The notes beneath the pieces are model-generated. The model saw only the letters and a program-made list of their open reading frames with translations, made no database searches and was not told where the DNA came from. This document shows, piece by piece, positions 1-64,000 of a stretch of 64,000 nucleotides of DNA; position 1 is the first letter of the stretch; every line of letters begins with the position of its first letter. Source of the DNA: Streptomyces alboflavus (GTDB lineage Bacteria > Actinomycetota > Actinomycetes > Streptomycetales > Streptomycetaceae); contig NZ_JNXT01000002.1 in the NCBI RefSeq assembly GCF_000716675.1, positions 62,001 to 126,000 of the forward strand. The letters are read 5' to 3'. Position numbers and translations under genes: made by a program.

Positions 1-200
1 ACCTTCGCCGCCAGATACCCGGCAGCGGCCGCGGGTATCGGCGAGCCGGATCCGTACGCGAACAGGACCCGGTCCCAGCCGTGGTCCTCGTGCGCCCGGG
101 CGAGCCGCAGGGTGTACTCCTTGTCGAAGGAGACACCGGAGCGCGGCGTCGTCTCCGAGCCGTCGTTGGTCGCGGCGATGCCGAGGAACTCCACGGGCAT
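1..200 (-). CDS. LLM-class flavin-dependent oxidoreductase (N-terminal part only)
   Basis: The gene runs off the left edge; only about 66 N-terminal residues are visible, starting at the ATG at 200. They read MPVEFLGIAATNDGSETTP, then a stretch with RLARAHEDHGWDRVLFAYGS. This is the N-terminal strand and first helix typical of SsuD-like, FMNH2-dependent monooxygenases (bacterial luciferase fold). Such enzymes release sulfite from alkanesulfonates using reduced flavin from a partner reductase. The Cys-containing leader peptide upstream (341-421) fits a sulfur-related job. The exact substrate cannot be told from this fragment. Confidence 0.75.
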   Translation of the reverse strand, partial: MPVEFLGIAATNDGSETTPRSGVSFDKEYTLRLARAHEDHGWDRVLFAYGSGSPIPAAAAGYLAAK

Positions 201-340
201 GACAGGGCCTTTCGTACGCGGATGAGCGGCCGCGGCCGTGTGGGGAACGACCGGGCACGGTGCGGTGGCGGAAACGCGGTGGGGCGGAAGAGCGCGCGGA
301 GACGGGACGAGAAGGGCCGCTCAGACGGCCGACTGCCGGG

Positions 341-421
341 TCAGGAAGAGGGACACGCGGCCGACCACACCCGACAGAAGTCGATGTGGCCGCGTGAGAC
401 CAGCGGCAGTGAGGGGAACAT
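341..421 (-). CDS. Putative 26-aa leader peptide upstream of the flavin oxidoreductase
   Basis: ATG at 421, stop at 341-343. The peptide contains LVSRGHIDFCRVWSAACPSS, which matches the actinobacterial leader pattern (L)VxRRHxDLxRxxSAxC found before sulfur-assimilation genes, where Cys codons near the end are thought to act in attenuation. Here the two Cys codons lie at residues 16 and 23. No good ribosome site precedes the ATG, so translation may be leaderless. It lies about 140 bp before the oxidoreductase start at 200. The rest of the 201-556 gap shows no other supported gene. Confidence 0.6.
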   Translation of the reverse strand: MFPSLPLVSRGHIDFCRVWSAACPSS

Positions 422-556
422 GCGAACAGTTGAGCACCGGACTTTCGGCCTCGTCAACGGCGCGGGGGCGCCACCGGGGCCCTGCCACACGGTGTTCACA
501 CGGCCGTAGCAGCCTCAAGCACGACAGCTGTTCGGCCGTCGCGGTCGCTGTGTACG

Positions 557-1264
557 TCAGGGACCGTGCCCGCTGCGGGGACGTGCGGGGGGCGGCTGCG
601 GCATGCGGGCGAAGCCGGTCCGGTAGGCGAGGGCCACGAGCTGGGCTCGGTGGTGGGCACCGAGCTTGTGCATGATGCGCTGGACGAAGGTGCGGACGGT
701 CATCGGGCTGACGCACAGGCGCTCGGCGATCTCGTCGTTGGTGAGCCCTTCTGCCGCGCAGAGCAGGACTTCCTGCTCGCGGGGGGTGAGCTGGTCCATC
801 TCGCGTGGAGTGGCCTGGGGGCGGTCGGGACCGGAGGCGGCGAGGTAGCGGGTGACGACGGCGTGGGTGGCCAGCGGGGAGAGCACCATGTCGCCGGCCG
901 CGACGGTGCGGATGGCGGCGAGGAACTCGGCGGGTTGGACGCCTTTGCCGAGGAAGCCGCTGACGCCCGCGCGCAGGGCCCGGGTGATGTAGTCGTCGGT
1001 TTCGAAGGTGGTCAGGATGAGGACGCGGCTGCCGTGGAGCTGGGGATCGGCGGTGATCTGCGCGGCGGCGGAGAGGCCGTCCTGATGTGGCATGCGGATG
1101 TCCATGACCACGACGTCCGGTGCGGTGGAGCGGGCCAGTCGTACGGCCTGGTCGCCGTCGGCTGCCGTGGCGACGACTTCGAGGTCGTCGGTGGCGTCGA
1201 TGAGGACCTGGAAGGTCGCGGTGAGGAGTGCCTGGTCGTCGGCGAGGAGCACGCGGATGGTCAC
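557..1264 (-). CDS. NarL/LuxR-family response regulator
   Basis: 235 aa. An N-terminal receiver domain (about 1-120) has the acidic pair D9/D10 and the phosphoacceptor D55 in VVVMDIRMP. A C-terminal LuxR helix-turn-helix (about 155-220) reads LTPREQEVLLCAAEGLTNDEIAERL. It is the output partner of the histidine kinase whose stop codon overlaps its ATG by 4 nt, so the two are translationally coupled. Both follow the MMPL pump on the same strand, which suggests control of the pump or of envelope stress; this link is inferred from position only. Confidence 0.93.
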   Translation of the reverse strand: MTIRVLLADDQALLTATFQVLIDATDDLEVVATAADGDQAVRLARSTAPDVVVMDIRMPHQDGLSAAAQITADPQLHGSRVLILTTFETDDYITRALRAGVSGFLGKGVQPAEFLAAIRTVAAGDMVLSPLATHAVVTRYLAASGPDRPQATPREMDQLTPREQEVLLCAAEGLTNDEIAERLCVSPMTVRTFVQRIMHKLGAHHRAQLVALAYRTGFARMPQPPPARPRSGHGP

Positions 1265-2490
1265 GGGGTGTCCTTGTCGTGGGCGGCCGGGCGGCCGGGC
1301 GGCGAGTACGCGAGGGTGGGAAGCTCGGCCGTCACCTCGAACCCGGTGTCGTCGCGGGGGTGGGCGTGCAGGTGTCCGCCGACTGCGTGGGCCCGCTCGC
1401 GCATGCCGATGAGGCCGTATCCGGCGGTGTCGCGGATCTGTACGGGCGGGCCGTCGTCGGTGACCGTCAGGGTCAGCAGGCTGTCGGTGTAGTGAAGGTG
1501 GACGGCGGCCGTGGTGGTCAGCGCGTGTTTCGAGACGTTGGTGAGTGCCTCTTGCGTGATGCGGTACGCGGTGAGGTCGACGCCGGGTGACAACGGCCCC
1601 GCGGCGCCGTCCTGGGTGAGGGTGACGGTGAGGCCGACCTGGCCGAACGAGGCGATCAGTTCCGGTAGTCGCGTCAGACCGGGGGCGGGCTCGGCCGGAG
1701 GGCCGTGGGGCTCGTCGCGTTCACGCAGCAGGCCCACGGTCGCTCTCAGTTCGCCCAGTGCCGAGTTGAGGGTGGCGGTGAGGTTGTGCATGACCTGCTG
1801 TGCCTTGTCGGGCCGGCCGGCCAGCAGGTAGTCGGCGGTGGCGGCCTGGGCATGGGCGAGCGTGATGTGGTGGGCCACGACGTCGTGCAATTCGCGGGCG
1901 ATGCGGATCCGTTCGGCGCCGACGCGCCGGCGGGCCTCTTCCTCGCGGGTGTGTTCGGCCATCTCCGCGCGTGCTTCCACCGCGGTGACGTAGTCGCGGC
2001 GGCTGCGCAGGGAGTCGGCCACGGCCGGGGGGACGAGGGTGAAGGCGGCCAGTCCCACCTGCTCGGGCCTCAGCTGCGGGTTGCCCGGCGGCCACAGGGC
2101 GGAGGCGGCGAGCAGGGCCAGGGCGGCGGTGGCGGTGTAGCGGGCGGCGGTGCGGCTGTCGGTTCGCCAGGCCAGTGATGCGAGCGCCGCCATCACGGGG
2201 CCGGTGAGGTTGGAGCCGAACTCGTAGCCGAAGGAGGGGGCCATGGCGCCGAGGACGGCGGTGCACGCGGTCGTGGTGATCACGGTCAGGCGCGGGCGGT
2301 TGCGGTGCGGCAGCAGCGCCGCGCAGGCCAGGACGGCAACGCAGGCGACGGCAGGCGGCGGCCAGCGCACGATGCGGGGCGGCTGCGCCATGGTGGTGGA
2401 GAGCACCGCGAGGGCGCACAGGGCGGCCGCCGTCGCGGCGTCGAAAGCTCTGGGGTGACGGCGGGCCCACGGCCGGATGTCGGCGATCAC
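1261..2490 (-). CDS. Sensor histidine kinase (NarL-type partner)
   Basis: 409 aa from the GTG at 2490, which has a strong GAAGGAGG ribosome site 4-5 nt upstream; the longer ATG start at 2523 lacks one. The N-terminal half holds several hydrophobic segments (for example AATAAALCALAVLSTT and VACVAVLACAALL). Next come a HisKA_3 dimerisation helix with the phospho-acceptor motif ARELHDVVAHHI and a C-terminal HATPase_c domain ending in the G-box GYGLIGMRERA. It is coupled to the response regulator by a 4-nt overlap. The signal sensed is unknown; the small extracellular portions suggest membrane-level sensing. Confidence 0.92.
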   Translation of the reverse strand: MIADIRPWARRHPRAFDAATAAALCALAVLSTTMAQPPRIVRWPPPAVACVAVLACAALLPHRNRPRLTVITTTACTAVLGAMAPSFGYEFGSNLTGPVMAALASLAWRTDSRTAARYTATAALALLAASALWPPGNPQLRPEQVGLAAFTLVPPAVADSLRSRRDYVTAVEARAEMAEHTREEEARRRVGAERIRIARELHDVVAHHITLAHAQAATADYLLAGRPDKAQQVMHNLTATLNSALGELRATVGLLRERDEPHGPPAEPAPGLTRLPELIASFGQVGLTVTLTQDGAAGPLSPGVDLTAYRITQEALTNVSKHALTTTAAVHLHYTDSLLTLTVTDDGPPVQIRDTAGYGLIGMRERAHAVGGHLHAHPRDDTGFEVTAELPTLAYSPPGRPAAHDKDTP

Positions 2491-2588
2491 GCGTCCTCCT
2501 TCACGGGTGTGCTCGGTCTTCACGGGTGTGCTCGGCGGTCGTCGGCTGTGGACGATGCGGGGCGGGCGGGCCCTCGCGCATGCGAGGA

Positions 2589-2627
2589 CGCCCCGGAGGC
2601 CCGCGGGTTGGCGGGCGCCCCGGGGCG
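2589..2627 (-). terminator. GC-rich hairpin after the MMPL gene
   Basis: A two-part stem pairs CCCCGG (2591-2596) with CCGGGG (2620-2625) and GCCCGC (2599-2604) with GCGGGC (2611-2616), around the loop GGGTTG. It lies just past the MMPL stop codon. There is no U-tract, as is usual in Streptomyces. It may separate the pump transcript from the kinase/regulator pair. Confidence 0.45.
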
Positions 2628-2635
2628 GCGGTGGG

Positions 2636-4840
2636 TCAGGCGTTCACCGATTCATCCCGTGACGAGGGCGCCACCGGGGCGGGGTGCTCGGCCGCGAGGG
2701 TGCGAGCGAGTTTCTCGCCTTCGATGTCCAGGTCGGGCAGCAGCCGGTCCAGCCACTTGGGCAGCCGCCACGCTGTCTGCCCCAGGAGCGCGAGGGCGGC
2801 CGGGACGATGGTCATGCGTACGACGAACGCGTCGAAGAGGACGGCGGCGGCCAGCCCCAGACCGAGCATCTTGATCATGGAGTCGGTCATGCCGATGAAT
2901 CCGGCGAAGACGGCGATCATGATGACGGCGGCGGCCACGACGACGCGGGCGCTGTGCCGGAAGCCGGTGACGATGGCCTGTGCGGGCGCTTCGCCGTGGA
3001 CGTGGGCTTCGCGGATGCGGGTCACGAGGAAGACCTCGTAGTCCATGGCCAGGCCGAAGACCACGCCGATCAGGAAGATCGGCATCATGCTCATCACCGG
3101 TCCGGTCTGGGCGACGCCGAGCAGGTCGGCGAGCCAGCCCCACTGGAAGACCGCGACGATCACGCCGAAGGCGGCGGCGACCGAGAGCAGGAAGCCGAGG
3201 GCTGCCTTGAGCGGAACGAGGATCGAACGGAAGACGATCATCAGGAGCAGAACTGCGAGTCCCACCACCACGGCGAGGTAGGGGATGAGGGCGGCGGTGA
3301 CCTTGTTCGAGACGTCGATGTTCATCGCGGTCTGACCGGTCACCAGCATGGCGGCGCCAGAGGTCGTCTTGAGGTCGGCGGCCTCGGAGCGGATCGTCTT
3401 GACGAGGTCCTTCGTCGCTTCGGCGCTCGGGCCGGTGCTGGGCACAGCGGCGATGGTCGCGGTGTCGCCGGCCTTGTTGAAGGTGGCCGGTGAGACGTCC
3501 ACGACGCCTTCAGTGCCGGTCAGGGCCGTGCGGGCCTGGGCGGCGACGGCCTTCGCGTCGTCGGCGCCCTTGGCGTCGACGACGATGGTCAGGGGCCCGT
3601 TGAAGCCGGGGCCGAAGCCGTCGGCGAGCGCGTCGTAGGCACGGCGCTGAGTGGTCGAAGTGGGCTGCGCCTCGTCACCGGGCAGGCTGAGCTGGAGATC
3701 CAGCGCCGGGAGGGCGACGACGCCGAGGCCCGCCACGGACAGCAGCAGCGTCGCCACAGGCCGGCGGATGACGAAACGAGCCCACCGGCTGCCCGCGGGC
3801 TCCTTCGCGCGTACGGCGGTGGTGGTGCTGCGGCGCTGGGCGCGCGGCAGGACGGCCTGGGGGAAGAAGCCGAGCAGTGCGGGCAGCAGCGTCAGGGCGA
3901 CGAGCACGGCGATGACGACGGTTCCGGCGGCGGCGAGCCCCATGTCCGTCAGCATCGGCACGCCCGCCACGGACAGCCCGGCCAGTGCGATGACGACGGT
4001 GGCGCCGGCGAAGACGACTGCGGATCCGGCGGTGCCCACCGCCCGGCCGGCGGCCTCCTGCGGCGCGTGCCCCGCGGTCCGCTCGGCGCGGTAGCGGGAG
4101 ACGATGAACAGGGCGTAGTCGATGCCCACGGCCAGGCCCAGCATCAGGGCCAGGGTGATCGTCGTGGTGGACATGCCCGCCGCGACGATGGCGCAGACTC
4201 CGGCGCCGAGGCCGATGAGGGCGGTGACCAGAGGAAGTCCGGCGGCGACCATCGCGCGGAAGGTGATGAACAGCACGAGCGCGGCGACCGCGATGCCGAT
4301 CAGTTCGGTGACGCCGCCGAGTTCAGGGCCGCCGTCGACGGCCGAGCCTCCGACTTCCACGGTCAGCCCCGCTGCGCGGCCGTCATCGACGGCGTCCATG
4401 AGCGCGGCGGACGTGGTCTCGCTCAGGGCGTCGCTGGAGACGGTGTAGGTGACGGTCGCGAACGCGGTGGTCGCGTCCTTGCTGACGGATTCGGGTGTGA
4501 AGGGACTCGAAGTGTCCTTCACCTGGGAGCCGCGCGCGATGGTGTCGACTACCTTCTCGACAGCCGCCCGGTTCTCGCGGGCGGTCACTTTCTGCCCGTC
4601 AGGCGCGGCGAAGACGACGCGTGCGTCCGCGCCCTCCGCATTGTCACCGGGGAAGCGCTCGTCGAGCAGGTCGAACGCCTTCTGAGACTCGGTGCCCGGC
4701 ATGGAGAACCCGTCCTCTTCGGCGGCCGGGGCACTGAGAGCGGCGAAGGAGCACGCCGCCAGGATCGCCACCCACAGGAGAGCGACATAGCGGCGCTGCC
4801 GGAAGGACAACCGGCCGAGCCGATAGAGCAAGGAAGCCAT
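2636..4840 (-). CDS. MMPL/RND-family transporter
   Basis: 734 aa from the ATG at 4840 (MASLLYRLGRLSFRQRRYVALLWV), preceded by a GGAG. The 65-residue upstream extension of the frame is not protein-like. The architecture is classic actinobacterial MMPL: TM1, a large extracellular loop, TM2-6, a cytoplasmic linker, TM7, a second loop, then TM8-12. The repeated motif containing GLAVGIDYALFIVSRYR (first half) and GLAMDYEVFLVTRIRE (second half) carries the conserved GxxxDY proton-relay tyrosines. These pumps export lipids, polyketides or drugs. It lies between the FAD monooxygenase and a two-component system, consistent with a detoxification or export role. Confidence 0.92.
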   Translation of the reverse strand: MASLLYRLGRLSFRQRRYVALLWVAILAACSFAALSAPAAEEDGFSMPGTESQKAFDLLDERFPGDNAEGADARVVFAAPDGQKVTARENRAAVEKVVDTIARGSQVKDTSSPFTPESVSKDATTAFATVTYTVSSDALSETTSAALMDAVDDGRAAGLTVEVGGSAVDGGPELGGVTELIGIAVAALVLFITFRAMVAAGLPLVTALIGLGAGVCAIVAAGMSTTTITLALMLGLAVGIDYALFIVSRYRAERTAGHAPQEAAGRAVGTAGSAVVFAGATVVIALAGLSVAGVPMLTDMGLAAAGTVVIAVLVALTLLPALLGFFPQAVLPRAQRRSTTTAVRAKEPAGSRWARFVIRRPVATLLLSVAGLGVVALPALDLQLSLPGDEAQPTSTTQRRAYDALADGFGPGFNGPLTIVVDAKGADDAKAVAAQARTALTGTEGVVDVSPATFNKAGDTATIAAVPSTGPSAEATKDLVKTIRSEAADLKTTSGAAMLVTGQTAMNIDVSNKVTAALIPYLAVVVGLAVLLLMIVFRSILVPLKAALGFLLSVAAAFGVIVAVFQWGWLADLLGVAQTGPVMSMMPIFLIGVVFGLAMDYEVFLVTRIREAHVHGEAPAQAIVTGFRHSARVVVAAAVIMIAVFAGFIGMTDSMIKMLGLGLAAAVLFDAFVVRMTIVPAALALLGQTAWRLPKWLDRLLPDLDIEGEKLARTLAAEHPAPVAPSSRDESVNA

Positions 4841-4980
4841 GACAAGGCACTCCAGTCGAAGAAGAGAGGGATGGTGCCGCGGCCATGCCGTGCACCCCCG
4901 GGCGCAGACGGTCCGCAGCTTCGTCCCCATCGTTGGCAACGTGGGCCGCGACGTCGTCCCGCAGCTGCGGACACCCGCCC

Positions 4981-4998
4981 GTACTGCAGCTGCAGTAC
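4981..4998. promoter_or_regulatory. 18-bp perfect palindrome upstream of the MMPL gene
   Basis: GTACTGCAGCTGCAGTAC reads identically on both strands. It lies about 140 bp before the MMPL ATG, in the 267-bp gap after the FAD monooxygenase. Its length and full symmetry suggest a homodimeric repressor site (TetR, MarR or PadR type). The cognate regulator is not obvious: the sequence does not match the tetO-like sites at 6373-6418. Confidence 0.5.
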
Positions 4999-5107
4999 CG
5001 ACGCGGCAAAGACCCATCCCCGAGGGGCACGACACCTGGCCATCCCACCCGCTGACCGGTCCGCGTCACCTCGTGAGCCCGCGCCCCGAGCGCAGCACGG
5101 GTGGCGC

Positions 5108-6355
5108 TCAGGCGGCGTGAGCGTCGGCGTAGGCCGGTAGCTGCCAGTCGCCGCCGCGGTCCTCCTTGGAGAACCGCGCGACAAGGGCGGGGATGTGGAA
5201 GAAGGAGGCCAGCGCGGTGACGTTCTGGAAGGCGCTGATGGCGTGCTTGTTCATGGGCATGCCCACGCGCAGGACGCGGGGACTGACCTCGCCCTGGATC
5301 TCGTCGACGAAGGGCCGCAGGACGCGCTCGTATGTCGCCAGCGCGGTCGGCAAGTCGTCCGCGTTCCGGTTGATCTCCCCGGCCAGGACATAGGCGCCGA
5401 CCAGTCCGCCGGAGATCCCCATGCCGCTGTAGGGGGACGCGCAGTGCGCGGCGTCCCCGGCCAGGACCACCCGGCCCTTGGACCAGCTGTCGATGCGCAC
5501 CTGGGCGATCTCCTGGGAGTAGAAGAACGGGCTGTCCTTCATGCCCTCGATGAACCGGTCGGTCTGCCAGCCGGCGTCCCGGAACCGCTCGGCCCACCAC
5601 TTCTGCTGCTGCTCGACGGGAGCGCGGTGGATCGCGGACGCTTCCGCCGACTCCTCGCGCATCACGAAGTACACCTGGGTCTCGGTCGCGTTGTGGCTGC
5701 GCCGCATGATCTGCCGGCCGCCCGGGACCATGTAGGTGTCGCGGATGTCGGTGTCGGAGGCGATGCGCGGCACGAACCAGTACGCCATGTGGATGCCCAC
5801 GCGCCAGTACGGGTCGAAGCCCTCCGGCAGCAGGGCCCGCCGGATGCGTGAACCCTGCCCGTCGGCGCCGATCAGCAGGTCGTACTCGCCGGAGGTCCCG
5901 TCCGAGAAGTGCGCGGTGACCCGGTCCGCGTCCTGGTCGAAGCCGTCGACGCTCTTGCCGAAGACGTACTCGGTGTCGTTCGTGGTCGCTTCGTGCAGGA
6001 TGCGGACCAAGTCGCCGCGCATGATCTCGTACGCGGAGGTCAGGGTCTGACGTCCCTTGCCGGAGGTGTTCGCCATGATCGTCGCCTTCGGCCTGCCTCG
6101 GGCGTCGACGAAGGCGACGCCCGCCTCGTCCACCAGCCGGCTGCGCACGGCCTCCAGCAGGCCCATGCGCTCGACTGCCTCGACGCCCTGTCCGCGCAGG
6201 TCGACCTGTGCTCCCGAGGCGCGCAGCGCCGGGAAGCGCTCGACGACCGTCGTCCGGTGACCGCCACGGGTGAGCCAGAAGGCCAGCGCCTGCCCGGTGA
6301 CGCCGCCGCCGGCGACGAGGATCCGCAGCGAACGCCTCACGATCTTGGTTGTCAC
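5108..6355 (-). CDS. FAD-dependent monooxygenase, TetX/aromatic hydroxylase type
   Basis: 415 aa from the GTG at 6355; the ribosome site is weak. The Rossmann FAD motif is RILVAGGGVTGQ (GxGxxG at 16-21), followed by VVERFPALRASG. A second FAD/NADPH motif reads LLIGADGQGSRIR, and the ribityl-binding motif is GDAAHCASPYSGMGISGG near residue 300. This class hydroxylates aromatic polyketides and includes tetracycline-inactivating TetX. It is divergent from a TetR-like repressor with tetO-like operators between them, the same arrangement as tetA/tetR. An inactivating hydroxylase for a tetracycline-like or anthraquinone-like compound is a reasonable inference; the substrate is unproven. Confidence 0.85.
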   Translation of the reverse strand: MTTKIVRRSLRILVAGGGVTGQALAFWLTRGGHRTTVVERFPALRASGAQVDLRGQGVEAVERMGLLEAVRSRLVDEAGVAFVDARGRPKATIMANTSGKGRQTLTSAYEIMRGDLVRILHEATTNDTEYVFGKSVDGFDQDADRVTAHFSDGTSGEYDLLIGADGQGSRIRRALLPEGFDPYWRVGIHMAYWFVPRIASDTDIRDTYMVPGGRQIMRRSHNATETQVYFVMREESAEASAIHRAPVEQQQKWWAERFRDAGWQTDRFIEGMKDSPFFYSQEIAQVRIDSWSKGRVVLAGDAAHCASPYSGMGISGGLVGAYVLAGEINRNADDLPTALATYERVLRPFVDEIQGEVSPRVLRVGMPMNKHAISAFQNVTALASFFHIPALVARFSKEDRGGDWQLPAYADAHAA

Positions 6356-6372
6356 GTCCGACCACCCCAGAA

Positions 6373-6418
6373 TCTATCGGTGATTGATTCCTTTCACAGT
6401 CTTCTATCAGCGATAGAA
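6373..6418. promoter_or_regulatory. Tandem tetO-like operators between monooxygenase and TetR
   Basis: The site next to the repressor, 6402-6418, is a perfect dyad with arms TTCTATC and GATAGAA around AGC. This closely resembles the classical tet operator core CTATCAGTGATAG. A second, imperfect copy (TCTATC, GGT, GATTGA) is at 6373-6387. Two operators in the divergent intergenic region repeat the tetO1/tetO2 layout and predict repression of both genes. Confidence 0.8.
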
Positions 6419-6425
6419 TGTCAAC

Positions 6426-7028
6426 GTGACCAAGATGAACCGTGAGACCGTCGTCGCGGAGGCGCTGGATCTGCTGGACGACGTCGGCCTGGATACGGTC
6501 AGCACCAGGCGGCTGGCCAAGAGGCTCGGCGTCGAGCAGCCGTCGCTCTACTACCACTTCCGGACCAAGAAGGATCTCCTTGCGGCCATGGCGGCGGCGG
6601 CCATGGCCCCGCACGCCAACGCGCGGCTGCCGTCCGCCGAGGACGACTGGCGCGCGTGGTTCCTGGAGAACTCCCGCAGCTTCCGGCGCACGCTGCTGAT
6701 GCGCCGTGACGGTGCCCGGCTGCACGCCGGCAGCACTCCGACCGGCGACCTCGACCGGATCCGCCGCAAGATGGCCTTCCTGGTCTCCTCCGGCGTGCCC
6801 GAGCGGGAGGCGCAGATGGCGATGCTGGCAGCCGGCCGCTACACGGTCGGCTGCGTCCTGGAGGAGCAGGCGGAAACAGATTCGCCGGACGCCGACGACC
6901 TGCCGGACGACGTCCCCGTACTCGATCACGAGACGGCATTCGAGGCGGGCCTCGCCCTCATCCTCAGCGGCCTGGAACAGCACACCGCGGCATCCGGCCG
7001 GGCCTCCGCCGCACCGCCGCCGAGCTGA
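6426..7028 (+). CDS. TetR-family repressor close to the tetracycline repressor (TetR_C domain)
   Basis: 200 aa. The N-terminal HTH (about 8-55, TRRLAKRLGVEQPSLYYHFR) is very like that of TetR(B). The C-terminal half also follows true TetR rather than the broad AcrR type: SFRRTLLMRRDGARLHAG aligns with SFRCALLSHRDGAKVHLG, and YTVGCVLEEQ with FTLGCVLEDQ. By this hand alignment the ligand positions Asn82, Phe86, His100 and Glu147 appear kept, while His64, Thr103, Arg104 and His139 appear changed. It may therefore bind a related but different aromatic polyketide. It is divergent from the FAD monooxygenase and probably autoregulated through the dyad 8 bp upstream of its start. Confidence 0.88.
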   Translation: MTKMNRETVVAEALDLLDDVGLDTVSTRRLAKRLGVEQPSLYYHFRTKKDLLAAMAAAAMAPHANARLPSAEDDWRAWFLENSRSFRRTLLMRRDGARLHAGSTPTGDLDRIRRKMAFLVSSGVPEREAQMAMLAAGRYTVGCVLEEQAETDSPDADDLPDDVPVLDHETAFEAGLALILSGLEQHTAASGRASAAPPPS

Positions 7029-7221
7029 CGACCGGCTGCAGGGCGGGACGGGTCAGGAGAGCGCCCTCCGGGGGTGCGCGCAGCCCGCAGCACATGGCGC
7101 AGACGGACCAAGCCCACCGCCGGGCGCCCGCACACGCGACCGGCGGCCGGGAGCCCTGCCCCGACCGCCGGTCGACCTGCCGATCACGCTCGACCCACCG
7201 GTCACGCTCGACCGGCGACCC

Positions 7222-8292
7222 TCAACGCCCTTGCAGCGCCTTCACGTTGTCCCCGAAGGTCCACCCCTTCGACCCGTCCCAGTTGATCGACCAGGTCATC
7301 AGGCCCTTGAGGGCGCCGTTGTAGTTCCGCCAGGCCTGGCTCACCAGACCGGGCGACATGTGGCCGCCGCCCGCGCCCGGCTGGGCGGGCAGTCCCGGCA
7401 CCTGCTTGTCGTAGGGCACCTTGATGGTCGTGCCCTGGATGACCAGGCCCTTGTTGAGGCAGTCCGTCTGCGCGACGAAGCCCTGGACGGTGCCCGCGGA
7501 GTAGGAGTCGCCGGAGCAGCCGTACATGCTGCCGTTGTAGTACTGCATGTTGAGCCACCACAGGCGGCCGTTGTCCGCGTACTTCTTGACGATCGGCAGG
7601 TACGCGCCCCAGATGGACCCGTACACCACGCTGCCGCCGGTGACGTAGGCCGTCTCCGGGGCCATCGTCAGGCCGAAGTTGGACGGCATCTGGGCGAGGA
7701 CGCCGTCGATGATGCGGATGAGGTTGGACTGGGACGGCGACAGCTGGTTGATGTTCCCGCTGCCGACCAGGCCCGTCTCGATGTCGATGTCGATCCCGTC
7801 GAAGTTGTACTTCTTCAGGATCGGCACGATCGTCTCGACGAAGCGGTCCGCGACCTTGCTGGAGCTGAGGTCGATCCCGGCCGTCGCGCCGCCGATGGAC
7901 ATCAGGATCGTGACGCCGTCGGCCTTGGCCTGGCACATCTCGGCGGGCGTCGCCACCTTCACGGTGGCGTCCATGCCGTCCTCCCACAGCACGGTGCCGT
8001 CGGAACGGATCACCGGGAACGCGGCGTTGATGACGTTGTAGCCGTGGGCGCCGATGCGGGAGTCGGTGATCGGGGTCCAGCCGAACGGCGGGTGCACGCC
8101 GTTCGACGCGCCGTCCCAGTTCTCCCAGTACCCCTGGAGCACCTTGCCCGCGGGTTTGGACTTCACCGCGCAGGTGTCCGCCTGCGGTGCTCTGGGCGCA
8201 CTGGGCGCGTCCGGCGCCGCGGCGGCCGGCAGCTGCGCCGCGAAGGCCAGCGCGATGGCCGCTCCCAACAGACGTACCGACCGACCGATCAT
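7222..8292 (-). CDS. Secreted GH18 chitinase
   Basis: 356 aa. A signal peptide (1-26, RLLGAAIALAFAAQLPAAAA) leads to the mature enzyme, with a single GH18 barrel starting near VLQGYWENWDG. The substrate motif SIGG is at 132-135. The catalytic motif is DGIDIDIE, with D165, D168, D170 and the acid E172, so it should be active. It has no chitin-binding module, unlike many Streptomyces chitinases. The barrel ends in MTWSINWDGSKGW, the usual tryptophan-rich last strand. Upstream chitinase-box-like sites (8352-8384) suggest DasR/chitin regulation. Confidence 0.95.
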   Translation of the reverse strand: MIGRSVRLLGAAIALAFAAQLPAAAAPDAPSAPRAPQADTCAVKSKPAGKVLQGYWENWDGASNGVHPPFGWTPITDSRIGAHGYNVINAAFPVIRSDGTVLWEDGMDATVKVATPAEMCQAKADGVTILMSIGGATAGIDLSSSKVADRFVETIVPILKKYNFDGIDIDIETGLVGSGNINQLSPSQSNLIRIIDGVLAQMPSNFGLTMAPETAYVTGGSVVYGSIWGAYLPIVKKYADNGRLWWLNMQYYNGSMYGCSGDSYSAGTVQGFVAQTDCLNKGLVIQGTTIKVPYDKQVPGLPAQPGAGGGHMSPGLVSQAWRNYNGALKGLMTWSINWDGSKGWTFGDNVKALQGR

Positions 8293-8351
8293 GGCGTGCT
8301 CCCTCGGGGAGGCCTTGCTGCGGATGGGACGTGATGCGGCAGACGGTAAGT

Positions 8352-8384
8352 AGGTATAGACCTTTCGTCAATAGGTCTGGGCCA
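8352..8384 (-). promoter_or_regulatory. DasR/chitinase-box-like repeats before the chitinase
   Basis: Read on the minus strand, AGGTCTATACCT (8352-8363) resembles the DasR dre core TGGTCTAGACCA. TGGCCCAGACCT (8373-8384) differs by one base from the 12-bp direct repeat described in Streptomyces chitinase promoters (TGGTCCAGACCT). They lie 60-90 bp before the chitinase start. The second copy falls inside the 3' end of the upstream MBL-fold gene. Confidence 0.6.
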
Positions 8385-9300
8385 ATACGGAGTTGAAGCG
8401 GAAGGACGAGTTCGGGGTCGGCGCGTGGCCCCGGGTGGTGACCCGCCCCGCCGTCGGTGCGGCGAAGTGGCTGCCGAGCAGCAGGGTGTCGGTGTCCGCC
8501 ACCGACGCGAGCAGCGCGCGCCGGGTGCGCTCGGCGAGGGCGGGGTCGATGTCCACGCAGGAGCCGATGTCGGGCCGGGTCAGCTGGACGGGGTGGTGCA
8601 CGGCGTCACCGGTGATGAGGGCGGTGCGGTCGTCGCCGCGCAGTTCGACGGCGACGTGGCCGGGGGTGTGTCCGGGGGTGGGCAGGAGGCGCAGGCCCGG
8701 GGCGACCTCGACCCGGCCCGTCGAGATGTCGACCAGGTCGAGCAGGCCCGCGTCCCGGATCGGGTGGACGGAGTCGCGGAACATCTGGCGCCGGGGCGCC
8801 TCCATGTCCGCGGCGGCCCAGTGGCTCCACTCCGTACGGGTGGTGAGGTAGCGGGCGTTGGGGAAGGTCGGCACCCAACTCCCGTCGGCCAGGCGGGTGT
8901 TCCAGCCGACGTGGTCGGCGTGCAGGTGGGTGAGGATGACCAGGTCCACGGATTCGGGCGCGAACCCGGCGCGCGTCAGGCGGTCCAGGTAGTCCGTGTC
9001 GAGGTCGTGCCAGGCCGGGTTGGCGCGTTCCTTGCCGTTGCCGATGCCCGTGTCGACGAGGACGCGGCGGCCGCCGAGGGTGATCGCGAAGCTGTGGCTG
9101 CTGAGGCGGAGCGTGCCCGCTTCGTCGGCGAAGTCCGGACGCAGCCACGGGGTGCCGGCGACGACGTCCGGGGTGGCGGCGGGCAGCAGCCAGGGGCCCG
9201 TCCCGGGCGGGAGCGCCACCTCGTCGACGCGGTGGGCGGTGATGCCGCCGAGGTTCCAGGTGGCGGGGGTCGAGGGGGGCGGCGGGGACAGCGGAGGCAT
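8368..9300 (-). CDS. MBL-fold metallo-hydrolase
   Basis: 310 aa from the ATG at 9300, with GAAAGG upstream. The metallo-beta-lactamase motif THLHADHVGWN carries H125, H127, D129 and H130, and later ligands sit in PTPGHTPGHV and ITGDAVHHP. All parts of a dinuclear metal site are present. It is most like cytosolic lactonase/AHL-lactonase-like or thioesterase-like members; there is no signal peptide. Its start faces the AtzG-like/amidase operon across a large dyad promoter, so the two sides may share a regulator. The substrate is unknown. Confidence 0.88.
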   Translation of the reverse strand: MPPLSPPPPSTPATWNLGGITAHRVDEVALPPGTGPWLLPAATPDVVAGTPWLRPDFADEAGTLRLSSHSFAITLGGRRVLVDTGIGNGKERANPAWHDLDTDYLDRLTRAGFAPESVDLVILTHLHADHVGWNTRLADGSWVPTFPNARYLTTRTEWSHWAAADMEAPRRQMFRDSVHPIRDAGLLDLVDISTGRVEVAPGLRLLPTPGHTPGHVAVELRGDDRTALITGDAVHHPVQLTRPDIGSCVDIDPALAERTRRALLASVADTDTLLLGSHFAAPTAGRVTTRGHAPTPNSSFRFNSVLAQTY

Positions 9301-9330
9301 GGCGGGCCTTTCGCGTGGGCGGTGAATCGC

Positions 9331-9399
9331 TAAAAGCAATCCCTTTGCGTTAAGTGACGTTAGGCGCTACGGTCCACTAACGCAAGTGATTAGCTTTTA
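9331..9399. promoter_or_regulatory. Large nested dyad in the divergent MBL/amidase promoter
   Basis: Two nested inverted repeats share one centre at about 9365. The outer arms are TAAAAGCAATC (9331-9341) and GATTAGCTTTTA (9388-9399). The inner arms are GCGTTAAGTG (9347-9356) and CACTAACGC (9375-9383), each with one extra base on one side. It spans the region from which both the MBL gene (minus) and the amidase operon (plus) must be transcribed. A related half-site, GCGTTAAGGTG, recurs at 11237 before the local TetR gene, which makes that TetR the likely ligand. Confidence 0.6.
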
Positions 9400-9454
9400 C
9401 GGCGCCGTGCCTGTGCGGCGCCCGGAAGGGCCCGCCCCGCACACGGAGGAACCC

Positions 9455-9748
9455 ATGCCCCCCGAAGCCCCCGCATCTGAGGCTCCAGCGTCTGAAGCCC
9501 CAGCGCCTGAAGCCCCAGCGCCCGAGGCCCCCGAGCCCGCAGACCTCACCCCCCAGGAAGCCGCCCAATGGGCCCGCCGCGCCGGACTCCCCCTGGGGAG
9601 CGAGCGCCTGGACGCCGTGACGGCCACCGCGAACCACATCCAGGCCGTCGTCGCCACCCTGCGCGAACTGGACTTCGGCGACGTGCCGCCCGCCTCCGCC
9701 CGCACCGCGGAACTGATGGACCCGGAGGTGTCCGATGCGACCGTTTGA
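9455..9748 (+). CDS. Small AtzG/DUF4089-like amidase partner
   Basis: 97 aa from the ATG at 9455, which follows a perfect GGAGGA. The first 30 residues are low-complexity repeats of (S/P)EAPA, encoded by tandem 15-18-bp repeats at about 9470-9540. The rest (ARRAGLPLGSERLDAVTATA and HIQAVVATLRELDFGDVPPA) resembles the GatC-like AtzG/DUF4089 small subunit that stabilises AtzE-type amidases. It overlaps the amidase gene by 14 nt, as expected for a subunit pair. The Pro/Ala-rich extension is an unusual addition. Confidence 0.7.
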   Translation: MPPEAPASEAPASEAPAPEAPAPEAPEPADLTPQEAAQWARRAGLPLGSERLDAVTATANHIQAVVATLRELDFGDVPPASARTAELMDPEVSDATV

Positions 9749-11237
9749 GCTGACCCTCGCCGACGCGGCGGCGGCCGTCCGCGCGAAGGAACTGTCCCCC
9801 GTCGAACTCACCGAGTCCGTCCTGGGGCGCGCCCGGGCCGTCGAGGGCCGACTGAACGCCTTCGTGGGCCTGCGGGCGGACGAGGCGAGGCGCGCGGCCG
9901 CGACGGCGGAGGCCGAGATCGCCGCCGGGCGATACCGAGGCCCGCTGCACGGCGTCCCGCTGGGACTCAAGGACCTCATCGACGTCAAGGGGCAGCCCAC
10001 GACCGCGAGTTCGGCCGTGCGGGACGGCCACGTCGCCGCCGATGACAGCACCGTCGCCGCCCGCCTCGCGGACGCGGGCGCCGTCCTGCTCGGCAAGACC
10101 CACACCCACGAGTTCGCCTACGGCCTGACGACCCCGCAGACCCGCAACGCCTGGGACGTGGACCGTGTCGCGGGCGGATCGAGCGGCGGCTCCGCCGTCG
10201 CCGTCGCGTCCGGCGCGGTCACCTTCGCCATCGGCACCGACACCGGCGGCTCGATCCGGGTCCCCGCCGCCCTCAACGGCGTCGTGGGACTCAAGCCGAC
10301 GTACGGCCTGGTGCCCCGGCACGGCGTGACCTCGCTGTCGTGGTCCCTGGACCACGTCGGCCCCCTCACCCGCACCGTCGACGACGCCGCCCTCGTCCTC
10401 GCCGCCCTGACCGGCCACGACCCGCGCGACCCGGCGCGCGTCCCGGCGCCCCGCGAGTCGCATCCCCCGTACGGCGAGGGCGACTTGACCGGACTGCGCG
10501 TGGGCGTCCCGCGCACCTACTACTTCGACCGTGTCGCCCCCGACGTCGAGTCCGCCGTGCGCGCCGCCGTCGACCGGCTGCGCGACCTCGGGGCCGAACT
10601 CGTCGACGTGGACATCCCCATGACCCGCTACGTCCAGGCGGTCCAGTGGGGCCTGATGGTCCCCGAGGCCACCGCGTACCACGAGGGGACGCTCCGCGCG
10701 ACGCCCGAGCTGTACGCGCCCGACGTGCGTGTCCTCCTTGAGGCGGGCGAACTCCTGCTCGCCGGGGACTACGTGCGCGCCCAGCGCGCCCGCACCCTGA
10801 TGCGGCGGGCCTGGGCACGGCTCCTCGCCGAGGTCGACGTCGTCGTCGCGCCCTCCGTGCCGCTGACCGCCGCACCCGTGGGGCAGCAATCCGTGCAGTG
10901 GGCCGACGGTTCCGTGGAGAGCGTGTCCGACAGCTACGTACGCCTGTCCGCGCCCGCGAACATCACGGGCGTCCCCGCGCTGACCGTGCCCGTCGGACAG
11001 GGCGAGGGCGGCCTGCCCGTCGGCATGCAGGTGATCGGCCGGCCGCTGGGGGAGGGGGCGGTGCTGCGGGTCGGGCGCGCGTACGAGGCGACGCGGGCGG
11101 ACGCGGGGCGGCTCGCGCCGGACGGGGGTGCCGGTGCGGCGGAGGGGGCTGTCGTCGCGGCGGGCGGGGGCGCTCGCGGGCCGGTGCCGAAGCCCGCGGG
11201 TCCCACGCCGCCCGTCACCGTAGAAGCGAGAAATTAG
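9735..11237 (+). CDS. Amidase-signature family hydrolase (AtzE/GatA-like)
   Basis: 500 aa, ATG at 9735 with GGAGGTG upstream. The amidase signature triad is visible: Lys79 (GVPLGLKDLID), cis-Ser149 (GGSSGGS) and nucleophile Ser173 (DTGGSIRVPA). The C-terminal 30-40 residues are Gly/Ala-rich and probably disordered. GatA-like enzymes release ammonia from amides. Together with an AtzG-like subunit the closest role is AtzE-type 1-carboxybiuret hydrolase, or hydrolysis of another small amide. There is no GatB nearby, so a tRNA amidotransferase role is unlikely. The following TetR gene starts 15 bp after the stop. Confidence 0.88.
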   Translation: MRPFELTLADAAAAVRAKELSPVELTESVLGRARAVEGRLNAFVGLRADEARRAAATAEAEIAAGRYRGPLHGVPLGLKDLIDVKGQPTTASSAVRDGHVAADDSTVAARLADAGAVLLGKTHTHEFAYGLTTPQTRNAWDVDRVAGGSSGGSAVAVASGAVTFAIGTDTGGSIRVPAALNGVVGLKPTYGLVPRHGVTSLSWSLDHVGPLTRTVDDAALVLAALTGHDPRDPARVPAPRESHPPYGEGDLTGLRVGVPRTYYFDRVAPDVESAVRAAVDRLRDLGAELVDVDIPMTRYVQAVQWGLMVPEATAYHEGTLRATPELYAPDVRVLLEAGELLLAGDYVRAQRARTLMRRAWARLLAEVDVVVAPSVPLTAAPVGQQSVQWADGSVESVSDSYVRLSAPANITGVPALTVPVGQGEGGLPVGMQVIGRPLGEGAVLRVGRAYEATRADAGRLAPDGGAGAAEGAVVAAGGGARGPVPKPAGPTPPVTVEARN

Positions 11238-11250
11238 CGTTAAGGTGACG
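11237..11250. promoter_or_regulatory. Half-site shared with the 9331-9399 dyad
   Basis: GCGTTAAGGTGACG overlaps the last base of the amidase stop codon and ends 2 bp before the TetR ATG. It repeats GCGTTAAGTGACG at 9347-9359 with one inserted G. It could give autoregulation of the TetR gene by the protein that binds the divergent promoter. Confidence 0.45.
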
Positions 11251-11252
11251 CG

Positions 11253-11825
11253 ATGAGCCCCAAGCCCATGGCCCGCCCCGGCGGCCGCAGTGCCCGCGTG
11301 CAGGCGTCCGTGCACGCCGCCGTCCGTGACCTCGAGGCCGAGCGGGGCCGCGAGGCGCTGACCGTGCCGCTGGTCGCCGCGCGGGCCGGGGTCACCCCGT
11401 CGACGATCTACCGCCGCTGGGGCGACCTCCAGGAACTCCTGTCGGACGTGGCCGTCGAGCGGCTGCGCCCCGACACGGAGCCCGCCGACCACGGCTCCCT
11501 GCGCGCCGACCTCGCGGCCTGGGCCGAGCAGTTCCTCGACGAGATGTCGTCCACCGCGGGCCGCGCCTATATCCGGGACGCCCTCCTCGGTGACCCGGAC
11601 GGCGGCAACGCGGGCCAGTGCTCCGCCTACGCCGCCGCCCAGGTCGACCTCGTCCTCGACCGCGCCCGCGCGCGCGGCGAGGAGGGGATCCCGGCGCGCG
11701 AGACGGTCATGGACCACGTCGTCGCGCCGGTCATGTACCGCATCCTGTTCCGGCCCGATGGCCTGTCGACGGCCTACGCGCGCCACCTGGTGGAAACGGC
11801 CCTCGACCGACGCGCCCGGGACTGA
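11253..11825 (+). CDS. TetR/AcrR-family regulator
   Basis: 190 aa. The N-terminal HTH (about 15-62) includes VPLVAARAGVTPSTIYRRWG. The C-terminal domain is of the TetR_C type that is common in regulators of catabolic genes. It is the third gene after the AtzG-like protein and amidase, in the same orientation and 15 bp from the amidase stop. A shared half-site before its own gene and in the divergent promoter suggests it controls this operon, itself and the MBL-fold gene. The inducer is unknown. Confidence 0.88.
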   Translation: MSPKPMARPGGRSARVQASVHAAVRDLEAERGREALTVPLVAARAGVTPSTIYRRWGDLQELLSDVAVERLRPDTEPADHGSLRADLAAWAEQFLDEMSSTAGRAYIRDALLGDPDGGNAGQCSAYAAAQVDLVLDRARARGEEGIPARETVMDHVVAPVMYRILFRPDGLSTAYARHLVETALDRRARD

Positions 11826-11851
11826 GGGCCCGAGAGCGGCCCGGAGCCTTA

Positions 11852-11890
11852 TTGCACATCGGTTGCAACTACTATTCATAGGCAGTAGGT
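11852..11890 (+). promoter_or_regulatory. AT-rich promoter-like patch before tsaD
   Basis: A rare AT-rich stretch holds TTGCAC (11852), TTGCAA (11863) and TATTCA (11873). It also has an imperfect dyad around CTACTAT and ATAG...GTAG (about 11869-11888). Spacing to a consensus sigma-70 promoter is not ideal (15 or 19 bp). It starts the 244-bp leader before the TsaD gene; the rest of that leader holds no supported gene. Confidence 0.35.
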
Positions 11891-12069
11891 GCCGATGAGT
11901 GGCGGGCGTGAGCCCGATGGAAGGCGGGGCGAGGGCGGATGCGAGACGGAAGCCGAGTGCGGTCGGCGGCGGGGGAGCCGGTGCCGGTGTCGCCGCCGGG
12001 GTCGAGGCAGGGGCCGCCGCCGCTGTCGGCGCCGAGGTCCGGCACGACGCCGACGTCGGGAGACCCCTC

Positions 12070-13134
12070 ATGACCGCCTCCCCGATCGTGCTCGGCATCG
12101 AGTCCTCCTGCGACGAGACCGGCGCGGGACTCGTCCGGGACGGGCGCCTGCTCGGGCACGCCATCGCGTCGAGCATGGACGAGCACGCCCGCTACGGCGG
12201 CGTCGTCCCCGAGATCGCCGCCCGCGCCCACGTGCACGCGCTGACCCCCGTCGTCCGCCGCGCCCTGGACACGGCGGGCCTCGGCCTCGGCGACATCGGC
12301 GCGGTCGCCGTGACCACGGGCCCCGGCCTCTCCGGCGCCCTCCAGGTCGGCCTCGCCGGGGCGAAGTCCCTCGCCTACGCCCTGGACGTACCGCTGTACG
12401 GAGTGCACCACCTCGCCGGGCACGTCGCCGCCGACACCCTGGAGCACGGCCCGCTGCCCGACCCCTGCGTCGTCCTGATCGTCTCCGGCGGCCACACCTC
12501 GCTCCTGCTCGTCCGGGACCTGGCCCGCGACCCGATCGCCCACCTCGGCGACACCCTGGACGACGCGGCGGGCGAGTGCTTCGACAAGGTCGCCCGTGTC
12601 TTCGGGCTGCCCTACCCGGGCGGGCCCGCCGTCGACCGGGCGGCACGCGACGGCTCGGCGCGGGCCGTGGCCTTCCCGCGCCCCTTGACAGGCCCCGGCG
12701 ACGACCCGTACGCCTTCTCCTTCTCCGGCCTCAAGACCGCCGCCGCGCGCTGGGCCGAGGGCCACGCGGACGGCGAACTGCCGGTCGCCGACGGCGCCGC
12801 CGCGCTCCAGGAGGCCATCGCCGACGTCCTGACCCGCAAGGCGGTCGCGGCCTGCGCCGCACACGGCGTGGACACCCTCGTCGTGGTCGGCGGTGTCGCC
12901 GCCAACTCCCGGGTGCGGGCCCTCGCCGAGGAGCGCTGCCGGGAGGCCGGGATCACCCTGCGCGTCCCGCCGCTCGGCCTGTGCACCGACAACGGCGCGA
13001 TGATCGCCGCCGTCGGGGACCTGCTGGTGCGCGCGGGCGCCGAACCGGCTCCCCTGGACGTGTCGATCGACCCGTCGGCACCGCTGGAGTCCGCGGCGCT
13101 GCACCCCACGGCGAGGATCGCGAGGGCCGCCTGA
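12070..13134 (+). CDS. tsaD: TsaD-like tRNA N6-threonylcarbamoyltransferase subunit
   Basis: 354 aa from the ATG at 12070 with GGGAG upstream; the 57-residue upstream extension is not protein-like. The ASKHA/KEOPS transferase fold is complete: [14 protein letters not shown] at the N-terminus, the metal ligands H114 and H118 in VHHLAGH, the phosphate loop [12 protein letters not shown], and the C-terminal [10 protein letters not shown] and [11 protein letters not shown]. TsaD moves threonylcarbamoyl from TC-AMP to A37 of ANN-decoding tRNAs, with TsaB and TsaE. Neither tsaB nor tsaE is here; in Streptomyces the usual copy sits with them elsewhere, so this is probably a second copy. The GNAT gene overlaps its stop. 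Confidence 0.9.
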
Positions 13135-13709
13135 TGGCCGACGTCCTGGTCCGCCGCCTGTCGGCCCCCGACCTGCTCACCCACCGCGGGGGCATCCGGC
13201 AGGTCTACGCCGAGGCCTTCGCCGAGCCGCCGTGGCACGCCGACCCCGCGGAGGCGGACGTCTACCTGGAACGCCTCGCGGGCGACACCGGCCGCCCCGG
13301 CTTCACCGGCGCGGTGGCCCTCGACGGCGACCGCGTGCTCGGCTTCGCCACCGCCTGGACGTCCGAGACCCCACTGCCCGCCACGCGCTCCTACCCGCGC
13401 GTCAGCGCCGCCCTCGGTGCCGAGCGCACCGCCGCGTGGCTGTGCGGCGGCCTGGAGGTCGACGAACTCGCCGTCACGCCCGGCGCGCACGGCCGCGGCC
13501 TCGGCCGTACGCTCCTCGAAGCGGTCACGCGCGACGCGCCCGCCGGGCGCTGCTGGCTGCTCACGTCCGTCAAGGCCGACGCGACCGTCCGCTTCTACGA
13601 ACGGCTCGGCTGGCGACAGGTCACCCACCCCGCGCCGAACGGATACGGCACGGCCGTCTTCCTCGGCCCGCGCCACCCCGCGCGCCCCGACACCTTCCCG
13701 CCCCCGTAG
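13134..13709 (+). CDS. GNAT-family N-acetyltransferase
   Basis: 191 aa; its ATG shares one base with the TsaD stop (TGATG). The acetyl-CoA loop is VTPGAHGRGLGRTLLEAV, and the C-terminal FYERLGWRQV is the usual final GNAT element. The protein is longer than RimI and lacks its start pattern, so RimI identity is doubtful even though rimI often neighbours tsaD. It lies between TsaD and the alanyl-tRNA synthetase, which suggests a target in translation or an aminoacyl compound. The substrate cannot be read from sequence. Confidence 0.85.
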   Translation: MADVLVRRLSAPDLLTHRGGIRQVYAEAFAEPPWHADPAEADVYLERLAGDTGRPGFTGAVALDGDRVLGFATAWTSETPLPATRSYPRVSAALGAERTAAWLCGGLEVDELAVTPGAHGRGLGRTLLEAVTRDAPAGRCWLLTSVKADATVRFYERLGWRQVTHPAPNGYGTAVFLGPRHPARPDTFPPP

Positions 13710-13762
13710 CCCCCGACAACCCACCGTCTCTGTAGCCCCTTGAGCCCCGCCCGGAGCACCCC

Positions 13763-16423
13763 TTGCGCACCGCCGACATCCGCACCCGCTTCCTGGACTT
13801 CTTCGCCGAACGCGGCCACACGGTCGTCCCCAGCGCCCCGCTGCCGACGCCCGACCCGACGCTGCTCTTCGTCAACGCGGGCATGGTGCCGTTCAAGCCC
13901 TACCTCACCGGCGAGGTGGCACCGCCGTGGCCGCGCGCGACCAGCGTGCAGAAGTGCGTGCGCACCCTCGACATCGAGGAGGTCGGCAAGACCACGCGGC
14001 ACGGCTCCTTCTTCCAGATGAACGGCAACTTCTCCTTCGGCGACTACTTCAAGGAAGAGGCCATCACCTTCGCCTGGGACCTGAGCACCCGCTCCGTCGC
14101 GGACGGCGGCTACGGTCTGGACCCGGCGAGGATCTGGGTGACCGTGCACCACTCCGACGACGAGTCGCGCGGCCTGTGGCGGCGCGTCGCCGACCTGCCC
14201 GACGAGCGGATCGTGGCACGCGGCGACGAGGACAACTTCTGGTCCATGGGCGTACCCGGACCGTGCGGCCCCTGCTCGGAGCTGTACTACGACCGTGGCC
14301 CCGCGCTCGGCCGCGCGGGCGGCCCGGCCGTCGACGAGGACCGGTACATGGAGTTCTGGAACCTCGTCTTCATGCAGTACGAACGCGGGGAGGGCACCGG
14401 CAAGTCCGGCTACCCGATCCTCGGCGAACTGCCTCGCCGCAACATCGACACCGGCATGGGCCTGGAGCGCATGGCCACCTTGCTCCAAGGTGTCGACAAC
14501 CTCTACGAGATCGACGAGACCCGCCCCGTCCTGGACCGCGCCGCCGAACTCGCAGGCGTGCGCTACGGCGCCGACGCCACCGACGACGTCCGCCTGCGTG
14601 TCGTCGCCGACCACGTCCGCACCGCCCTCATGCTCCTCACCGACGGCACCGCCCCCGGCAACGAGGGCCGCGGCTACGTGCTGCGCCGCATCCTGCGCCG
14701 CGCGGTCCGCTCCATGCGTCAACTCGGTTACGAGGACCCGGCGTTGACGCAGCTCCTCGCCGTCGCCCGGGACTGCATGGCCCCGAGCTACCCCGACGTC
14801 GCCGAGGCCTACGACCGCGTCGCCGACCAGGCAGCGGGGGAGGAGGACGCCTTCCGCGCCACCCTCAAGCAGGGCACGACCGTCCTGGACACGGCCGTCA
14901 CCAAGGCCAAGGCGGAGGGCGCGCGCCAACTGCCGGGCGCCCAGGCCTTCCTGCTGCACGACACGTACGGCTTCCCCATCGACCTCACCCTGGAGATGGC
15001 CGCCGAGCAGGGCGTGGAGGTCGACCGCGAGGGCTTCACGGCGCTCATGCGCGAGCAGCGCGAGCGGGCCCGCGCGGACGCCCGCGCCCGCAAGTCCGGC
15101 GGAGCGGTGGACACATCGGCCCTGCGCGCCGTCCTCACCGAGCACGGCCCGACGGACTGGCGCGCCTGGGACACCCTGACCACCGAGTCCCGCGTCCTCG
15201 CCCTCCTCGGCCCCGCGGGCCCCGTGCCCGTGGCCCGCGACGGCGAGATCGTCACCGCCGTCCTGGACCGCACGCCGTTCTACGCCGAGTCCGGCGGCCA
15301 GGACAGCGACGCGGGACAGCTCTCGGGCGCCTCCGTGGAGGCCGACGTGCTCGACGTGCAGCGCCCGCTGCCCGGACTCGTCGCGCACCAGGTCCGCGTC
15401 ACCGCGGGCGAACTGGCCGTCGGCGACGCCGTGCACGCCGCCGTCGACCCCGAGTGGCGCCTCGGCGCCCGCCAGGCCCACTCCGGCACCCACGTCCTGC
15501 ACGCCGCCCTGCGCGAGGTCCTCGGCCCCACCGCCCTGCAGTCCGGCTCCTACAATCGCCCCGGTTATCTGCGCCTGGACTTCCCCTGGCGCGGCGGGCT
15601 CTCCGCCACCGTCCGCAGCGAGGTCGAGGAGGCCGCCAACCGCGCGCTCCGCCGTGACCTGCCCGTCGGCGTGCGCTGGATGACGCTGCCCGAGGCCAAG
15701 GAGCTCGGCGCGCTCGCCCTGTTCGACGAGACGTACGGCGAGCAGGTGCGGGTCGTCGAGATCGGCGGCGCCTGGTCGCGCGAGCTGTGCGGCGGCACGC
15801 ACGTCGAGCACGCCGCGCAGGTCGGTGTCGTCGCGTTGACCGCCGAGTCGTCCGTCGGCGCGGGCATGCGGCGTCTGGAGGCCGCCGTCGGGATCGAGGG
15901 GTTCGCCCATCTGGCGCGCGAGCGCGACCTCGTCGCCCGCATCGCCGAGCAGGTGCAGGCACCGCGCGCCGAACTGCCCGAACGCATCGCCGGACTCCTC
16001 GACCGGCTCAAGGCCGCCGACCGGGAGAACCAGCGGCTGCGGCAGGCGGCCCTCGCCGTCCGCGCGGGCGAACTGGCGGACCGGGCGGTCGACGTGGCGG
16101 GCGCGAACGTCGTCACCGCCACCGTGGACGGCGACGCCGGGGCCGCCCGCACCCTTGCCCTGGACGTCCGAGGGCGGCTGCCCGGTGAGCGCCCGGGCGT
16201 GGCCGCCGTGGCGCTCACCGCCGACAAGCCCGTGCTCGTCGTCGCCGTGAACAAGGCCGGGCGTGCGGCGGGACTGTCCGCGTCCGCGCTGGTCAAGCGG
16301 CTGCTCGGCGGGCGGGGTGGGGGCTCGGACGAGGTGGCGCAGGGCGGCGGGGCGAGTGCGGCCGACCTCGCGTCCGCGCTGGCGGGTCTTGCCGGGGTCG
16401 TACGCGCCGAACTGGGGGCGTGA
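13763..16423 (+). CDS. alaS: Full-length alanyl-tRNA synthetase (probable second copy)
   Basis: 886 aa with a TTG start at 13763 (CGGAG 8 nt upstream). All modules are present: a class II core (FVNAGMVPFKPYL, TSVQKCVRTLDIEEVGKTTR, NGNFSFGDYFKEEAI), the tRNA-binding region, an editing domain with zinc ligands H573/H577 (HSGTH) and C676/H680 (CGGTH), and the C-Ala domain. The usual actinobacterial core reads MCGNFSFGDYF; here it is MNGNFSFGDYF. The housekeeping alaS of Streptomyces normally lies beside ruvX/mltG/aro genes, which are absent here. A paralogue for self-resistance or stress is therefore likely. Alternatively this is the only copy, relocated. Confidence 0.93.
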   Translation: MRTADIRTRFLDFFAERGHTVVPSAPLPTPDPTLLFVNAGMVPFKPYLTGEVAPPWPRATSVQKCVRTLDIEEVGKTTRHGSFFQMNGNFSFGDYFKEEAITFAWDLSTRSVADGGYGLDPARIWVTVHHSDDESRGLWRRVADLPDERIVARGDEDNFWSMGVPGPCGPCSELYYDRGPALGRAGGPAVDEDRYMEFWNLVFMQYERGEGTGKSGYPILGELPRRNIDTGMGLERMATLLQGVDNLYEIDETRPVLDRAAELAGVRYGADATDDVRLRVVADHVRTALMLLTDGTAPGNEGRGYVLRRILRRAVRSMRQLGYEDPALTQLLAVARDCMAPSYPDVAEAYDRVADQAAGEEDAFRATLKQGTTVLDTAVTKAKAEGARQLPGAQAFLLHDTYGFPIDLTLEMAAEQGVEVDREGFTALMREQRERARADARARKSGGAVDTSALRAVLTEHGPTDWRAWDTLTTESRVLALLGPAGPVPVARDGEIVTAVLDRTPFYAESGGQDSDAGQLSGASVEADVLDVQRPLPGLVAHQVRVTAGELAVGDAVHAAVDPEWRLGARQAHSGTHVLHAALREVLGPTALQSGSYNRPGYLRLDFPWRGGLSATVRSEVEEAANRALRRDLPVGVRWMTLPEAKELGALALFDETYGEQVRVVEIGGAWSRELCGGTHVEHAAQVGVVALTAESSVGAGMRRLEAAVGIEGFAHLARERDLVARIAEQVQAPRAELPERIAGLLDRLKAADRENQRLRQAALAVRAGELADRAVDVAGANVVTATVDGDAGAARTLALDVRGRLPGERPGVAAVALTADKPVLVVAVNKAGRAAGLSASALVKRLLGGRGGGSDEVAQGGGASAADLASALAGLAGVVRAELGA

Positions 16424-16446
16424 CACTCCGCTAGGAGCCGGATAGG

Positions 16447-16471
16447 GGGTTCCCACGGCAAGTGGGAACCC
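16447..16471 (+). terminator. Strong hairpin after alaS
   Basis: A perfect 10-bp stem, GGGTTCCCAC (16447-16456) and GTGGGAACCC (16462-16471), with the 5-nt loop GGCAA, lies 24 nt past the alaS stop. There is no U-tract. It separates the tsaD-GNAT-alaS unit from the riboswitch operon. Confidence 0.75.
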
Positions 16472-16479
16472 GTCCGCTG

Positions 16480-16507
16480 TGGACTTACTAGGAAGTCCAA
16501 GTATATG
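16480..16507 (+). promoter_or_regulatory. Promoter with overlapping dyad before the cobalamin riboswitch
   Basis: TGGACT (16480-16485) and TATATG (16502-16507) are spaced 16 bp, a plausible -35/-10 pair. A dyad, TGGACTT (16480-16486) and AAGTCCA (16493-16499), covers the -35 and spacer. This position suits a repressor, so the operon may be controlled both at initiation (dyad) and by the riboswitch. Confidence 0.5.
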
Positions 16508-16514
16508 TTCGTGA

Positions 16515-16676
16515 CGAAGCCCGCGGTGCAGGGAAGCCGGTGTGAATCCGGCGCGGTCCCGCCACTGTGACCGGGGAGTGCGTTCTCGCGTGAGACAACG
16601 CCACTGACGGAGAAGTCCGTCGGGAAGGCGGAGAACGGGCGCTGATCCGGGAGTCAGGATACCGGCCGTGGGGTGT
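16515..16676 (+). promoter_or_regulatory. Cobalamin (B12) riboswitch
   Basis: The conserved core is easily read: GGGAAGCCGGTGTGAATCCG (16531-16550), then the B12 box GCCACTG at 16561-16567. A second GCCACTG is at 16600, followed by GGGAAGG (16622-16628) and the 3' segment GATCCGGGAGTCAGGATACC (16644-16663). This is the adenosylcobalamin aptamer on the plus strand. No cobalamin biosynthesis, cobalt transport, metE or nrd gene follows. The next annotated genes are the valine/isobutyryl-CoA operon starting at 16898, so that operon is the likely target. Confidence 0.93.
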
Positions 16677-16694
16677 TCCGTGTTGTCCACGAGG

Positions 16695-16775
16695 ATGGAG
16701 CAGACACGCATGGCCCCGGTGCGCACCCACGACCCTGGTGATCCGGCGATGCGAGCGACAACCCCCGCTGTCTGA
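16695..16775 (+). CDS. Short ORF (26 aa) between riboswitch and mmsA
   Basis: An ATG at 16695, or in the same frame at 16710 (which has GGAG 9 nt upstream), opens a 26- or 21-codon frame ending at the TGA 16773-16775. The peptide begins MEQTRMAPVRTHDP. Its stop codon touches a hairpin (16775-16790). It may be a leader peptide or a chance frame; it has no recognised family. Confidence 0.3.
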   Translation: MEQTRMAPVRTHDPGDPAMRATTPAV

Positions 16776-16790
16776 CGGCCCTTTGGCCGT
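16775..16790 (+). terminator. Hairpin in the mmsA leader
   Basis: ACGGCC (16775-16780) pairs with GGCCGT (16785-16790) around the loop CTTT. It sits 100 nt after the aptamer and 107 nt before mmsA. It is a candidate attenuator or expression-platform element; there is no U-tract. Confidence 0.35.
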
Positions 16791-16897
16791 TCGCGTCCCT
16801 CTGTCCGACCGTCACTCCGGCATGCCCGCGCACGCCGCCGACGGCCGGCCGGGCGCGCCCGTCCTCGGATCCCCACCTGACGAAAGAGCAGGCTCCC

Positions 16898-18397
16898 ATG
16901 GTCCGTGAACTGACCCACTTCATCGGCGGCAAGCACATCCCGGGAACTTCGGGCGCGCAGGCCGACGTGTACGACCCGAACACCGGCGAGATACAGGCCC
17001 GCGTCCCGCTCGCGAACCGCGCGGAGACCGAGGCCGCCATCGCCGACGCGGCCGAGGCGCAGCGCGAGTGGGGCGAGTGGAACCCGCAGCGCCGCGCCCG
17101 CGTCCTGATGCGGTTCCTGCGGATCGTCGAGGGCGAACGCGAGTCGCTGGCCCGCCTCTTGTCGGCCGAGCACGGCAAGACCGTCGCCGACGCGCACGGC
17201 GACCTGCAGCGCGGCCTCGAGGTCGTGGAGTTCGCCGCGGGCATCCCGCACCTGCTCAAGGGCGAGTTCACCGACAACGCCGGAACCGGCATCGACGTGC
17301 ACTCGCTGCGCCGCCCCATCGGCGTCGTCGCCGGCATCACGCCGTTCAACTTCCCCGCGATGATCCCTCTGTGGAAGGCCGCGCCCGCCATCGCCTGCGG
17401 CAACTCCTTCATCCTCAAGCCCTCCGAGCGCGACCCGTCCGTCCCGCTGCGCCTCGCCGAGCTCTTCCTGGAGGCGGGCCTGCCGCCGGGCGTCCTGAAC
17501 GTCGTCAACGGCGGCAAGGAAACCGTCGACACCCTCCTGGAGGACCCCCGCGTCGAGGCCCTCGGCTTCGTCGGCTCCACGCCGATCGCCGCGCACATCT
17601 ACGCCACCGCCGCCGCCCACGGCAAGCGCGCCCAGTGCTTCGGCGGCGCCAAGAACCACATGATCGTGATGCCGGACGCGGACCTCGACCAGGCCGTGGA
17701 CGCTCTGATCGGCGCCGGCTACGGCTCCGCGGGCGAGCGCTGCATGGCGATCTCCGTGGCCGTGCCCGTCGGCGAGTCCACCGCCGACGCCCTGGTGGCC
17801 CGCCTCAAGGACCGCATCGGCGCGCTGCGCATCGGCCGCTCCGACGACCCCGAGGCCGACTTCGGCCCCCTCGTCAGCCGCGACGCCCTCGACCGCGTCC
17901 GCTCCTACGTCGACCTCGGCGTCGAAGAGGGCGCCGAACTCGTGGTCGATGGCCGTGACTTCACCCTCCCCGGGCACGAGGGCGGCTTCTTCGCGGGCGC
18001 CTCGCTCTTCGACCGCGTCACCCCGGACATGCGGATCTACCAGGAGGAGATCTTCGGCCCGGTCCTGTCCGTGGTCCGCGCCGCCGACTACGAAGAGGCG
18101 CTGCGGCTGCCCAGCGAGCACCCCTACGGCAACGGCGTCGCGCTCTTCACCCGCGACGGCGACACCGCACGCGACTTCACCCGCCGCGTCGACACCGGCA
18201 TGGTCGGCGTCAACGTCCCCATCCCGGTCCCCGTCGCGTACCACACCTTCGGCGGCTGGAAGCGCTCCGGCTTCGGCGACCTCAACCAGCACGGTCCTGA
18301 CTCCATCCGCTTCTACACCCGCACCAAGACCGTCACCTCGCGCTGGCCCTCCGGGGCCAAGGAAGGCGCGAGCTTCACCATCCCGACGATGCGGTGA
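16898..18397 (+). CDS. mmsA: CoA-acylating methylmalonate-semialdehyde dehydrogenase
   Basis: 499 aa. The aldehyde dehydrogenase fold has GITPFNFPAMIPLWK (147-160), the NAD-binding GFVGSTPIA, and the catalytic Cys282 in GSAGERCMAISVAVPVG; RCMA is characteristic of the MmsA branch. It oxidises (S)-methylmalonate semialdehyde with CoA to propionyl-CoA, the last step of valine breakdown. It is the first gene of a five-gene operon behind a cobalamin riboswitch, and its stop overlaps the next start (GTGA). Its product feeds propionyl-CoA to B12-dependent methylmalonyl-CoA mutase, which is encoded elsewhere. The ribosome site is weak. Confidence 0.94.
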   Translation: MVRELTHFIGGKHIPGTSGAQADVYDPNTGEIQARVPLANRAETEAAIADAAEAQREWGEWNPQRRARVLMRFLRIVEGERESLARLLSAEHGKTVADAHGDLQRGLEVVEFAAGIPHLLKGEFTDNAGTGIDVHSLRRPIGVVAGITPFNFPAMIPLWKAAPAIACGNSFILKPSERDPSVPLRLAELFLEAGLPPGVLNVVNGGKETVDTLLEDPRVEALGFVGSTPIAAHIYATAAAHGKRAQCFGGAKNHMIVMPDADLDQAVDALIGAGYGSAGERCMAISVAVPVGESTADALVARLKDRIGALRIGRSDDPEADFGPLVSRDALDRVRSYVDLGVEEGAELVVDGRDFTLPGHEGGFFAGASLFDRVTPDMRIYQEEIFGPVLSVVRAADYEEALRLPSEHPYGNGVALFTRDGDTARDFTRRVDTGMVGVNVPIPVPVAYHTFGGWKRSGFGDLNQHGPDSIRFYTRTKTVTSRWPSGAKEGASFTIPTMR

Positions 18398-19551
18398 CCG
18401 CCATGACCAGCTCACTGCTCACCGAGGACCAGCTCGCCATCGTCGAGACCACCCTCGACTTCGCCCAGGAACACCTCGCCCCGCACGCCCTCGCCTGGGA
18501 CCAGGAGAAGCACTTCCCGGTGGAGGTGCTGCGCAAGGCCGCCGACCTCGGCCTCGGCGGGATGTACGTCGCCGAGGACGTGGGCGGCTCCGGGCTCACC
18601 CGCGCCGACGGCGTCCTCGTCTTCGAGGCCCTCGCCTCCGGCTGCCCGTCCATCGCGGGCTACCTCTCCATCCACAACATGGTCGCCTGGATGATCGACC
18701 GGTACGGCGACGAGGCCCAGCGCGCCCGCTGGCTCGGGTCGCTCACGTCCATGGACTGGCTCGGCAGCTACTGCCTCACCGAGCCCGGCGCGGGCTCCGA
18801 CGCCGCCGCGCTCAGCACCCGCGCCGAACGCGACGGCGACGCCTATGTCCTGACCGGCGTCAAGCAGTTCATCTCCGGCGCCGGCGCCGCGCACGTGTAC
18901 ATCGTGATGGCCCGCACCGGCGACAGCGGCCCCGGCGGCGTCTCCGCGTTCGTCGTCGAGCGCGACGACCCCGGCCTGTCCTTCGGCCCGAACGAGCAGA
19001 AGATGGGCTGGAACGCCCAGCCCACCCGGCAGGTGATCCTCGACGGGGTGCGGCTGTCCGCCGACCGGCTGCTCGGTGGCGAGGGCAACGGCTTCCGCAT
19101 CGCCATGAACGGCCTCAACGGCGGCCGCCTCGGCATCGCCGCCTGCTCCCTCGGCGGCGCCCGCAGCGCCCTCGACCGCAGCCTCGGCTACCTCGCCGAC
19201 CGCGAGGCGTTCGGGGCCAGGCTCCTGGACGCGCAGGCGCTCCAGTTCAAGCTCGCCGACATGGCGACCGAGCTGACCGCGGCCCGCGCCCTGGTCCGCC
19301 AGGCCGCCCAGGCCCTCGACGCGGGCGACCCGCAGGCACCCCAACTGTGCGCCATGGCCAAGCAGTTCGCCACCGACACCGGCCACTCGGTCGCCGACCG
19401 CGCCCTGCAACTGCACGGCGGCTACGGCTACCTGACCGAGTACGGCATCGAGAAGCTCGTGCGCGACCTGCGCGTCCACCGCATCCTGGAAGGAACCAAC
19501 GAGATCATGCGCCTGATCGTCGCCCGCGGCCTGACGGGGGCGCTGCGATGA
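18394..19551 (+). CDS. Acyl-CoA dehydrogenase, isobutyryl-CoA dehydrogenase type
   Basis: 385 aa from the GTG at 18394, which overlaps the mmsA stop; an ATG at 18403 is an alternative. It is a short-chain acyl-CoA dehydrogenase: N-terminal helical domain, YCLTEPGAGSDAAAL (FAD/substrate beta-domain), and the C-terminal LQLHGGYGYLTEYGIEK and LEGTNEIMR. Glu366 in LEGTNE is the probable catalytic base. It forms methacrylyl-CoA from isobutyryl-CoA, passing electrons to ETF. It is coupled to the genes on both sides. Context makes isobutyryl-CoA the likely substrate, though 2-methylbutyryl-CoA is also possible. Confidence 0.92.
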   Translation: MTAMTSSLLTEDQLAIVETTLDFAQEHLAPHALAWDQEKHFPVEVLRKAADLGLGGMYVAEDVGGSGLTRADGVLVFEALASGCPSIAGYLSIHNMVAWMIDRYGDEAQRARWLGSLTSMDWLGSYCLTEPGAGSDAAALSTRAERDGDAYVLTGVKQFISGAGAAHVYIVMARTGDSGPGGVSAFVVERDDPGLSFGPNEQKMGWNAQPTRQVILDGVRLSADRLLGGEGNGFRIAMNGLNGGRLGIAACSLGGARSALDRSLGYLADREAFGARLLDAQALQFKLADMATELTAARALVRQAAQALDAGDPQAPQLCAMAKQFATDTGHSVADRALQLHGGYGYLTEYGIEKLVRDLRVHRILEGTNEIMRLIVARGLTGALR

Positions 19552-20645
19552 CGCCCACCGCCGCCGCGGACCCGGCGCCCGCCGACGACTCCGTACTGCT
19601 GCGCACCGAAGGCCGCGCCGCCTACATCGTCCTCAACCGGCCCCGCGCCCTGAACGCCCTCACCCACGCCATGGTCCGCCGCATCGACCAGGCCCTCGCC
19701 GCCTGGGAGCACGACCCGGCCGTGGAGACCGTCGTGCTCACCGGCGCCGGAGAGCGCGGCCTGTGCGCGGGCGGCGACATCCGCGCCATCTACGACGACG
19801 CCCGCACCGGCGGCAGCGCCTCCGCGGACTTCTGGCGCGACGAGTACCACCTCAACGCCCGCATCGCGCGCTACCCGAAGCCGTACGTCGCCGTGATGGA
19901 CGGCATCGTCATGGGCGGCGGCGTCGGCGTCTCCGCGCACGGCGGCGTCCGCGTCGTCACCGAGCGCTCCCGGATCGCCATGCCCGAGACGGGCATCGGC
20001 TTCGTCCCCGACGTCGGCGGCACCTATCTGCTCGGCCTCGCGCCCGGCGAACTCGGCACCCATCTGGCCCTGACAGGACAGCAGCTGGGCGCCCGCGACG
20101 CGCTCCTGTGCGGGCTCGCCGACCACTTCGTCCCCTCCGACCAGCTGCCGCGCCTCGTCGCGGACCTCGCCTCCGATCCGGTGCGCGAGGTCCTCGCCCG
20201 GTACGTCGCCGAGGCGCCGCCCGGCGTCCTCGGCGAGCAGCGCGCGTGGATCGACGCCTGCTACACGGCGCACGGCGTCGAGGAGATCGTCGACCGGCTG
20301 CAGAACCACGGCGCGCAGGCCGCCAAGGAGGCCGCTGAGACCCTGCACACCAAGTCGCCGACCGCCCTGAAGGTCACGCTCTCCTCGCTGCGCCGGGCCC
20401 GGCAGCTCGGCCCGCTGGAGCGGGTCCTCGAGCAGGAGTACCGGGTGTCGTGCGCGGCCCTCGCCTCCGCCGACCTCGTGGAGGGCATCCGCGCCCAGGT
20501 CGTCGACAAGGACCGCGACCCCCGCTGGTCCCCGGCCGGCCTCGCCGACGTCACCGACGACGACGTGGCCCGCTACTTCGCCCCGCTCGGCGCGCGCGAA
20601 CTCGCCCTCGCCGCCGACCGCTCCCCGCAGGAGGTGCCCTGGTGA
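19548..20645 (+). CDS. 3-hydroxyisobutyryl-CoA hydrolase (enoyl-CoA hydratase superfamily)
   Basis: 365 aa, ATG at 19548 overlapping the upstream stop by 4 nt. The crotonase fold has the oxyanion loop LCAGGDIRAIY and VMDGIVMGGGVGVSAHG, then PETGIGFVPDVGGTYLL with the catalytic Glu and Asp. The 365-aa length and the long C-terminal domain with EYRVSCAALASADLVEGIRA are those of HIBCH hydrolases rather than hydratases. It releases 3-hydroxyisobutyrate from its CoA ester, the step before mmsB. Its stop overlaps the mmsB GTG. Confidence 0.9.
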   Translation: MTPTAAADPAPADDSVLLRTEGRAAYIVLNRPRALNALTHAMVRRIDQALAAWEHDPAVETVVLTGAGERGLCAGGDIRAIYDDARTGGSASADFWRDEYHLNARIARYPKPYVAVMDGIVMGGGVGVSAHGGVRVVTERSRIAMPETGIGFVPDVGGTYLLGLAPGELGTHLALTGQQLGARDALLCGLADHFVPSDQLPRLVADLASDPVREVLARYVAEAPPGVLGEQRAWIDACYTAHGVEEIVDRLQNHGAQAAKEAAETLHTKSPTALKVTLSSLRRARQLGPLERVLEQEYRVSCAALASADLVEGIRAQVVDKDRDPRWSPAGLADVTDDDVARYFAPLGARELALAADRSPQEVPW

Positions 20646-21571
20646 GCCCCGTCATCGCCTTCGTCGGCCTCGGCCACATGGGCGGCCCGATGGCCGCCAA
20701 CCTCGTCAAGGCCGGACACCGGGTCGTCGGCCACGACCTGGTCCCGGACGCCGTGGACGCCGCCGTCGCCGCGGGCGTCGAGGCCGCCCCCTCGGCCGTG
20801 GCGGCGGCCGCCGACGCGGACGTCGTGGTCACCATGCTGCCCGCGGGCCGCCACGTCCTCGCCCTCTACCAGGACGAGGGACTGCTCGCCGCCGCCCGGC
20901 CCGGCACCCTCTTCGTCGACTGCTCCACGATCGACGTCGCCGACGCGCGGGCCGCCCACGAAGCGGCCGTGGCCGCCGGACACCTCGCCGTGGACGCCCC
21001 CGTCTCCGGCGGCGTCATGGGCGCGGAGGCGGGCACGCTCACGTTCATGGTCGGCGGTGACGAGGCCGCGTTCGCGCGGGCCGAGCCGCTGCTCGCCGCG
21101 ATGGGCAAGAAGGCCGTGCACTGCGGCGCGGCGGGCGCCGGACAGGCCGCGAAGATCTGCAACAACATGATCCTCGGCGTCTCCATGATCGCCGTCAGTG
21201 AGGCCTTCGTCCTCGGCGAGAGCCTCGGCCTCTCCCATCAGGCGCTGTACGACGTGGCGTCCACCGCGTCCGGCCAGTGCTGGGCGCTGAGCGTCAACTG
21301 CCCCGTGCCGGGACCGGTCCCGGGCTCGCCCGCCAACCGCGACTACCTCCCGGGCTTCGCCGCACCCCTCATGGCCAAGGACCTCGGCCTCGCCGCGAAC
21401 GCCGTGCGCGCGGGCGGCGTCGACGCCGAACTGGGCCTGCGCGCCGCCGAGCTGTACGCCGCCTTCGCCGAGGGCGGGGGAGCGGCGGAGGACTTCTCCG
21501 GGATCGTCCGGGCCATCAGAGAGCGCTCCGGACCGCAACTCGCCGACGACCAGAGGAACCAGCGATCATGA
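20642..21571 (+). CDS. mmsB: 3-hydroxyisobutyrate dehydrogenase
   Basis: 309 aa from the GTG at 20642, with CAGGAGGTG upstream inside the preceding gene. The NAD-binding motif is [12 protein letters not shown], the substrate motif [22 protein letters not shown], and the catalytic Lys171 sits in KICNNMILG. It oxidises 3-hydroxyisobutyrate to methylmalonate semialdehyde, the MmsA substrate. Both ends overlap neighbouring genes by 4 nt, so the pathway enzymes should be made together. Confidence 0.94.
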
Positions 21572-22383
21572 CCGACCCCACGGCCACCACGGACTCCACG
21601 GCCACCACGGACTCGTACGAGACGATCCTCGTGGAGCGCAAGGGCAGGGTGGCCATCCTCACCCTCAACCGCCCCAAGGCCCTGAACGCCCTGAACCTCC
21701 AGGTCATGCGGGAGGTCGTCGCCGCGGCCGAGGCTCTCGACCGGGACCCGGAGGTCGGCTGCATCGTCCTCACCGGCTCCGCGAAGGCGTTCGCCGCGGG
21801 CGCCGACATCAAGGAGATGAGCCCGCAGAACTACCTGGACATGTACCTGAGCGACTGGTTCACGGCCTGGGACCGACTCGGCCAGGTGCGCACCCCGACG
21901 CTCGCCGCCGTCTCCGGTTACGCCCTCGGCGGCGGCTGCGAGCTGGCCATGCTCTGCGACATCCTGCTCGCCGCCGACACGGCGGTCTTCGGCCAGCCGG
22001 AGATCAAGCTGGGCGTCATCCCCGGCATCGGCGGCTCGCAGCGCCTGACCCGCGCCGTCGGCAAGGCCAAGGCCATGGAGCTGTGTCTGACCGGCCGCAC
22101 CATGGACGCGGAGGAGGCCGAGCGCGCCGGGCTCGTCTCCCGGGTCGTCCCCGCCGACGACCTGCTCGGCGAGGCGCTGAGCGTCGCCGAGACGGTGGCG
22201 GGGATGTCGCTGCCGGTCGCCATGATGGCCAAGGAGTCGGTCAACCGCTCCTTCGAGACGACCCTCACCGAAGGCGTCCGCTTCGAACGGCGCCTCTTCC
22301 ACGCGGTGTTCGCGACGGCGGACCAGAAGGAGGGCATGACCGCGTTCACGGAGAAGCGCAAGCCGCACTTCACCCACCGGTAG
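21568..22383 (+). CDS. Enoyl-CoA hydratase (methacrylyl-CoA hydratase)
   Basis: 271 aa, ATG at 21568 overlapping the mmsB stop. A Thr/Ser-rich N-terminal tail ([15 protein letters not shown]) precedes a complete crotonase fold: [10 protein letters not shown] (oxyanion hole), [13 protein letters not shown] and [15 protein letters not shown] with both catalytic Glu positions. In this operon it would hydrate methacrylyl-CoA to 3-hydroxyisobutyryl-CoA, which completes the isobutyryl-CoA to propionyl-CoA route. It is the last gene; a hairpin follows. Confidence 0.93.
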
Positions 22384-22407
22384 ACCATCGGCAGGACTGC
22401 CGCCGGA

Positions 22408-22431
22408 GCGGCGCCCGGTCCAGGGCGCCGC
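22408..22431. terminator. Bidirectional terminator between convergent genes
   Basis: A perfect 9-bp stem, GCGGCGCCC (22408-22416) and GGGCGCCGC (22423-22431), with the loop GGTCCA, lies between the enoyl-CoA hydratase (plus) and the kinase gene (minus). Confidence 0.7.
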
Positions 22432-22449
22432 GTCCGTGGCCGCCGCCGC

Positions 22450-25400
22450 TCAGCGCACGTACGCGTTGAGCGGCGACACTCCGTCGAGGTCGACCTGGAG
22501 CCCGTGCAGCGCCTTGGAGTACAGGTACGTGCGCATCGGCACGTACACGGGCACCGCCGCTGCCTGCTCCATCACCCGGCGGTCCACCGTCGACCACAGC
22601 TCGCCCGCGTCGCGCAGCGACCCCGCCGAACCGGCCGCGTCGATCGCCGAGTCGACGCCGGAGTTCTTCAGGCGCGAGTAGTTCGACGACGTGGGGTAGC
22701 TGTACTTGCCGTCGAAGTACTCCGGCAGGGTCGCGGAGCCGACGGGCAGACCGGCGCCCACGGGCAGCCGGAACAGGTCGTACTTCCCCGTGCCCGCGTT
22801 CTTGTAGTAGTCCGTCGTGTCGTCCTTCTGCAACTTGACCTGGAATCCGGCCCGGTCGAGTGCCGCCTTGATCACCTGGGCCCGCTCGGCGTCCGTCGCG
22901 TCCGCGTGCCCGAGGGTGAGCCTGAAGCCGCTCTCGTCCGCGTCCTTGAGCAGCGCACGGGCCTTCGCCGGGTCGCCGTGCTCCCCGGCCCCGTACAGGT
23001 CGAAGGGGCGGGCGCCGCGGACACCGGGCGGCAGCAGGTTGTGATGGACCGTGCCGTCCTCGCCGCTGGCCGCGAGGACGTCCCCCGCAGGCAGGGCCGT
23101 GGCGATGGCCTTGCGGACCTTGACGTCCTTCACCCGGCGGGTGTTGATCTGGTACGCGTGGATGAAGGCCGACGGCGCGGACAGACGCCCCGCGCCGCCG
23201 GCGTTCTTGCCGAGCCCGTCCTTGCCGAGCGAACCGGTGAACGACATCACCGCTTCGCTCGAACCGGCGCTCACCGTACGGGACTTGATGTCCTCGACGG
23301 ACAGCCCGCCCTCGATGCGGTACGTGTCCGGGTAGGCGGTCCGCAGCGGGTCGCTGTCCGCCTTCCACTCGGAGTTGCGGGTCAGGACGACGTCCTTCGC
23401 GCCGGTGAACGTGCTCACCTCGTACGGCCCGGTGGACGGCACCGTCGGCGAGCCCGTGGAGGTGTCCTTCACCCGGTCGGGCACCGGCGCGCCGGAGGGG
23501 CCCGCGAGCGCGACATTGAAGTCCGGCCGGGCGCTCTCCAGATGGAAGACGACCGTGCGGTCGTCGGGTGTCTCGATCGTGCCCGGCGGCAGGGTGCGGT
23601 CGCCGCTGCCGCCGTCCGCAGCCTTGGGGCCGAGCAGCCAGCTGCGCAGGGTCCGGTCGCCGATGGCGAACGACGGGTCGAGCGTGCGCTGGACGGCGTT
23701 CACGAAGTCCTTGGCGAGGACCGGCGTGCCGTCGTTGTACGTGAGGCCGGGCTTGAGCGTGAAGGTCCAGGTCCGGCCGCCCGACGAGGCCCGGCCGCCG
23801 TCGGTGGCCAGGTCGCCGACGAGCTTGACCCTGCCGTCGGGCAGCGTCTTGAGGCCGGTCAGGCTGCGGTGGACCAGGCGGGAGACGAGCCGGTCGGTGC
23901 CCGACCACATCTTGCCGGGGTCGACGGTGGTGAGGTCGGCGGGTTCGAGGACGGTGACCTTGCCGCCCTTGCGGGCCTCCGCGACGGCGGGCGCAGGGCC
24001 CTCGGAGTCGTCCGCCGTGCCCAGGACCAGCGTCTCGGTCTTGGCCCGCTCGGCCACCGTGCTGCCCTTCGGGCCGGGCTTGGGGCGGTCCGACGTGCCC
24101 CCGGACGTCCCCTTCCCCGAGTCGTCCTTGGTGCCGCCGAACGGGTCGGTGACGGTGAGCGTCACGACGAGCGCGGCGACGGCCACGGCCGCGCCGCCCG
24201 GGACCCACCAGGTGCGCCACCACGGCCGCCCGGCGGGTACCTGGCCGTGGTGGGCGACCGGGGCGGGCCACAGCGGGGGCGGGGCGGTCGGTCTGGGCGG
24301 CGGGAGGGGGTAGGAGGTGGGGACGGGCTGCGGTCCGGAGTCGGCTGGGTGCCCGGCCTGCGCCAGGGGCGCCTGGGCCGACGGCGGTGGGCCGAAGGGC
24401 GACGGGGCGGCGGGCGCCGGGTGGGCGGGAGCGGGTGGGGTGGGTGCCGAGGCCGGTGGGGTCGGGGTGCCGGGGTTCGGTGTGCCTGGTGTGCCTGGTG
24501 TGGCGGCGCCGGGGCTCGGTGTGCCGGGAGTCGCGGGGGCATGGTTCGGCGTGCCCGTGGCGGGAGCGGCGGAAGCCGGTGCGGCCGGTGCGGCCTTCGT
24601 CAGACCGACGGACGCCTCCTTGGCCCGTGCCTCAAGCTCGCTCCGTGTCCCCTCGGCGTCCGGCCGGTCGGCGGGCGCCTTCGCCAGCATCCGGCCCACC
24701 AGGTCGTCCCAGGCGGGCGAGAGGCCCGGGCGCCGCAGGGAGGGCCGGTCCGGGGTCTCGTACACGTGACAGTGCATCAGCGCGGCCGCCGACGGGGCGT
24801 CGAACGGCGGGGCGCCGGTGAGCATTTCGTGCACCATGCAGCCCAGCGAGTACACATCGGTGCGCCCGTCGGTCTCGCCGTGGGCGAACCGCTCCGGGGC
24901 CATGTAGTGCAGCGTGCCGATGGGCGAGTCGGAGGTGCGGGTGAGATAGCCGCCGGCCCCCGTCGCCGCGTCCAGGAACTTGGCGATGCCGAAGTCGAGG
25001 ACCTTCACGGTGCCCTCGTCGGTGACCATCACGTTGGCGGGCTTGATGTCCCGGTGCACGATGCCGGCCCGGTGCGCCACCGCGAGCGCCCGGCACACCT
25101 GTGCGGCGATGTCCGCGACCCGCTGCGGCGAGAGCCCCTTGCCGTTCCTGAGCAGCTCGGTGACCGTACGGCCGTTCAGGAGCGGCATCACCAGATACGG
25201 ACTGTCGCCCTCCGAACCGTGGTCGAAGACCGGCACGATGTACGTGCTGTCGAGCGCCGCCGCGGCCCGCGCCTCCCGCACGAACAGCGCCAGCATGCGC
25301 TCGCGGTCCGGCGCCGACGTGTCCTGCGGCAGGCCGAGCAGCTTGACGGCCACCTCCCGGTCGAGCCGGGCGTCCCGGGCCCGCCAGACTGCCCCCATGC

Positions 25401-25458
25401 CGCCCGCGCCTATGCGTTCCGTGAGCGTGTACCGCCCGTCAAGGACTGCGCCGCGCAT
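22450..25458 (-). CDS. Transmembrane Ser/Thr kinase fused to a family-5 solute-binding sensor
   Basis: 1002 aa from the ATG at 25458 (GGAG 6 nt upstream); a GTG at 25479 is a weaker start. The kinase domain (about 10-275) is complete: glycine loop GAGGMG, K39, HRDIKPAN with D137, DFG at 155-157, APE at 187-189. A Pro/Ala/Thr-rich linker (about 285-410) leads to one TM helix (about 417-437, VPGGAAVAVAALVVTL). The extracellular part (about 480-1000) is an SBP_bac_5 peptide-binding domain. The protein thus senses a peptide-like ligand outside and phosphorylates Ser/Thr targets inside, in place of the PASTA domains of PknB. No transporter genes are adjacent. Confidence 0.93.
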   Translation of the reverse strand: MRGAVLDGRYTLTERIGAGGMGAVWRARDARLDREVAVKLLGLPQDTSAPDRERMLALFVREARAAAALDSTYIVPVFDHGSEGDSPYLVMPLLNGRTVTELLRNGKGLSPQRVADIAAQVCRALAVAHRAGIVHRDIKPANVMVTDEGTVKVLDFGIAKFLDAATGAGGYLTRTSDSPIGTLHYMAPERFAHGETDGRTDVYSLGCMVHEMLTGAPPFDAPSAAALMHCHVYETPDRPSLRRPGLSPAWDDLVGRMLAKAPADRPDAEGTRSELEARAKEASVGLTKAAPAAPASAAPATGTPNHAPATPGTPSPGAATPGTPGTPNPGTPTPPASAPTPPAPAHPAPAAPSPFGPPPSAQAPLAQAGHPADSGPQPVPTSYPLPPPRPTAPPPLWPAPVAHHGQVPAGRPWWRTWWVPGGAAVAVAALVVTLTVTDPFGGTKDDSGKGTSGGTSDRPKPGPKGSTVAERAKTETLVLGTADDSEGPAPAVAEARKGGKVTVLEPADLTTVDPGKMWSGTDRLVSRLVHRSLTGLKTLPDGRVKLVGDLATDGGRASSGGRTWTFTLKPGLTYNDGTPVLAKDFVNAVQRTLDPSFAIGDRTLRSWLLGPKAADGGSGDRTLPPGTIETPDDRTVVFHLESARPDFNVALAGPSGAPVPDRVKDTSTGSPTVPSTGPYEVSTFTGAKDVVLTRNSEWKADSDPLRTAYPDTYRIEGGLSVEDIKSRTVSAGSSEAVMSFTGSLGKDGLGKNAGGAGRLSAPSAFIHAYQINTRRVKDVKVRKAIATALPAGDVLAASGEDGTVHHNLLPPGVRGARPFDLYGAGEHGDPAKARALLKDADESGFRLTLGHADATDAERAQVIKAALDRAGFQVKLQKDDTTDYYKNAGTGKYDLFRLPVGAGLPVGSATLPEYFDGKYSYPTSSNYSRLKNSGVDSAIDAAGSAGSLRDAGELWSTVDRRVMEQAAAVPVYVPMRTYLYSKALHGLQVDLDGVSPLNAYVR

Positions 25459-25580
25459 CCCCTGCTCCACCCCACCCACCCCGTAGAAACACGCCCGCTG
25501 CGGGCGGCAAGGTCAATTTACCCGTGCCGTGGAGAAGTTGGAGAGGTGTTGTGCCGCGGGCCCCGCCGTCATCGGCGATC

Positions 25581-25602
25581 CGCGCGGCAGATCTGCTGCG
25601 CG
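25581..25602. promoter_or_regulatory. 22-bp near-perfect palindrome between kinase and GH65 genes
   Basis: The element is centred on GCAGATCTGC, with outer arms CGCGC and GCGCG; only one base pair breaks the symmetry. It lies in the 260-bp divergent gap, about 120 bp from each start. It is a candidate operator for a dimeric regulator. Confidence 0.45.
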
Positions 25603-25655
25603 TGGCGTGTTTCCCACACTCCGTGTTCAGGACTTGATGTGTTGTGCCGAAGTTA

Positions 25656-25685
25656 TTGACGTGACTCGTTCATGAAATTTATGGT
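25656..25685 (+). promoter_or_regulatory. Sigma-70-like promoter for the GH65 gene
   Basis: TTGACG (25656-25661) and TATGGT (25680-25685) are spaced 18 bp in a locally AT-rich patch, 33 bp before the GH65 start codon. Confidence 0.5.
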
Positions 25686-25718
25686 CCGTGGACCCTCACC
25701 TCACCATGACGGAGAACA

Positions 25719-28454
25719 ATGACGTACTCCCTGGTATCGCGGCCGAACGCCGCCAGACTGTCCGCGGCACTGCTCGCCGGAGTGCTCGTCGCAGCGGTCC
25801 CGCCGACGGCCCCCTCCCGCGCCGAGGCCACCCCCGCCACCACCACCGACTGCCGCCAGGGCGACGGCTGGACGCTCGACTCCACCCGCGTCGACCCGAA
25901 GGACAACCACCACGCCTTCGTCGGCAACGGCTACCTGGGACAGCGCGTGCCGCCCAACGGCGCGGGCTACACGGACACGGACGCCAAGACGGGCTGGCCC
26001 CTGTTCACGCCGCGCTACGACGGCTCCTTCGTGTCCGGCCTGTACGCGCACAACAAGCAGACCGCCCAGAACCGCCAGGCCGTCGCCGCGCTCCCCACCT
26101 GGACCCCGCTCACCGTCACCACCGGCGGCGAGGGCTCCGACACCTTCAACTCTTCGACGACGCCCGGCCGCATCTCCGCCTACCGGCAGAGCCTCAGCAT
26201 GCACTGCGGCCTCGTCACCACCACCCTCACCTGGACGGCGGCGGACGGCCGCCGCACCGACCTCAGCTACGAGGTGCTCGCCGACCGTGCCAACCCGCAC
26301 GTGGGCGCCGTACGGATGAAGATGCGCCCGCACTGGAGCGGCGAGGCGACCGTCACCGACGTCCTCGACGGCCGCGGCGCGCGCCGCGTGCAGCAGACCG
26401 GCGGTGGCGACCGCACCGGCGACCGGCGGCACGGGGGTTCCGGGCCGACCATGGACGTCGCCTTCCGCACCGACGGCACCAAGGTCAAGGGCGCCGTCGC
26501 CTCCACGCTGCGCACCGGACACGGCGTGCACGACGCCCGGGAGCGCCGGGCGGGCCGTGCGGCGAAGCTGACGAACCGGCAGTCCCTCACCCTGCCCGTC
26601 CGCAGCGGACAGTCGTACGAGCTCACCAAGTTCGTGGGCGTCGACACCGCGCTGACCTCACGTGCCCCGCGCCAGGATGCCACCGCCGCTTCACGCCGCG
26701 CCGCCGAACGCGGCTGGGACGCCCTGCTGCGCTCCCACACCGCCGCCTGGGCACGCCTGTGGCGCAGCGACATCGAGGTGGCCGGGCGGCAGCGCGAACT
26801 ACAGACGTGGGTGCGTTCCGCGCAGTACGGACTCCTGTCGAGCACGCGCGAGGGAGCGGCCAACAGCATCGCCCCGGCCGGACTGACCAGCGACAACTAC
26901 GCGGGACTCGTCTTCTGGGACGCCGAGACGTGGATGTACCCGGGGCTCCTCGCCACCCGCCCCGACCTCGCCAAGTCCGTCGTCGACTACCGCTACCGCA
27001 CCCGTGCCGGAGCCCGCGACAACGCCCGTAAGTTCGGCTACGACGGCCTCTTCTACCCCTGGAACAGCGGCAGTTCGGGCAACCTGGCCAAGGAGTGCCA
27101 CAGCGTGGACCCGCCGCACTGCCGCACGCAGGTCCACCTCCAGTCCGACATCTCCCTGGCGACCTGGCAGTACTACCTGGCCACGAAGGACACGCAGTGG
27201 CTGCGGACGCGCGGCTGGCCCGTCCTGAAGGGCATCGCCGAGTTCTGGGCGGGCCGCGTCCACCGCAACACCGACGGCAGCTACTCCATCAAGGACACCG
27301 CGGGACCCGACGAGTACAGCAACGGCGTCGACGACGCGGTGTTCACCAACGCGGGCGCCGCCACCGCCCTGCGCCACGCCACCCGCGCCGCCAAGCTCCT
27401 CGGCGAGCAGGCCCCCACGAAGTGGACGTCGATCGCCGACCGGATCCGCATCCCGTACGACAAGGAACGCAAGGTCTTCGAGCAGTACGACGGCTACAAG
27501 GGCAGCAAGATCAAGCAGGCCGACACGGTGCTCCTGATGTACCCGCTGGAGTGGCCCATGGCCGACGGCGCCGCGGCCGCCACGCTCGACTACTACGCGC
27601 AGCGCACCGACCCGGACGGCCCAGCCATGACGGACTCGGTGCACGCCATCGACGCCGCCGGGATCGGCGAGCCGGGCTGCTCCACGTACACCTATCTGGA
27701 GCGTTCCATCAAGCCGTTCGTGCGCGGCCCGTTCGCGCAGTTCTCGGAGGCACGCGGCGACAAGGCGGGCGCGGAGGACCCGCTGGCGGGCTCGCCTGCG
27801 CACGACTTCCTCACCGGCAAGGGCGGCTTCCTGCAGATCTTCACCAACGGCCTGACCGGCATGCGGATGCGGGAGGACCGGCTGCGCCTGGACCCGATGC
27901 TGCCCCCGCAGCTCGCCGAGGGCGTCACCCTGCGCGGGCTGACCTGGCAGGGCCGTACGTACGACGTCGAACTCGGCGCCCACCACACCACGGTGCGGCT
28001 CACCTCCGGCGCGCCGATGACCCTCGACACCCCGCAGGGCAAGCAGGTCGTCAGCGAGGGCGCCCCCGTCGTCCTCAAGACCCGCCGCCCCGACCTCACG
28101 CCCACGGGCAACGCGGCCCGCTGCACGCCCGCCAAGGCGTCGTCGGAGGAGCCCGGCATGTACGCGGGCGCCGCCGTCGACGGCAACACGGCCACCGCCT
28201 GGGTCCCGGCCGAGAAGACCGGCGCCCTGACCGCGGACCTCGGCGAGCCGGTGCGCGTCGCGAAGGTCACGCCGACGTGGACCTCCGTCAAGCCCGCGTC
28301 GTACGACATCGAGGTCTCCTTGGACGGCCACCACTGGCACGCCGTGGACGAGACGTCGGACAAGGCGCGGCTCGCGCGATATGTGCGGGTGACGGTGCGC
28401 GGTGCGGCGCAGGTCAAGGAGCACCCGGGCATCACGGAGCTGACGGTGGGCTAG
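25719..28454 (+). CDS. Secreted glycoside hydrolase family 65 enzyme with C-terminal discoidin-type domain
   Basis: 911 aa, ATG at 25719 with CGGAG upstream. A signal peptide (about 1-35, AALLAGVLVAAVPPTAPSRA) is followed by an N-terminal GH65 beta-sandwich, the (alpha/alpha)6 catalytic barrel, and a C-terminal F5/8C-like sugar-binding domain (about 790-911). Glu532 in GPDEYS is the family general acid. VFWDAETWM and HLQSDISLATWQYY line the site. GH65 includes secreted disaccharide hydrolases (acid trehalase, kojibiose, glucosyl-galactose) and cytosolic phosphorylases. Secretion argues for a hydrolase, since phosphate-dependent action outside is less likely. The exact sugar is unknown. Confidence 0.9.
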   Translation: MTYSLVSRPNAARLSAALLAGVLVAAVPPTAPSRAEATPATTTDCRQGDGWTLDSTRVDPKDNHHAFVGNGYLGQRVPPNGAGYTDTDAKTGWPLFTPRYDGSFVSGLYAHNKQTAQNRQAVAALPTWTPLTVTTGGEGSDTFNSSTTPGRISAYRQSLSMHCGLVTTTLTWTAADGRRTDLSYEVLADRANPHVGAVRMKMRPHWSGEATVTDVLDGRGARRVQQTGGGDRTGDRRHGGSGPTMDVAFRTDGTKVKGAVASTLRTGHGVHDARERRAGRAAKLTNRQSLTLPVRSGQSYELTKFVGVDTALTSRAPRQDATAASRRAAERGWDALLRSHTAAWARLWRSDIEVAGRQRELQTWVRSAQYGLLSSTREGAANSIAPAGLTSDNYAGLVFWDAETWMYPGLLATRPDLAKSVVDYRYRTRAGARDNARKFGYDGLFYPWNSGSSGNLAKECHSVDPPHCRTQVHLQSDISLATWQYYLATKDTQWLRTRGWPVLKGIAEFWAGRVHRNTDGSYSIKDTAGPDEYSNGVDDAVFTNAGAATALRHATRAAKLLGEQAPTKWTSIADRIRIPYDKERKVFEQYDGYKGSKIKQADTVLLMYPLEWPMADGAAAATLDYYAQRTDPDGPAMTDSVHAIDAAGIGEPGCSTYTYLERSIKPFVRGPFAQFSEARGDKAGAEDPLAGSPAHDFLTGKGGFLQIFTNGLTGMRMREDRLRLDPMLPPQLAEGVTLRGLTWQGRTYDVELGAHHTTVRLTSGAPMTLDTPQGKQVVSEGAPVVLKTRRPDLTPTGNAARCTPAKASSEEPGMYAGAAVDGNTATAWVPAEKTGALTADLGEPVRVAKVTPTWTSVKPASYDIEVSLDGHHWHAVDETSDKARLARYVRVTVRGAAQVKEHPGITELTVG

Positions 28455-28461
28455 CCGGTCC

Positions 28462-28520
28462 TGTCCCTCGTACGTGCAGCGCGCACGGCGTCCGTGCCGC
28501 CGACGCTCGTACGAGGGACA
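28462..28520 (+). terminator. Long hairpin after the GH65 gene
   Basis: A perfect 13-bp stem, TGTCCCTCGTACG (28462-28474) and CGTACGAGGGACA (28508-28520), encloses a 33-nt loop that can form a smaller GCACGG/CCGTGC hairpin. It starts 8 nt after the GH65 stop. Confidence 0.6.
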
Positions 28521-28565
28521 CCCTGCATGGCGGCGGGCCGGTGCGGGCAGCCATGTCGGCGCTCA

Positions 28566-28593
28566 GGATCTTCGGGACCCGTCCCGAAGATCC
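28566..28593. promoter_or_regulatory. 28-nt dyad in front of the small secreted peptide gene
   Basis: Two 13-nt arms, GGATCTTCGGGAC (28566-28578) and GTCCCGAAGATCC (28581-28593), are perfect inverse complements separated only by CC. It ends 27 nt before the ATG of the peptide gene. As DNA it is an operator candidate; as RNA a hairpin would put pressure on the start region or stabilise the message. Confidence 0.5.
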
Positions 28594-28620
28594 AACACCG
28601 AAGAGAAGCAAGGTGGTTCC

Positions 28621-28839
28621 ATGCGCCGTTCCGTCGTCCTCGTAGCCGGAGCTTTCGCCGCGATGACCGCGCTCGCCACACCGGCCGTCGCCGTCACGAC
28701 AGCACCCGCCGCCGCGGTGGCGAGCCCGGCGCCGGCGAGCCCGCTGCCGCCGCTGCCCGCCCCGGAGTCCTTGATCACGGAGGGCATCAGCATCGAGGGC
28801 CCGCTGATCAACAACCTGGGACTGCCGCACCTCGTGTGA
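28621..28839 (+). CDS. Small secreted peptide, unknown function
   Basis: 72 aa, ATG at 28621 with AGGTGG upstream. A clear Sec signal (MRRSVVLVAGAFAAMTALAT, then PAVA) is followed by an Ala/Pro-rich spacer and a short C-terminal unit, ITEGISIEGPLINNLGLPHL. The mature part would be about 45 residues with no Cys. It does not match chaplins, rodlins or SapB that I recognise. It is alone behind a strong dyad and downstream of the GH65 terminator. Confidence 0.65.
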   Translation: MRRSVVLVAGAFAAMTALATPAVAVTTAPAAAVASPAPASPLPPLPAPESLITEGISIEGPLINNLGLPHLV

Positions 28840-28872
28840 CGACAGGCGCGAACCGCCCCGGCCCGCGGCGGC

Positions 28873-29256
28873 CTAGCGGTTCGCCAGGCACAGATGAACG
28901 TCCTTCTCCTGGTCTCCGAAGGCCGCGCCCTCGCCGCTCACGGCGAACACGGAGGCCAGGAAGGCCCGCAGTTGATCGACCGCCAGATAGCCGCCCTGGA
29001 CGTCGGCGGACACCGGCCGCGTCAGCGTGCCCGCCGCACCCGACGGGACCGCTCTGCCGGCGCCCGAGATGGCGAAGGTCTCCGTCCAGACCGTCGCTCC
29101 GCCGCCCGCGCCCGGGGGCGACACGGCGGCCCCGTCGGCCGCCGCGTCCTGCGGGAAGGCGGTCCGCAGGACGTCGAAGACCGCCGCCGCGTCCTGCGCG
29201 GAGCAGTCACTGAGTTCCACCGTGACCTGCGCCGAGGACAGCCCCGTTCCGTTCAC
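28873..29256 (-). CDS. Hypothetical protein, 127 aa
   Basis: GTG start at 29256 with only a weak ribosome site. The protein begins MNGTGLSSAQVTVELSDCSA, then AQDAAAVFDVLRTAFPQ. It has a compact mixed alpha/beta composition, without a signal peptide or TM segment, and no family I recognise. Its frame has normal codon use (high GC at third positions), which supports a real gene. Confidence 0.55.
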   Translation of the reverse strand: MNGTGLSSAQVTVELSDCSAQDAAAVFDVLRTAFPQDAAADGAAVSPPGAGGGATVWTETFAISGAGRAVPSGAAGTLTRPVSADVQGGYLAVDQLRAFLASVFAVSGEGAAFGDQEKDVHLCLANR

Positions 29257-29314
29257 TGCCGATCACCCATTTCTCGTTGCTCACGTGTGTCCGTGTGGTC
29301 GTTGCCGGACTGCC

Positions 29315-29563
29315 CTAGCCCGTGGGCTCGTCCGGCACAGGCCGGTCGGGTCCGGGGCCGTGTGCGTGCGGGGCGCCGCGCCTGCCCGTGCCCGCCTCGT
29401 CGGTGTCGGGCACGTCGTCGTCCGCGTCGGGGGCGTTGCCGGTCCGTGCCGCGTCGTCGTCCGGGTCCCAGCGGTCCTCCTCGTCCGAGGCCTGCTGGTC
29501 GGGCAGGTCGCGCGGCACCGGCGGGCCGTCCTCGCCGGCCGACGGGGGATTCTGCTCGCTCAC
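29315..29563 (-). CDS. Small acidic, disordered protein
   Basis: 82 aa from the GTG at 29563, preceded by GGAGGCACGACC. The sequence is strongly acidic and Pro-rich (DEEDRWDPDDDAART and DADDDVPDTDEAG), so it is probably disordered in solution. No known domain is seen. It lies between the 127-aa hypothetical gene and the HAD gene on the same strand. Confidence 0.6.
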   Translation of the reverse strand: MSEQNPPSAGEDGPPVPRDLPDQQASDEEDRWDPDDDAARTGNAPDADDDVPDTDEAGTGRRGAPHAHGPGPDRPVPDEPTG

Positions 29564-29783
29564 GGTCGTGCCTCCGTTCCTCGTGGTGTTCCCTCTGATC
29601 CGGCGGGTCCCGGCTGGTCCCGCTGGTCCGTCCGGATCCTTCTGGACGTGCGTTCGCAGGTACCCGTGGCGGTCGTGACAACACCTCGTACTGATCACCG
29701 TGTACCGACTCCGGCGATCCGGCCACACGGCAGCGCCGCGACACCCACCCGGCCGCCCAGACGTGTGTGCGAGCTGATGGCCG

Positions 29784-30488
29784 TCAGGCGGTCGACGTCC
29801 CCGGTGCTCCCGAAGCCAGCCAGTCAAGCGCGGCCCGCGCCGTGAACTCCTCCTGACCGCCGCGCAGCAGCAGATCCGCCGCCGCGAACGCCGGGTCGTC
29901 GGCCTGCGCCGCGACATACGGGATCGCGACGCACCGCATGCCCGCGGCCCGCGCGGCGAGCGCGCCCGGAGCGGCGTCCTCCAGGACCACGCAGTCGGCG
30001 GGCTCCGCGCCGAGGAGCGCGGCGGCCGCGAGGAACACGTCGGGTGCGGGCTTGCCGTGGTCGACCTCGTCCGCCGAGACGAGTGTCTTGAGGTGGGCGT
30101 CCAGACCGGTGCCCGCGAGGATCGCCTCGATGGCGGCGCGCGAGGACCCCGACGCCACCGCCATCGGCACCCCGGCGTCGGACAGCCGCTCCACGAACTC
30201 CCGCATCTGCGGGTACACACGGGTGGAGGCGCGGGCCAGCTCCAGATAGCGGTGGTTCTTCTCCGCGATCAGGTCGGCGAGCGGCGCGGTCAGGCCGTAC
30301 CGCTCCCGCCAGTCGGCGAGGGTCTCGCGGGTGGAGATGCCGACGTACCTCTCGTGGTCGGCCCAGGTGAAGCCGGTGACGCCGTGGGCGGCGAGAAGCT
30401 GACGGCCCGCTTCGAAATAGTTCGGCTCGCTGTCCACGAGGGTGCCGTCGAGATCGAAGATGACCGAGGTGTGGTTCAGGGCGCTCAT
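29784..30488 (-). CDS. HAD-superfamily phosphatase (beta-phosphoglucomutase-like)
   Basis: 234 aa from the ATG at 30488. HAD motif I is FDLDGTLVDSE (D12 nucleophile, D14 acid), motif II is VASGSS, motif III is the Lys of HGKPAPDVFL, and motif IV is LEDAAPGALAARAAG. An alpha-helical cap of subclass C1 lies between I and II. It could be a sugar-phosphate phosphatase or beta-phosphoglucomutase; the sequence does not decide. It is followed on the same strand by small hypothetical genes. Confidence 0.9.
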   Translation of the reverse strand: MSALNHTSVIFDLDGTLVDSEPNYFEAGRQLLAAHGVTGFTWADHERYVGISTRETLADWRERYGLTAPLADLIAEKNHRYLELARASTRVYPQMREFVERLSDAGVPMAVASGSSRAAIEAILAGTGLDAHLKTLVSADEVDHGKPAPDVFLAAAALLGAEPADCVVLEDAAPGALAARAAGMRCVAIPYVAAQADDPAFAAADLLLRGGQEEFTARAALDWLASGAPGTSTA

Positions 30489-30527
30489 GCACCCCAGCAT
30501 GCCAACTGTCCCGGCACTGCCATCCGG

Positions 30528-31007
30528 CTACCTCTCCGCGGCCGCCCGGCCCACCGACTCCACCAGCGGCAGCAGCCGGTGCGGCACGCGCTCGCGCAGC
30601 GCCATCTCCGTCCGCGTACGCACCACGCCCGGCAGCTGGATCAGACGCTGGACGACGTCCTCCAGGTGGCCGTTGTCCCGCGCCACCACCCGGGTCAGCA
30701 GATCGCCGCCGCCCGTCATCGAGAACGCCTCGATGATCTCCGGCACGGCCGCGAGCGCGTCCCCGACCTCGTCGAGGCGCCCCTGGGTGACCTCGATGTG
30801 CACGAAGGCGAGCACCGGGTGGCCGAGCGCGGCGGGGGAGAGCTTCGGGCCGGTGCCGGTGATGACGCCCTCGCGTTCGAGCCGGTCCAGGCGGGCCTGG
30901 AGGGTGCCGCGCGCGACGCCGAGGACGCGCGCGTACTCCCGCACGCTCGTGCGCGGCTGCTCCAGGAGGAGCCGCAGGATGCGGGTGTCGAGTTCGTCGA
31001 CGGCCAT
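30528..31007 (-). CDS. Lrp/AsnC-family regulator
   Basis: 159 aa from the ATG at 31007 (GGGAG 9 nt upstream); a longer frame reaching 31040 is less likely. The HTH (about 1-50) reads LDTRILRLLLEQPRTSVREYARVLGVARG (split: LDTRILRLLLEQ, then TSVREYARVLGVARG), followed by the effector-binding RAM domain, with FVHIEVTQ and SMTGGGDLLTRVVARD. This class senses amino acids and often controls its neighbours. It is divergent from the L,D-transpeptidase gene across 246 bp and tail-adjacent to the HAD gene. Confidence 0.92.
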   Translation of the reverse strand: MAVDELDTRILRLLLEQPRTSVREYARVLGVARGTLQARLDRLEREGVITGTGPKLSPAALGHPVLAFVHIEVTQGRLDEVGDALAAVPEIIEAFSMTGGGDLLTRVVARDNGHLEDVVQRLIQLPGVVRTRTEMALRERVPHRLLPLVESVGRAAAER

Positions 31008-31253
31008 GGTGCGGGTCTCCCGGGTGCGCGAGTCGATCACCGCGACCGTACCAATGGCACGGCGGAACCCGCGAGGCGCCGGCCGTCGGCCCGCCGGGGC
31101 GCGCGGCGCGGATCCGTGCGCGGTGCCGTCGCGCTGTTACGCACCTGTTTCACTTCCCCCTGCAACGAGTCGGCCCCGTCCGCGGTCTAGCTGTCGTAAA
31201 ACGCGCAACGCACACGTATGGCGCGTACGAAGACGAACGAGGAGTGGACCGCA

Positions 31254-31949
31254 GTGGGGGACATACACAGACGAGCCGTCGTCGCCCTGGGGATCACCGC
31301 GCTGGTGGCCCCGCTCACGGTGGCCCTGGGGAGCACCACCGCACAGGCCGCGACGTGCTCGGCGCAGGCCGGGCCGTACCAGAAGCAGGTCGAGAAGTTC
31401 CTGGGCCGCTCGGTGGACGGCAGGCAGTCGAGCGCCGACTGCAAGGCCATCAAGGCCTTCCAGACCAAGCACGGCATCAGCCCCAACGCCGGTTACGCGG
31501 GCTCCGTGACCTGGGGCGTCATGAGCCTGATGAACAAGCAGAAGGCCGCGGGCAGCAACCCGAACAAGGCGGGCAAGTGCCCGGTCAACAAGGGCCGCAT
31601 CGCCTGCGTCGACCTGACCCGGCAGCTCAGCTGGATCCAGGACGGCAAGACCCTCAAGTACGGGCCGGTGCCGGTGCGCACGGGACGCAACGGCCACGAG
31701 ACCCGCACCGGCCTGAAGAAGGTCTACTGGCGGGACATCGACCACATTTCGAGCATTTACCACGTGCCGATGCCCTACAGCCAGTTCTTCGACGGCGGCC
31801 AGGCCTTCCACTCGGTCGGCATCAGCGTCTGGTCCCCGCCCGGCTCGCACGGCTGCGTGAACATGACCAAGAAGGACGCCACCAAGTACTGGAACATGCT
31901 GCGCAAGGGCGACGACGTCTTCGTCTACGGCCGCAAGCCCGGCACCTGA
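31254..31949 (+). CDS. Secreted L,D-transpeptidase with peptidoglycan-binding domain
   Basis: 231 aa from the GTG at 31254, which has GGAG 9 nt upstream; an ATG at 31218 lacks a ribosome site. A signal peptide (1-33, ALGITALVAPLTVALG) precedes a PG_binding_1 repeat (about 38-95) and a YkuD catalytic domain with H186 and the nucleophile C201 in SHGCVN. It makes 3-3 (L,D) crosslinks or attaches proteins to the cell wall. It lacks the Ig-like domains of larger actinobacterial Ldts. Its stop region is duplicated in the tandem repeat that follows. Confidence 0.93.
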   Translation: MGDIHRRAVVALGITALVAPLTVALGSTTAQAATCSAQAGPYQKQVEKFLGRSVDGRQSSADCKAIKAFQTKHGISPNAGYAGSVTWGVMSLMNKQKAAGSNPNKAGKCPVNKGRIACVDLTRQLSWIQDGKTLKYGPVPVRTGRNGHETRTGLKKVYWRDIDHISSIYHVPMPYSQFFDGGQAFHSVGISVWSPPGSHGCVNMTKKDATKYWNMLRKGDDVFVYGRKPGT

Positions 31950-31993
31950 GAGCGCCTCGGCACCTGAGAGCACCGCGGCACGTGAAGCCCGCA
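31940..31993. repeat. 18-bp tandem repeat duplicating the L,D-transpeptidase stop
   Basis: Units start at 31940, 31958 and 31976. The first two share CGGCACCTGAGAGC; the third is degenerate (CGGCACGTGAAG). The first contains the real stop TGA and the second a spare TGA in the same frame. See also 33764-33803 and 36309-36374. Confidence 0.7.
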
Positions 31994-32152
31994 GGCGGCG
32001 TCGGTGTGGCCCGTTGGCCCGCCGACGCACCGCCCTGCGGGCCTCCGGCTGGGCCAATGGCCCAGTGCTGAGCGTCCCGGTTGAGCCACCGGGCTCCCGA
32101 ATGGTGAGATGGATCCGTCGATGGCGCTGCGGGATTCCGCGGCGCCTTCTTC

Positions 32153-33769
32153 ATGTCATTCATGTCGCGCGCGATTCCCGTCCTGCGGATCGCGAGACGC
32201 GCCGGGTCCGCCGTGGCCGCGCGCCGCGACCGCCGGGACCGTCGAGGGGTGGGCAAAGCTGTGCTGAGGTCGATGTTCGTGGCACCGGATCCGGGGCGGC
32301 TGAGGCTGCGCTTCGCGACCCGGGCCGTCCTCGGCATCTCCCTTGCGGTCACCCTCTGCGCCCTCGTCGGGCACACGCTCGTCGCGGCCATCATCGCCGG
32401 TCTCGCCGCACTGCTCGCGCTGTTCACCGTCACCGACACGACGGTGCGCGGCCAGGCCGTCACCACCGCGCTGCTGCCCGCCGTGGGCTTCCCCGTCCTC
32501 GCCCTCGCCGCTCTCCTGCACGACTACCCCGTGCTGCGCGACCTCGCGTTCCTGGCCGTCATGGGCGCCGGGGTGTACGCGCGCCGTTGGGGGCCGCGCG
32601 GCCACTCGCTCGGCGTCTTCGCGTTCATGACCTTCTTCGCGGCCCAGTTCCTGCACACCGAGCTGCCGCAACTGCCCTCCCTGTACGAGGCCATCGGCAT
32701 CGCCCTGCTCGCCTCGTCCACGGTCCGCTTCGGCCTGTGGTGCTACGAACGACGGCTGCCGCCCGCCACGGTGCCGGCCCTCGCCGCGCGCCGGGGCCTC
32801 GCGCGCGCCACCACCCGCCAGGCCGTCCAGGCCACCCTCGGCGGCGGCGTCGCCCTCGTCATCGGGCACGCGCTGTCCGGGGACCGCTGGTACTGGGCGA
32901 TCGGCGCCACCTGGTGGATCTTCGTGAACACGGTGTCGCGGGGCGAGACGCTGGTCCGCGGCTTCCGCCGGGTGCTCGGCACGCTGATCGGCATCGCCGT
33001 GGGCGTCGTCGTCGTGCTGCCGCTGCACGGCGCCCTCGTGCCGACCGCCGTGATCGTCGCCGTCTGCGTCTTCGGGATCTTCTACACGGCCGCCGTCTCG
33101 TACACCTGGATGATGCTGGCCGTGACCGTGATGGCGGGCGGCCTCTACGGCCTGCTCGGCGTCCTCGACCCGGGGCTGCTCGCCCTGCGCCTCCTGGAGA
33201 CCGGGGCCGGTGCGCTCGGCGCGGTGCTCGCCGTCCTGCTCGTCCTGCCGGTCACCACCCACGCCACGACCAACGCCTGGATCGAGCGCGCCGTCCGCAC
33301 CGTGCACGCCTGCACCCGGGAGGCCGCGGCCCGCCTGTCGGGCTCCACGACGGCCGACCCGGCCCCGCACATCGCCGACCTCGAAGTGATCCTCGGCCGG
33401 GTGCGGCTCTCGCTCGCCCCGCTGGTGCACCCCCTCAGCCCGCTGCGTGCCCGGCGCGTCCGCGCACGTCAGGTCATCGCGCTCCTGGACGAGTGCGCCG
33501 ACCAGGTCCGCAGCCTCACGGCCATCGCAACCGACCCGGTGGCCTCCTGCGACGACCGGCTCGCCGCCGCCTGCGCGCGGGTCGAGGCCGCCGTCGAGGC
33601 GCTGATCGCCTCGGAGGAAGCGCTCACGGCCCCCGCCGCCCCCGCCGCCGTCAAGCACGCCGGGGCCCTCGAACCGGCCCTCGCGCATCTGCACGGCCTG
33701 GAGCGGGCACTGCTCGAACTCGCTACGCCGGTGCGCAGCTCGCCGCGCACGCCGCTGATCGGGGCCTGA
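32153..33769 (+). CDS. FUSC-family membrane protein (aromatic acid exporter-like)
   Basis: 538 aa in the longest frame. No clear ribosome site precedes 32153; GTG/ATG codons at 32249-32273 are possible later starts. Two blocks of TM helices (about 60-185 and 235-385) flank a cytoplasmic Arg-rich link, the FUSC (fusaric-acid-resistance) layout. A C-terminal cytoplasmic helical domain (about 390-530) follows. Such proteins are tied to efflux of aromatic acids. The gene stands alone between the transpeptidase and the lactonase. Confidence 0.85.
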   Translation: MSFMSRAIPVLRIARRAGSAVAARRDRRDRRGVGKAVLRSMFVAPDPGRLRLRFATRAVLGISLAVTLCALVGHTLVAAIIAGLAALLALFTVTDTTVRGQAVTTALLPAVGFPVLALAALLHDYPVLRDLAFLAVMGAGVYARRWGPRGHSLGVFAFMTFFAAQFLHTELPQLPSLYEAIGIALLASSTVRFGLWCYERRLPPATVPALAARRGLARATTRQAVQATLGGGVALVIGHALSGDRWYWAIGATWWIFVNTVSRGETLVRGFRRVLGTLIGIAVGVVVVLPLHGALVPTAVIVAVCVFGIFYTAAVSYTWMMLAVTVMAGGLYGLLGVLDPGLLALRLLETGAGALGAVLAVLLVLPVTTHATTNAWIERAVRTVHACTREAAARLSGSTTADPAPHIADLEVILGRVRLSLAPLVHPLSPLRARRVRARQVIALLDECADQVRSLTAIATDPVASCDDRLAAACARVEAAVEALIASEEALTAPAAPAAVKHAGALEPALAHLHGLERALLELATPVRSSPRTPLIGA

Positions 33770-33803
33770 GCGCCTGAGCGCCTGAGGGTCTGACGGCCTG
33801 AGA
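33764..33803. repeat. 8-bp tandem repeat duplicating the FUSC stop codon
   Basis: GCCTGAGC occurs at 33764 and 33772, then GCCTGAGG at 33780 and diverged copies (GTCTGAC, GGCCTGAGA). The real stop TGA is in the first unit. Because the unit is 8 bp, the repeated TGAs at 33767, 33775 and 33783 fall in all three frames. Confidence 0.7.
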
Positions 33804-33910
33804 GGCCTGGCGGCGGTCCATTCGCCCCACTGGTCCAGACCAGCTGCTAGCGTCGCCCCATGGGCGCCGCCCCGGCGCGGGGCCCAGGGGCGAGCCGAGA
33901 GGGGCAGACA

Positions 33911-34951
33911 GTGGGCGGCGGGCAGGCACGGCGGGCGTACATCGGATCCTTCACGCAGGGGGGAGGTCCTGGCATCGTCACCGCGACGGTCGACGCCGAC
34001 ACCGGCGCGCCGACCGTGCTCGGCGTGACGGACGCCGTGCCCGACCCCTCGTACCTGGCGCTGTCGCCGGACGGTGCCACGCTCTACGCCGTGAGCGAGA
34101 CCCCCGACGGCGCCGTCGCCGCCTTCCGCACGGCCGGGGACGCCGTCCGGCCGGTCGGCGCGCCCGTGCCCGTGCGGGGCGCGGGCCCCACCCACCTCGC
34201 CGTCCAGGACGGACACGTGCACACCGCCAACTACGGCTCCGGCAGCGTCACCAGCGTGCCCGTGGCCGCCGACGGAAGCCTCGCCCCCGCCCCGGCGGGC
34301 GTCCTGGAGCACAAGGGCTCGGGGCCCGACCCGGCCCGCCAGGAGGGCCCGCACGCCCACCAGGTCCTGCCCGACCCCGGCGGCCGCTGGCTGCTGAGCG
34401 TCGACCTCGGCACCGACTCCGTGCGGGTCTGCGAGCCGGGCCCGACCGGCCTCACCGTGCGCCACGAGGTCGCGCTGCGCCCCGGCACCGGGCCGCGCCA
34501 CCTCGCCTTCCACCCCGGCGGCCGCGTCGCCTACGTCCTGAACGAACTCACGCCGACCCTCACCGTGTGCTCCTGGAACCCCGCCGACGGCACCCTCGAC
34601 CCGCTCGCCGAGACCCCCGTGCTGCCCGCCGAGCCCGACGGTGACGCCTACCCCTCCGAGGTCGTCGTCGCGCCCGACGGCCGCTTCCTGTGGACCGCGA
34701 CCCGCGGCGTGGACGTCATCTCCGTGTTCGCGCTCGACGCCGAGGGCACCGGCGCCCGTCTGACGGCCTCCGTGGCCTGCGGTGGCTCCTGGCCCCGTGA
34801 CCTGGCCATTGACCCCTCAGGGCGCTTTCTGTACGCCGCCAACGAGCACTCCGGGGACGTCACCTGGTTCACCCTGGACGCCGAGACGGGCCTGCCGAGC
34901 CGCGCCGGTGCGATCGACGTGCCCGCGGCGAGCTGCGTCGTCTTCGGCTGA
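33911..34951 (+). CDS. Lactonase-family seven-bladed beta-propeller (YbhE/Pgl-like)
   Basis: 346 aa from the GTG at 33911 (GAGAGG upstream); the longer ATG at 33860 gives a non-conserved tail. The repeated beta-propeller blades carry PSYLALSPDGATLYAVSE, PRHLAFHPGGRVAYVLNE and PRDLAIDPSGRFLYAANEHS. HQVLPDPGGRWLLSVDLGTD matches the conserved HxxxxxP blade of 6-phosphogluconolactonase/YbhE-like enzymes. There is no signal peptide. Members open 6-phosphogluconolactone or related lactones, but many in Streptomyces are of unknown substrate. Confidence 0.85.
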   Translation: MGGGQARRAYIGSFTQGGGPGIVTATVDADTGAPTVLGVTDAVPDPSYLALSPDGATLYAVSETPDGAVAAFRTAGDAVRPVGAPVPVRGAGPTHLAVQDGHVHTANYGSGSVTSVPVAADGSLAPAPAGVLEHKGSGPDPARQEGPHAHQVLPDPGGRWLLSVDLGTDSVRVCEPGPTGLTVRHEVALRPGTGPRHLAFHPGGRVAYVLNELTPTLTVCSWNPADGTLDPLAETPVLPAEPDGDAYPSEVVVAPDGRFLWTATRGVDVISVFALDAEGTGARLTASVACGGSWPRDLAIDPSGRFLYAANEHSGDVTWFTLDAETGLPSRAGAIDVPAASCVVFG

Positions 34952-35013
34952 GCCGCCTGCATCGGCCGAGCCACCGGGGCCGCCGGTGGTCCAGACACTC
35001 GCCGTACGCGAAG

Positions 35014-35043
35014 GGGCCCGCCCCCGAACTCGGGGGCGGGCCC
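35014..35043. terminator. Bidirectional terminator between lactonase and chelatase-like genes
   Basis: A perfect 13-bp G/C stem, GGGCCCGCCCCCG (35014-35026) and CGGGGGCGGGCCC (35031-35043), with the loop AACT, sits between two convergent genes. Confidence 0.85.
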
Positions 35044-35086
35044 ATCGACGTCGTGTCGTGCGGGTGGTGCTGTCGCGTACCGCGTG

Positions 35087-36031
35087 TCAGTGCACCGGCG
35101 CGCCCGACGGCTGCTGCGGGGTGATGCCCAGCGCCGTCGTGTACTTGGACAGGGCCAGCTTGCCGATCGCCGGGTACGCGCCGAGCGGCTCGGCGACGGC
35201 GCATCCCGCCTCCTTGGCGGCCGCGTCCAGGAGGCTCGCGTCGACCTCCGGGCCGATCAGGTACGGGGCGAGGGCCAGCTGGGCCGAGCCGGAGCCGCGC
35301 AGCTGCTCCGTGATCGCCGCGACCGAGCCCTCCTCGTCCAGGGCGGCGGCCATCACCGGCACCGCGAGGCGCGCCGCGAGCAGCATGCCGGTGATCCCGG
35401 CGGCCTGCACGGCCTCCTCGCCGCCGACCGTGGCGAGGACGATGCCGTCCGCCGCGGTCGCGACCGTGAACAGCCGGGCCCGGTCGGCGCGGGCCAGGCC
35501 CGCCTCGGAGAGCCGCACGTGCAGGCCCTCGGCGAGCAGCGGGTGCGGGCCGAGGACGTCGGTCAGCTCGGCGGCGGCGCGGCTGTCCATGACGGCCTGG
35601 CGGACGCGGCGCATCAGCGCGTTGTCGGGGCCCGCGAGCAGGGGCACCACGACGGCGACGGGACCTTCGGGGCGGCGGGCGTCCTCGACGCCGGCGGCCA
35701 GCGCCTGCTCGTAGCGGGCGGTGCGCTCGGCGGCGGTGTGCGCGAGCACGGCCTGCAGCGTGGGGAACTCGGCCGACGGGCCGGCGTCGGCGTCCGTCCC
35801 GTCGACGTAACCGATCCTGGCGTCGAGACCGGGCAGCTCGGAGCGCGCGATCGAGACGACTTCCTCGGCGATGCCGCGGGTGGCGGCGCTGGGGACGCCC
35901 GGCACGGCGAGGACGAGCGCGGGGGCGCCCTCGGGAGCCGCGACGGGCTCCGGGCGGCGGTGCCGGCCCGGCTGACGGGGGCGCGGCATTCGTACGGGCA
36001 GGCCGGATGCGGGCCCAGTGGGGGAGCTCAT
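35087..36031 (-). CDS. Sirohydrochlorin chelatase-like (CbiX family) protein, active-site His not apparent
   Basis: 314 aa. Two CbiX-like halves are visible (ALVLAVPGVPSAATRGIAEE and GPVAVVVPLLAGPDNALM; then DGIVLATVGGEE and LALAPYLIGPEVD). Active chelatases begin with (V)AHGSR and have a second His near LAPGYH. Here these read AVPGVP and LAGPDN, so the metal-binding histidines seem lost. It may be a non-catalytic or changed-function relative. It stands alone, with no cob/cys genes next to it. Confidence 0.65.
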   Translation of the reverse strand: MSSPTGPASGLPVRMPRPRQPGRHRRPEPVAAPEGAPALVLAVPGVPSAATRGIAEEVVSIARSELPGLDARIGYVDGTDADAGPSAEFPTLQAVLAHTAAERTARYEQALAAGVEDARRPEGPVAVVVPLLAGPDNALMRRVRQAVMDSRAAAELTDVLGPHPLLAEGLHVRLSEAGLARADRARLFTVATAADGIVLATVGGEEAVQAAGITGMLLAARLAVPVMAAALDEEGSVAAITEQLRGSGSAQLALAPYLIGPEVDASLLDAAAKEAGCAVAEPLGAYPAIGKLALSKYTTALGITPQQPSGAPVH

Positions 36032-36353
36032 GGCGCCGCATGCTACTGGCTTTGGGGGTTTCCCTGTTCGGGGAGGGTGCGGCTCAGTGGTATTAGTCCG
36101 CTTTGTCGGGTGAGTTGGGGGACGTGAGGCGCCAGGAGGGCTTGGGGACCGTGTGCAGAGTGCGGGGATTGCGTGGAGAGGACTTCCCGTACGCTGTCCG
36201 GCCCGTCGAACAGGGGGTGTCGGTGGTCTTGTGCCGTCCCGGACGCGTGACTGCGCGACGTACGCGCCGCGTTACGGCGCGTACGAACGCGTGCGGGACG
36301 GCGGCGGCGTCACTCCGCGACGTACAAGGTGTCACTCCGCGACGCTCAAGGTG
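36032..36353. other. 322-bp gap between two minus-strand genes
   Basis: It holds the upstream region of the chelatase-like gene, a strong hairpin (36259-36285) and a 22-bp tandem repeat (36309-36374). No gene is supported in it. Confidence 0.6.
36259..36285 (-). terminator. Hairpin downstream of the BadF-type kinase
   Basis: A perfect 11-bp stem, CGTACGCGCCG (36259-36269) and CGGCGCGTACG (36275-36285), with the loop CGTTA, lies about 70 nt past the kinase stop on its downstream side. Confidence 0.6.
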
Positions 36354-36374
36354 TCACTCCGCGACGTACAACAG
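36309..36374. repeat. 22-bp tandem repeat (3 copies) duplicating the kinase 3' end
   Basis: The unit begins GTCACTCCGCGACG and starts at 36309, 36331 and 36353; copies 1 and 3 share GTCACTCCGCGACGTACAA. The third copy is the last coding part of the kinase gene including its stop (LLYVAE, then TGA on the minus strand). The 22-bp period places a TGA in each of the three frames downstream of the gene. Confidence 0.85.
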
Positions 36375-37328
36375 GTGCGGGTCGCGAGGGAGCTTGAGGG
36401 TGTCCGCCGCGAGGCCGGCCGCTATCCGGACGGCACCGTCGAGGGGGTCGCCCGCGGCGGCGACCCGGCGGGCGTGCGGGAGACGCTCCGTCAGTTGTGC
36501 CTCCAGCGGGTCGAGGAGCACGTCCCCGAGCTTCAGCAGGCCGCCGGTCAGGGCGACTTCGCAGGCCCCGTCCGGCGGACAGGCCGCAGCTGCCGTGTCC
36601 GCGATGTGCCCGCCCGCCTCCCGCAGCACCCGCACCGCCACCGGATCGCCGTCCGCCGCGCACCGCCCCACCTCGGGCGCGAACGCGGCGAGCACGGCCG
36701 TGCGGTCCGGGCGCGGATACAGCTGCCCCGGCAGCCCCGACAGCGGGCGGCCGAACATCTCCTCCGCCCGGGCGCGCAGCGCCGCCGAACCGCCCCGGCG
36801 CCCGTCGAAGTCCCGCATCGCCGCCTCGAGCCCGGCACGGCCGATCCACGCGCCGCCGCCGCAGTCGCCGAGCAGATGCCCCCAGCCGTCGGTCCGCCGC
36901 CACGCCGTGAGGTCCGTGCCGATGCCGATGAGGCCGGTGCCCGCGGCGACGACGGCCCCGGGCCGCTGGCCGAGCGCGCCCGCGTACGCGGTGACGGCGT
37001 CGGCGGCGAGGGCCACGCGCCGCACCCCGAACAACTCCGCGAGCGCCGACGGCAGGCGGTCCCGCAGGTCGTCGCCGAGCGTCGCCATCCCCGCGGCCCC
37101 GACGGCGACCGCGACGAGCCGCCCGCCGCCCACATCGGCCAGCAACTGCCGCACCATCGGCTCCAGTTGCTCCCGCATGTGCGCGGCGTCGACGCCGCGC
37201 GGGCCGGTCCGCACCGGCTCCGCCGAGCGCACCGGAGCCGGGGCGCGCAGCCCGTCCGGGACACCCAGGGCGGCCCGCAGCCCCGAGCCGCCGGAGTCGA
37301 CGCCCAGCACGACCGGGAGCCCGGTCAC
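36354..37328 (-). CDS. BadF/BcrA-type ATPase, N-acetylglucosamine kinase-like
   Basis: 324 aa. It is an ASKHA sugar-kinase fold: phosphate-1 motif [15 protein letters not shown] (8-22), phosphate-2 motif [12 protein letters not shown], then [18 protein letters not shown], and the adenosine motif [12 protein letters not shown]. These features match eukaryotic/bacterial N-acetylglucosamine kinases of the BadF superfamily. It overlaps the uracil-DNA glycosylase gene by 4 nt, though no functional link is obvious. The substrate is inferred from family only. Confidence 0.85.
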
Positions 37329-38002
37329 GGCAGCCGCCAGTCCACCGGCTGCGCGCCCTGCCGCTCCAGGAGGTCGTTGGCGCGGCTGAACGGCCGCGAA
37401 CCGAAGAAGCCGCGGTCCGCCGACATCGGTGAGGGGTGCGAGGACTCCACCGACGGCAACTGGCCGAGCAGCGGCCGCAGATTGCGGGCGTCCCGGCCCC
37501 AGAGGATCGACACCAGCGGACGGCCGCGCGCGGCGAGCGCCCGGATCGCCTGCTCGGTGACTTCCTCCCAGCCCTTGCCGCGGTGCGCGGCGGGCTTGCG
37601 CGGGGCCGTCGTCAGCGCCCTGTTGAGCAGCAGCACGCCCTGCTGCGTCCAGGGCGTCAGGTCGCCGTTGGACGGCTGGGGCAGGCCCAGGTCGCTGTGC
37701 AGTTCACGGTAGATGTTGATGAGGCTGCCGGGCAGCGGTCTGACGTCGGGTGCCACCGAGAAGGACAGGCCCACCGCGTGCCCGGGCGTGGGGTAGGGAT
37801 CCTGGCCGACGATCAGGACGCGCACCTCGTCGAACGGCTGCTGGAAGGCGCGCAGCACATTCGGTCCCGAGGGGAGGTACGTGCGTCCCGCGGCGATCTC
37901 GGCGCGCAGGAAGTCCCCCATGGAGGCGATCTGTTCGGCCACCGGCTCCAGGGCCTTGGCCCAGCCGGCTTCGACGATTTCATGCAAGGGTCGTGGTGCC
38001 AC
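37325..38002 (-). CDS. ung: Uracil-DNA glycosylase, family 1
   Basis: 225 aa, GTG start at 38002 with no obvious ribosome site. The family-1 motifs are intact: the water-activating motif [18 protein letters not shown] (D68), [16 protein letters not shown] and the C-terminal loop [21 protein letters not shown] (split: HPSPMSA, then GFFGSRPFS). It removes uracil from DNA to start base-excision repair. Its stop overlaps the start of the kinase gene. Streptomyces often has two ung-like genes; this is a typical full-length one. Confidence 0.96.
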
Positions 38003-38151
38003 GGAGCGTCACTCTACTGCCGTACACGCGGCGGCGATCAACCGATGGCCGAAGCTCGCGGAGCAGCCGACCGTCACCTCGTGGGCGGGGCCCGCCGCAG
38101 CCCGGTCGGCGGAGGCCACCGCGGCTCGACCGGCATGGGCTGCGGCCCGGG

Positions 38152-39237
38152 TCACCCGACGACCGCCGCGCGGACGCACAGCACGTCCGGCAGGTGCGAG
38201 GCCAGCTCCTGCCAGGAGTCCCCGTCGTCCGCGGACGCGTACACCTCGCCGTTGCGGTTGCCGAAGTACAGGCCCGCCGGGTCGGCGCCGTCGGTGCACA
38301 TGGCGTCCCGAAGGACCACGCCGAAGTGGTCGCCCTGCGGCAGGCCCGCGCTCAGCGGCTCCCAGCTCTTGCCCGCGTCCGCCGTGCGGTAGACACGACA
38401 GCGCCGGTCGGCCGGGACCCGGTCCGCGTCCGCGGTGATCGGGAAGACGTACGCCGTGTCGCCGCGGTGCGGGTGGGCGACCGCCGCGAAGCCGAAGTCG
38501 GAGGGCAGGCCCTCGCCGATGTCCGTCCAGTGGACGCCGCCGTCGTCGCTGCGATACACCCCCCAGTGGTTCTGCAGATACAGCCGGTCCGGGTCGGCGG
38601 CGTCCTTGGCGACCTTGTGCACGCACTGGCCGAACTCCGGGTTCGGGTCGGGCAGGAACACCGCCGACACCCCGGAGTTGGACGGCTGCCAGCTCGCGCC
38701 GCCGTCCTCGGTGCGGAACACGCCCGCCGTGGACACCGCGACGGTCACGGCGGCCGGGTCACGGGCGTCGGTGAGGATCGTGTGCAGGCCCTCGCCGCCG
38801 CCTCCCGGCTGCCACTGCGAGCGGGACGGATGCTCCCACAGGGGCCTGACAAGATCGAAGGACTCGCCCCTGTCCTCGGAGCGGTAGAGCGCGGCCGGTT
38901 CCGTGCCCGCGTACACCACGTCCGGCTCGGCCGCCGCCGGGTGCAGCTGCCACACCCGCTCCAGGGAGGCCCCGGTGTCCTTGGGGAACTTGACGGCGGC
39001 CTTCTTCGGCTCGGTCCACGTGCGCCCGAGGTCGTCGGAGTGGAACACCGAAGGCCCCCAGTGGGCGCTGTCGCCGCCGACGAGCAGGCGTGGGTTCGGT
39101 GTGCGGGTGTCGATCGCGATCGAGTAGATCGCCTGGGCGTTGAAGTAGGGAGCCTCGTCGAACTGCCATGTGCCGTGCGTGCGGCGCCCGACGAACAGGC
39201 CCTTGCGCGTACCAACGGTGAGCAGGACGTCAGCCAT
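38152..39237 (-). CDS. BNR/sialidase-like beta-propeller protein
   Basis: 361 aa from the ATG at 39237 with GAAAGG upstream. Several Asp-box repeats are visible (SDDLGRTWTEP, SEDRGESFDL, TEDGGASWQP, SDDGGVHWTD, TADAGKSWEP, SADDGDSWQEL), forming a six-bladed propeller of the VPS10/exo-alpha-sialidase type. There is no signal peptide, and the Arg triad of true sialidases is not evident, so enzyme activity is doubtful. A common unassigned Streptomyces family; role unknown. Confidence 0.85.
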   Translation of the reverse strand: MADVLLTVGTRKGLFVGRRTHGTWQFDEAPYFNAQAIYSIAIDTRTPNPRLLVGGDSAHWGPSVFHSDDLGRTWTEPKKAAVKFPKDTGASLERVWQLHPAAAEPDVVYAGTEPAALYRSEDRGESFDLVRPLWEHPSRSQWQPGGGGEGLHTILTDARDPAAVTVAVSTAGVFRTEDGGASWQPSNSGVSAVFLPDPNPEFGQCVHKVAKDAADPDRLYLQNHWGVYRSDDGGVHWTDIGEGLPSDFGFAAVAHPHRGDTAYVFPITADADRVPADRRCRVYRTADAGKSWEPLSAGLPQGDHFGVVLRDAMCTDGADPAGLYFGNRNGEVYASADDGDSWQELASHLPDVLCVRAAVVG

Positions 39238-39359
39238 GACTGACACCTTTCGGACGGCGTTGTCTCAGGTACCGCTCAGTCTGCACCCCACCACTGACAA
39301 TGACGCCTCGACGCGTTTCTCCGCAGGTCAGAGTGTGGGTCGGGACGACGGGGCGGGTG

Positions 39360-39377
39360 CGCGAACGATCGTTCGCG
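39360..39377. promoter_or_regulatory. 18-bp perfect palindrome between mmuM and the propeller gene
   Basis: CGCGAACGATCGTTCGCG reads the same on both strands. It lies 25 bp past the mmuM stop and about 120 bp before the propeller start. It could be an operator for the propeller gene or a short hairpin (7-bp stem, GATC loop) ending the ABC operon. Its half-site TCGTTCG also appears in the ROK/ABC divergent promoter. Confidence 0.5.
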
Positions 39378-39402
39378 AGCTGCCTGAGCGAGCACCGCGC
39401 CC

Positions 39403-40344
39403 TCAGCCGCGCAGTTCCTCAGCCACCTTCGCGATCGCCTCCGGACCCACCCGGCAGCACCCCCCGACGAGCCGCGCCCCCGCGTCGCGCCAGGCGCTCG
39501 CCTGCCGGGGCGCGAACCGGGTCGGGCCCTGCCAGGTGCGGCTCGCCGCGTCCCAGGACTCGCCCGAGTTGGGGTAGACCACGACCGGCTTGCCCGTCAC
39601 GCGGGCGGCCAGCGGGACGGCGGTGTCCGCGTCGCGCGGGTCGCAGCAGTTGACGCCCACCGCGATGACCTCGTCGGCGTCCGCCGCCAGCGCGAAGGCC
39701 TCGGCGAGGGGCTGTCCGGCGCGGGTGCGGTCGCCGGTGACGGTGAACGACAGCCACGCGGGCACGCCGAGGCCCCGTACGGCGCGCAGCAGGGCACGGG
39801 CCTCGTCGAGGTCGGGGACGGTCTCCAGGGCGAGGACGTCGGGCGCCGCGTCGGAGAGCACCTCCAGGCGGGGGCGGTGGAAGCGCTCCAGGTCGGCGAC
39901 GCCCAGGCCGTAGCGGCCGCGGTACTCCGAGCCGTCGGCGAGCATCGCGCCGTAGGGGCCCGCCGACGCCGCCACCCACAGGGGGCGCTCCGCCGCGGTG
40001 AGCGCCGCCGCCTCGCGCGCGAGGGTGACGCTCAGACGCAGCAGCTCGGCGGTGCTGACCGCGTCGATGCCGTGCCGCGCGAAGCCCTCGAACGTGGCCT
40101 GGTAGCTCGCCGTGGTCACGACGTCGGCGCCCGCCTCGTAGTACGCCCGGTGCGCCGCCCGCACCGCGTCGGGCCGTTCCGCGAGCAGCCGCGCCGACCA
40201 CAGGTCGTCGGACAGGTCGTGGCCCGCGGCCTGAAGCTGGTTGGACAGGCCGCCGTCGAGAACCAGCGGCCCCCGTGCCAGTGCCGCGGCCAGGGCGGAG
40301 CCGCCGTTCCCGGGGTCCGCCCGTGTACTCGCCACCTCGTTCAT
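39403..40344 (-). CDS. mmuM: Homocysteine S-methyltransferase
   Basis: 313 aa from the ATG at 40344, which overlaps the ABC ATPase stop by 4 nt. The Pfam S-methyl_trans barrel has LVLDGGLSNQLQAAGHD at the start and zinc-binding cysteines in GVNCCDPRD and GGCCRVGPE. It moves a methyl group from S-methylmethionine (or SAM) to homocysteine, giving methionine. Coupling to a peptide-type ABC importer is unusual: MmuM is normally next to the MmuP permease. The transported compound may thus be a methyl donor or a sulfur-containing peptide. Confidence 0.92.
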   Translation of the reverse strand: MNEVASTRADPGNGGSALAAALARGPLVLDGGLSNQLQAAGHDLSDDLWSARLLAERPDAVRAAHRAYYEAGADVVTTASYQATFEGFARHGIDAVSTAELLRLSVTLAREAAALTAAERPLWVAASAGPYGAMLADGSEYRGRYGLGVADLERFHRPRLEVLSDAAPDVLALETVPDLDEARALLRAVRGLGVPAWLSFTVTGDRTRAGQPLAEAFALAADADEVIAVGVNCCDPRDADTAVPLAARVTGKPVVVYPNSGESWDAASRTWQGPTRFAPRQASAWRDAGARLVGGCCRVGPEAIAKVAEELRG

Positions 40345-42494
40345 ACCGCCGACGCTAGCCGAGTCGCGGCCAGGGGGAAGTGGCACGCGACCTGATGCCC
40401 CGCCCCGTTCGGTGTGCTGACCGGTGGTTCCGTGCTCGCGCAGACCTCCTCGGCGAACGGACAGCGGGTGCGGAAGCGGCAGCCGGACGGGGGCTTCGCC
40501 GCGGACGGCGTCTCACCGCGCAGCGGCTCGCGGTCCCCGCCGGACGCGGCGGCCGGGTCGGGCACGTTCACCGTGTCGAGGAGGCCGCGCGTATAGGGGT
40601 GCAGCGGGTGGGCGTACACCTGCTCGGCCGGGCCCGACTCCACGAGTCTGCCGAGGTACATGACGCCCACGGTGTCGGCGAGGTGGCGGATGACGGCCAG
40701 GTCGTGGGAGATGAACAGATACGTCAGACCGCGCTCGCGCTGGAGCTCCCGCATGAGGTTGAGGATCTGCGCCTGCACCGACACGTCGAGCGCCGACACC
40801 GGTTCGTCCGCCACGACCAGGTCCGGTGAGAGCGTCAACGCCCGTGCCAGGCCGAGGCGTTGGCGTTGGCCGCCGGAGAACTCGTGCGGGTAGCGGTGCA
40901 CGGCGCCGCGCGGCAGGCCCACGGCGTCGAGGAGTTCGGCCGTGAGGCGCTCCTGGTCGGCTCGGGTGCCGACGCCCTGGATGACCAGTGGCTCGCGCAG
41001 GATCTCACCGACCCGCATCCGCGGGTCCATTGCCGCCGTCGAGTCCTGGAACATCAGCTGGATGCGGCGCCGGTGCGCGCGGCGCTCCGCACGGGAGAGC
41101 CCGGACAGGTCGCGGCCGTCGAAGCGGACCGTGCCCCCCGTCGGCTCCTCCAGGCCCGCCACGATCCGGCCCAGCGTCGTCTTGCCGCACCCGGACTCGC
41201 CGACCAGGCCGTACGTCTCGCCCCTGCGGACGCTCAGCGAGACCCCGCCGACCGCGCTCACCGTGCCCCGGCGCCGCGCGAACGGGCCGCCGGTGAGCGG
41301 GAACTCCTTGACCAGCGCGTCGAGTTCGAGCAGCACGTCGCCGGGCTCGGTGGCCGCGGCGGGCGGCGGCGTCACGACCTGTTCGGCGGGCGCGTCGCCG
41401 TACGGCACGGGGTGGAAGCAGGCGAAGCGGTGGCCCGCCCCGGGCCGCTCGGTGTCCTCCTCCGCCGCGCCTGCGAGAGCCTCGGCGAGCGGACGCGCCC
41501 CCGACTCCGCCCCCGGCTCCGGTGCCGGTTCCGTGGACAGCGCAAGCTCCGGCTCCCGCTCCCGGCACTTCTCCGTGGCGAACGAGCAGCGCGGCGCGAA
41601 CCGGCACCCCGTCGGCCGCACCGTGAGGCTCGGCGGCAGCCCGGGAATGGTGTGCAGTTCGGTGCCGCGGTCCGCGGCCCGCTCCGGGAGCGCCGCGAAC
41701 AGGGCTTCCGTGTAGCGGTGGCGGGGGCGTGCGAACAGGCCGCGTACGTCGGACTGTTCGGCGACCTTGCCCGCGTACATCACCGCGACGCGGTCGACAC
41801 GGTTGGCGATGACGCCCAGGTCGTGCGTGACGAGGATCATCGCCATGCCGAGGGTCTCGCGCAGGGTGTCGATGAGTTCCAGGATCTGGTGCTGCGTCGT
41901 GACGTCGAGCGCCGTCGTCGGCTCGTCGGCGATGAGGAGCTTCGGCTCGCACACCAGGGCCATGGCGATGGCGACGCGCTGGCGCATGCCGCCCGACAGC
42001 TGGTGCGGGTAGGACTTCATGCGCTCGGCGGGCTGCGGCATGCCGACGAGCCGCAGCATCTCCTCGGCCCGCGCCCACGCCTCCTTCCTGCCGATGCCCG
42101 CCCGGTGCAGGAGCAGCGGCTCGGCCACTTGCGCGCCGATGGTCATCGTGGGGTTCAGCGAGGTCAGCGGGTCTTGGAAGACCATGCCGACGGTGTTCCC
42201 GCGGACGTCCTGAAGGGTCGGCGCGGACGCCGCCGCCAGGTCCTGCCCGTCGAAGAGGATCCGGCCGCCGGTGACGGCGCCGCCCGGCGGCAGGAGCCCG
42301 AGGACGCTCAGGGCGGTCATGGTCTTGCCGCAGCCCGACTCGCCCACGATGCCGAGGGCCTCGCCCGGCGCGAGCTCCAGGCTGACGCCGTCGAGGGCGT
42401 GCACGGTGCGGTCGCGCGAGGCGATGTCGACGCGCAGGTCGTCGATGCGGAGCAGGGGCGCGGGGGCGCCGCCCGGCTCTTCCATGTCATCCAT
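40341..42494 (-). CDS. Fused double ATPase of a peptide/nickel-type ABC importer (DppD-DppF-like)
   Basis: 717 aa from the ATG at 42494 (AAAGGAAC upstream). Two full ABC ATPase modules sit in one chain: the first with Walker A GESGCGKT (51-58), LSGGMRQRVA and Walker B LLIADEPTTALD; the second with GESGCGKTT, FSGGQRQRLG and LVVADEPVSALD. Each ends in the oligopeptide C-terminal region with the Cys pattern GCRFAPRCSF...C and GCRFRTRCPF...C. The fusion replaces the usual DppD and DppF pair. It powers uptake through the two permeases just upstream. Confidence 0.95.
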   Translation of the reverse strand: MDDMEEPGGAPAPLLRIDDLRVDIASRDRTVHALDGVSLELAPGEALGIVGESGCGKTMTALSVLGLLPPGGAVTGGRILFDGQDLAAASAPTLQDVRGNTVGMVFQDPLTSLNPTMTIGAQVAEPLLLHRAGIGRKEAWARAEEMLRLVGMPQPAERMKSYPHQLSGGMRQRVAIAMALVCEPKLLIADEPTTALDVTTQHQILELIDTLRETLGMAMILVTHDLGVIANRVDRVAVMYAGKVAEQSDVRGLFARPRHRYTEALFAALPERAADRGTELHTIPGLPPSLTVRPTGCRFAPRCSFATEKCREREPELALSTEPAPEPGAESGARPLAEALAGAAEEDTERPGAGHRFACFHPVPYGDAPAEQVVTPPPAAATEPGDVLLELDALVKEFPLTGGPFARRRGTVSAVGGVSLSVRRGETYGLVGESGCGKTTLGRIVAGLEEPTGGTVRFDGRDLSGLSRAERRAHRRRIQLMFQDSTAAMDPRMRVGEILREPLVIQGVGTRADQERLTAELLDAVGLPRGAVHRYPHEFSGGQRQRLGLARALTLSPDLVVADEPVSALDVSVQAQILNLMRELQRERGLTYLFISHDLAVIRHLADTVGVMYLGRLVESGPAEQVYAHPLHPYTRGLLDTVNVPDPAAASGGDREPLRGETPSAAKPPSGCRFRTRCPFAEEVCASTEPPVSTPNGAGHQVACHFPLAATRLASAV

Positions 42495-42508
42495 GTTGGC
42501 GAGTTCCT

Positions 42509-43414
42509 TTACTTGCGCAGCCGTACTTCGAACGCGTCCCGCAGCCCGTCGCCGATGAAGTTGAACGCGGCGACGACCAGCACGATCGCGATGCCCGGCG
42601 GGAAGATCAGCCACCAGTAGCCGTTCTGCGTGTACGTGATGCCGGCCGACAGCATCGAGCCCCAGTCGGCCGACGGCGGCGGGATGGAGAGTCCGAGGAA
42701 CGCCAGATAGCTGACGTAGAGGATGGCGTCGGCGATCTGGAAGGTGCAGTTCACGATGACGGTGCCGATCGCGTTCGGCACGATGTGCTTGAAGACGGCC
42801 CGCGCGCCCCCGCCGCCCATCATCCGCATCGCCTGGACGTACTCGCGGTTGCGCAGCGAGAGGGCCTCGCCCCGCACGAGCCGTGCCGGGGACAGCCAGG
42901 CGACGGCCGCGATGATGAGGATGAGGACGCCCTTGCTCGGCGTGATGATCGCGGCGACCACGACGAGCAGGAACATCGCGGGGATCGCGAGCGCCGCGTC
43001 CGTGATCCGCATCATGGCGGCGTCCACCCAGCCGCCGAAGTAGCCGGAGACGGCGCCGTACACGGTCCCGAAGAGGGTGGCGAGCAGGCCTGCCGCGAGG
43101 CCGATCTCCAGGGACGTCTGGCCCGCGACCATGAGGCGGCCGACCATGTCGTAGCCGAGGTCGGTGGTGCCGAGGAGGTGGCCTTCGGTGCCGGGGGAGA
43201 GGTTCGCCTGCGACAGGTCGGTGTGGGTCTGCTCGGTGTCGTACAGGAGCGGGCCGAGATAGCTGAAGGCGAGGAGCAGGGCGAGCAGGACCACGCCGGT
43301 CAGGGCGAGCTTGTTGCCGGTGAAGACCTGGAGGGTGCGGCGGGCCAGCGAGGGGGTGGCCTGCGCGGCCTCCTCGTGCCCGGGCGCGGTGTGCGGGGCC
43401 GTCGTGGTGGTCAT
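42509..43414 (-). CDS. ABC importer permease, DppC-like
   Basis: 301 aa, ATG at 43414 overlapping the DppB-like stop by 4 nt. An N-terminal OppC-type helix (about 30-55) precedes the BPD_transp_1 domain with five more TM helices. The EAA loop appears around VRGEALSLRNREYVQAMRMM and GGGGARAVFKHIVPN. It pairs with the DppB-like permease to form the channel. Confidence 0.94.
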   Translation of the reverse strand: MTTTTAPHTAPGHEEAAQATPSLARRTLQVFTGNKLALTGVVLLALLLAFSYLGPLLYDTEQTHTDLSQANLSPGTEGHLLGTTDLGYDMVGRLMVAGQTSLEIGLAAGLLATLFGTVYGAVSGYFGGWVDAAMMRITDAALAIPAMFLLVVVAAIITPSKGVLILIIAAVAWLSPARLVRGEALSLRNREYVQAMRMMGGGGARAVFKHIVPNAIGTVIVNCTFQIADAILYVSYLAFLGLSIPPPSADWGSMLSAGITYTQNGYWWLIFPPGIAIVLVVAAFNFIGDGLRDAFEVRLRK

Positions 43415-44361
43415 GCCACGCTCCGTATCCGGGGGTCGAGGACGGCGTAGAGGATGTCCGTGAGGAGCGAGCCGAGGACGGTGGCGATGCCGACGACGAG
43501 CGTCACGCCGAGCAGCACGGGGAAGTCCGAGCCCTGGGCCGCGTTCCAGAACAGCAGCCCCATGCCCGGGTAGTTGAACATCGACTCGACGACGAGGGCG
43601 CCGCTGAACAGCGTCGGCAGATACAGGCCGAGCAGCGTCGCGAGCGGGATGAGCGCGTTGCGCAGGACGTGCCGGACCAGGATGCGGCGGCTCGACTGGC
43701 CCTTGGCCATGGCGGTGCGGACGTACTCCTCGGTGAGGTTGTCCAGGACCGCCGAGCGCATGTAGCGGCTGAACATCGCCACGATGCCGAACGCCATCGT
43801 CACCACCGGCAGGACCAGGCCCGTGAAGTCACCGAGGAGTTCGCCGACCGACTCGCCCTGCGGCGCCTCCGCCGGGAAGACCGGGAAGACCTGCGCGAAC
43901 AGGATGATCATGATGAGGCCGAGGAAGAACACCGGAGTCGCGTACAGCAGGAACGCGAGCCCGGTGAGCGCGTAGTCCGAGGCCTTGCCGCGCCGGACCG
44001 CCTGCAGCAGCCCGAGCGGCACCGCGATGACGACGGCCAGCGCGGTCGAGAGGACCGTCAGGAGCAGCGTCTTCGGCAGCCGCTGCTTGAGCAGCTCGAA
44101 GACCGGCGAGTTGAGTCTGTACGAGTCCCCGAGGTCCCCGGTGAACAGCCGCTTCAGGTACATGAAGTACTGCGTCGGCAGCGAACGGTCGTACCCTTGC
44201 TGGTGGTTGAACTGCTCGATCTGCTGCGGGGTGCCCTTGGGGCCGAGGATCGCGCGGGCGGGGCCGCCGGGCAGCATGTGCAGGAGCACGAAGACGATGA
44301 TCGAGACCAGGAAGAGGACGACGAGCGCCTGCAGGAAGCGCTTGACCAGAAAGCCGGTCAC
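43411..44361 (-). CDS. ABC importer permease, DppB-like
   Basis: 316 aa from the GTG at 44361 (GGGAG 8-9 nt upstream), which overlaps the binding-protein stop by 4 nt; the longer frame extends into that gene and is not coding there. It has six TM helices. The N-terminal motif VKRFLQALVVLFLVSIIVF and MLPGGPARAILG are typical of DppB/OppB. The EAA loop is EEYVRTAMAKGQSSRRILVR. It forms the channel with the DppC-like permease. Confidence 0.94.
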   Translation of the reverse strand: MTGFLVKRFLQALVVLFLVSIIVFVLLHMLPGGPARAILGPKGTPQQIEQFNHQQGYDRSLPTQYFMYLKRLFTGDLGDSYRLNSPVFELLKQRLPKTLLLTVLSTALAVVIAVPLGLLQAVRRGKASDYALTGLAFLLYATPVFFLGLIMIILFAQVFPVFPAEAPQGESVGELLGDFTGLVLPVVTMAFGIVAMFSRYMRSAVLDNLTEEYVRTAMAKGQSSRRILVRHVLRNALIPLATLLGLYLPTLFSGALVVESMFNYPGMGLLFWNAAQGSDFPVLLGVTLVVGIATVLGSLLTDILYAVLDPRIRSVA

Positions 44362-46196
44362 TTGTCGGCTCCCTTCTTCTTCACGTAGTACCAGTCCTGC
44401 GGCGCGAACGTGACCGTCGGGTTCTGCTCGATGCCCCGCAGGTCGTTGCGGATCACCGAGACCTGGTAGGCGGGGTTGGGCATCCACATCACCGGCAGCT
44501 GGTCGGCCAGGTACTCGCCGTACTCGTGCACGGCCTTCATGTCGGGGGAGTACTGCACGGCGCGGATGATGCGGTCGGCCTTCTTGTCGCTGTAGTTGCC
44601 GAAGTTCGCCGAGGCGCCGGTCGAGAACAGCTGCTCGCCGCTCGGGTTGAGGGGGTAGTACCAGCTGCCCGCGGTGCCGAAGAAGGACATGTCCCAGTCG
44701 CAGCCGGGGTCCTTCGCCGTGCACGGGACGGAGTTGCCGAGCACCGAGTTCAGCGGCTGCTGGCGGACCGTCAGATCGATGCCGGCCTTGGAGAGCGAGG
44801 ACTTGAGCTCCTGCATCATGTTCGTGGTCTCCGTGGAGCCCGACTGGGAGAGCAGCGTCAGCTCCAGGGGGTCGTTCTCCTCGATGCCCGCGCCGCATTC
44901 GTCGGCGCCGGTGCCGGGGCGCTCGCACCGTGCGGTGCCGTCGTCGACGCGCCAGCCGTGGGACGTGAGCAGGGACTTGGCCTTCGCCACGGAGAACGGA
45001 TAGCGGTCGCGCTCCATCGCCTTCGACAGGTACTGGCTCTTCGGTGTGACCGGCACCGGGCCGAGCGTCGGCGTCGCGCTGCCCTGCCAGATGACGTCGC
45101 TCATCGCCTTCTGGTCGACGAGGTGCTGCATGGCGCGGCGGATGTAGAGCTGGCGCATCAGCGGACCGGCGTGGGTGGAGTTGAAGTTGTAGACGATGTA
45201 CGTCGCCGCCCAGCCCTCCCACGGATCGACGCGGTAGCCCTTGTCCTCGAACTTCCCCTTCTGAGCCATGACCGACGGCGGGATGTAGCCGTAGTCGACA
45301 CCGCCCGAACGCAGCACGTTGTACTCGGAGTCGGCGGTGGTGAAGGGTTTGAAGACGACCTTGTCCAGGTGCGGGCGCTGGGACCTCGGCCCGGTGAACT
45401 TCTCGTTCGGGACGATGGTGACCTGGCCGCTGTCGCGCCAGCCCGCCAGCTTCCAGGGCCCGTTGACCGTCTTCCACAGCGGGTCGGAGCCGTACGAACC
45501 GAGGCTCTTGGCGTGCCGGGTGAGCCGGGTGAAGACGGCCTTGGCGCCCTTCTTCGTCCGGTCGAAGTCACCGACGGGGCCGCCGTCGGCCTGCGCGCCC
45601 CAGGCGTGCTGGGGCAGCGCCCGCATCAGCGTCAGCTGGTTGGCGGTGAACCAGTCCGGGTTGTACGCCCGGGTCAGGCGCAGCCGCACCGTGTGGTCGT
45701 CGAGCGTCTCGAAGCGCTTGACGTTGTCGGGCATCGTGCCGACCGAGTAGCTGCCCCAGTTCGCCTTGTTGGCCTTGAGCAGGTTGAACCAGAACTCCAG
45801 GTCCCGGGCGGTGACCGGCTTGCCGTCGGACCACTGCACGCCCTTGCGCAGCGGCACGGTCACCGTCTTGTTGCCGTCGGAGTACGTCGGCTTCAGGCCG
45901 AGCGTGCTCGGTCCGTGCGTGGTGAGACCGCCCTTGTCCTTGTCGAGGACGGCGTCGTACACCGGCATGAACAGCAGGAACTGGATGCCCGCGTTGTACG
46001 AGGCGCCATAGCCCGGCGGGCCGATCGGGAAGATCCAGTTGGGGGTCGCGTTGGGCGGCAGGGCCATGGTGGCGGTGCCGCCCTCGACCGGGACGCCGCC
46101 GGTCGGGCCCATGTCGACGCGGCCGCCCTCACGGGTGCACCCCGTGAGGAGCGCGAGCACGAGGCCCGCGGCTGCGGCTGCCTTGAGTGAGCGCAT
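44358..46196 (-). CDS. Lipoprotein substrate-binding component of the ABC importer (SBP family 5)
   Basis: 612 aa from the ATG at 46196, eight nt after GGAGG. The lipoprotein signal ends in the lipobox LLTGC (Cys20). The SBP_bac_5 fold is complete, with KGVQWSDGKPVTARDLEFWF and the late FFGTAGSWYYPLNPSGEQLF region. Ligands are peptides, opines, nickel chelates or sugars. It is the first gene of a five-gene operon (binding protein, two permeases, fused ATPase, mmuM), all coupled or nearly so, and is divergent from a ROK regulator. Confidence 0.94.
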   Translation of the reverse strand: MRSLKAAAAAGLVLALLTGCTREGGRVDMGPTGGVPVEGGTATMALPPNATPNWIFPIGPPGYGASYNAGIQFLLFMPVYDAVLDKDKGGLTTHGPSTLGLKPTYSDGNKTVTVPLRKGVQWSDGKPVTARDLEFWFNLLKANKANWGSYSVGTMPDNVKRFETLDDHTVRLRLTRAYNPDWFTANQLTLMRALPQHAWGAQADGGPVGDFDRTKKGAKAVFTRLTRHAKSLGSYGSDPLWKTVNGPWKLAGWRDSGQVTIVPNEKFTGPRSQRPHLDKVVFKPFTTADSEYNVLRSGGVDYGYIPPSVMAQKGKFEDKGYRVDPWEGWAATYIVYNFNSTHAGPLMRQLYIRRAMQHLVDQKAMSDVIWQGSATPTLGPVPVTPKSQYLSKAMERDRYPFSVAKAKSLLTSHGWRVDDGTARCERPGTGADECGAGIEENDPLELTLLSQSGSTETTNMMQELKSSLSKAGIDLTVRQQPLNSVLGNSVPCTAKDPGCDWDMSFFGTAGSWYYPLNPSGEQLFSTGASANFGNYSDKKADRIIRAVQYSPDMKAVHEYGEYLADQLPVMWMPNPAYQVSVIRNDLRGIEQNPTVTFAPQDWYYVKKKGADK

Positions 46197-46291
46197 GGTG
46201 GTGGGCCTCCAGGAACTGCCGGGACCGATCCGTACACGTGAGCGGTAGGGAGGCCCGAACGCTAGGCCTGTGAGGAAAAGCAAGTCAAGAG

Positions 46292-46413
46292 CTTCGTTCG
46301 GCAAAGAATGCGTAAGTTGGGGAGTTGGGAGCGACTTTCTTGGAAGGTCTGGTCAACTTCGTTCGTGGCGACCTAGTGTTCGGCTGGTACTCGAAGCAAC
46401 TCGTCGAACGAAC
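46292..46413. promoter_or_regulatory. Repeated CTTCGTTCG sites in the ABC/ROK divergent promoter
   Basis: CTTCGTTCG occurs at 46292-46300 and again at 46358-46366. An inverted copy, CGAACGAAC, is at 46405-46413, just before the ROK start codon. The direct and inverted copies over a 226-bp divergent gap suggest binding of the adjacent ROK repressor. Confidence 0.5.
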
Positions 46414-46422
46414 GGGGTCGGT

Positions 46423-47679
46423 ATGGCCAGCAACGCACACGGCGAACCCGGATCGGCGCAGCACATCGTGCGGCTGGTCTCGTCGGGCGCGGCCGCCTCC
46501 AGGGCCGACCTGGTGCGGGAGCTGGGACTCGCGCCGTCCACCGTGTCGCTGCGCGTCCAGGAACTCGTCACCGCCGGAGTGCTCACCGAGTCCGGCGAGG
46601 GCGCCTCGCGCGGCGGGCGCCGCCCCCGGCTCCTGCGGGTGCGCGCCCAGGGCGGCATCGCGCTCGCCGCCGACCTCGGCAGCCACCACGCCCGCCTCGG
46701 CGCGGTCGACCTCGACGGCACCGTCCGCGACACCGCCGACCTGCCGCACGACATCACCGCGGGACCCGAGTCGGCCGTGGACTGGCTGTGCGAACGCGTC
46801 ACCGAACTCGCCGCGCGGGAGAAGGAGGCGGGCCGCACCGTCCGCGCCCTCGGCGTCGCCTTCCCCGGCCCCGTCCGCCCCGGCGAGGGCCGCGTCCTCA
46901 GCCCGTCCCGCATGCCCGGCTGGCACCGCTACCCGCTGCGCGAGGTCCTCGCCGACCGCATCGGCCTGCCCGTGTCCGTCGAGAACGACGCCACGATGAT
47001 GGCCGTCGGCGAGCACGCCGTGGCCCGCCCCGACCTCGACCACATGGTCGTCGTCAAGGCGGGCCGGGGCATCGGCAGCGGCGTCATCGCCTCGGGCCGT
47101 CCGCACGACGGCGCGAACGGCGCGGCCGGGGACATCAGCCACGTCCGCGTCGAGGAGGCCGGCGACCGGCCGTGCAGCTGCGGGAACATCGGCTGCCTGG
47201 AGACCGTCGCGAGCGGCGCCGCCCTGATCCGCGAACTCGCCCGCCAGGGCGTGGAGGTGGCGACCACGGGCGAGCTGCTGCGGCTCGTCGCGGACGGCGA
47301 CCCGCTGGCGACCACCCTGGTGCGCACCGCGGGCCGCCACATCGGCGCGGTGCTCTCCGTCGTCGTGAACTTCTTCAACCCGCAGGCCGTGGCGCTCGGC
47401 GGGGTCCTCGCCACCGCCGAGCCGCTGGTCGCCGCCGTCCGGGGCGTGCTGTACGAGCGCTGCCTGCCCGTGTGCACCGCCGACCTGGAGATCACCACGA
47501 CGGTGACGGGTCCGGACGCGGGCTTGCTCGGCGCGGGCCTCACCGCCCTGCGCCGCCACCTGCGGACGGGCCCCGCGGACACCGCGGCCGGTGCCCCCGC
47601 CACGGACCAGGAACCGCCCGGCACCTCCACCCAGGAGCCCCCCGCCCCCGCCGACCAGGAAGAGAGCGCACCCGCATGA
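46423..47679 (+). CDS. ROK-family transcriptional regulator
   Basis: 418 aa from the ATG at 46423; the 51-residue upstream frame is promoter DNA. An N-terminal winged HTH (about 10-70, SRADLVRELGLAPSTVSLRV) is fused to a ROK sugar-kinase-like domain with the zinc motif CSCGNIGCLE. The N-terminal phosphate loop reads AADLGSHHARLGAVDLDG. A Pro/Ala-rich tail (last 35 residues) is extra. It probably represses the divergent ABC importer and its own operon. It is coupled (ATGA) to the MlrC-like gene. Confidence 0.92.
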   Translation: MASNAHGEPGSAQHIVRLVSSGAAASRADLVRELGLAPSTVSLRVQELVTAGVLTESGEGASRGGRRPRLLRVRAQGGIALAADLGSHHARLGAVDLDGTVRDTADLPHDITAGPESAVDWLCERVTELAAREKEAGRTVRALGVAFPGPVRPGEGRVLSPSRMPGWHRYPLREVLADRIGLPVSVENDATMMAVGEHAVARPDLDHMVVVKAGRGIGSGVIASGRPHDGANGAAGDISHVRVEEAGDRPCSCGNIGCLETVASGAALIRELARQGVEVATTGELLRLVADGDPLATTLVRTAGRHIGAVLSVVVNFFNPQAVALGGVLATAEPLVAAVRGVLYERCLPVCTADLEITTTVTGPDAGLLGAGLTALRRHLRTGPADTAAGAPATDQEPPGTSTQEPPAPADQEESAPA

Positions 47680-49310
47680 CCACCACCCCGGCCGCCCCCG
47701 CGACCGCCCCGGCCGTCACCCACCGCCGCCTGCGGGTCGGCATCGGCGGTATCGGCATCGAGTCCTCCACGTTCTGCCCGCACCGCTCCACCGCCGACGA
47801 CTTCCGCCAGACCCGCGGCCGCGAACTCCTCGACCGCTACACCTGGACCCAGGCGGACTCCGACCTCGCGGACCTCGTGGAGTGGGTGCCGCTGCTGCAC
47901 GCGACCGCGCTCCCGGGCGGCCCCGTGGAGGCCGAGTCGTATCTGACCCTCAAGGACGAACTGGTCACCCGCATCCGTGAGGCGGGCCCCCTCGACGGGC
48001 TGGTCTACGACATCCACGGCGCCATGAGCGTCGTCGGCCTCAGCGACGCCGAGGCCGACCTGACCGAAGCCGTCCGCGCGGCCCTCGACGCCGTCGGCAC
48101 CCCCGACAGCACCCCGAACGACACCCGTCGCCCCATGATCTCCACCGCCATGGACCTGCACGGCAACGTCTCGCACCGCTTCGCCGCACCCGTCGACCTG
48201 CTCACCGCGCACCGCCTCGCCCCGCACGAGGACGCCTGGGAGACCCGCGAGCGCGCGGCCCGCAACCTGGTGCGCTGTCTGCGCGAGGGCAGCCGCCCGC
48301 ACCGCGCGTGGGTGCAGGTGCCCGTCCTGCTCCCCGGCGAGAAGACCAGCACCCGCCTGGAGCCCGCCAAGTCCCTGTACGCCTCGCTCGCCGACATCGA
48401 GCGGCTTCCCGGCATCCTCGACGCCGCGCTGTGGGTCGGCTACGCCTGGGCGGACGAGCCGCGCTGCCAGGCCGCGATCGTCGTCACCGGCGACGACGCC
48501 GAACGCGCCGCCACCGAGGCCGCACGGCTGGCCCGGCGCTACTGGGACGCCCGGCGCGACTTCGTCTTCGTCGGCCCGACCGGCAGCGCCGAGGAGTGCA
48601 TCGGGCAGGCCGTGGCCTCGACGAAGCGGCCGTTCCTCATCAGCGACTCCGGTGACAACCCGACGGCGGGCGGCGCGGGCGACCTCGCGTACATGCTCGG
48701 CAAGCTCCTGGAGAACGACGCGATCCGCTCCGGCGAGGTCACCGCCGTGCACCCGGGCATCACCGATCCGGTCGCCGTCGCCCGCTGCTTCGAGGCGGGC
48801 GTGGGCGCACAGGTGTCGCTCTCCGTCGGCGGCAAGGTCGACGCGGGCCACGGCGGACCGTACGAACTCACCGGTACCGTCGAGGCGTTGCAGCGCGCCA
48901 CCGACCAGAAGGACCGGGCCGAGGGCGGCGCCTACGACCGGGGCGTGGACATGGCGGCGGTGCGGGTCGGCGGACTCACCCTGATCCTGGTCGAGCGCCG
49001 CAAGCCCTTCCACACGCTCGCCGACTTCACGGGCCCGGCCGAGGGCGGCCTCGGCATCGACCCGCGCACGTACGACCTGGTCGTCGTGAAGATCGGCTAC
49101 CTGGAGCCGGAGCTGTACGACATGGCGGCCGACTGGCTGCTCGCGCTCACCCCGGGCGGTGTCGACCAGGACCTTCAGCGGCTCGGCCACCACCGCGTGG
49201 AGCGGCCGATGTACCCCTTCGACGACGTCGCGGCCGACACGTACGAAGATGGCGCGGGCCCCGACCTGACGGCGGCCCTGCTGCCGCCGCTCACCCCGCA
49301 CCGTGCCTGA
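47676..49310 (+). CDS. M81-family metallopeptidase (MlrC-like)
   Basis: 544 aa, ATG at 47676 overlapping the ROK stop. The N-terminal DUF1485/MlrC domain has GIGIESSTFCP, the metal motifs DGLVYDIHGAMS and STAMDLHGNVS, and TAHRLAPHEDAWET. The C-terminal MlrC_C domain has DSGDNPTAGGAGD. MlrC cleaves linearised microcystin tetrapeptide, but most family members act on unknown small amides. With a peptide-type importer next door, hydrolysis of an imported peptide-like compound is a reasonable inference. Confidence 0.9.
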   Translation: MTTTPAAPATAPAVTHRRLRVGIGGIGIESSTFCPHRSTADDFRQTRGRELLDRYTWTQADSDLADLVEWVPLLHATALPGGPVEAESYLTLKDELVTRIREAGPLDGLVYDIHGAMSVVGLSDAEADLTEAVRAALDAVGTPDSTPNDTRRPMISTAMDLHGNVSHRFAAPVDLLTAHRLAPHEDAWETRERAARNLVRCLREGSRPHRAWVQVPVLLPGEKTSTRLEPAKSLYASLADIERLPGILDAALWVGYAWADEPRCQAAIVVTGDDAERAATEAARLARRYWDARRDFVFVGPTGSAEECIGQAVASTKRPFLISDSGDNPTAGGAGDLAYMLGKLLENDAIRSGEVTAVHPGITDPVAVARCFEAGVGAQVSLSVGGKVDAGHGGPYELTGTVEALQRATDQKDRAEGGAYDRGVDMAAVRVGGLTLILVERRKPFHTLADFTGPAEGGLGIDPRTYDLVVVKIGYLEPELYDMAADWLLALTPGGVDQDLQRLGHHRVERPMYPFDDVAADTYEDGAGPDLTAALLPPLTPHRA

Positions 49311-49341
49311 CGCCGACCGACGCCCGAGAGGAACCGCCCCC

Positions 49342-50160
49342 ATGAAGCGTGCCGCCACCCTGTCCGCCCTCGTCTGCCTGCTCGCCGTCACCGCCGCCGC
49401 ACCCGCGGCACCCGAGGCGGGCCGCGGTCATCACCCCGCGCCCGGCAAGGGCACCCTCCTCGACTCCGTGCCGAGGAAGGGCGTCCTGCGGGTGTGCACG
49501 ACCGGCGACTACCGCCCCTTCACACACCGCGAGGCCGACGGGACCTACAGCGGCATCGACATCAAGATGGCCCAGGACCTCGCCAAGTCCCTCGACGCCA
49601 AGCCGAAGTTCGTCGCCACGACCTGGAAGGAGATCGCGGACGACGTCGCGGACGGGCGCTGCGACATCGCCGTCGGCGGCGTCTCCATCACACTGCCGCG
49701 CGCCCGCAAGGTCGCCTTCAGCGAACCGACCCGTGAGGACGGCAAGACGCCGATCGTGCGCTGCGCCGACAAGGCCCGCTTCGGGGACGGCGCGCTCGCC
49801 GACATCGACAAGCCGGGCACCAAGGTCGTCGTGAACCCCGGCGGCACCAACGAGGAGTTCGCCCGCGCGCACATCAAGCGGGCCTCCCTCGTCGTGCACC
49901 CGGACAACTCCACGATCTTCAAGGAGATCATCGACGGCCGCGCGGACGTGATGATGACCGACGCCGGCGAGACCCGCTACCAGGCGAAGATCCACCCCGA
50001 GCTGTGCTCGCTCCACCCCGACAAGCCCTTCACGTTCTCCGAGAAGGCCTACGCCGTGCCGCGCGCGGACGCGCAATTCCTGGAGTACGTCGACCAGTTC
50101 GTGCACCTCGCGACGCACGACGGGACCTACGCGGCGTACGAGGCGGAGTGGATGAAGTGA
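49342..50160 (+). CDS. Exported PheC-like cyclohexadienyl dehydratase / SBP family 3 protein
   Basis: 272 aa from the ATG at 49342 (GAGAGGAAC upstream). A signal peptide (1-23) is followed by a type-2 periplasmic-binding fold. The sequence follows Gram-negative periplasmic PheC much more closely than transport proteins: RVCTTGDYRPFTHR, ATTWKEIADDVADGRCDIAV, VNPGGTNEEFARAHI, HPDNSTIFKEIIDGRADVMM and TDAGETRYQ, HPDKPF. Glu210 in TDAGET lies in the region of the PheC catalytic Glu. PheC turns arogenate or prephenate into Phe or phenylpyruvate outside the cytoplasm. A plain amino-acid binding protein is the alternative. It follows the MlrC gene by 31 bp. Confidence 0.75.
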   Translation: MKRAATLSALVCLLAVTAAAPAAPEAGRGHHPAPGKGTLLDSVPRKGVLRVCTTGDYRPFTHREADGTYSGIDIKMAQDLAKSLDAKPKFVATTWKEIADDVADGRCDIAVGGVSITLPRARKVAFSEPTREDGKTPIVRCADKARFGDGALADIDKPGTKVVVNPGGTNEEFARAHIKRASLVVHPDNSTIFKEIIDGRADVMMTDAGETRYQAKIHPELCSLHPDKPFTFSEKAYAVPRADAQFLEYVDQFVHLATHDGTYAAYEAEWMK

Positions 50161-50228
50161 GGTGAGGTGAGGGGGGTGTGAGCGCGCGCGGTTGATACGA
50201 TCCCGGCTCCGACTCCGGGGGGAAACGG

Positions 50229-50789
50229 GTGTTGACAGGAGAGGGGCGGCCCGACGACGGGGCCGCCGGGCAGGGCGGCGACGGCTCGGCCGACGGCGGC
50301 GGGCCGTCCGGCGAGCGGATGCGGCACCTCGCCGAGGAGGTCAGGCAGATCGCGGCCGAGGCCCGCATCGGCGCACGGCGGGCTCAGCGGCGCAGCAAGC
50401 TGTGGAACGCCACCTACATCTGCCTCGGCTTCCCGGCCGCGGTGCTCGCGGGAATCTCCGGCGCCGCGGGACTCGCCTCGCCCGGGGCGCGGGTGCCCGC
50501 GGCGATCCTCGCGCTGCTCTCCGCGGGCTTCTCGGCCGGGTCGACGTTCCTGCGCGCCGACGCGCGGCAGATGGCGAACCTGCGGCGCAGGTATGCCTGG
50601 CAGAACCTGGAGACCCGGGCCCGCCTGATCCTCGCGCACGAGGCGTACGAGGGGGTCGAGGAGCTGCACACCGCGCTGGTGGCTCTCCTGGAGATGCGGG
50701 CGGCCATCCCCTCCAGTGCCCTGGTCCTCGCCGAGGCCGTCCCGCCGCCGCTCCCGGTCCCGGCCGCGCCCACACCGCCGGGGCCGTAG
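50229..50789 (+). CDS. SLATT-like two-TM protein
   Basis: 186 aa, GTG start at 50229 after GGGGGGAAACG. A disordered Gly/Asp-rich N-terminus and an Arg-rich helix (RRAQRRSKLWNAT) lead to two close TM segments (about 62-83 and 88-108). A conserved-looking helix (ANLRRRYAWQNLETRARLIL) follows, then a Pro-rich tail. This is the layout of SLATT/DUF4231 membrane effectors, known from SMODS and SLOG conflict systems. No nucleotide cyclase or SLOG gene is adjacent. The downstream hydrolase/caspase genes make an effector role worth testing. Confidence 0.6.
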   Translation: MLTGEGRPDDGAAGQGGDGSADGGGPSGERMRHLAEEVRQIAAEARIGARRAQRRSKLWNATYICLGFPAAVLAGISGAAGLASPGARVPAAILALLSAGFSAGSTFLRADARQMANLRRRYAWQNLETRARLILAHEAYEGVEELHTALVALLEMRAAIPSSALVLAEAVPPPLPVPAAPTPPGP

Positions 50790-50931
50790 GCGGCCTCCGC
50801 CGGGGCGGCAGGCCCACGGTCCCGTAATTCGCTGGAGATGGGTGGTGGGGGCACGTACCGTGTGCCGGTCATCGCTCGCCGGAGGTCTGCGCCGCCGTGC
50901 GAGCCCAGCGTCACCAGAAAGCAGTGGGACA

Positions 50932-52095
50932 GTGGAACACAACGGGTGGGCCGACGAACGGTTCGGGGCGGTCGCGGACGTCTTCGCGGCGAACTTCGCC
51001 GAGTTCGACGAACTCGGGGCGGCCGTCACCGTGTTCGTCGACGGCCGCGAGGTCGTGAACCTGTGGGGCGGCGTCGCCGACGAGCGGACCGGCCTGGCCT
51101 GGCGGCAGGACACCGTCGTGCCCGTCTTCTCCTGCGCCAAGGGCATCGTCAGCGTCTGCGCCCACCTGCTCGCACAGCAGGGGCGCCTCGACCTGGACGC
51201 CCCGGTGGCCACGTACTGGCCGGAGTTCGCCCGCGGCGGCAAGGAGTCGATCACCACGCGCATGGTGCTCGGCCACCGCGCCGGACTCCCCGTCCTCGAC
51301 GCCTCCCCGGACTTCGCCGAGATCACCGCGTGGGCACCGGTCGTGCGCGCCATCGAGGAGCAGGAACCGCTGTGGGCGCCCGGTGAGACGTACGAGTACC
51401 ACGCCCACGTCTTCGGCTTCCTCCTCGGCGAGGTCATCCGGCGCCTCACCGGCCTCACCCCCGGCGCCTACTTCCGCGAGGCCGTCGCCGACGACCTGGG
51501 CCTGCGCACCTGGATCGGCCTGCCGGAGCGCGAACTCGGCTCCCTGGCCCGGCTCGTCGAGGCGCCGGGCAGGCCCTCGATGCCCGGCCCCGACCACATC
51601 CTCACCCGCATGGTCACGATGAACGGCGCCTTCGTCTTCCCCGGCGTGGACGCCCCGCACGGCTGGAACGACCCGGCGCTCCTCGGCGCGGAGATCCCCG
51701 GCGCGGGCGCGGTCTCCTCGGCGCACGGCCTCGCCGCGCTGTACGCCGCCGCCGCGACCGGCGTCGACGGATCCGAGCGGCTGCTCAGCCACGAGACCGT
51801 CACCGACGCCGTGCGCGAGCAGTCCGGCGGCACTTCGTGGCTCGGCCTGGACATGGGGGTCCGCTGGGGCTCGGGCTTCCTCCTCGACGCTCCCGCGTTC
51901 CGCCCCACCCTGGGGCCGCGCAGCTTCGCCAACGACGGCGCCGGCGGCCAGTTCGCCTTCGGTGACGACGAGTTCGGGGTCGGCTTCGCGTACGTGGCCA
52001 ACAAGATGATCGGGCACGGCGACGCGCGCGCGGGCCGCCTCGTCGCGGCCGTACGGGAGTGCCTGGGGGAGCGCACCCCGGCCGCCTTGGGGTAA
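50932..52095 (+). CDS. Serine hydrolase of the beta-lactamase/esterase (EstB) class
   Basis: 387 aa from the GTG at 50932. The SxxK motif is S67-C-A-K70 (VFSCAKG) and the YxN-like motif is in YEYHAHVFGF. The C-terminal GxG-like region reads NDGAGGQFAFGDD. There is no signal peptide, so it is cytosolic and probably an esterase or peptidase-like enzyme rather than a drug-inactivating beta-lactamase. It lies between the SLATT-like and alpha/beta-hydrolase genes in the same direction. Confidence 0.88.
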   Translation: MEHNGWADERFGAVADVFAANFAEFDELGAAVTVFVDGREVVNLWGGVADERTGLAWRQDTVVPVFSCAKGIVSVCAHLLAQQGRLDLDAPVATYWPEFARGGKESITTRMVLGHRAGLPVLDASPDFAEITAWAPVVRAIEEQEPLWAPGETYEYHAHVFGFLLGEVIRRLTGLTPGAYFREAVADDLGLRTWIGLPERELGSLARLVEAPGRPSMPGPDHILTRMVTMNGAFVFPGVDAPHGWNDPALLGAEIPGAGAVSSAHGLAALYAAAATGVDGSERLLSHETVTDAVREQSGGTSWLGLDMGVRWGSGFLLDAPAFRPTLGPRSFANDGAGGQFAFGDDEFGVGFAYVANKMIGHGDARAGRLVAAVRECLGERTPAALG

Positions 52096-52225
52096 TCCCT
52101 GGGACCGCCCCCGAGGACGCGCCGGGCCGGGCCGTCCTACGGTGGCTGCGCCAGGAGCGGCAGGAGTCGGGGGACTTCCGCGACGGGGGGCTCCTGGTGA
52201 GCGGCTACCGGCCGGAGGTCCGGAC

Positions 52226-53728
52226 ATGCACCCATCCCGCAGGCGCTGCGTACACAGCGGGACGAGCGGACGGCTCGCCACCACCACGACGGACGACATC
52301 GACGCGCTGGTGGCGAGCCTCAAGGACCGCCCGCGTGTGGTCCTGCACTTCCACGGCGGGCTCGTCGACGACGCGCTCGGGTTCGCCACCGCCGAGCGGC
52401 TCACACCGGTGTACGAGGCGGCGGGCGCCGAGCCCGTGTTCTTCGTCTGGAGCAGCGGCCTCCTGGAGATCCTCCAGGGCAACCTGCCGCAGATCCTCGG
52501 CGAGGGCGTCTTCCAGACGCTCCTGAACCGCGTGACCCGCTACGCCGCCGGAGCCGTCTTCCAGCGCCCGGGCCGCCGCGCCGCGGGCCCGCTCGCCGCC
52601 CCGCCCGCCCGGGCCGTGGCCGCCGAACTCGCCCTGCTGCGCACCGGCCAGGAGCCCTACGCCCGCCTGACCCCGCCCGCCGCCGTGCCGCCGCTCGGCG
52701 AGGCCGAACGCGTCCTCATCACCGCCGAACTGTCGGCGGACACCGAACTCGCCGACCGCAACCGGGAAATCGTGGGCTCGGTCCTGCGGTCGGCACCCAC
52801 GACGACCGCCGCGCGCGACATCAACGGGGGGCGCGCGGCGGTCGCCACACTCATGTCGCCGGAGACGGTGGCCGAGCTCGCCGCGGACACCGCCGACGGC
52901 GGCAACCGGCGCGCCCTGGTCACCTCCGCGCTCCTCGTGCGCAAGACGGTGCGCGTCATCGCCGCCGTCGTGGGCCGCTTCCGGCTGCGCACCGACCACG
53001 GCCTGTACCCGACCGTCGTCGAGGAGATCCTGCGGGAGTTCTACGTCGCCAACGTGGGCGCCGCCGTCTGGGACGCCATGAAGCGGCAGACGGCCGACAC
53101 GTTCGCGGAGTCCGACGAGACCCGCGCGGGCCGCTACTTCCTGGACCGCTTCAGCCAGCTCCTCGCCTCCGGCAGCCGCCCCAAGGTCACCGTCGTCGGC
53201 CACAGCGCGGGCGCCGTCTTCATCGGCAACCTGCTCACCGACCTCGCCCGCAGGCGCGCCGACGCCGACGACCCGCTGCCCGCCGACTTCCGCGTCCGCG
53301 ACGTCGTCCTCCTCGCGCCCGCCTGCACCGTCACCCAGCTCGCGCCGGTCGTGCGGCTGCGCCGCGAACTCTTCGACCGGCTGCGGATGTTCACGATGAC
53401 CGACCCCGCCGAGCGCGCCGACCACCTGGTGCCGCTCCTCTACCCGAGGTCGCTCCTGTACTTCATCTCCGGCGTCCTGGAGCGCGGGCCCGCCCGGCAG
53501 TCGGCCGTCGCGCCCATCGCCGGCATGCAGCGCTGGTACACCGCCGACGGCGCCTTCGGCGGGCAGGACTCCGAGGACCTGCGGGCCTACTTCGCGGCGG
53601 ACCCGCGGCGCACCGTGTGGTCGCCCGTGGCGGGGGAGCCGGGGCTGAGCTCCAGTGCCCGTACGCACGGCGCGTTCGACGACGACCCCGAGGTCCTGGC
53701 CAGCCTCGCGCGGATGCTCGCCGACTGA
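52226..53728 (+). CDS. Alpha/beta hydrolase next to the caspase gene
   Basis: 500 aa from the ATG at 52226 with CCGGAGG upstream. The oxyanion region is VVLHFHGGLVDDA (39-50), followed by EPVFFVWSSGLLEILQ. The nucleophile elbow GHSAG holds Ser327 and is followed by VFIGNLLTDL. A long insertion (about 105-310) is mostly helical and not a known lid. No signal or TM segment is seen. Hydrolases of this HFHGG type are found near caspase/CHAT-like peptidases in bacteria, as here (69 bp to the caspase gene). The substrate is unknown; a lipase or peptidase effector is possible. Confidence 0.8.
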   Translation: MHPSRRRCVHSGTSGRLATTTTDDIDALVASLKDRPRVVLHFHGGLVDDALGFATAERLTPVYEAAGAEPVFFVWSSGLLEILQGNLPQILGEGVFQTLLNRVTRYAAGAVFQRPGRRAAGPLAAPPARAVAAELALLRTGQEPYARLTPPAAVPPLGEAERVLITAELSADTELADRNREIVGSVLRSAPTTTAARDINGGRAAVATLMSPETVAELAADTADGGNRRALVTSALLVRKTVRVIAAVVGRFRLRTDHGLYPTVVEEILREFYVANVGAAVWDAMKRQTADTFAESDETRAGRYFLDRFSQLLASGSRPKVTVVGHSAGAVFIGNLLTDLARRRADADDPLPADFRVRDVVLLAPACTVTQLAPVVRLRRELFDRLRMFTMTDPAERADHLVPLLYPRSLLYFISGVLERGPARQSAVAPIAGMQRWYTADGAFGGQDSEDLRAYFAADPRRTVWSPVAGEPGLSSSARTHGAFDDDPEVLASLARMLAD

Positions 53729-53797
53729 CGGGGGCGCCCGCGTCCGCGCGGGTTCACACGCACGGGTGCACACACGGGTTCACAAGGGGGAAGCCCG

Positions 53798-54856
53798 ATG
53801 AACGACCTGCACTACGCCGTGATCGTCGGCATCAACCGCTATCCGGCGATTACCGATCTGAGCGGCGCGCGCGGCGACGCGGCACGGTTCAGGGACTGGC
53901 TCCTGGACTCGGCCGGAGGCGACGTACCCGAAGGGAACGTCGCGCTCGTCACGGCCACCGAACGCGACGAGCGCGAAGCCGACGTGATGAGCGCCGTCCC
54001 GACCCGGGAGAACGTCAACCGCGCCCTGTACCGGACCCACTGCGCGGTCCGCGCCGCCGTCGCGGACGGCGGCGACTGGGCCGACACCCGGCTGTACGTG
54101 TTCCTCGCCGGGCACGGCATCGCCCCGTTCGGCGGCGACGCCGCGCTGCTCATGGCCAACGCCGCGATCGACCTCCTCGGCAACCACATCGCCGTACGCC
54201 CGTATCTGTCGTGGTACGAATCGGCGTCGCCGTTCCACGAGATCGTGTTCTTCGCCGACTGCTGCCGCACCCGCTTCGGCGGCGTCACCGCGTTCGGCCC
54301 TCCCTTCACGGACACCACCGAGGCCCCCGACAAGGTCGAGTGCTTCGTCGGCTACGGCTCGGCCCTCGGCGACCCCGCCTACGAACAGCTCTCGCCCGAC
54401 CCCGACCAGTCGCGCGGCCACTTCACCAGCGCGCTCCTGGAGGGCCTGCGCGGAGCCGGCGGCGGCACCGTCACCGCCGAGGGCGAGGTGACGTCGGACA
54501 GCCTCGCGCACTACGTACGCCGCCACGTCCTCGACCGCACGGCCGGGGAACTCGTCCCGCAGGAGGCCAGGTTCCTGCGGGAGACCAGCACCCCGATCGT
54601 CTTCGGCAGAGGGCTCGGCGGGGTCGGTTCGTACCCCGTGACGCTGCGCTTCCCGCCGGGCTTCAGGGGCGGCGTCGAGCTGCGCGGCCGGGGCTTCGAC
54701 GAGCCGCGCAGGCTCGACATCGACGGGGCGGACCACGTGGCGTCCCTGGTGCCGGGGCTCTACAAAGTCGTCGCGGACAGCCTGACCGCGCCGGAGTTCA
54801 CGGACGGCGGGTTCTTCGAGGTAGTGACCGGGGGTGGCAGCGTTGTCCAGTTCTGA
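53798..54856 (+). CDS. Caspase-like (peptidase C14) protein
   Basis: 352 aa, ATG at 53798 with AAGGGGGAAG upstream. The N-terminal p20-like domain (about 5-250) starts YAVIVGINRYPAI and has the catalytic His106 (VFLAGHG) and Cys156 (FFADCCRTR). The C-terminal part (about 265-352) is a beta-rich module with the motif LVPGLYKVVAD, resembling PEGA-like or carboxypeptidase-regulatory folds. The next gene overlaps it by 23 nt. Bacterial caspases cut after Arg/Lys (metacaspase type) or Asp and act in cell-death and antiphage modules; the target is unknown. Confidence 0.88.
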   Translation: MNDLHYAVIVGINRYPAITDLSGARGDAARFRDWLLDSAGGDVPEGNVALVTATERDEREADVMSAVPTRENVNRALYRTHCAVRAAVADGGDWADTRLYVFLAGHGIAPFGGDAALLMANAAIDLLGNHIAVRPYLSWYESASPFHEIVFFADCCRTRFGGVTAFGPPFTDTTEAPDKVECFVGYGSALGDPAYEQLSPDPDQSRGHFTSALLEGLRGAGGGTVTAEGEVTSDSLAHYVRRHVLDRTAGELVPQEARFLRETSTPIVFGRGLGGVGSYPVTLRFPPGFRGGVELRGRGFDEPRRLDIDGADHVASLVPGLYKVVADSLTAPEFTDGGFFEVVTGGGSVVQF

Positions 54857-56204
54857 CAAGCCGCGTACGGCGCGGGCGGAGGGGCGCCCGGAGGTGCCGT
54901 TCGTCGTCATCCCCGACACCCCGTCGGTGCTCGTCACCGTGACCGACGAGGCCATGACCGAGGTCGCCCACGGCATGGGCACCATCGAGACGACCGTCGC
55001 CCCCGGCATCTACCGCATCGAACAGCGCTTCGCGGGCGCCGTGGCCGTTCAGCTCGTCGAGGTCGGCACCACCGCCTTCACCGCCCGCCTCCCGCTGCCC
55101 CGCATCCCCGCCCCGGCCCCCGTCGAACGCACCGCCACCACGCGGGCCGCCCATCGCGACGCCACCCTGCGCTGGAGCACGGAATCCACGCACAGGCGGA
55201 GCCGGCCCAGCCTGATGGTGCTGCTGCGCAACCTGCGCCCCGGCTGGCGCTTCGACCCTCGCGCCCTGGAGATCACCGACGGGAGCGGCACGGCCGTGGA
55301 CGGCGGCGAGGCGGGCTGGCGGGCCGACCCGCCGCAGGGCTGGGCCGCCTGGAGCGGCGGCCTCGCGCCCGGGGGCTACCGGCTGCGGCTGCGCGAACCG
55401 GGCGGCGAGGGGCTGCCTCTCGCCCAGGCCCTGTGGGTGTCGGAGGGCTGGACGACCCTCGTCTTCGTCGGCAACGGTCCCCACGGGCCGCAGCCGCAGC
55501 ACGCCACGGTGGAGATGGTCCCGCTCGGCACCGGCTGGCGTCCGGCCGACGAGGCCCTGAACCTCGCCCGCGAGGCCGCCCTCTCCGGGCTGCGCCAGGG
55601 CATCGACCTGACGTCGGACCGGCAGCTGTTCCCGATGCTGGAGTCGGGGCACGTCGACCCGTTCCTCGGCATCCTCGGCGCCCACGCGATGCTCCTCGAC
55701 CGGGCGCCCGACCTGCGCCGTCTGGACGAGGTCGTCCGGCGCCTCGCCCCGCACGTCCCGGGACACCCCGATCTCGCCGCGCTCAGCACCCTGTTCGACG
55801 GGGCGGCCCCACGGGTCTCGTCGCCGCCGATGCTGGCCGCGTCCTGCCAACTCCTCATCCGGGCCGACGGCGCCGACCCCGGAGTGATCAAGGACGGTTC
55901 GACGGCGGAGAGCGTCGCCGAGCACCTGGTCGGGCGCGGGGTCTGGACGACGTGGCTGGAGGAGGACCGGCGGCCCGGTGCCGCGGCGCGCGGCGGCCTC
56001 GGAACGCCTGCCGCCAGGCCCGCGGTGACCGACCCGGTGGGCCGTGTCCAGGCGTACGTGCGCGAGATCGCGGCCCTCGCCCACAAGCCCGTCGAGGAGG
56101 TCCTGCGGGACGTCCCGCGCGACGAGCTGTGCCGCAGGACGGGGTTGCCGCACCGGCCGGTGGAGCGGGCCATCGAGCGGCTGCGGGGGTCGGGGGAGGG
56201 CTGA
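54834..56204 (+). CDS. Caspase-associated protein of unknown function
   Basis: 456 aa, GTG at 54834, 23 nt inside the caspase gene, so made together with it. The N-terminal part (about 20-210) holds beta-modules with TTVAPGIYRIEQRF and GLAPGGYRLRLREP, recalling the LVPGLYKV motif at the caspase C-terminus. The middle is helical with Leu-rich stretches (HAMLLDRAPDLRRLDEVVRR). The end (about 405-456, VGRVQAYVREIAALAHKPVE and LCRRTGLPHRPVERAIERLR) looks like a small helical, HTH-like domain. I do not recognise the family. It may be a substrate, inhibitor or sensor partner of the caspase. Confidence 0.7.
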   Translation: MAALSSSDKPRTARAEGRPEVPFVVIPDTPSVLVTVTDEAMTEVAHGMGTIETTVAPGIYRIEQRFAGAVAVQLVEVGTTAFTARLPLPRIPAPAPVERTATTRAAHRDATLRWSTESTHRRSRPSLMVLLRNLRPGWRFDPRALEITDGSGTAVDGGEAGWRADPPQGWAAWSGGLAPGGYRLRLREPGGEGLPLAQALWVSEGWTTLVFVGNGPHGPQPQHATVEMVPLGTGWRPADEALNLAREAALSGLRQGIDLTSDRQLFPMLESGHVDPFLGILGAHAMLLDRAPDLRRLDEVVRRLAPHVPGHPDLAALSTLFDGAAPRVSSPPMLAASCQLLIRADGADPGVIKDGSTAESVAEHLVGRGVWTTWLEEDRRPGAAARGGLGTPAARPAVTDPVGRVQAYVREIAALAHKPVEEVLRDVPRDELCRRTGLPHRPVERAIERLRGSGEG

Positions 56205-56569
56205 GCGGGGCAGGGCCGGGGGAGGAGCGGAGGGGCCGGGCGGCTCGGGGGAGCCCGGCCCCTCCGGCAGGTGTGCAGGGGTGCGGGCCGCGAGGGTGCG
56301 CGCGGAGGCAGGTGCCCCACGGGCCCGCCGCATCGCGGGCGACCGTGGAAGTTGGGCACCCCGTCCAGGGCATGAGCGACCACCCAGGTGGTGGCCGTGA
56401 CGGCCGGCGCGTCGCTCAACCAGGGGAGATCCCCCTTCTCCCCGCATCCTGGACGGGGCACGTCCCATCGTGGCGGCCGGGGCGTCACCGCGGCGTCACA
56501 GGATCCGTGGGTACCGTGTCCGGCGTTCTCCCGCGCCGTCGGACACGGTCCCGCCGGAGCGTCCCACCC
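56205..56569. other. 365-bp gap between convergent genes
   Basis: No gene is supported. It contains an 11-bp inverted repeat, CCCCGTCCAGG (56359-56369) and CCTGGACGGGG (56448-56458), 78 bp apart, and a small GGGGAGATCCCCC element between them. It may hold terminators for the caspase-side transcript and the BTAD gene. Confidence 0.4.
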
Positions 56570-57541
56570 TCACACCAGGGCGTGCCGCAGCATCGACGAG
56601 AACTGGCCCGAAGGCTCCACGCCCAGTTCCCTCAGCAGGAGTTCGCGGAACGTCTCGTACTGTCGCACCGCCTCCGTGAGGTTGTGCTCCGCGAGGTGCA
56701 CGGACACGACCGCTCGGTGGGCGCTCTCGCGCAGCGGGTCGACGCGGGTGCTCTCCAGGGCGGCCTCCAGGGCGGGCGCGTACAGGCGGCGGGCGACGAG
56801 CCGCGCCGACAGCGCCTCCAGGGCGTGCAGCCGCAGCTGATGCAGCCGCTCGCGCTCGAAGGCGACCCAGTCCTGCTGCCAGCCGGGCAGCAACTCGCGC
56901 CCGCAGAGCAGTACTTGGTAAGCCGTCCGCAGGCGTTCCCGCGCCGCCGACAGCGCGTCCCCGGACAGCGCGTGATGGGCGGCCGCCGTCAGGTCCTGGA
57001 CGTCCACGCGCACCCGGCGGCTGAGCGAGAGCACCCCGTCACGGGTGTCCGTGAGGGCCGAACCCGTGCCGTTGAGCCGCCACATGGCGGTGCGCAGGCT
57101 GGCGCGGGCCCGCGCCTCGGTGACGTCGGGCCAGAGCGTACCGGCGAGCGCCGAACGGCTCGCCGCCCCGCACAGCGCGAGCCGCGCGAGCACCTGCTGG
57201 CCGCTCGCGGGCACTTCGAGGGGTTCGCTGCCCCGGCCGCCGAGCGAGCCTGGGTCGTCCGGGCACGCCAGGGAGGAGTGGGCGAGGAAGTCCGGGCATG
57301 CGTGGGCGGCGCCTCCAGGGCCTCCGGGACCTCCGGGGCCTCCGGGGCCCGCCGCGCCACCAGCGCCGACGGCGACGCGGCCGCCGCCCACCCCCGCCCC
57401 GTCGAAGTCCCCGTCCCCGCACCCGGATTCCCCATCGCGGCCGGACCCCCCGCTCTCCTTCGTGAGGAGGAATCCCCCGAGCAGCCGCAGCCGCAGTGTC
57501 GGCCGCTCCTCCCCGGCCGCCCCGTACCTGATGGAAACCAT
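56570..57541 (-). CDS. BTAD-domain (AfsR/SARP-type) regulator
   Basis: 323 aa, ATG at 57541 with GGAGG 7 nt upstream. The N-terminal winged helix of the Trans_reg_C/OmpR type (LRLRLLGGFLL and LARLALCGAASRSALAGTLW and ARASLRTAMWRL) is interrupted by a Gly/Asp-rich, repetitive insertion (about 30-95: GGPGGPGGPGG-type coding). The C-terminal BTAD helical repeat follows (GRELLPGWQQDWVAFERERL and EALSARLVARR). No NB-ARC ATPase domain is attached. SARPs activate secondary-metabolite genes, but no biosynthetic genes are seen here. It lies downstream of the LAL gene on the same strand. Confidence 0.88.
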   Translation of the reverse strand: MVSIRYGAAGEERPTLRLRLLGGFLLTKESGGSGRDGESGCGDGDFDGAGVGGGRVAVGAGGAAGPGGPGGPGGPGGAAHACPDFLAHSSLACPDDPGSLGGRGSEPLEVPASGQQVLARLALCGAASRSALAGTLWPDVTEARARASLRTAMWRLNGTGSALTDTRDGVLSLSRRVRVDVQDLTAAAHHALSGDALSAARERLRTAYQVLLCGRELLPGWQQDWVAFERERLHQLRLHALEALSARLVARRLYAPALEAALESTRVDPLRESAHRAVVSVHLAEHNLTEAVRQYETFRELLLRELGVEPSGQFSSMLRHALV

Positions 57542-57666
57542 CGGGCCACCTCCAGTGGGCTCCCGCGTTCGCCCTGCCCTACCGGCTCGACCGTACGAGC
57601 GGGGCGCGCGGCGCGCCTCCGGGACCGTGCCGGGGATTACCCCGGTTCCCCTCCCGCCGAGTCAGC

Positions 57667-57744
57667 CCGCCGGACCAAGCCGCCCCGCCAGTCCGTCGGA
57701 CCAAGCCGCCGCACCAGTCCGCCGGACCAAGCCGCCGAACCGCC
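57667..57744. repeat. 26-bp tandem repeat (3 copies) after the LAL gene
   Basis: Units start at 57667, 57693 and 57719 and share CGGACCAAGCCGCC. They lie directly past the LAL stop (57753-57755), between it and the BTAD gene. No spacer is present, so it is not a CRISPR. Confidence 0.8.
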
Positions 57745-57752
57745 CCACCGAC

Positions 57753-60593
57753 TCACCCTGCCGACGGCGACGACTGTGGCGCGAGCCGCCGCACCAGGCC
57801 GACCCGTGAGGTGATCCCGAGCTTCGCGTAGGTGTGGCCGAGGTGGTACTCGATGGTCTTGACGCTCAGGGCGAGCGCCGTGGCGATCTGACGGTTCGTG
57901 AGGCCCTGGGCGGCGAGGCGTGCCACGGCGAGCTCCTGCGGGGTGAGCGTCCCGTCCAGGGTGTCGGCGGCGGCGTCCCGCTCCGGCCCGTCCGCCGGGA
58001 GGTGGGGCGCCGCTCGCCCGCAGGCGTTCAACTCCCGGAGGCACAACGCCCGGTAGGGCACCGCACCGAGCGCCGTCATCGTCGTGTACGCGGCCTGCAA
58101 CTGCGCGATGGCCAGGGACCTGCGGCCGATCCTGCGCAGGAACGACCCGTGGTCCAGCTCCACCCGCGCCCGCCCGAACGGCACCGGGACCTGCGCCGCG
58201 TGGTCCTGTGCCCGTGCGAACGCCGCCTGCGCGCGCTTGGGGTCGCGGCGGGCGGCGGCCAGATTGCCCCGGGCCCGCGCCGCCGCGGCGAGCGACGCGT
58301 GCCGGCCGCGTGCCCGCGCCCGGTCCTCGAACGGGCCGAGCACCGCCTCCGCTTCGTCGAACTCGCCGAGCTGGACCAGCGCGTCGCCGAGCAGCGGCTG
58401 CCAGTCGACCACGCCCGGCTCGTTCACGCCGTCCTGCTCGGCGAATCGGAGCAGCGGCCGCAGCGCGTCCACGACCTCCTGCGGCTCGCCGCGCGCGTCC
58501 GCGAGGTGCCCCCGCGCGCACACCGCGTACGCGTACGCGACGGGCGTCTCGGCGCCCCCCGGCACGTCGAGTGCGGTCCGCAGATGGTCGGACGCGCGCT
58601 CCCAGGCGCCGCGTGCGGCCAGGATCTGCGCGGAGACGCCGTGCGTGACGGGCTTCAGCCACGACTGGTCGGTGTCGTCGGCGATCGACGCGGACGACTC
58701 GGCGTGGATCAGCGCCTCGTCCCAGGCGCCGAGCCGGTGCAGGGTCTGGGCGAGCGCGGACGCCGAGAGCAGCCGCAACGGCACGGTCGTCGTACGGCAG
58801 TTGGCGACGGCCCCGAGCAGGTCCTGGCGCGCCCCCGGGAGATCGTCCGACCACAGCCTCAACTGGCCGCGCGCGAGCAGCAGATCGATGCTCTTCAGCG
58901 GCACGATCATGGGGTCGGGCAGGTCCGCAGCGAGCGCGATGCCCTCCTTCGCGCGACCGCTGAGGCCCAGGGCGATCAGGTGGTTGAAGCGCAGCATGCG
59001 GCTCGGCCCCTGCGCGGTGGACAGGCGCTGCGCCCGCTCGGCCCACCGCGCGGCCACCGCGGCGCGCCCGCACATCACGGCCGCGTAGCTCAACTGCTCG
59101 GCGGCACGCGCCGCGAGGGACGGTTCCCGCTCGCGGTCGCAACTCTCCCAGGCGTCGGCGAGCAGCGTCCTCGCCGCCTCCGTGCGCCCCTGTACGCGCG
59201 CCACATAGCCGCGTACGTAGCCGCGCAGCGCCGGATCCGCCCCGTCGGGCACGCCGTTGGCCAGCTCGGCGGCCTCCTGCACCCGGCCGTCGAGCAGCAG
59301 CGCCTCGACGGCCTCGACGGTGAGGCGGTCCCGCTCGCGGGGGCTCGTCGCGACGCGCGCGGCGTGCCGCAAGTGCGTGCCCGCGACGGCCCATTGGCCG
59401 GTCGCGGCCTCACGGCGCGCGCAGGTCGCGAGGGCGTCGGCGAGCTGTTCGTCGGGTCCGGTCGAGGCGAGGACGCGGTGGCGCAGCCTGGTGTACTCGT
59501 CGTCGACAAGATCCGCGGCCCGGGTGTGCAGGGCGGCGCGCTGGGCGGGCCCGATGTCCTGGTAGACCGCCGCGTGCACCAGTGGGTGCGGGAAGGCGAC
59601 CTCGGGGGCCACTCCGGCGGGGGTCTCGCGCAACAGGCCCGTCTTGACCGCCCGTTCGAGCGCGGGCAGCGGCTGGGCGACCCGCGCGAGCCGGGCGGCG
59701 GTGCGCAACCGGCAGGACAGTCCGAGCACGCTCACCGCCTGCACCAGGCGCTGGGTGGCGGCCCCGCAGTCGGCGAGGTTGGCGAGCACCAGCATCGCGT
59801 ACGACCGGGGCGCGGGCAGCGGCGTCGCCACGTCGAGCAGGACCTCGGGCGGCACCTGGCCGAGCAGCGCGCGGGCGTGCAGCGGGTTGCCGTGCGTGTG
59901 GGAGTGCAGCCGCCGTGACGCGGAGTGCGGGAGGCGCGCGGAGCCCAGGCGCACGCTGAGCGCGGCCAGCTCGCCGGGGCTGAGGCCGGGCAGGGCGAGG
60001 CGGCGGGTGGGGGTGTCGGTGAGCAGGCGGCGCAGCCCGTCCGGCAGTTCGGGCACCTGTGGGTCGCGGAGCGCGACGATCGCGAGGACCCGGTCGTGGC
60101 GCAGCCGCCGCAGCGCGAAGGTGAGCGCGTTCAGGGACTCGGGGTCCGCCCAGTGCGCGTCGTCCACCACCAGGACCACGGGCCCCTTGCCCTGCACCTC
60201 GCTCAGCAGGTCCAACAGGCCGAACCCGGCGGCGAGCGGCGGCAGGTTGGCGTGCAGGGACTGCGGTACGCGGACGAGTCCGGCCAGGGTCTCCGGCACC
60301 GGCAGCGGGCTCTGCCCGACGAGCTGGGCGAGCACTCCGCACGGCAGCGCGCTCTCGTTCTCCTCACCGCTCGCGTGCAGCACACAGGTGCCGTGCACCG
60401 AGTCGAGGAACCGGCGCACCAGCGCCGTCTTGCCGATGCCGCCGGGCCCTTCGAGCAGCACGAGCCGCGGCGAGCCCGCGCAGACGTCGGCGAAGTCCTG
60501 CTGGAGCGCGGCCAGTTCACGGGTGCGGCCGCAGAACGCGTCGCCGGGCGGCGGGGCGTGGAAGAGGTCGTGCGCTGTGTCCTCGGTCGTCAT
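57753..60593 (-). CDS. LAL-type large LuxR regulator with AAA ATPase
   Basis: 946 aa from the ATG at 60593; the longer frame to 60701 is less likely. The N-terminal AAA_16 domain has Walker A GPGGIGKT (49-56) and Walker B VLVVDDAHWAD. A long middle of TPR-like helices (about 400-860) follows. The C-terminal LuxR HTH (about 880-946) reads LTPQELAVARLAAQGLTNRQ. Such LAL proteins are ATP-dependent activators of antibiotic or catabolic genes. It is followed by a 26-bp repeat and the BTAD gene; its targets are not evident in the window. Confidence 0.93.
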   Translation of the reverse strand: MTTEDTAHDLFHAPPPGDAFCGRTRELAALQQDFADVCAGSPRLVLLEGPGGIGKTALVRRFLDSVHGTCVLHASGEENESALPCGVLAQLVGQSPLPVPETLAGLVRVPQSLHANLPPLAAGFGLLDLLSEVQGKGPVVLVVDDAHWADPESLNALTFALRRLRHDRVLAIVALRDPQVPELPDGLRRLLTDTPTRRLALPGLSPGELAALSVRLGSARLPHSASRRLHSHTHGNPLHARALLGQVPPEVLLDVATPLPAPRSYAMLVLANLADCGAATQRLVQAVSVLGLSCRLRTAARLARVAQPLPALERAVKTGLLRETPAGVAPEVAFPHPLVHAAVYQDIGPAQRAALHTRAADLVDDEYTRLRHRVLASTGPDEQLADALATCARREAATGQWAVAGTHLRHAARVATSPRERDRLTVEAVEALLLDGRVQEAAELANGVPDGADPALRGYVRGYVARVQGRTEAARTLLADAWESCDREREPSLAARAAEQLSYAAVMCGRAAVAARWAERAQRLSTAQGPSRMLRFNHLIALGLSGRAKEGIALAADLPDPMIVPLKSIDLLLARGQLRLWSDDLPGARQDLLGAVANCRTTTVPLRLLSASALAQTLHRLGAWDEALIHAESSASIADDTDQSWLKPVTHGVSAQILAARGAWERASDHLRTALDVPGGAETPVAYAYAVCARGHLADARGEPQEVVDALRPLLRFAEQDGVNEPGVVDWQPLLGDALVQLGEFDEAEAVLGPFEDRARARGRHASLAAAARARGNLAAARRDPKRAQAAFARAQDHAAQVPVPFGRARVELDHGSFLRRIGRRSLAIAQLQAAYTTMTALGAVPYRALCLRELNACGRAAPHLPADGPERDAAADTLDGTLTPQELAVARLAAQGLTNRQIATALALSVKTIEYHLGHTYAKLGITSRVGLVRRLAPQSSPSAG

Positions 60594-60773
60594 CACCGCC
60601 CCCGCGCATCGGCACCGGCCGCGGGTGACCTGAAGGAGACAGTGACCCGTGCCGGGCGCATGGCCAGGACACCACGATGGTGGGCGACCGGTGTTCCGCA
60701 CAAGGCGAATTCCGACTTCTGTGGACGAGGACCAGCCGAGTGCGGCCGTCCGGTGCGCTCGTGCGGCGGTCCC

Positions 60774-61007
60774 CTACAGCGCGGTCAGCCCGCCACCCGG
60801 CGGCTCCTGGCGCGGCGTGGTCCACCCGGCGTCCGGCGACTCCTGGTGCGGCGGTCCCTCCCGGCCCGCGCCCTCCGGCAGCGGCGGTTCGAGCAGAGCG
60901 AGGAGTTCGAGCCAGCCGTGGAAGGGCCGCGGACTCCCGCAGCTCTCGGCGGCGACACTCCCGCAGACGCCGTCGTGCTCGCGGTACACCTCGATGACAT
61001 AGCGCAC
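60774..61007 (-). CDS. Small protein of unknown function, 77 aa
   Basis: GTG start at 61007 after GGGAGGCGTT. The N-terminal half is compact (RYVIEVYREHDGVCGSVAAE and SPRPFHGWLELLALLE) and looks like a small folded domain. The tail is Pro/Gly-rich. No family name is known to me. It lies upstream of the LAL gene on the same strand and has a strong palindrome (61104-61121) in its promoter region. Confidence 0.65.
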   Translation of the reverse strand: MRYVIEVYREHDGVCGSVAAESCGSPRPFHGWLELLALLEPPLPEGAGREGPPHQESPDAGWTTPRQEPPGGGLTAL

Positions 61008-61103
61008 AACGCCTCCCGGGGACCGGCCCAGGGCGTGAGCCGTGACGCATGGCGACGCCGCCCAGAGTAGAAGCGGCCCGGCGGGCGCCGCGTCGGTGCG
61101 GCA

Positions 61104-61121
61104 CCTAGGGAAATCCCTAGG
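61104..61121. promoter_or_regulatory. CCTAGGGA palindrome before the 77-aa gene
   Basis: CCTAGGGA (61104-61111) and TCCCTAGG (61114-61121) are perfect inverse complements around AA. It lies about 97 bp before the GTG at 61007. A TACTCT -10-like element on the minus strand lies between. A site of this type fits a LuxR/NarL-type activator, and the LAL regulator is the next gene on. Confidence 0.5.
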
Positions 61122-61421
61122 GGGACACGGGAGTTGCGCCCACAGACGTACGGGGTGCGGGGTGCGGGGTGCGAGCCAGGAACACGGTGCGCCGCGCAAC
61201 CCGCCGCACCACCGCCTTCCACTTGGCGGAACAGCCGGAACAGCTGGAACAGACGCTGGTGGTCCGCTCGGAACACGGGACGCCGGACAGCGTCCGGACA
61301 GCGCTCAGACTGGTCCGGACACGTCGGCCGACGCCACCCCTGCCCGCCACCTCAGTGACACCCGTGACGCCCCGCGCAGGCGGTGTTGCTCAGCGCAGCG
61401 AGGTGCGCGAGTGTTCCTGGC
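61122..61421. other. Repeat-bearing upstream region of the amidohydrolase gene
   Basis: The 414-bp gap 61008-61421 holds the palindrome at 61104, GGGGTGC three times in tandem (61152-61172), and a 9-bp repeat with core GGAACAG three times (61228, 61237, 61246). No gene is supported on either strand. Confidence 0.5.
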
Positions 61422-64000
61422 ATGGATCGCGACAGGAACCACACCCCCCTTCCTCCTCCTCGTTCCTTTCAACTGTCACGCCGTGAACTGCTCGTCGCCG
61501 CGGGCGTGGCCGGAGCCGCCGGCGCCGTCGGGGTGGCCGGTGCCGGGCCCGCCGCGGCGCGGGAAGCCGCCGAGGTTCCGCTGTCGTTCACGCGGGCCAC
61601 CAACGGCTCGGCGACGCTCTCGCCCACCGGGGACCGGATCGTCGCCGAGGTGCAGCACGTCCTGTGGGCACAGGCGCGCGGCGGGGGCAAGGCGGAGCAG
61701 CTCACCCCGCCCGGCCTGGAACCCAACCGGCCGGTGTACGCGCCGGACGGCGAACTCATCGCGTTCTGCGCCTTCCAGGGCGGCGGCTTCCACATCTGGA
61801 CCATGCGCCCCGACGGCTCTGAGGTCGAGCAGCGCACCGAGGGCCCCTGGGACGACCGCGGCCCCGCCTGGTCGCCCGACGGCACCCGGCTCGCCTTCGC
61901 CTCCGAGCGCGGCGGCGACCCGGTCGCGGGCAGCCCGTACCGCATCCACGTCCTCGACCTGCGCAGCGGCGAGCTGTCCCGGGTCACCGGGGTGCCCGGG
62001 CAGGACGGCCCGCTGCAGGACGGCCCCTGGGAGGACTTCGACCCCGCCTGGTCGCCCGACGGGAAGCGGATCCTGTTCGTCCGGGCGAAAGGGGTCACCA
62101 CGGCCACCGGCCTCGCCCTGGAGGCACGGACCGTCGCCGCCGTCCCGGCCAACGGCGAAGGCCCGGTCGTCGTGGAGCACACGGAGACCGAGGCCGCCCA
62201 GGTCATGACGCCCGCCCCGAGCCCGGACGGCCGCCGCCTCGCCTATCTGCGCACCACCCCGGCGCCCGCCGCTTCGTGCGCGCTCGTCGTCGACGGCAAG
62301 CGTGTGGACGTCAGCGGCGACATCGCGCCCGTACCGCCGCGCTGGACGAAGGACGGCCGGCTGCTCCTGACCGTCGACGGCCGCTTCGCCCTCGTACGCC
62401 CCGAGGAACCGGGCAGGGCGGAGGCGATCGCGTTCGACGGAGTGCTGCGCGTGGACCGGCCGCGCTACCGGGTCAAGGAGTACGACCTCGGGCTCGCGGA
62501 CGAGCGGGTGCGGCCCGTGCGGGGTGTCCATCTGCCCGCGCTCTCGCCGGACGGCCAGAAGATCGCCTTCGCGGCTCTCAATTCGCTGTGGCTCGCGGAC
62601 GCGAAGGGCGGCAAGGCGCCGAAACGGCTGCGGCGCGCTGAGCCCACGCGCTATCTCCTCGGGCCGACGTGGGCGCGCGACGGGCGCTCCCTGGTGTACG
62701 CCGACGACCGGGACGGACTCCTCGGCGTCTACCGGCGGGACCTCGCCACCGGCAAGGAGACCGCCCTTGCCACGGGCGGCCGCGTGCACCCGGCGCTCTC
62801 GCCCGACGGCAAGCGGCTCGCCTGCCTCGACATGACCGGCAGACTCGTCGTGCGCGACCTGGACACGGGCACCGAGCGCGTCCTCGCCGACCCGCTCGGC
62901 GGCGGCGGAATTCCCGGACGGCCGAGCTGGTCACCGGACGGCCGCCTGCTCGCCCTGTGCGACCGCAACCGCCTGAACCTCCGCTTCCGTGAGGGCTACA
63001 ACCTCATCCGCGTAGTTGATGCGGCCGATGCCGCCACCGGCGACGCCCGGCTGCACGCGGTGGCGCCCCACACGTCCGTCGCCGACCGGTACGACTCCGG
63101 GCCCGTCTGGTCCCCGGACGGTCGCTGGATGGCGGTGATCGTCGAGTCGGCGCTGTGTGTGCTGCCCGTCGCCCCCGACGGCAGCCCGCGCGGTGAGCTG
63201 CGCACCCTCACTACCGAACCGGCCGACCACCCCACCTGGTCGGGCGACTCCAGGACGCTCCTGTACCTGTCGGGCGCCAAGCTGCGCCTCATCGGCGTCG
63301 ACGGCGGCCACGCCCGCACCGTGCGCGTCCCGCTCGACCAGCGCAGACCCGCGCCCGCCGACACCGTCGTGCACGCCGGACGGCTGTGGGACGGCACCGG
63401 CGACACGGTCCGGGAGGACGTCGACATCGTCGTACGCGGCGGACGCGTCGCCGCCGTCGAACCGCACCGCGCCTCCCGCGGGGGCACCCTCCGGCGCGTC
63501 GACGCCTCGGACCGCACCGTCCTGCCGGGCCTGTGGGACACCCACACCCACCCCTGGCAGAGCACCTACGGCGGCCGCCAGACCGCCGGTCAGCTCACGT
63601 ACGGGATCACCACGGCCGTCTCCCTCGGCGGCTTCGCCCACGAACAGGCACGCCTGCGCGAAGCGGTCGCCACCGGACAGCTTGCCGGGCCCCGCCTGCT
63701 GACCACCGGCGAACTCCTCGACGGCGGGCGCGTCGCGTACAGCATGGGCCGCGCCCACCGCACCCGCGCGGGCCTGCGCCGCTCCCTGGAACGGGCCGCG
63801 CAGCTCGACTGGGACTTCGTCAAGACCTATGTGCGGGCGCCGAGCTGGGTGATGGAGGAGGCCGCGCGCTTCGCGCACGAACGCCTGGGCGTGCGCTCGG
63901 GCAGCCACTTCCTGTCGCCCGGCATCCAGTCGGGACAGGACCTGACGACCCATCTGCAGGCCACACAGCGCGCCGAGTTCGGGCACGCCACCACGGCGTC
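61422..64000 (+). CDS. Tat-exported PD40 beta-propeller/amidohydrolase fusion (C-terminus missing)
   Basis: The frame is open from the ATG at 61422 to the right edge (about 859 residues visible). A twin-arginine signal is present (QLSRRELLVAAGVAGAAGA). The first about 620 residues are TolB/PD40 propeller repeats (FSPDG-like units: PAWSPDGTRLAFASE, PAWSPDGKRILFV, PALSPDGQKIAFA, PVWSPDGRWMAVI). From about 640 an amidohydrolase domain begins (TVVHAGRLWDGTGDT), with the metal motif GLWDTHTHPW and later FVKTYVRAP (candidate carboxylated Lys). Such fusions are thought to act on small amides or peptides outside the cell. The metal ligands and C-terminal propeller-closing part beyond 64000 cannot be checked. 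Confidence 0.88.
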   Translation, partial: MDRDRNHTPLPPPRSFQLSRRELLVAAGVAGAAGAVGVAGAGPAAAREAAEVPLSFTRATNGSATLSPTGDRIVAEVQHVLWAQARGGGKAEQLTPPGLEPNRPVYAPDGELIAFCAFQGGGFHIWTMRPDGSEVEQRTEGPWDDRGPAWSPDGTRLAFASERGGDPVAGSPYRIHVLDLRSGELSRVTGVPGQDGPLQDGPWEDFDPAWSPDGKRILFVRAKGVTTATGLALEARTVAAVPANGEGPVVVEHTETEAAQVMTPAPSPDGRRLAYLRTTPAPAASCALVVDGKRVDVSGDIAPVPPRWTKDGRLLLTVDGRFALVRPEEPGRAEAIAFDGVLRVDRPRYRVKEYDLGLADERVRPVRGVHLPALSPDGQKIAFAALNSLWLADAKGGKAPKRLRRAEPTRYLLGPTWARDGRSLVYADDRDGLLGVYRRDLATGKETALATGGRVHPALSPDGKRLACLDMTGRLVVRDLDTGTERVLADPLGGGGIPGRPSWSPDGRLLALCDRNRLNLRFREGYNLIRVVDAADAATGDARLHAVAPHTSVADRYDSGPVWSPDGRWMAVIVESALCVLPVAPDGSPRGELRTLTTEPADHPTWSGDSRTLLYLSGAKLRLIGVDGGHARTVRVPLDQRRPAPADTVVHAGRLWDGTGDTVREDVDIVVRGGRVAAVEPHRASRGGTLRRVDASDRTVLPGLWDTHTHPWQSTYGGRQTAGQLTYGITTAVSLGGFAHEQARLREAVATGQLAGPRLLTTGELLDGGRVAYSMGRAHRTRAGLRRSLERAAQLDWDFVKTYVRAPSWVMEEAARFAHERLGVRSGSHFLSPGIQSGQDLTTHLQATQRAEFGHATTA

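Follow-up and report, generated by a model that had tools for sequence, protein, structure and literature searches.

Why should an RNA predicted to sense cobalamin (vitamin B12) stand in front of an operon for short acyl-CoA oxidation that is itself independent of B12? This arrangement occurs in a 64-kb stretch of Streptomyces alboflavus DNA (the window, meaning the whole stretch analyzed), where the following features lie in sequence on the plus strand.

16480-16508, + strand: promoter-like element that includes a palindromic operator, TGGACT / TTACTAGGAAGTCCAA (16485-16500) / TATATG
16507-16684, + strand: cobalamin riboswitch aptamer (RF00174; cmscan 94.5 bits, E 3.1e-22)
16679-16708, + strand: putative expression-platform hairpin (CGUGU...ACACG), proposed from conservation, enclosing the Shine-Dalgarno sequence GGAG of an upstream open reading frame (uORF)
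16710-16775, + strand: conserved uORF, 21 codons, MAPVRTHDPGDPAMRATTPAV, stop TGA
16776-16897, + strand: C-rich spacer before mmsA, candidate Rho-loading stretch (122 nt; 46% C, 30% G)
16898-18397, + strand: mmsA, (methyl)malonate-semialdehyde dehydrogenase, CoA-acylating (TIGR01722, 636 bits; cut-off 448.5)
18394-19551, + strand: acdH, acyl-CoA dehydrogenase, isobutyryl-CoA type (Pfam acyl-CoA dehydrogenase domains)
19548-20645, + strand: hibch, 3-hydroxyisobutyryl-CoA hydrolase (PRK05617, 462 bits, cut-off 274; ECH_2, 425 bits)
20642-21571, + strand: hibadh, 3-hydroxyisobutyrate (or 3-hydroxypropionate) dehydrogenase (TIGR01692, 390 bits; cut-off 291.6)
21568-22383, + strand: ech, enoyl-CoA hydratase, the last gene of the operon (PRK05862, 454 bits; cut-off 396)

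Results

The aptamer is full length, covering positions 1-189 of the RF00174 model, and on the strength of this match the leader is predicted to bind cobalamin. It is the single match at the gathering threshold within the window; the whole genome has 13 RF00174 matches, 12 of them above the cut-off. An earlier note on this DNA had placed a full B12 aptamer at 16515-16676, which is contained within our match, and the covariance-model check that it proposed gives a score well past the cut-off of 31.5 bits. The gene upstream of the aptamer is alaS.

Adjacent genes of the operon overlap by 4 nt at all four junctions. Profile matches identify mmsA, hibch, hibadh, and ech, and Pfam domains identify acdH, which bears out the earlier description of a coupled operon of isobutyryl-CoA (valine) type behind the aptamer. 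The valine operon gene set and order (mmsA, acdH, hibch, hibadh) is present here and recurs in many of the 80 actinobacterial mmsA loci compared. The operon also brings together all five enzyme classes of the propionate shunt. Its mmsA is a second copy in the window genome.

Across 392 Streptomyces genomes, with operon mmsA counted at an identity of at least 86%, the leader motif lies upstream in 42 of the 43 genomes with such a gene and is found in 3 of the 348 without an mmsA match (Fisher P = 2e-50 from counts of 42/2/3/345, with a 75% copy in G022 scored as a miss and relatedness ignored). Roughly one in ten of these genomes thus carries a predicted B12-sensing RNA before the five-enzyme operon. 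The earlier note had named absence of the aptamer before mmsA in relatives as telling against its proposal, and these counts show the opposite. Among five named Streptomyces loci, four have the aptamer; the fifth (L054) has a 75% mmsA without it. The five-gene order is kept in the window and in all 10 aptamer-bearing relatives, each of which, like the window genome, has two mmsA matches. In the MmsA tree, the 15 aptamer-bearing rows and G010 (discussed below) form one clade with support of 100/100, and no aptamer was found near any of four housekeeping mmsA loci (L167-L170). Given the tight distance to mmsA, we rejected a free-standing RNA without a target. In 5 of the 10 relatives metE lies within the neighborhood examined, and an ScfR-type regulator, cobF, or prp genes are near the operon in several.

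Rfam scans covered 23 of the 80 actinobacterial loci, a set of 19 plus L014-L017. A riboswitch general to the actinobacterial operon was rejected: among the 19 loci, an aptamer was found only in Kribbella (L026), where it is on the opposite strand, ahead of metE.

The promoter-like element is shared more widely. Its 34-nt consensus is matched with 0-6 mismatches in all 37 distinct Streptomyces leaders, and in 23 of 24 other loci the best match lies 20-86 nt upstream of the mmsA match (3-10 mismatches over 25 nt). A search of the compared loci allowing at most six mismatches found the operator before mmsA-type operons; it also returned these palindromes read on the opposite strand, together with a small number of weak matches elsewhere. 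A sigma-70 scan made no call at 16480-16508, and the element is a candidate promoter. The leader is placed between mmsA and a putative promoter/operator common to other actinobacterial mmsA operons, an arrangement that is new here. Because this operator has been retained, the old inducer may still matter.

Within the leader, the platform sequence is near-invariant, being exact in 42 of 46 motif places, and this conservation suggests that it folds as a hairpin. Folding energies are mixed: 10 of 15 leaders yield the hairpin as their minimum-energy structure and 5 do not, and its energy is no better than that of shuffled sequences (z +1.0; 172 of 200 shuffles equally good). It is also too invariant for covariation to lend support. 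In 35 of 37 leaders the uORF opens with ATG and runs 14-30 codons to a stop in the same frame. Over codons 2-9 in 33 sequences, third positions vary more (0.24) than the other two (0.10 and 0.10), and a 6-nt insertion in one leader (L102) keeps the frame. The case is weakened by the GC-rich DNA, where long open frames arise readily; in most leaders frame +1 over this segment stays open for longer than the uORF. A conserved, putative uORF starting in the expression platform is a feature new here. That the aptamer is an inert or hijacked passenger without B12 control of mmsA appears very improbable: the promoter-like element, aptamer, and uORF are all retained in dozens of genomes.

In all 15 leaders compared, some 90-137 nt separate the end of the uORF from mmsA, with no stop/start overlap (gaps to the likely ATG of 111 nt in L015 and 131 nt in L017), so the uORF would shield the transcript from Rho only partially. 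In 15 of 15 leaders, considered by themselves, the spacer has more C than G. A terminator scan of 16380-16920 returned one terminator-like match, the operator palindrome itself (16480-16499), and none between the aptamer and mmsA. A hairpin ends near 16790, the position that the earlier note gave for a transcript stopping short of mmsA, an outcome it counted against its proposal. We rejected an intrinsic terminator at this position, since the scan does not call it and the leaders of 14 relatives share no common hairpin by eye. The excess of C over G and the absence of an intrinsic terminator are compatible with a role for Rho at the spacer.

A B12-dependent acyl-CoA mutase (TIGR00641) is encoded in 391 of the 392 genomes, including that of the window, and thus the enzymes that the operon might replace occur alongside it; we agree with the earlier note in seeing a link to B12-dependent acyl-CoA metabolism. 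The exception, G010, is likewise the single genome among the 43 with operon mmsA that lacks the leader motif. Its leader can still be aligned, but conserved aptamer segments are altered and cmscan gives no match at E ≤ 10. The aptamer before its metE is intact (92.5 bits, C2:405582) and is followed by that gene. G010 has a single mmsA match, that of the operon, and carries methylcitrate genes; this is a single assembly with 93% completeness, and the portion examined contains masked stretches. The sole mutase-less genome of 392 is therefore the one with the sole decayed leader of 43, a correspondence that is new here. Decay of the switch may reflect the operon having become the sole source of mmsA rather than loss of the mutase.

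Discussion

We think it somewhat likelier than an even chance that the leader is an OFF-type cobalamin riboswitch on a five-enzyme, B12-independent route for short acyl-CoA oxidation, which stands in for B12-dependent mutases. When B12 is plentiful, the aptamer would close the platform hairpin and hide the ribosome site of the uORF; with the uORF untranslated, the C-rich RNA downstream would be bare, and transcription would stop short of mmsA, probably through Rho. Under B12 scarcity, translation of the uORF would allow the operon to be expressed. The operon would then replace the methylmalonyl-CoA and isobutyryl-CoA mutases, stalled without B12, much as metE replaces metH, and where the riboswitch is intact, the operon mmsA accompanies a housekeeping mmsA. 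Ligand response, platform folding, Rho involvement, and substrates are each predicted in this scheme.

The earlier note had regarded an OFF switch here as paradoxical and had suggested an ON switch or a hijacked leader. With an ON switch, B12 would induce the operon, so that valine is consumed while methylmalonyl-CoA mutase is able to process the propionyl-CoA formed. We consider this very unlikely. It has a metabolic logic, mutases are present in 391 of 392 genomes, and it would also allow the leader decay in mutase-less G010. However, the uORF start inside the platform suggests an OFF switch, and we know of no ON cobalamin riboswitch. If the operon is a B12-independent alternative, an OFF switch fits and the paradox vanishes. 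Term-seq in S. griseus likewise gives an OFF-like profile, with premature termination at a cobalamin leader before a methylmalonate-semialdehyde dehydrogenase gene: during exponential growth a premature transcript accompanies low mmsA, the effect lifts in stationary phase, and the authors ascribe the termination to cobalamin on the basis of growth phase (PMC8914203).

Such a leader had thus been described already, contrary to the earlier note. The S. griseus leader (SGR_RS05925) is similarly a cobalamin riboswitch followed by methylmalonate-semialdehyde dehydrogenase and valine-degradation genes, although the account concerns one species and ascribes the leader to valine; we liken the two by description rather than by sequence (PMC8914203). 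Relative to the accessible text of that account, we add the uORF, the phylogeny, the mutase link, and the second-copy analysis. In the open-licence literature, cobalamin riboswitches and valine degradation were found together only in PMC8914203, and no paper was found joining the propionate shunt with a B12 riboswitch.

Under the favored OFF-switch reading, the five enzymes could convert isobutyryl-CoA to propionyl-CoA; equivalent reactions on a substrate shorter by one carbon could take propionyl-CoA to acetyl-CoA. Whether isobutyryl-CoA (bypassing isobutyryl-CoA mutase, Icm) or propionyl-CoA (as a shunt) is the main substrate for which the operon was selected is roughly an even call, and both routes may run. 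The sequence signals diverge, with AcdH pointing to isobutyryl-CoA and genome context to propionate. By sequence, AcdH is clearly closest to ACAD8, the isobutyryl-CoA dehydrogenase: among solved structures 1rx0 (acyl-CoA dehydrogenase family member 8) scores highest at 440 bits, and the runner-up reaches 296. This affinity counts against a dedicated propionyl-CoA route, as does the proven valine operon with an equivalent enzyme set in Cupriavidus necator (PMC6572756). MmsA enzymes and a 3-hydroxyisobutyrate dehydrogenase are reported to take substrates of the 3-hydroxypropionate route (PMC6572756, PMC3642240).

It is rather doubtful that the operon serves valine only, oxidizing isobutyryl-CoA to propionyl-CoA, with the OFF switch apportioning isobutyryl-CoA between the operon and the B12-dependent isobutyryl-CoA mutase, and with the methylcitrate cycle as exit for propionyl-CoA. 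The AcdH affinity, the retained operator, and an enzyme set that matches a proven valine operon (PMC6572756) favor it, as does G010, which lost both mutase and switch and has methylcitrate genes. PrpD-family proteins (PF03972) are likewise enriched, occurring in 7 of 12 genomes with the operon versus 8 of 49 without it (P = 0.006, not corrected for relatedness), which fits the wider OFF-switch reading as well. Yet 5 of the 12 have no PrpD-family match, and there extra propionyl-CoA would be a dead end with methylmalonyl-CoA mutase stalled. Of the 12 operon genomes, 10 also have another hibadh and 7 another hibch, so valine may be served elsewhere. A fuller history is possible but tentative: in Streptomyces, a single insertion would have placed a B12 riboswitch behind the ancestral promoter of a valine operon and ahead of its mmsA. 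The duplicated operon would thereby have become a pathway for B12 starvation that leads from propionyl-CoA to acetyl-CoA, a bacterial, RNA-controlled counterpart of the Caenorhabditis elegans propionate shunt, with the switch decaying upon loss of the B12-dependent mutases.

Several known systems share parts of this arrangement. Streptomyces metE and nrd cobalamin riboswitches, both of which occur in the window genome, are B12 sensors ahead of B12-independent alternatives to methionine synthase and ribonucleotide reductase, whereas the mmsA leader would concern acyl-CoA mutases; its platform includes a uORF, while nothing comparable is seen by eye upstream of metE in the window genome. Mycobacterium tuberculosis also combines a B12 riboswitch with a short upstream ORF, but at ppe2 the uORF is coupled to the gene through an AUGA overlap (PMC11260477), whereas the mmsA uORF ends well short. 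The Mbox is described as pairing a platform that acts on translation of a uORF with termination by Rho (PMC12810186), and the mmsA leader likewise joins riboswitch and uORF. The Cupriavidus necator mmsA3 operon has the same enzyme set in one cluster; its use of valine is proven by knock-outs, and the accessible text mentions no riboswitch (PMC6572756). In Caenorhabditis elegans, the propionate shunt employs the same five enzyme classes in parallel to the methylmalonyl-CoA route, and these steps are B12-repressed, although by transcriptional control of animal genes rather than by an RNA sensor on one operon with a candidate substrate (PMC4951191).

If our reading is correct, it would account for a riboswitch so far assigned only to valine degradation. 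The decay in G010 amounts to an experiment of nature, for which further genomes can provide replicates, and the conserved uORF offers a compact model of riboswitch-uORF control beyond mycobacteria. Because the Streptomyces polyketide precursors propionyl-, methylmalonyl-, and butyryl-CoA cross these metabolic nodes, cobalt and B12 supply could steer them. The rule that B12 riboswitches shut off B12-independent substitutes, which covers methionine synthase and ribonucleotide reductase, would on our reading take in the acyl-CoA mutases as well.

A conserved riboswitch leader precedes the mmsA operon

We find a full-length cobalamin aptamer, the only Rfam match at gathering threshold within the window, between alaS and five genes whose four junctions all overlap by 4 nt.

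13763-16423: alaS, upstream of the aptamer (TIGR00344, 775 bits)
16507-16684, + strand: cobalamin aptamer, full-length (Rfam, 94.5 bits, E 3.1e-22)
16898-22383: mmsA, acdH, hibch, hibadh and ech, downstream of the aptamer

This confirms the earlier note, which had placed a full aptamer ahead of a 4-nt-coupled gene set leading from isobutyryl-CoA to propionyl-CoA. The same enzymes can also convert propionyl-CoA to acetyl-CoA, the chemistry being identical.

Just upstream, a TsaD homologue (TsaD domain, 294 bits) and the complete alaS lie near each other (11899-16423); a TsaD gene is likewise upstream of the operon at another locus, L161. Between alaS and the riboswitch promoter is a perfect 10-bp inverted repeat, GGGTTCCCAC/GTGGGAACCC (16447-16471, without a T run), perhaps the end of the alaS transcript. 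On the minus strand, the 1009-aa frame at 22450-25479 combines a protein kinase domain with an extracellular solute-binding domain (SBP_bac_5) after it.

BLAST of the leader against 61 Streptomyces genomes gave strong matches (E below 1e-60) in 12, the window genome included. In ten of the 11 others, MmsA (88-92% identical) directly follows the leader and, as in the window, the five-gene order is complete; the eleventh, G012, retains only an mmsA fragment. Among five named Streptomyces loci, the aptamer precedes mmsA in four, L014-L017 (47 bits in L016); acdH, hibch and hibadh follow, and the fetched DNA stops short of ech. At the remaining one, L054, neither the aptamer nor the other operon genes accompany mmsA, which is 75% identical. 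We then surveyed 392 genomes for mmsA (E <= 1e-200) and, tolerating as many as 3 mismatches, for a platform motif of 28 nt. The motif occurs at 46 places in 45 genomes (42 places exact) and mmsA in 44 genomes. They stand together on one strand in 42 genomes, 144-230 nt apart except at G231:C16 (L182), where leader and mmsA are 718 nt apart. The earlier note proposed looking in relatives for the aptamer next to mmsA; of 43 genomes with at least 86% mmsA, 42 have the leader motif there.

Two genomes have mmsA but not the motif: G010 (89%) and G022 (75%), the latter lacking the rest of the five-gene set. The motif without mmsA is found in G012 and G126, which retain the leader with the operon gone or reduced, and in G263, at 3 mismatches and with no aptamer seen by eye. 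In the orphan leaders of G126:C83 (L192) and G012:C1 (L165), both riboswitch and uORF region persist. An extra motif place, at G048:C99, is accompanied by an aptamer of its own (57.5 bits), and further cobalamin aptamers lie close to the operon in two named Streptomyces (L015:2346-2566, minus strand; L017:1759-1866, plus strand).

The earlier note knew of no described case, but one is already in print. At a methylmalonate-semialdehyde dehydrogenase leader of S. griseus, similar to ours by the description of gene and riboswitch, transcription reportedly terminates prematurely in exponential phase, and this is relieved in stationary phase; the authors attribute the termination to cobalamin (PMC8914203). 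That report, in its accessible text, concerns one species, takes a valine reading and gives no explanation.

Origin of the leader

The order mmsA-acdH-hibch-hibadh is also found in Rhodococcus, Nocardia, Bradyrhizobium and others and, minus hibch, in the mycobacterial loci. In an Rfam scan of 19 loci, one carries an aptamer: that of Kribbella, on the opposite strand and facing metE. A promoter-like element, TGGACTTACTAGGACGTCCAACTATAT, is nearly invariant in all 37 distinct Streptomyces leaders compared. Of 24 other loci, 23 have its best match 20-86 nt ahead of the mmsA match; these differ from it at 3-10 of the 25 nt compared, and the weakest are unconvincing by themselves. At L054, no such element was found near mmsA (best match 11 mismatches, 486 nt). 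The 24 loci include five outside the Rfam scan (L053, L056, L058, L072 and L075), in which the aptamer has no room because the element-to-mmsA leader is so short. Since the same element stands close before mmsA elsewhere, with a leader too short for an aptamer, the Streptomyces leader looks like an insertion between mmsA and an old promoter. A 43-row MmsA tree groups the 15 aptamer rows with G010 in a single clade (100/100) among actinobacterial sequences, within which the position of G010 is weakly supported (85/88).

A short ORF and a proposed mechanism

Right after the aptamer, a nearly invariant stretch contains a Shine-Dalgarno sequence, and within it begins a short upstream ORF that reads MAPV(R/C)xHxPGDP.... 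Of 37 distinct leaders, 35 have this uORF with an ATG and a length of 14-30 codons to the stop; all 37 were chosen by the start motif, whose invariance itself rests on the 392-genome survey. Of the two exceptions, L182 shows no stop codon over the 307 nt read, and L165, from G012 with its decayed operon, starts with ACG. Over codons 2-9 of 33 alignable sequences, variation at the first, second and third codon positions is 0.10, 0.10 and 0.24, a third-position bias in line with translation. Open frames are frequent in such DNA, however, and in most leaders frame +1 is open for longer than the uORF.

The uORF stops about 90-137 nt upstream of mmsA (15 leaders), and C exceeds G in the spacer of all 15, a figure with no control region beside it. 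No intrinsic terminator was found in the leader of the window sequence. Folding support for the platform hairpin is weak: in 10 of 15 leaders it is the fold of lowest energy, and of 200 shuffled sequences 172 do as well. We propose that bound B12 would hide the uORF start, whereupon Rho would halt transcription ahead of mmsA; M. tuberculosis leaders, as described in the available text of two reports, are precedents (PMC11260477, PMC12810186).

Mutase absence, leader decay and paralogues

A match to TIGR00641, a model spanning methylmalonyl- and isobutyryl-CoA mutases, is present in 391 of 392 genomes (60 of 61 in the smaller set). The sole exception, G010, is also the only one without the motif among 43 genomes with at least 86% mmsA. 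Its leader is alignable from promoter to mmsA, with conserved aptamer segments and platform changed, and cmscan of this leader gave no match even at E <= 10. G010 retains a separate full aptamer (92.5 bits) followed by metE (70% identical to that of Kribbella over 742 residues); it also has a frame the size of MetH that carries a B12-binding domain. If independent, the two absences would coincide with a chance of 1 in 392, but this is one event in a genome 93% complete with some stretches masked. The coincidence is suggestive of a link to a mutase rather than proof of one, and does not single out which.

An mmsA match (E <= 1e-100) occurs in 60 of 61 genomes; apart from operon copies and the 75% copy of G022, these matches are 51-57% identical. 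The window genome and 10 aptamer-bearing relatives have two mmsA matches each, and G010 the operon copy only. Around the second copy in the window genome (L167) and around three further such copies (L168-L170), the other four operon genes are absent within the 16-18 kb fetched, and no aptamer was found at any of the four loci. The mmsA, hibch and hibadh matches of G010 are single and all within the operon (C2; L164, L205, L206), which may be its only valine route. Because G010 has no housekeeping mmsA match, its switch may have been lost when the operon became the sole mmsA. Other hibadh homologues (about 40%) occur in 10 of 12 operon genomes versus 42 of 49 without the operon, and other hibch in 7 of 12 versus 32 of 49. 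At G000:C23:127703-131907 in the window genome, about 1.2 kb separates another hibch from a gene for an acyl-CoA mutase bearing a B12-binding domain; the proximity suggests a counterpart cluster that depends on B12.

Genomic neighbourhood and substrate

An ScfR/RamB-like frame lies upstream of the leader, sometimes non-adjacently, in six loci (L154, L156, L157, L158, L165 and L014). HMM checks covered two, and both match: L154 (PF09856, 246 bits; RamB, 670 bits) and L156, a G004 gene (RamB, 654 bits), each below the RamB cut-off of 700. The operon of G005 is adjoined by an ScfR gene, prpD and prpC; cobF is upstream of it (CobF, 331 bits), and also in G056, judged by its start. Within the fetched 12-kb neighbourhood, metE occurs in 5 of 10 aptamer-bearing relatives (G005, G015, G019, G051 and G056). 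PrpD-family matches occur in 7 of 12 genomes with the operon and in 8 of 49 without it (p 0.006, not corrected for relatedness). The two checked further match the PrpD model below its cut-off of 950, at 704 (frame cut by the stretch end) and 830. On another contig of the window genome (G000:C3:318001-350000; L201, L202), B12-independent alternatives, namely aptamer-bearing nrd genes and metE, are grouped with an ScfR gene and the methylcitrate genes prpD and prpC.

The operon might serve propionyl-CoA as a shunt. C. elegans has a shunt with this enzyme set that B12 represses (PMC4951191); malonate semialdehyde is a substrate of MmsA enzymes (PMC6572756), and 3-hydroxypropionate is oxidised by a 3-hydroxyisobutyrate dehydrogenase (PMC3642240), as far as the accessible text of these sources goes. 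Several genomes have propionate-type genes close by, and propionyl-CoA loses its mutase outlet when B12 is absent. The operon might equally serve isobutyryl-CoA, as a valine route: AcdH is far nearer ACAD8 than other solved enzymes (440 versus 296 bits), the operator is kept, and isobutyryl-CoA mutase occurs in Streptomyces. In C. necator an identical enzyme set forms an operon shown to serve valine use, according to the available part of its description (PMC6572756). Both substrates would be served if a single set of enzymes acted twice.

The riboswitch class is ordinary and its target unusual, and the system is conserved and mechanistically informative. The earlier note saw a paradox in a B12 switch that would turn a valine-type operon off; the explanation offered here, an OFF switch on a B12-independent alternative, would remove it.
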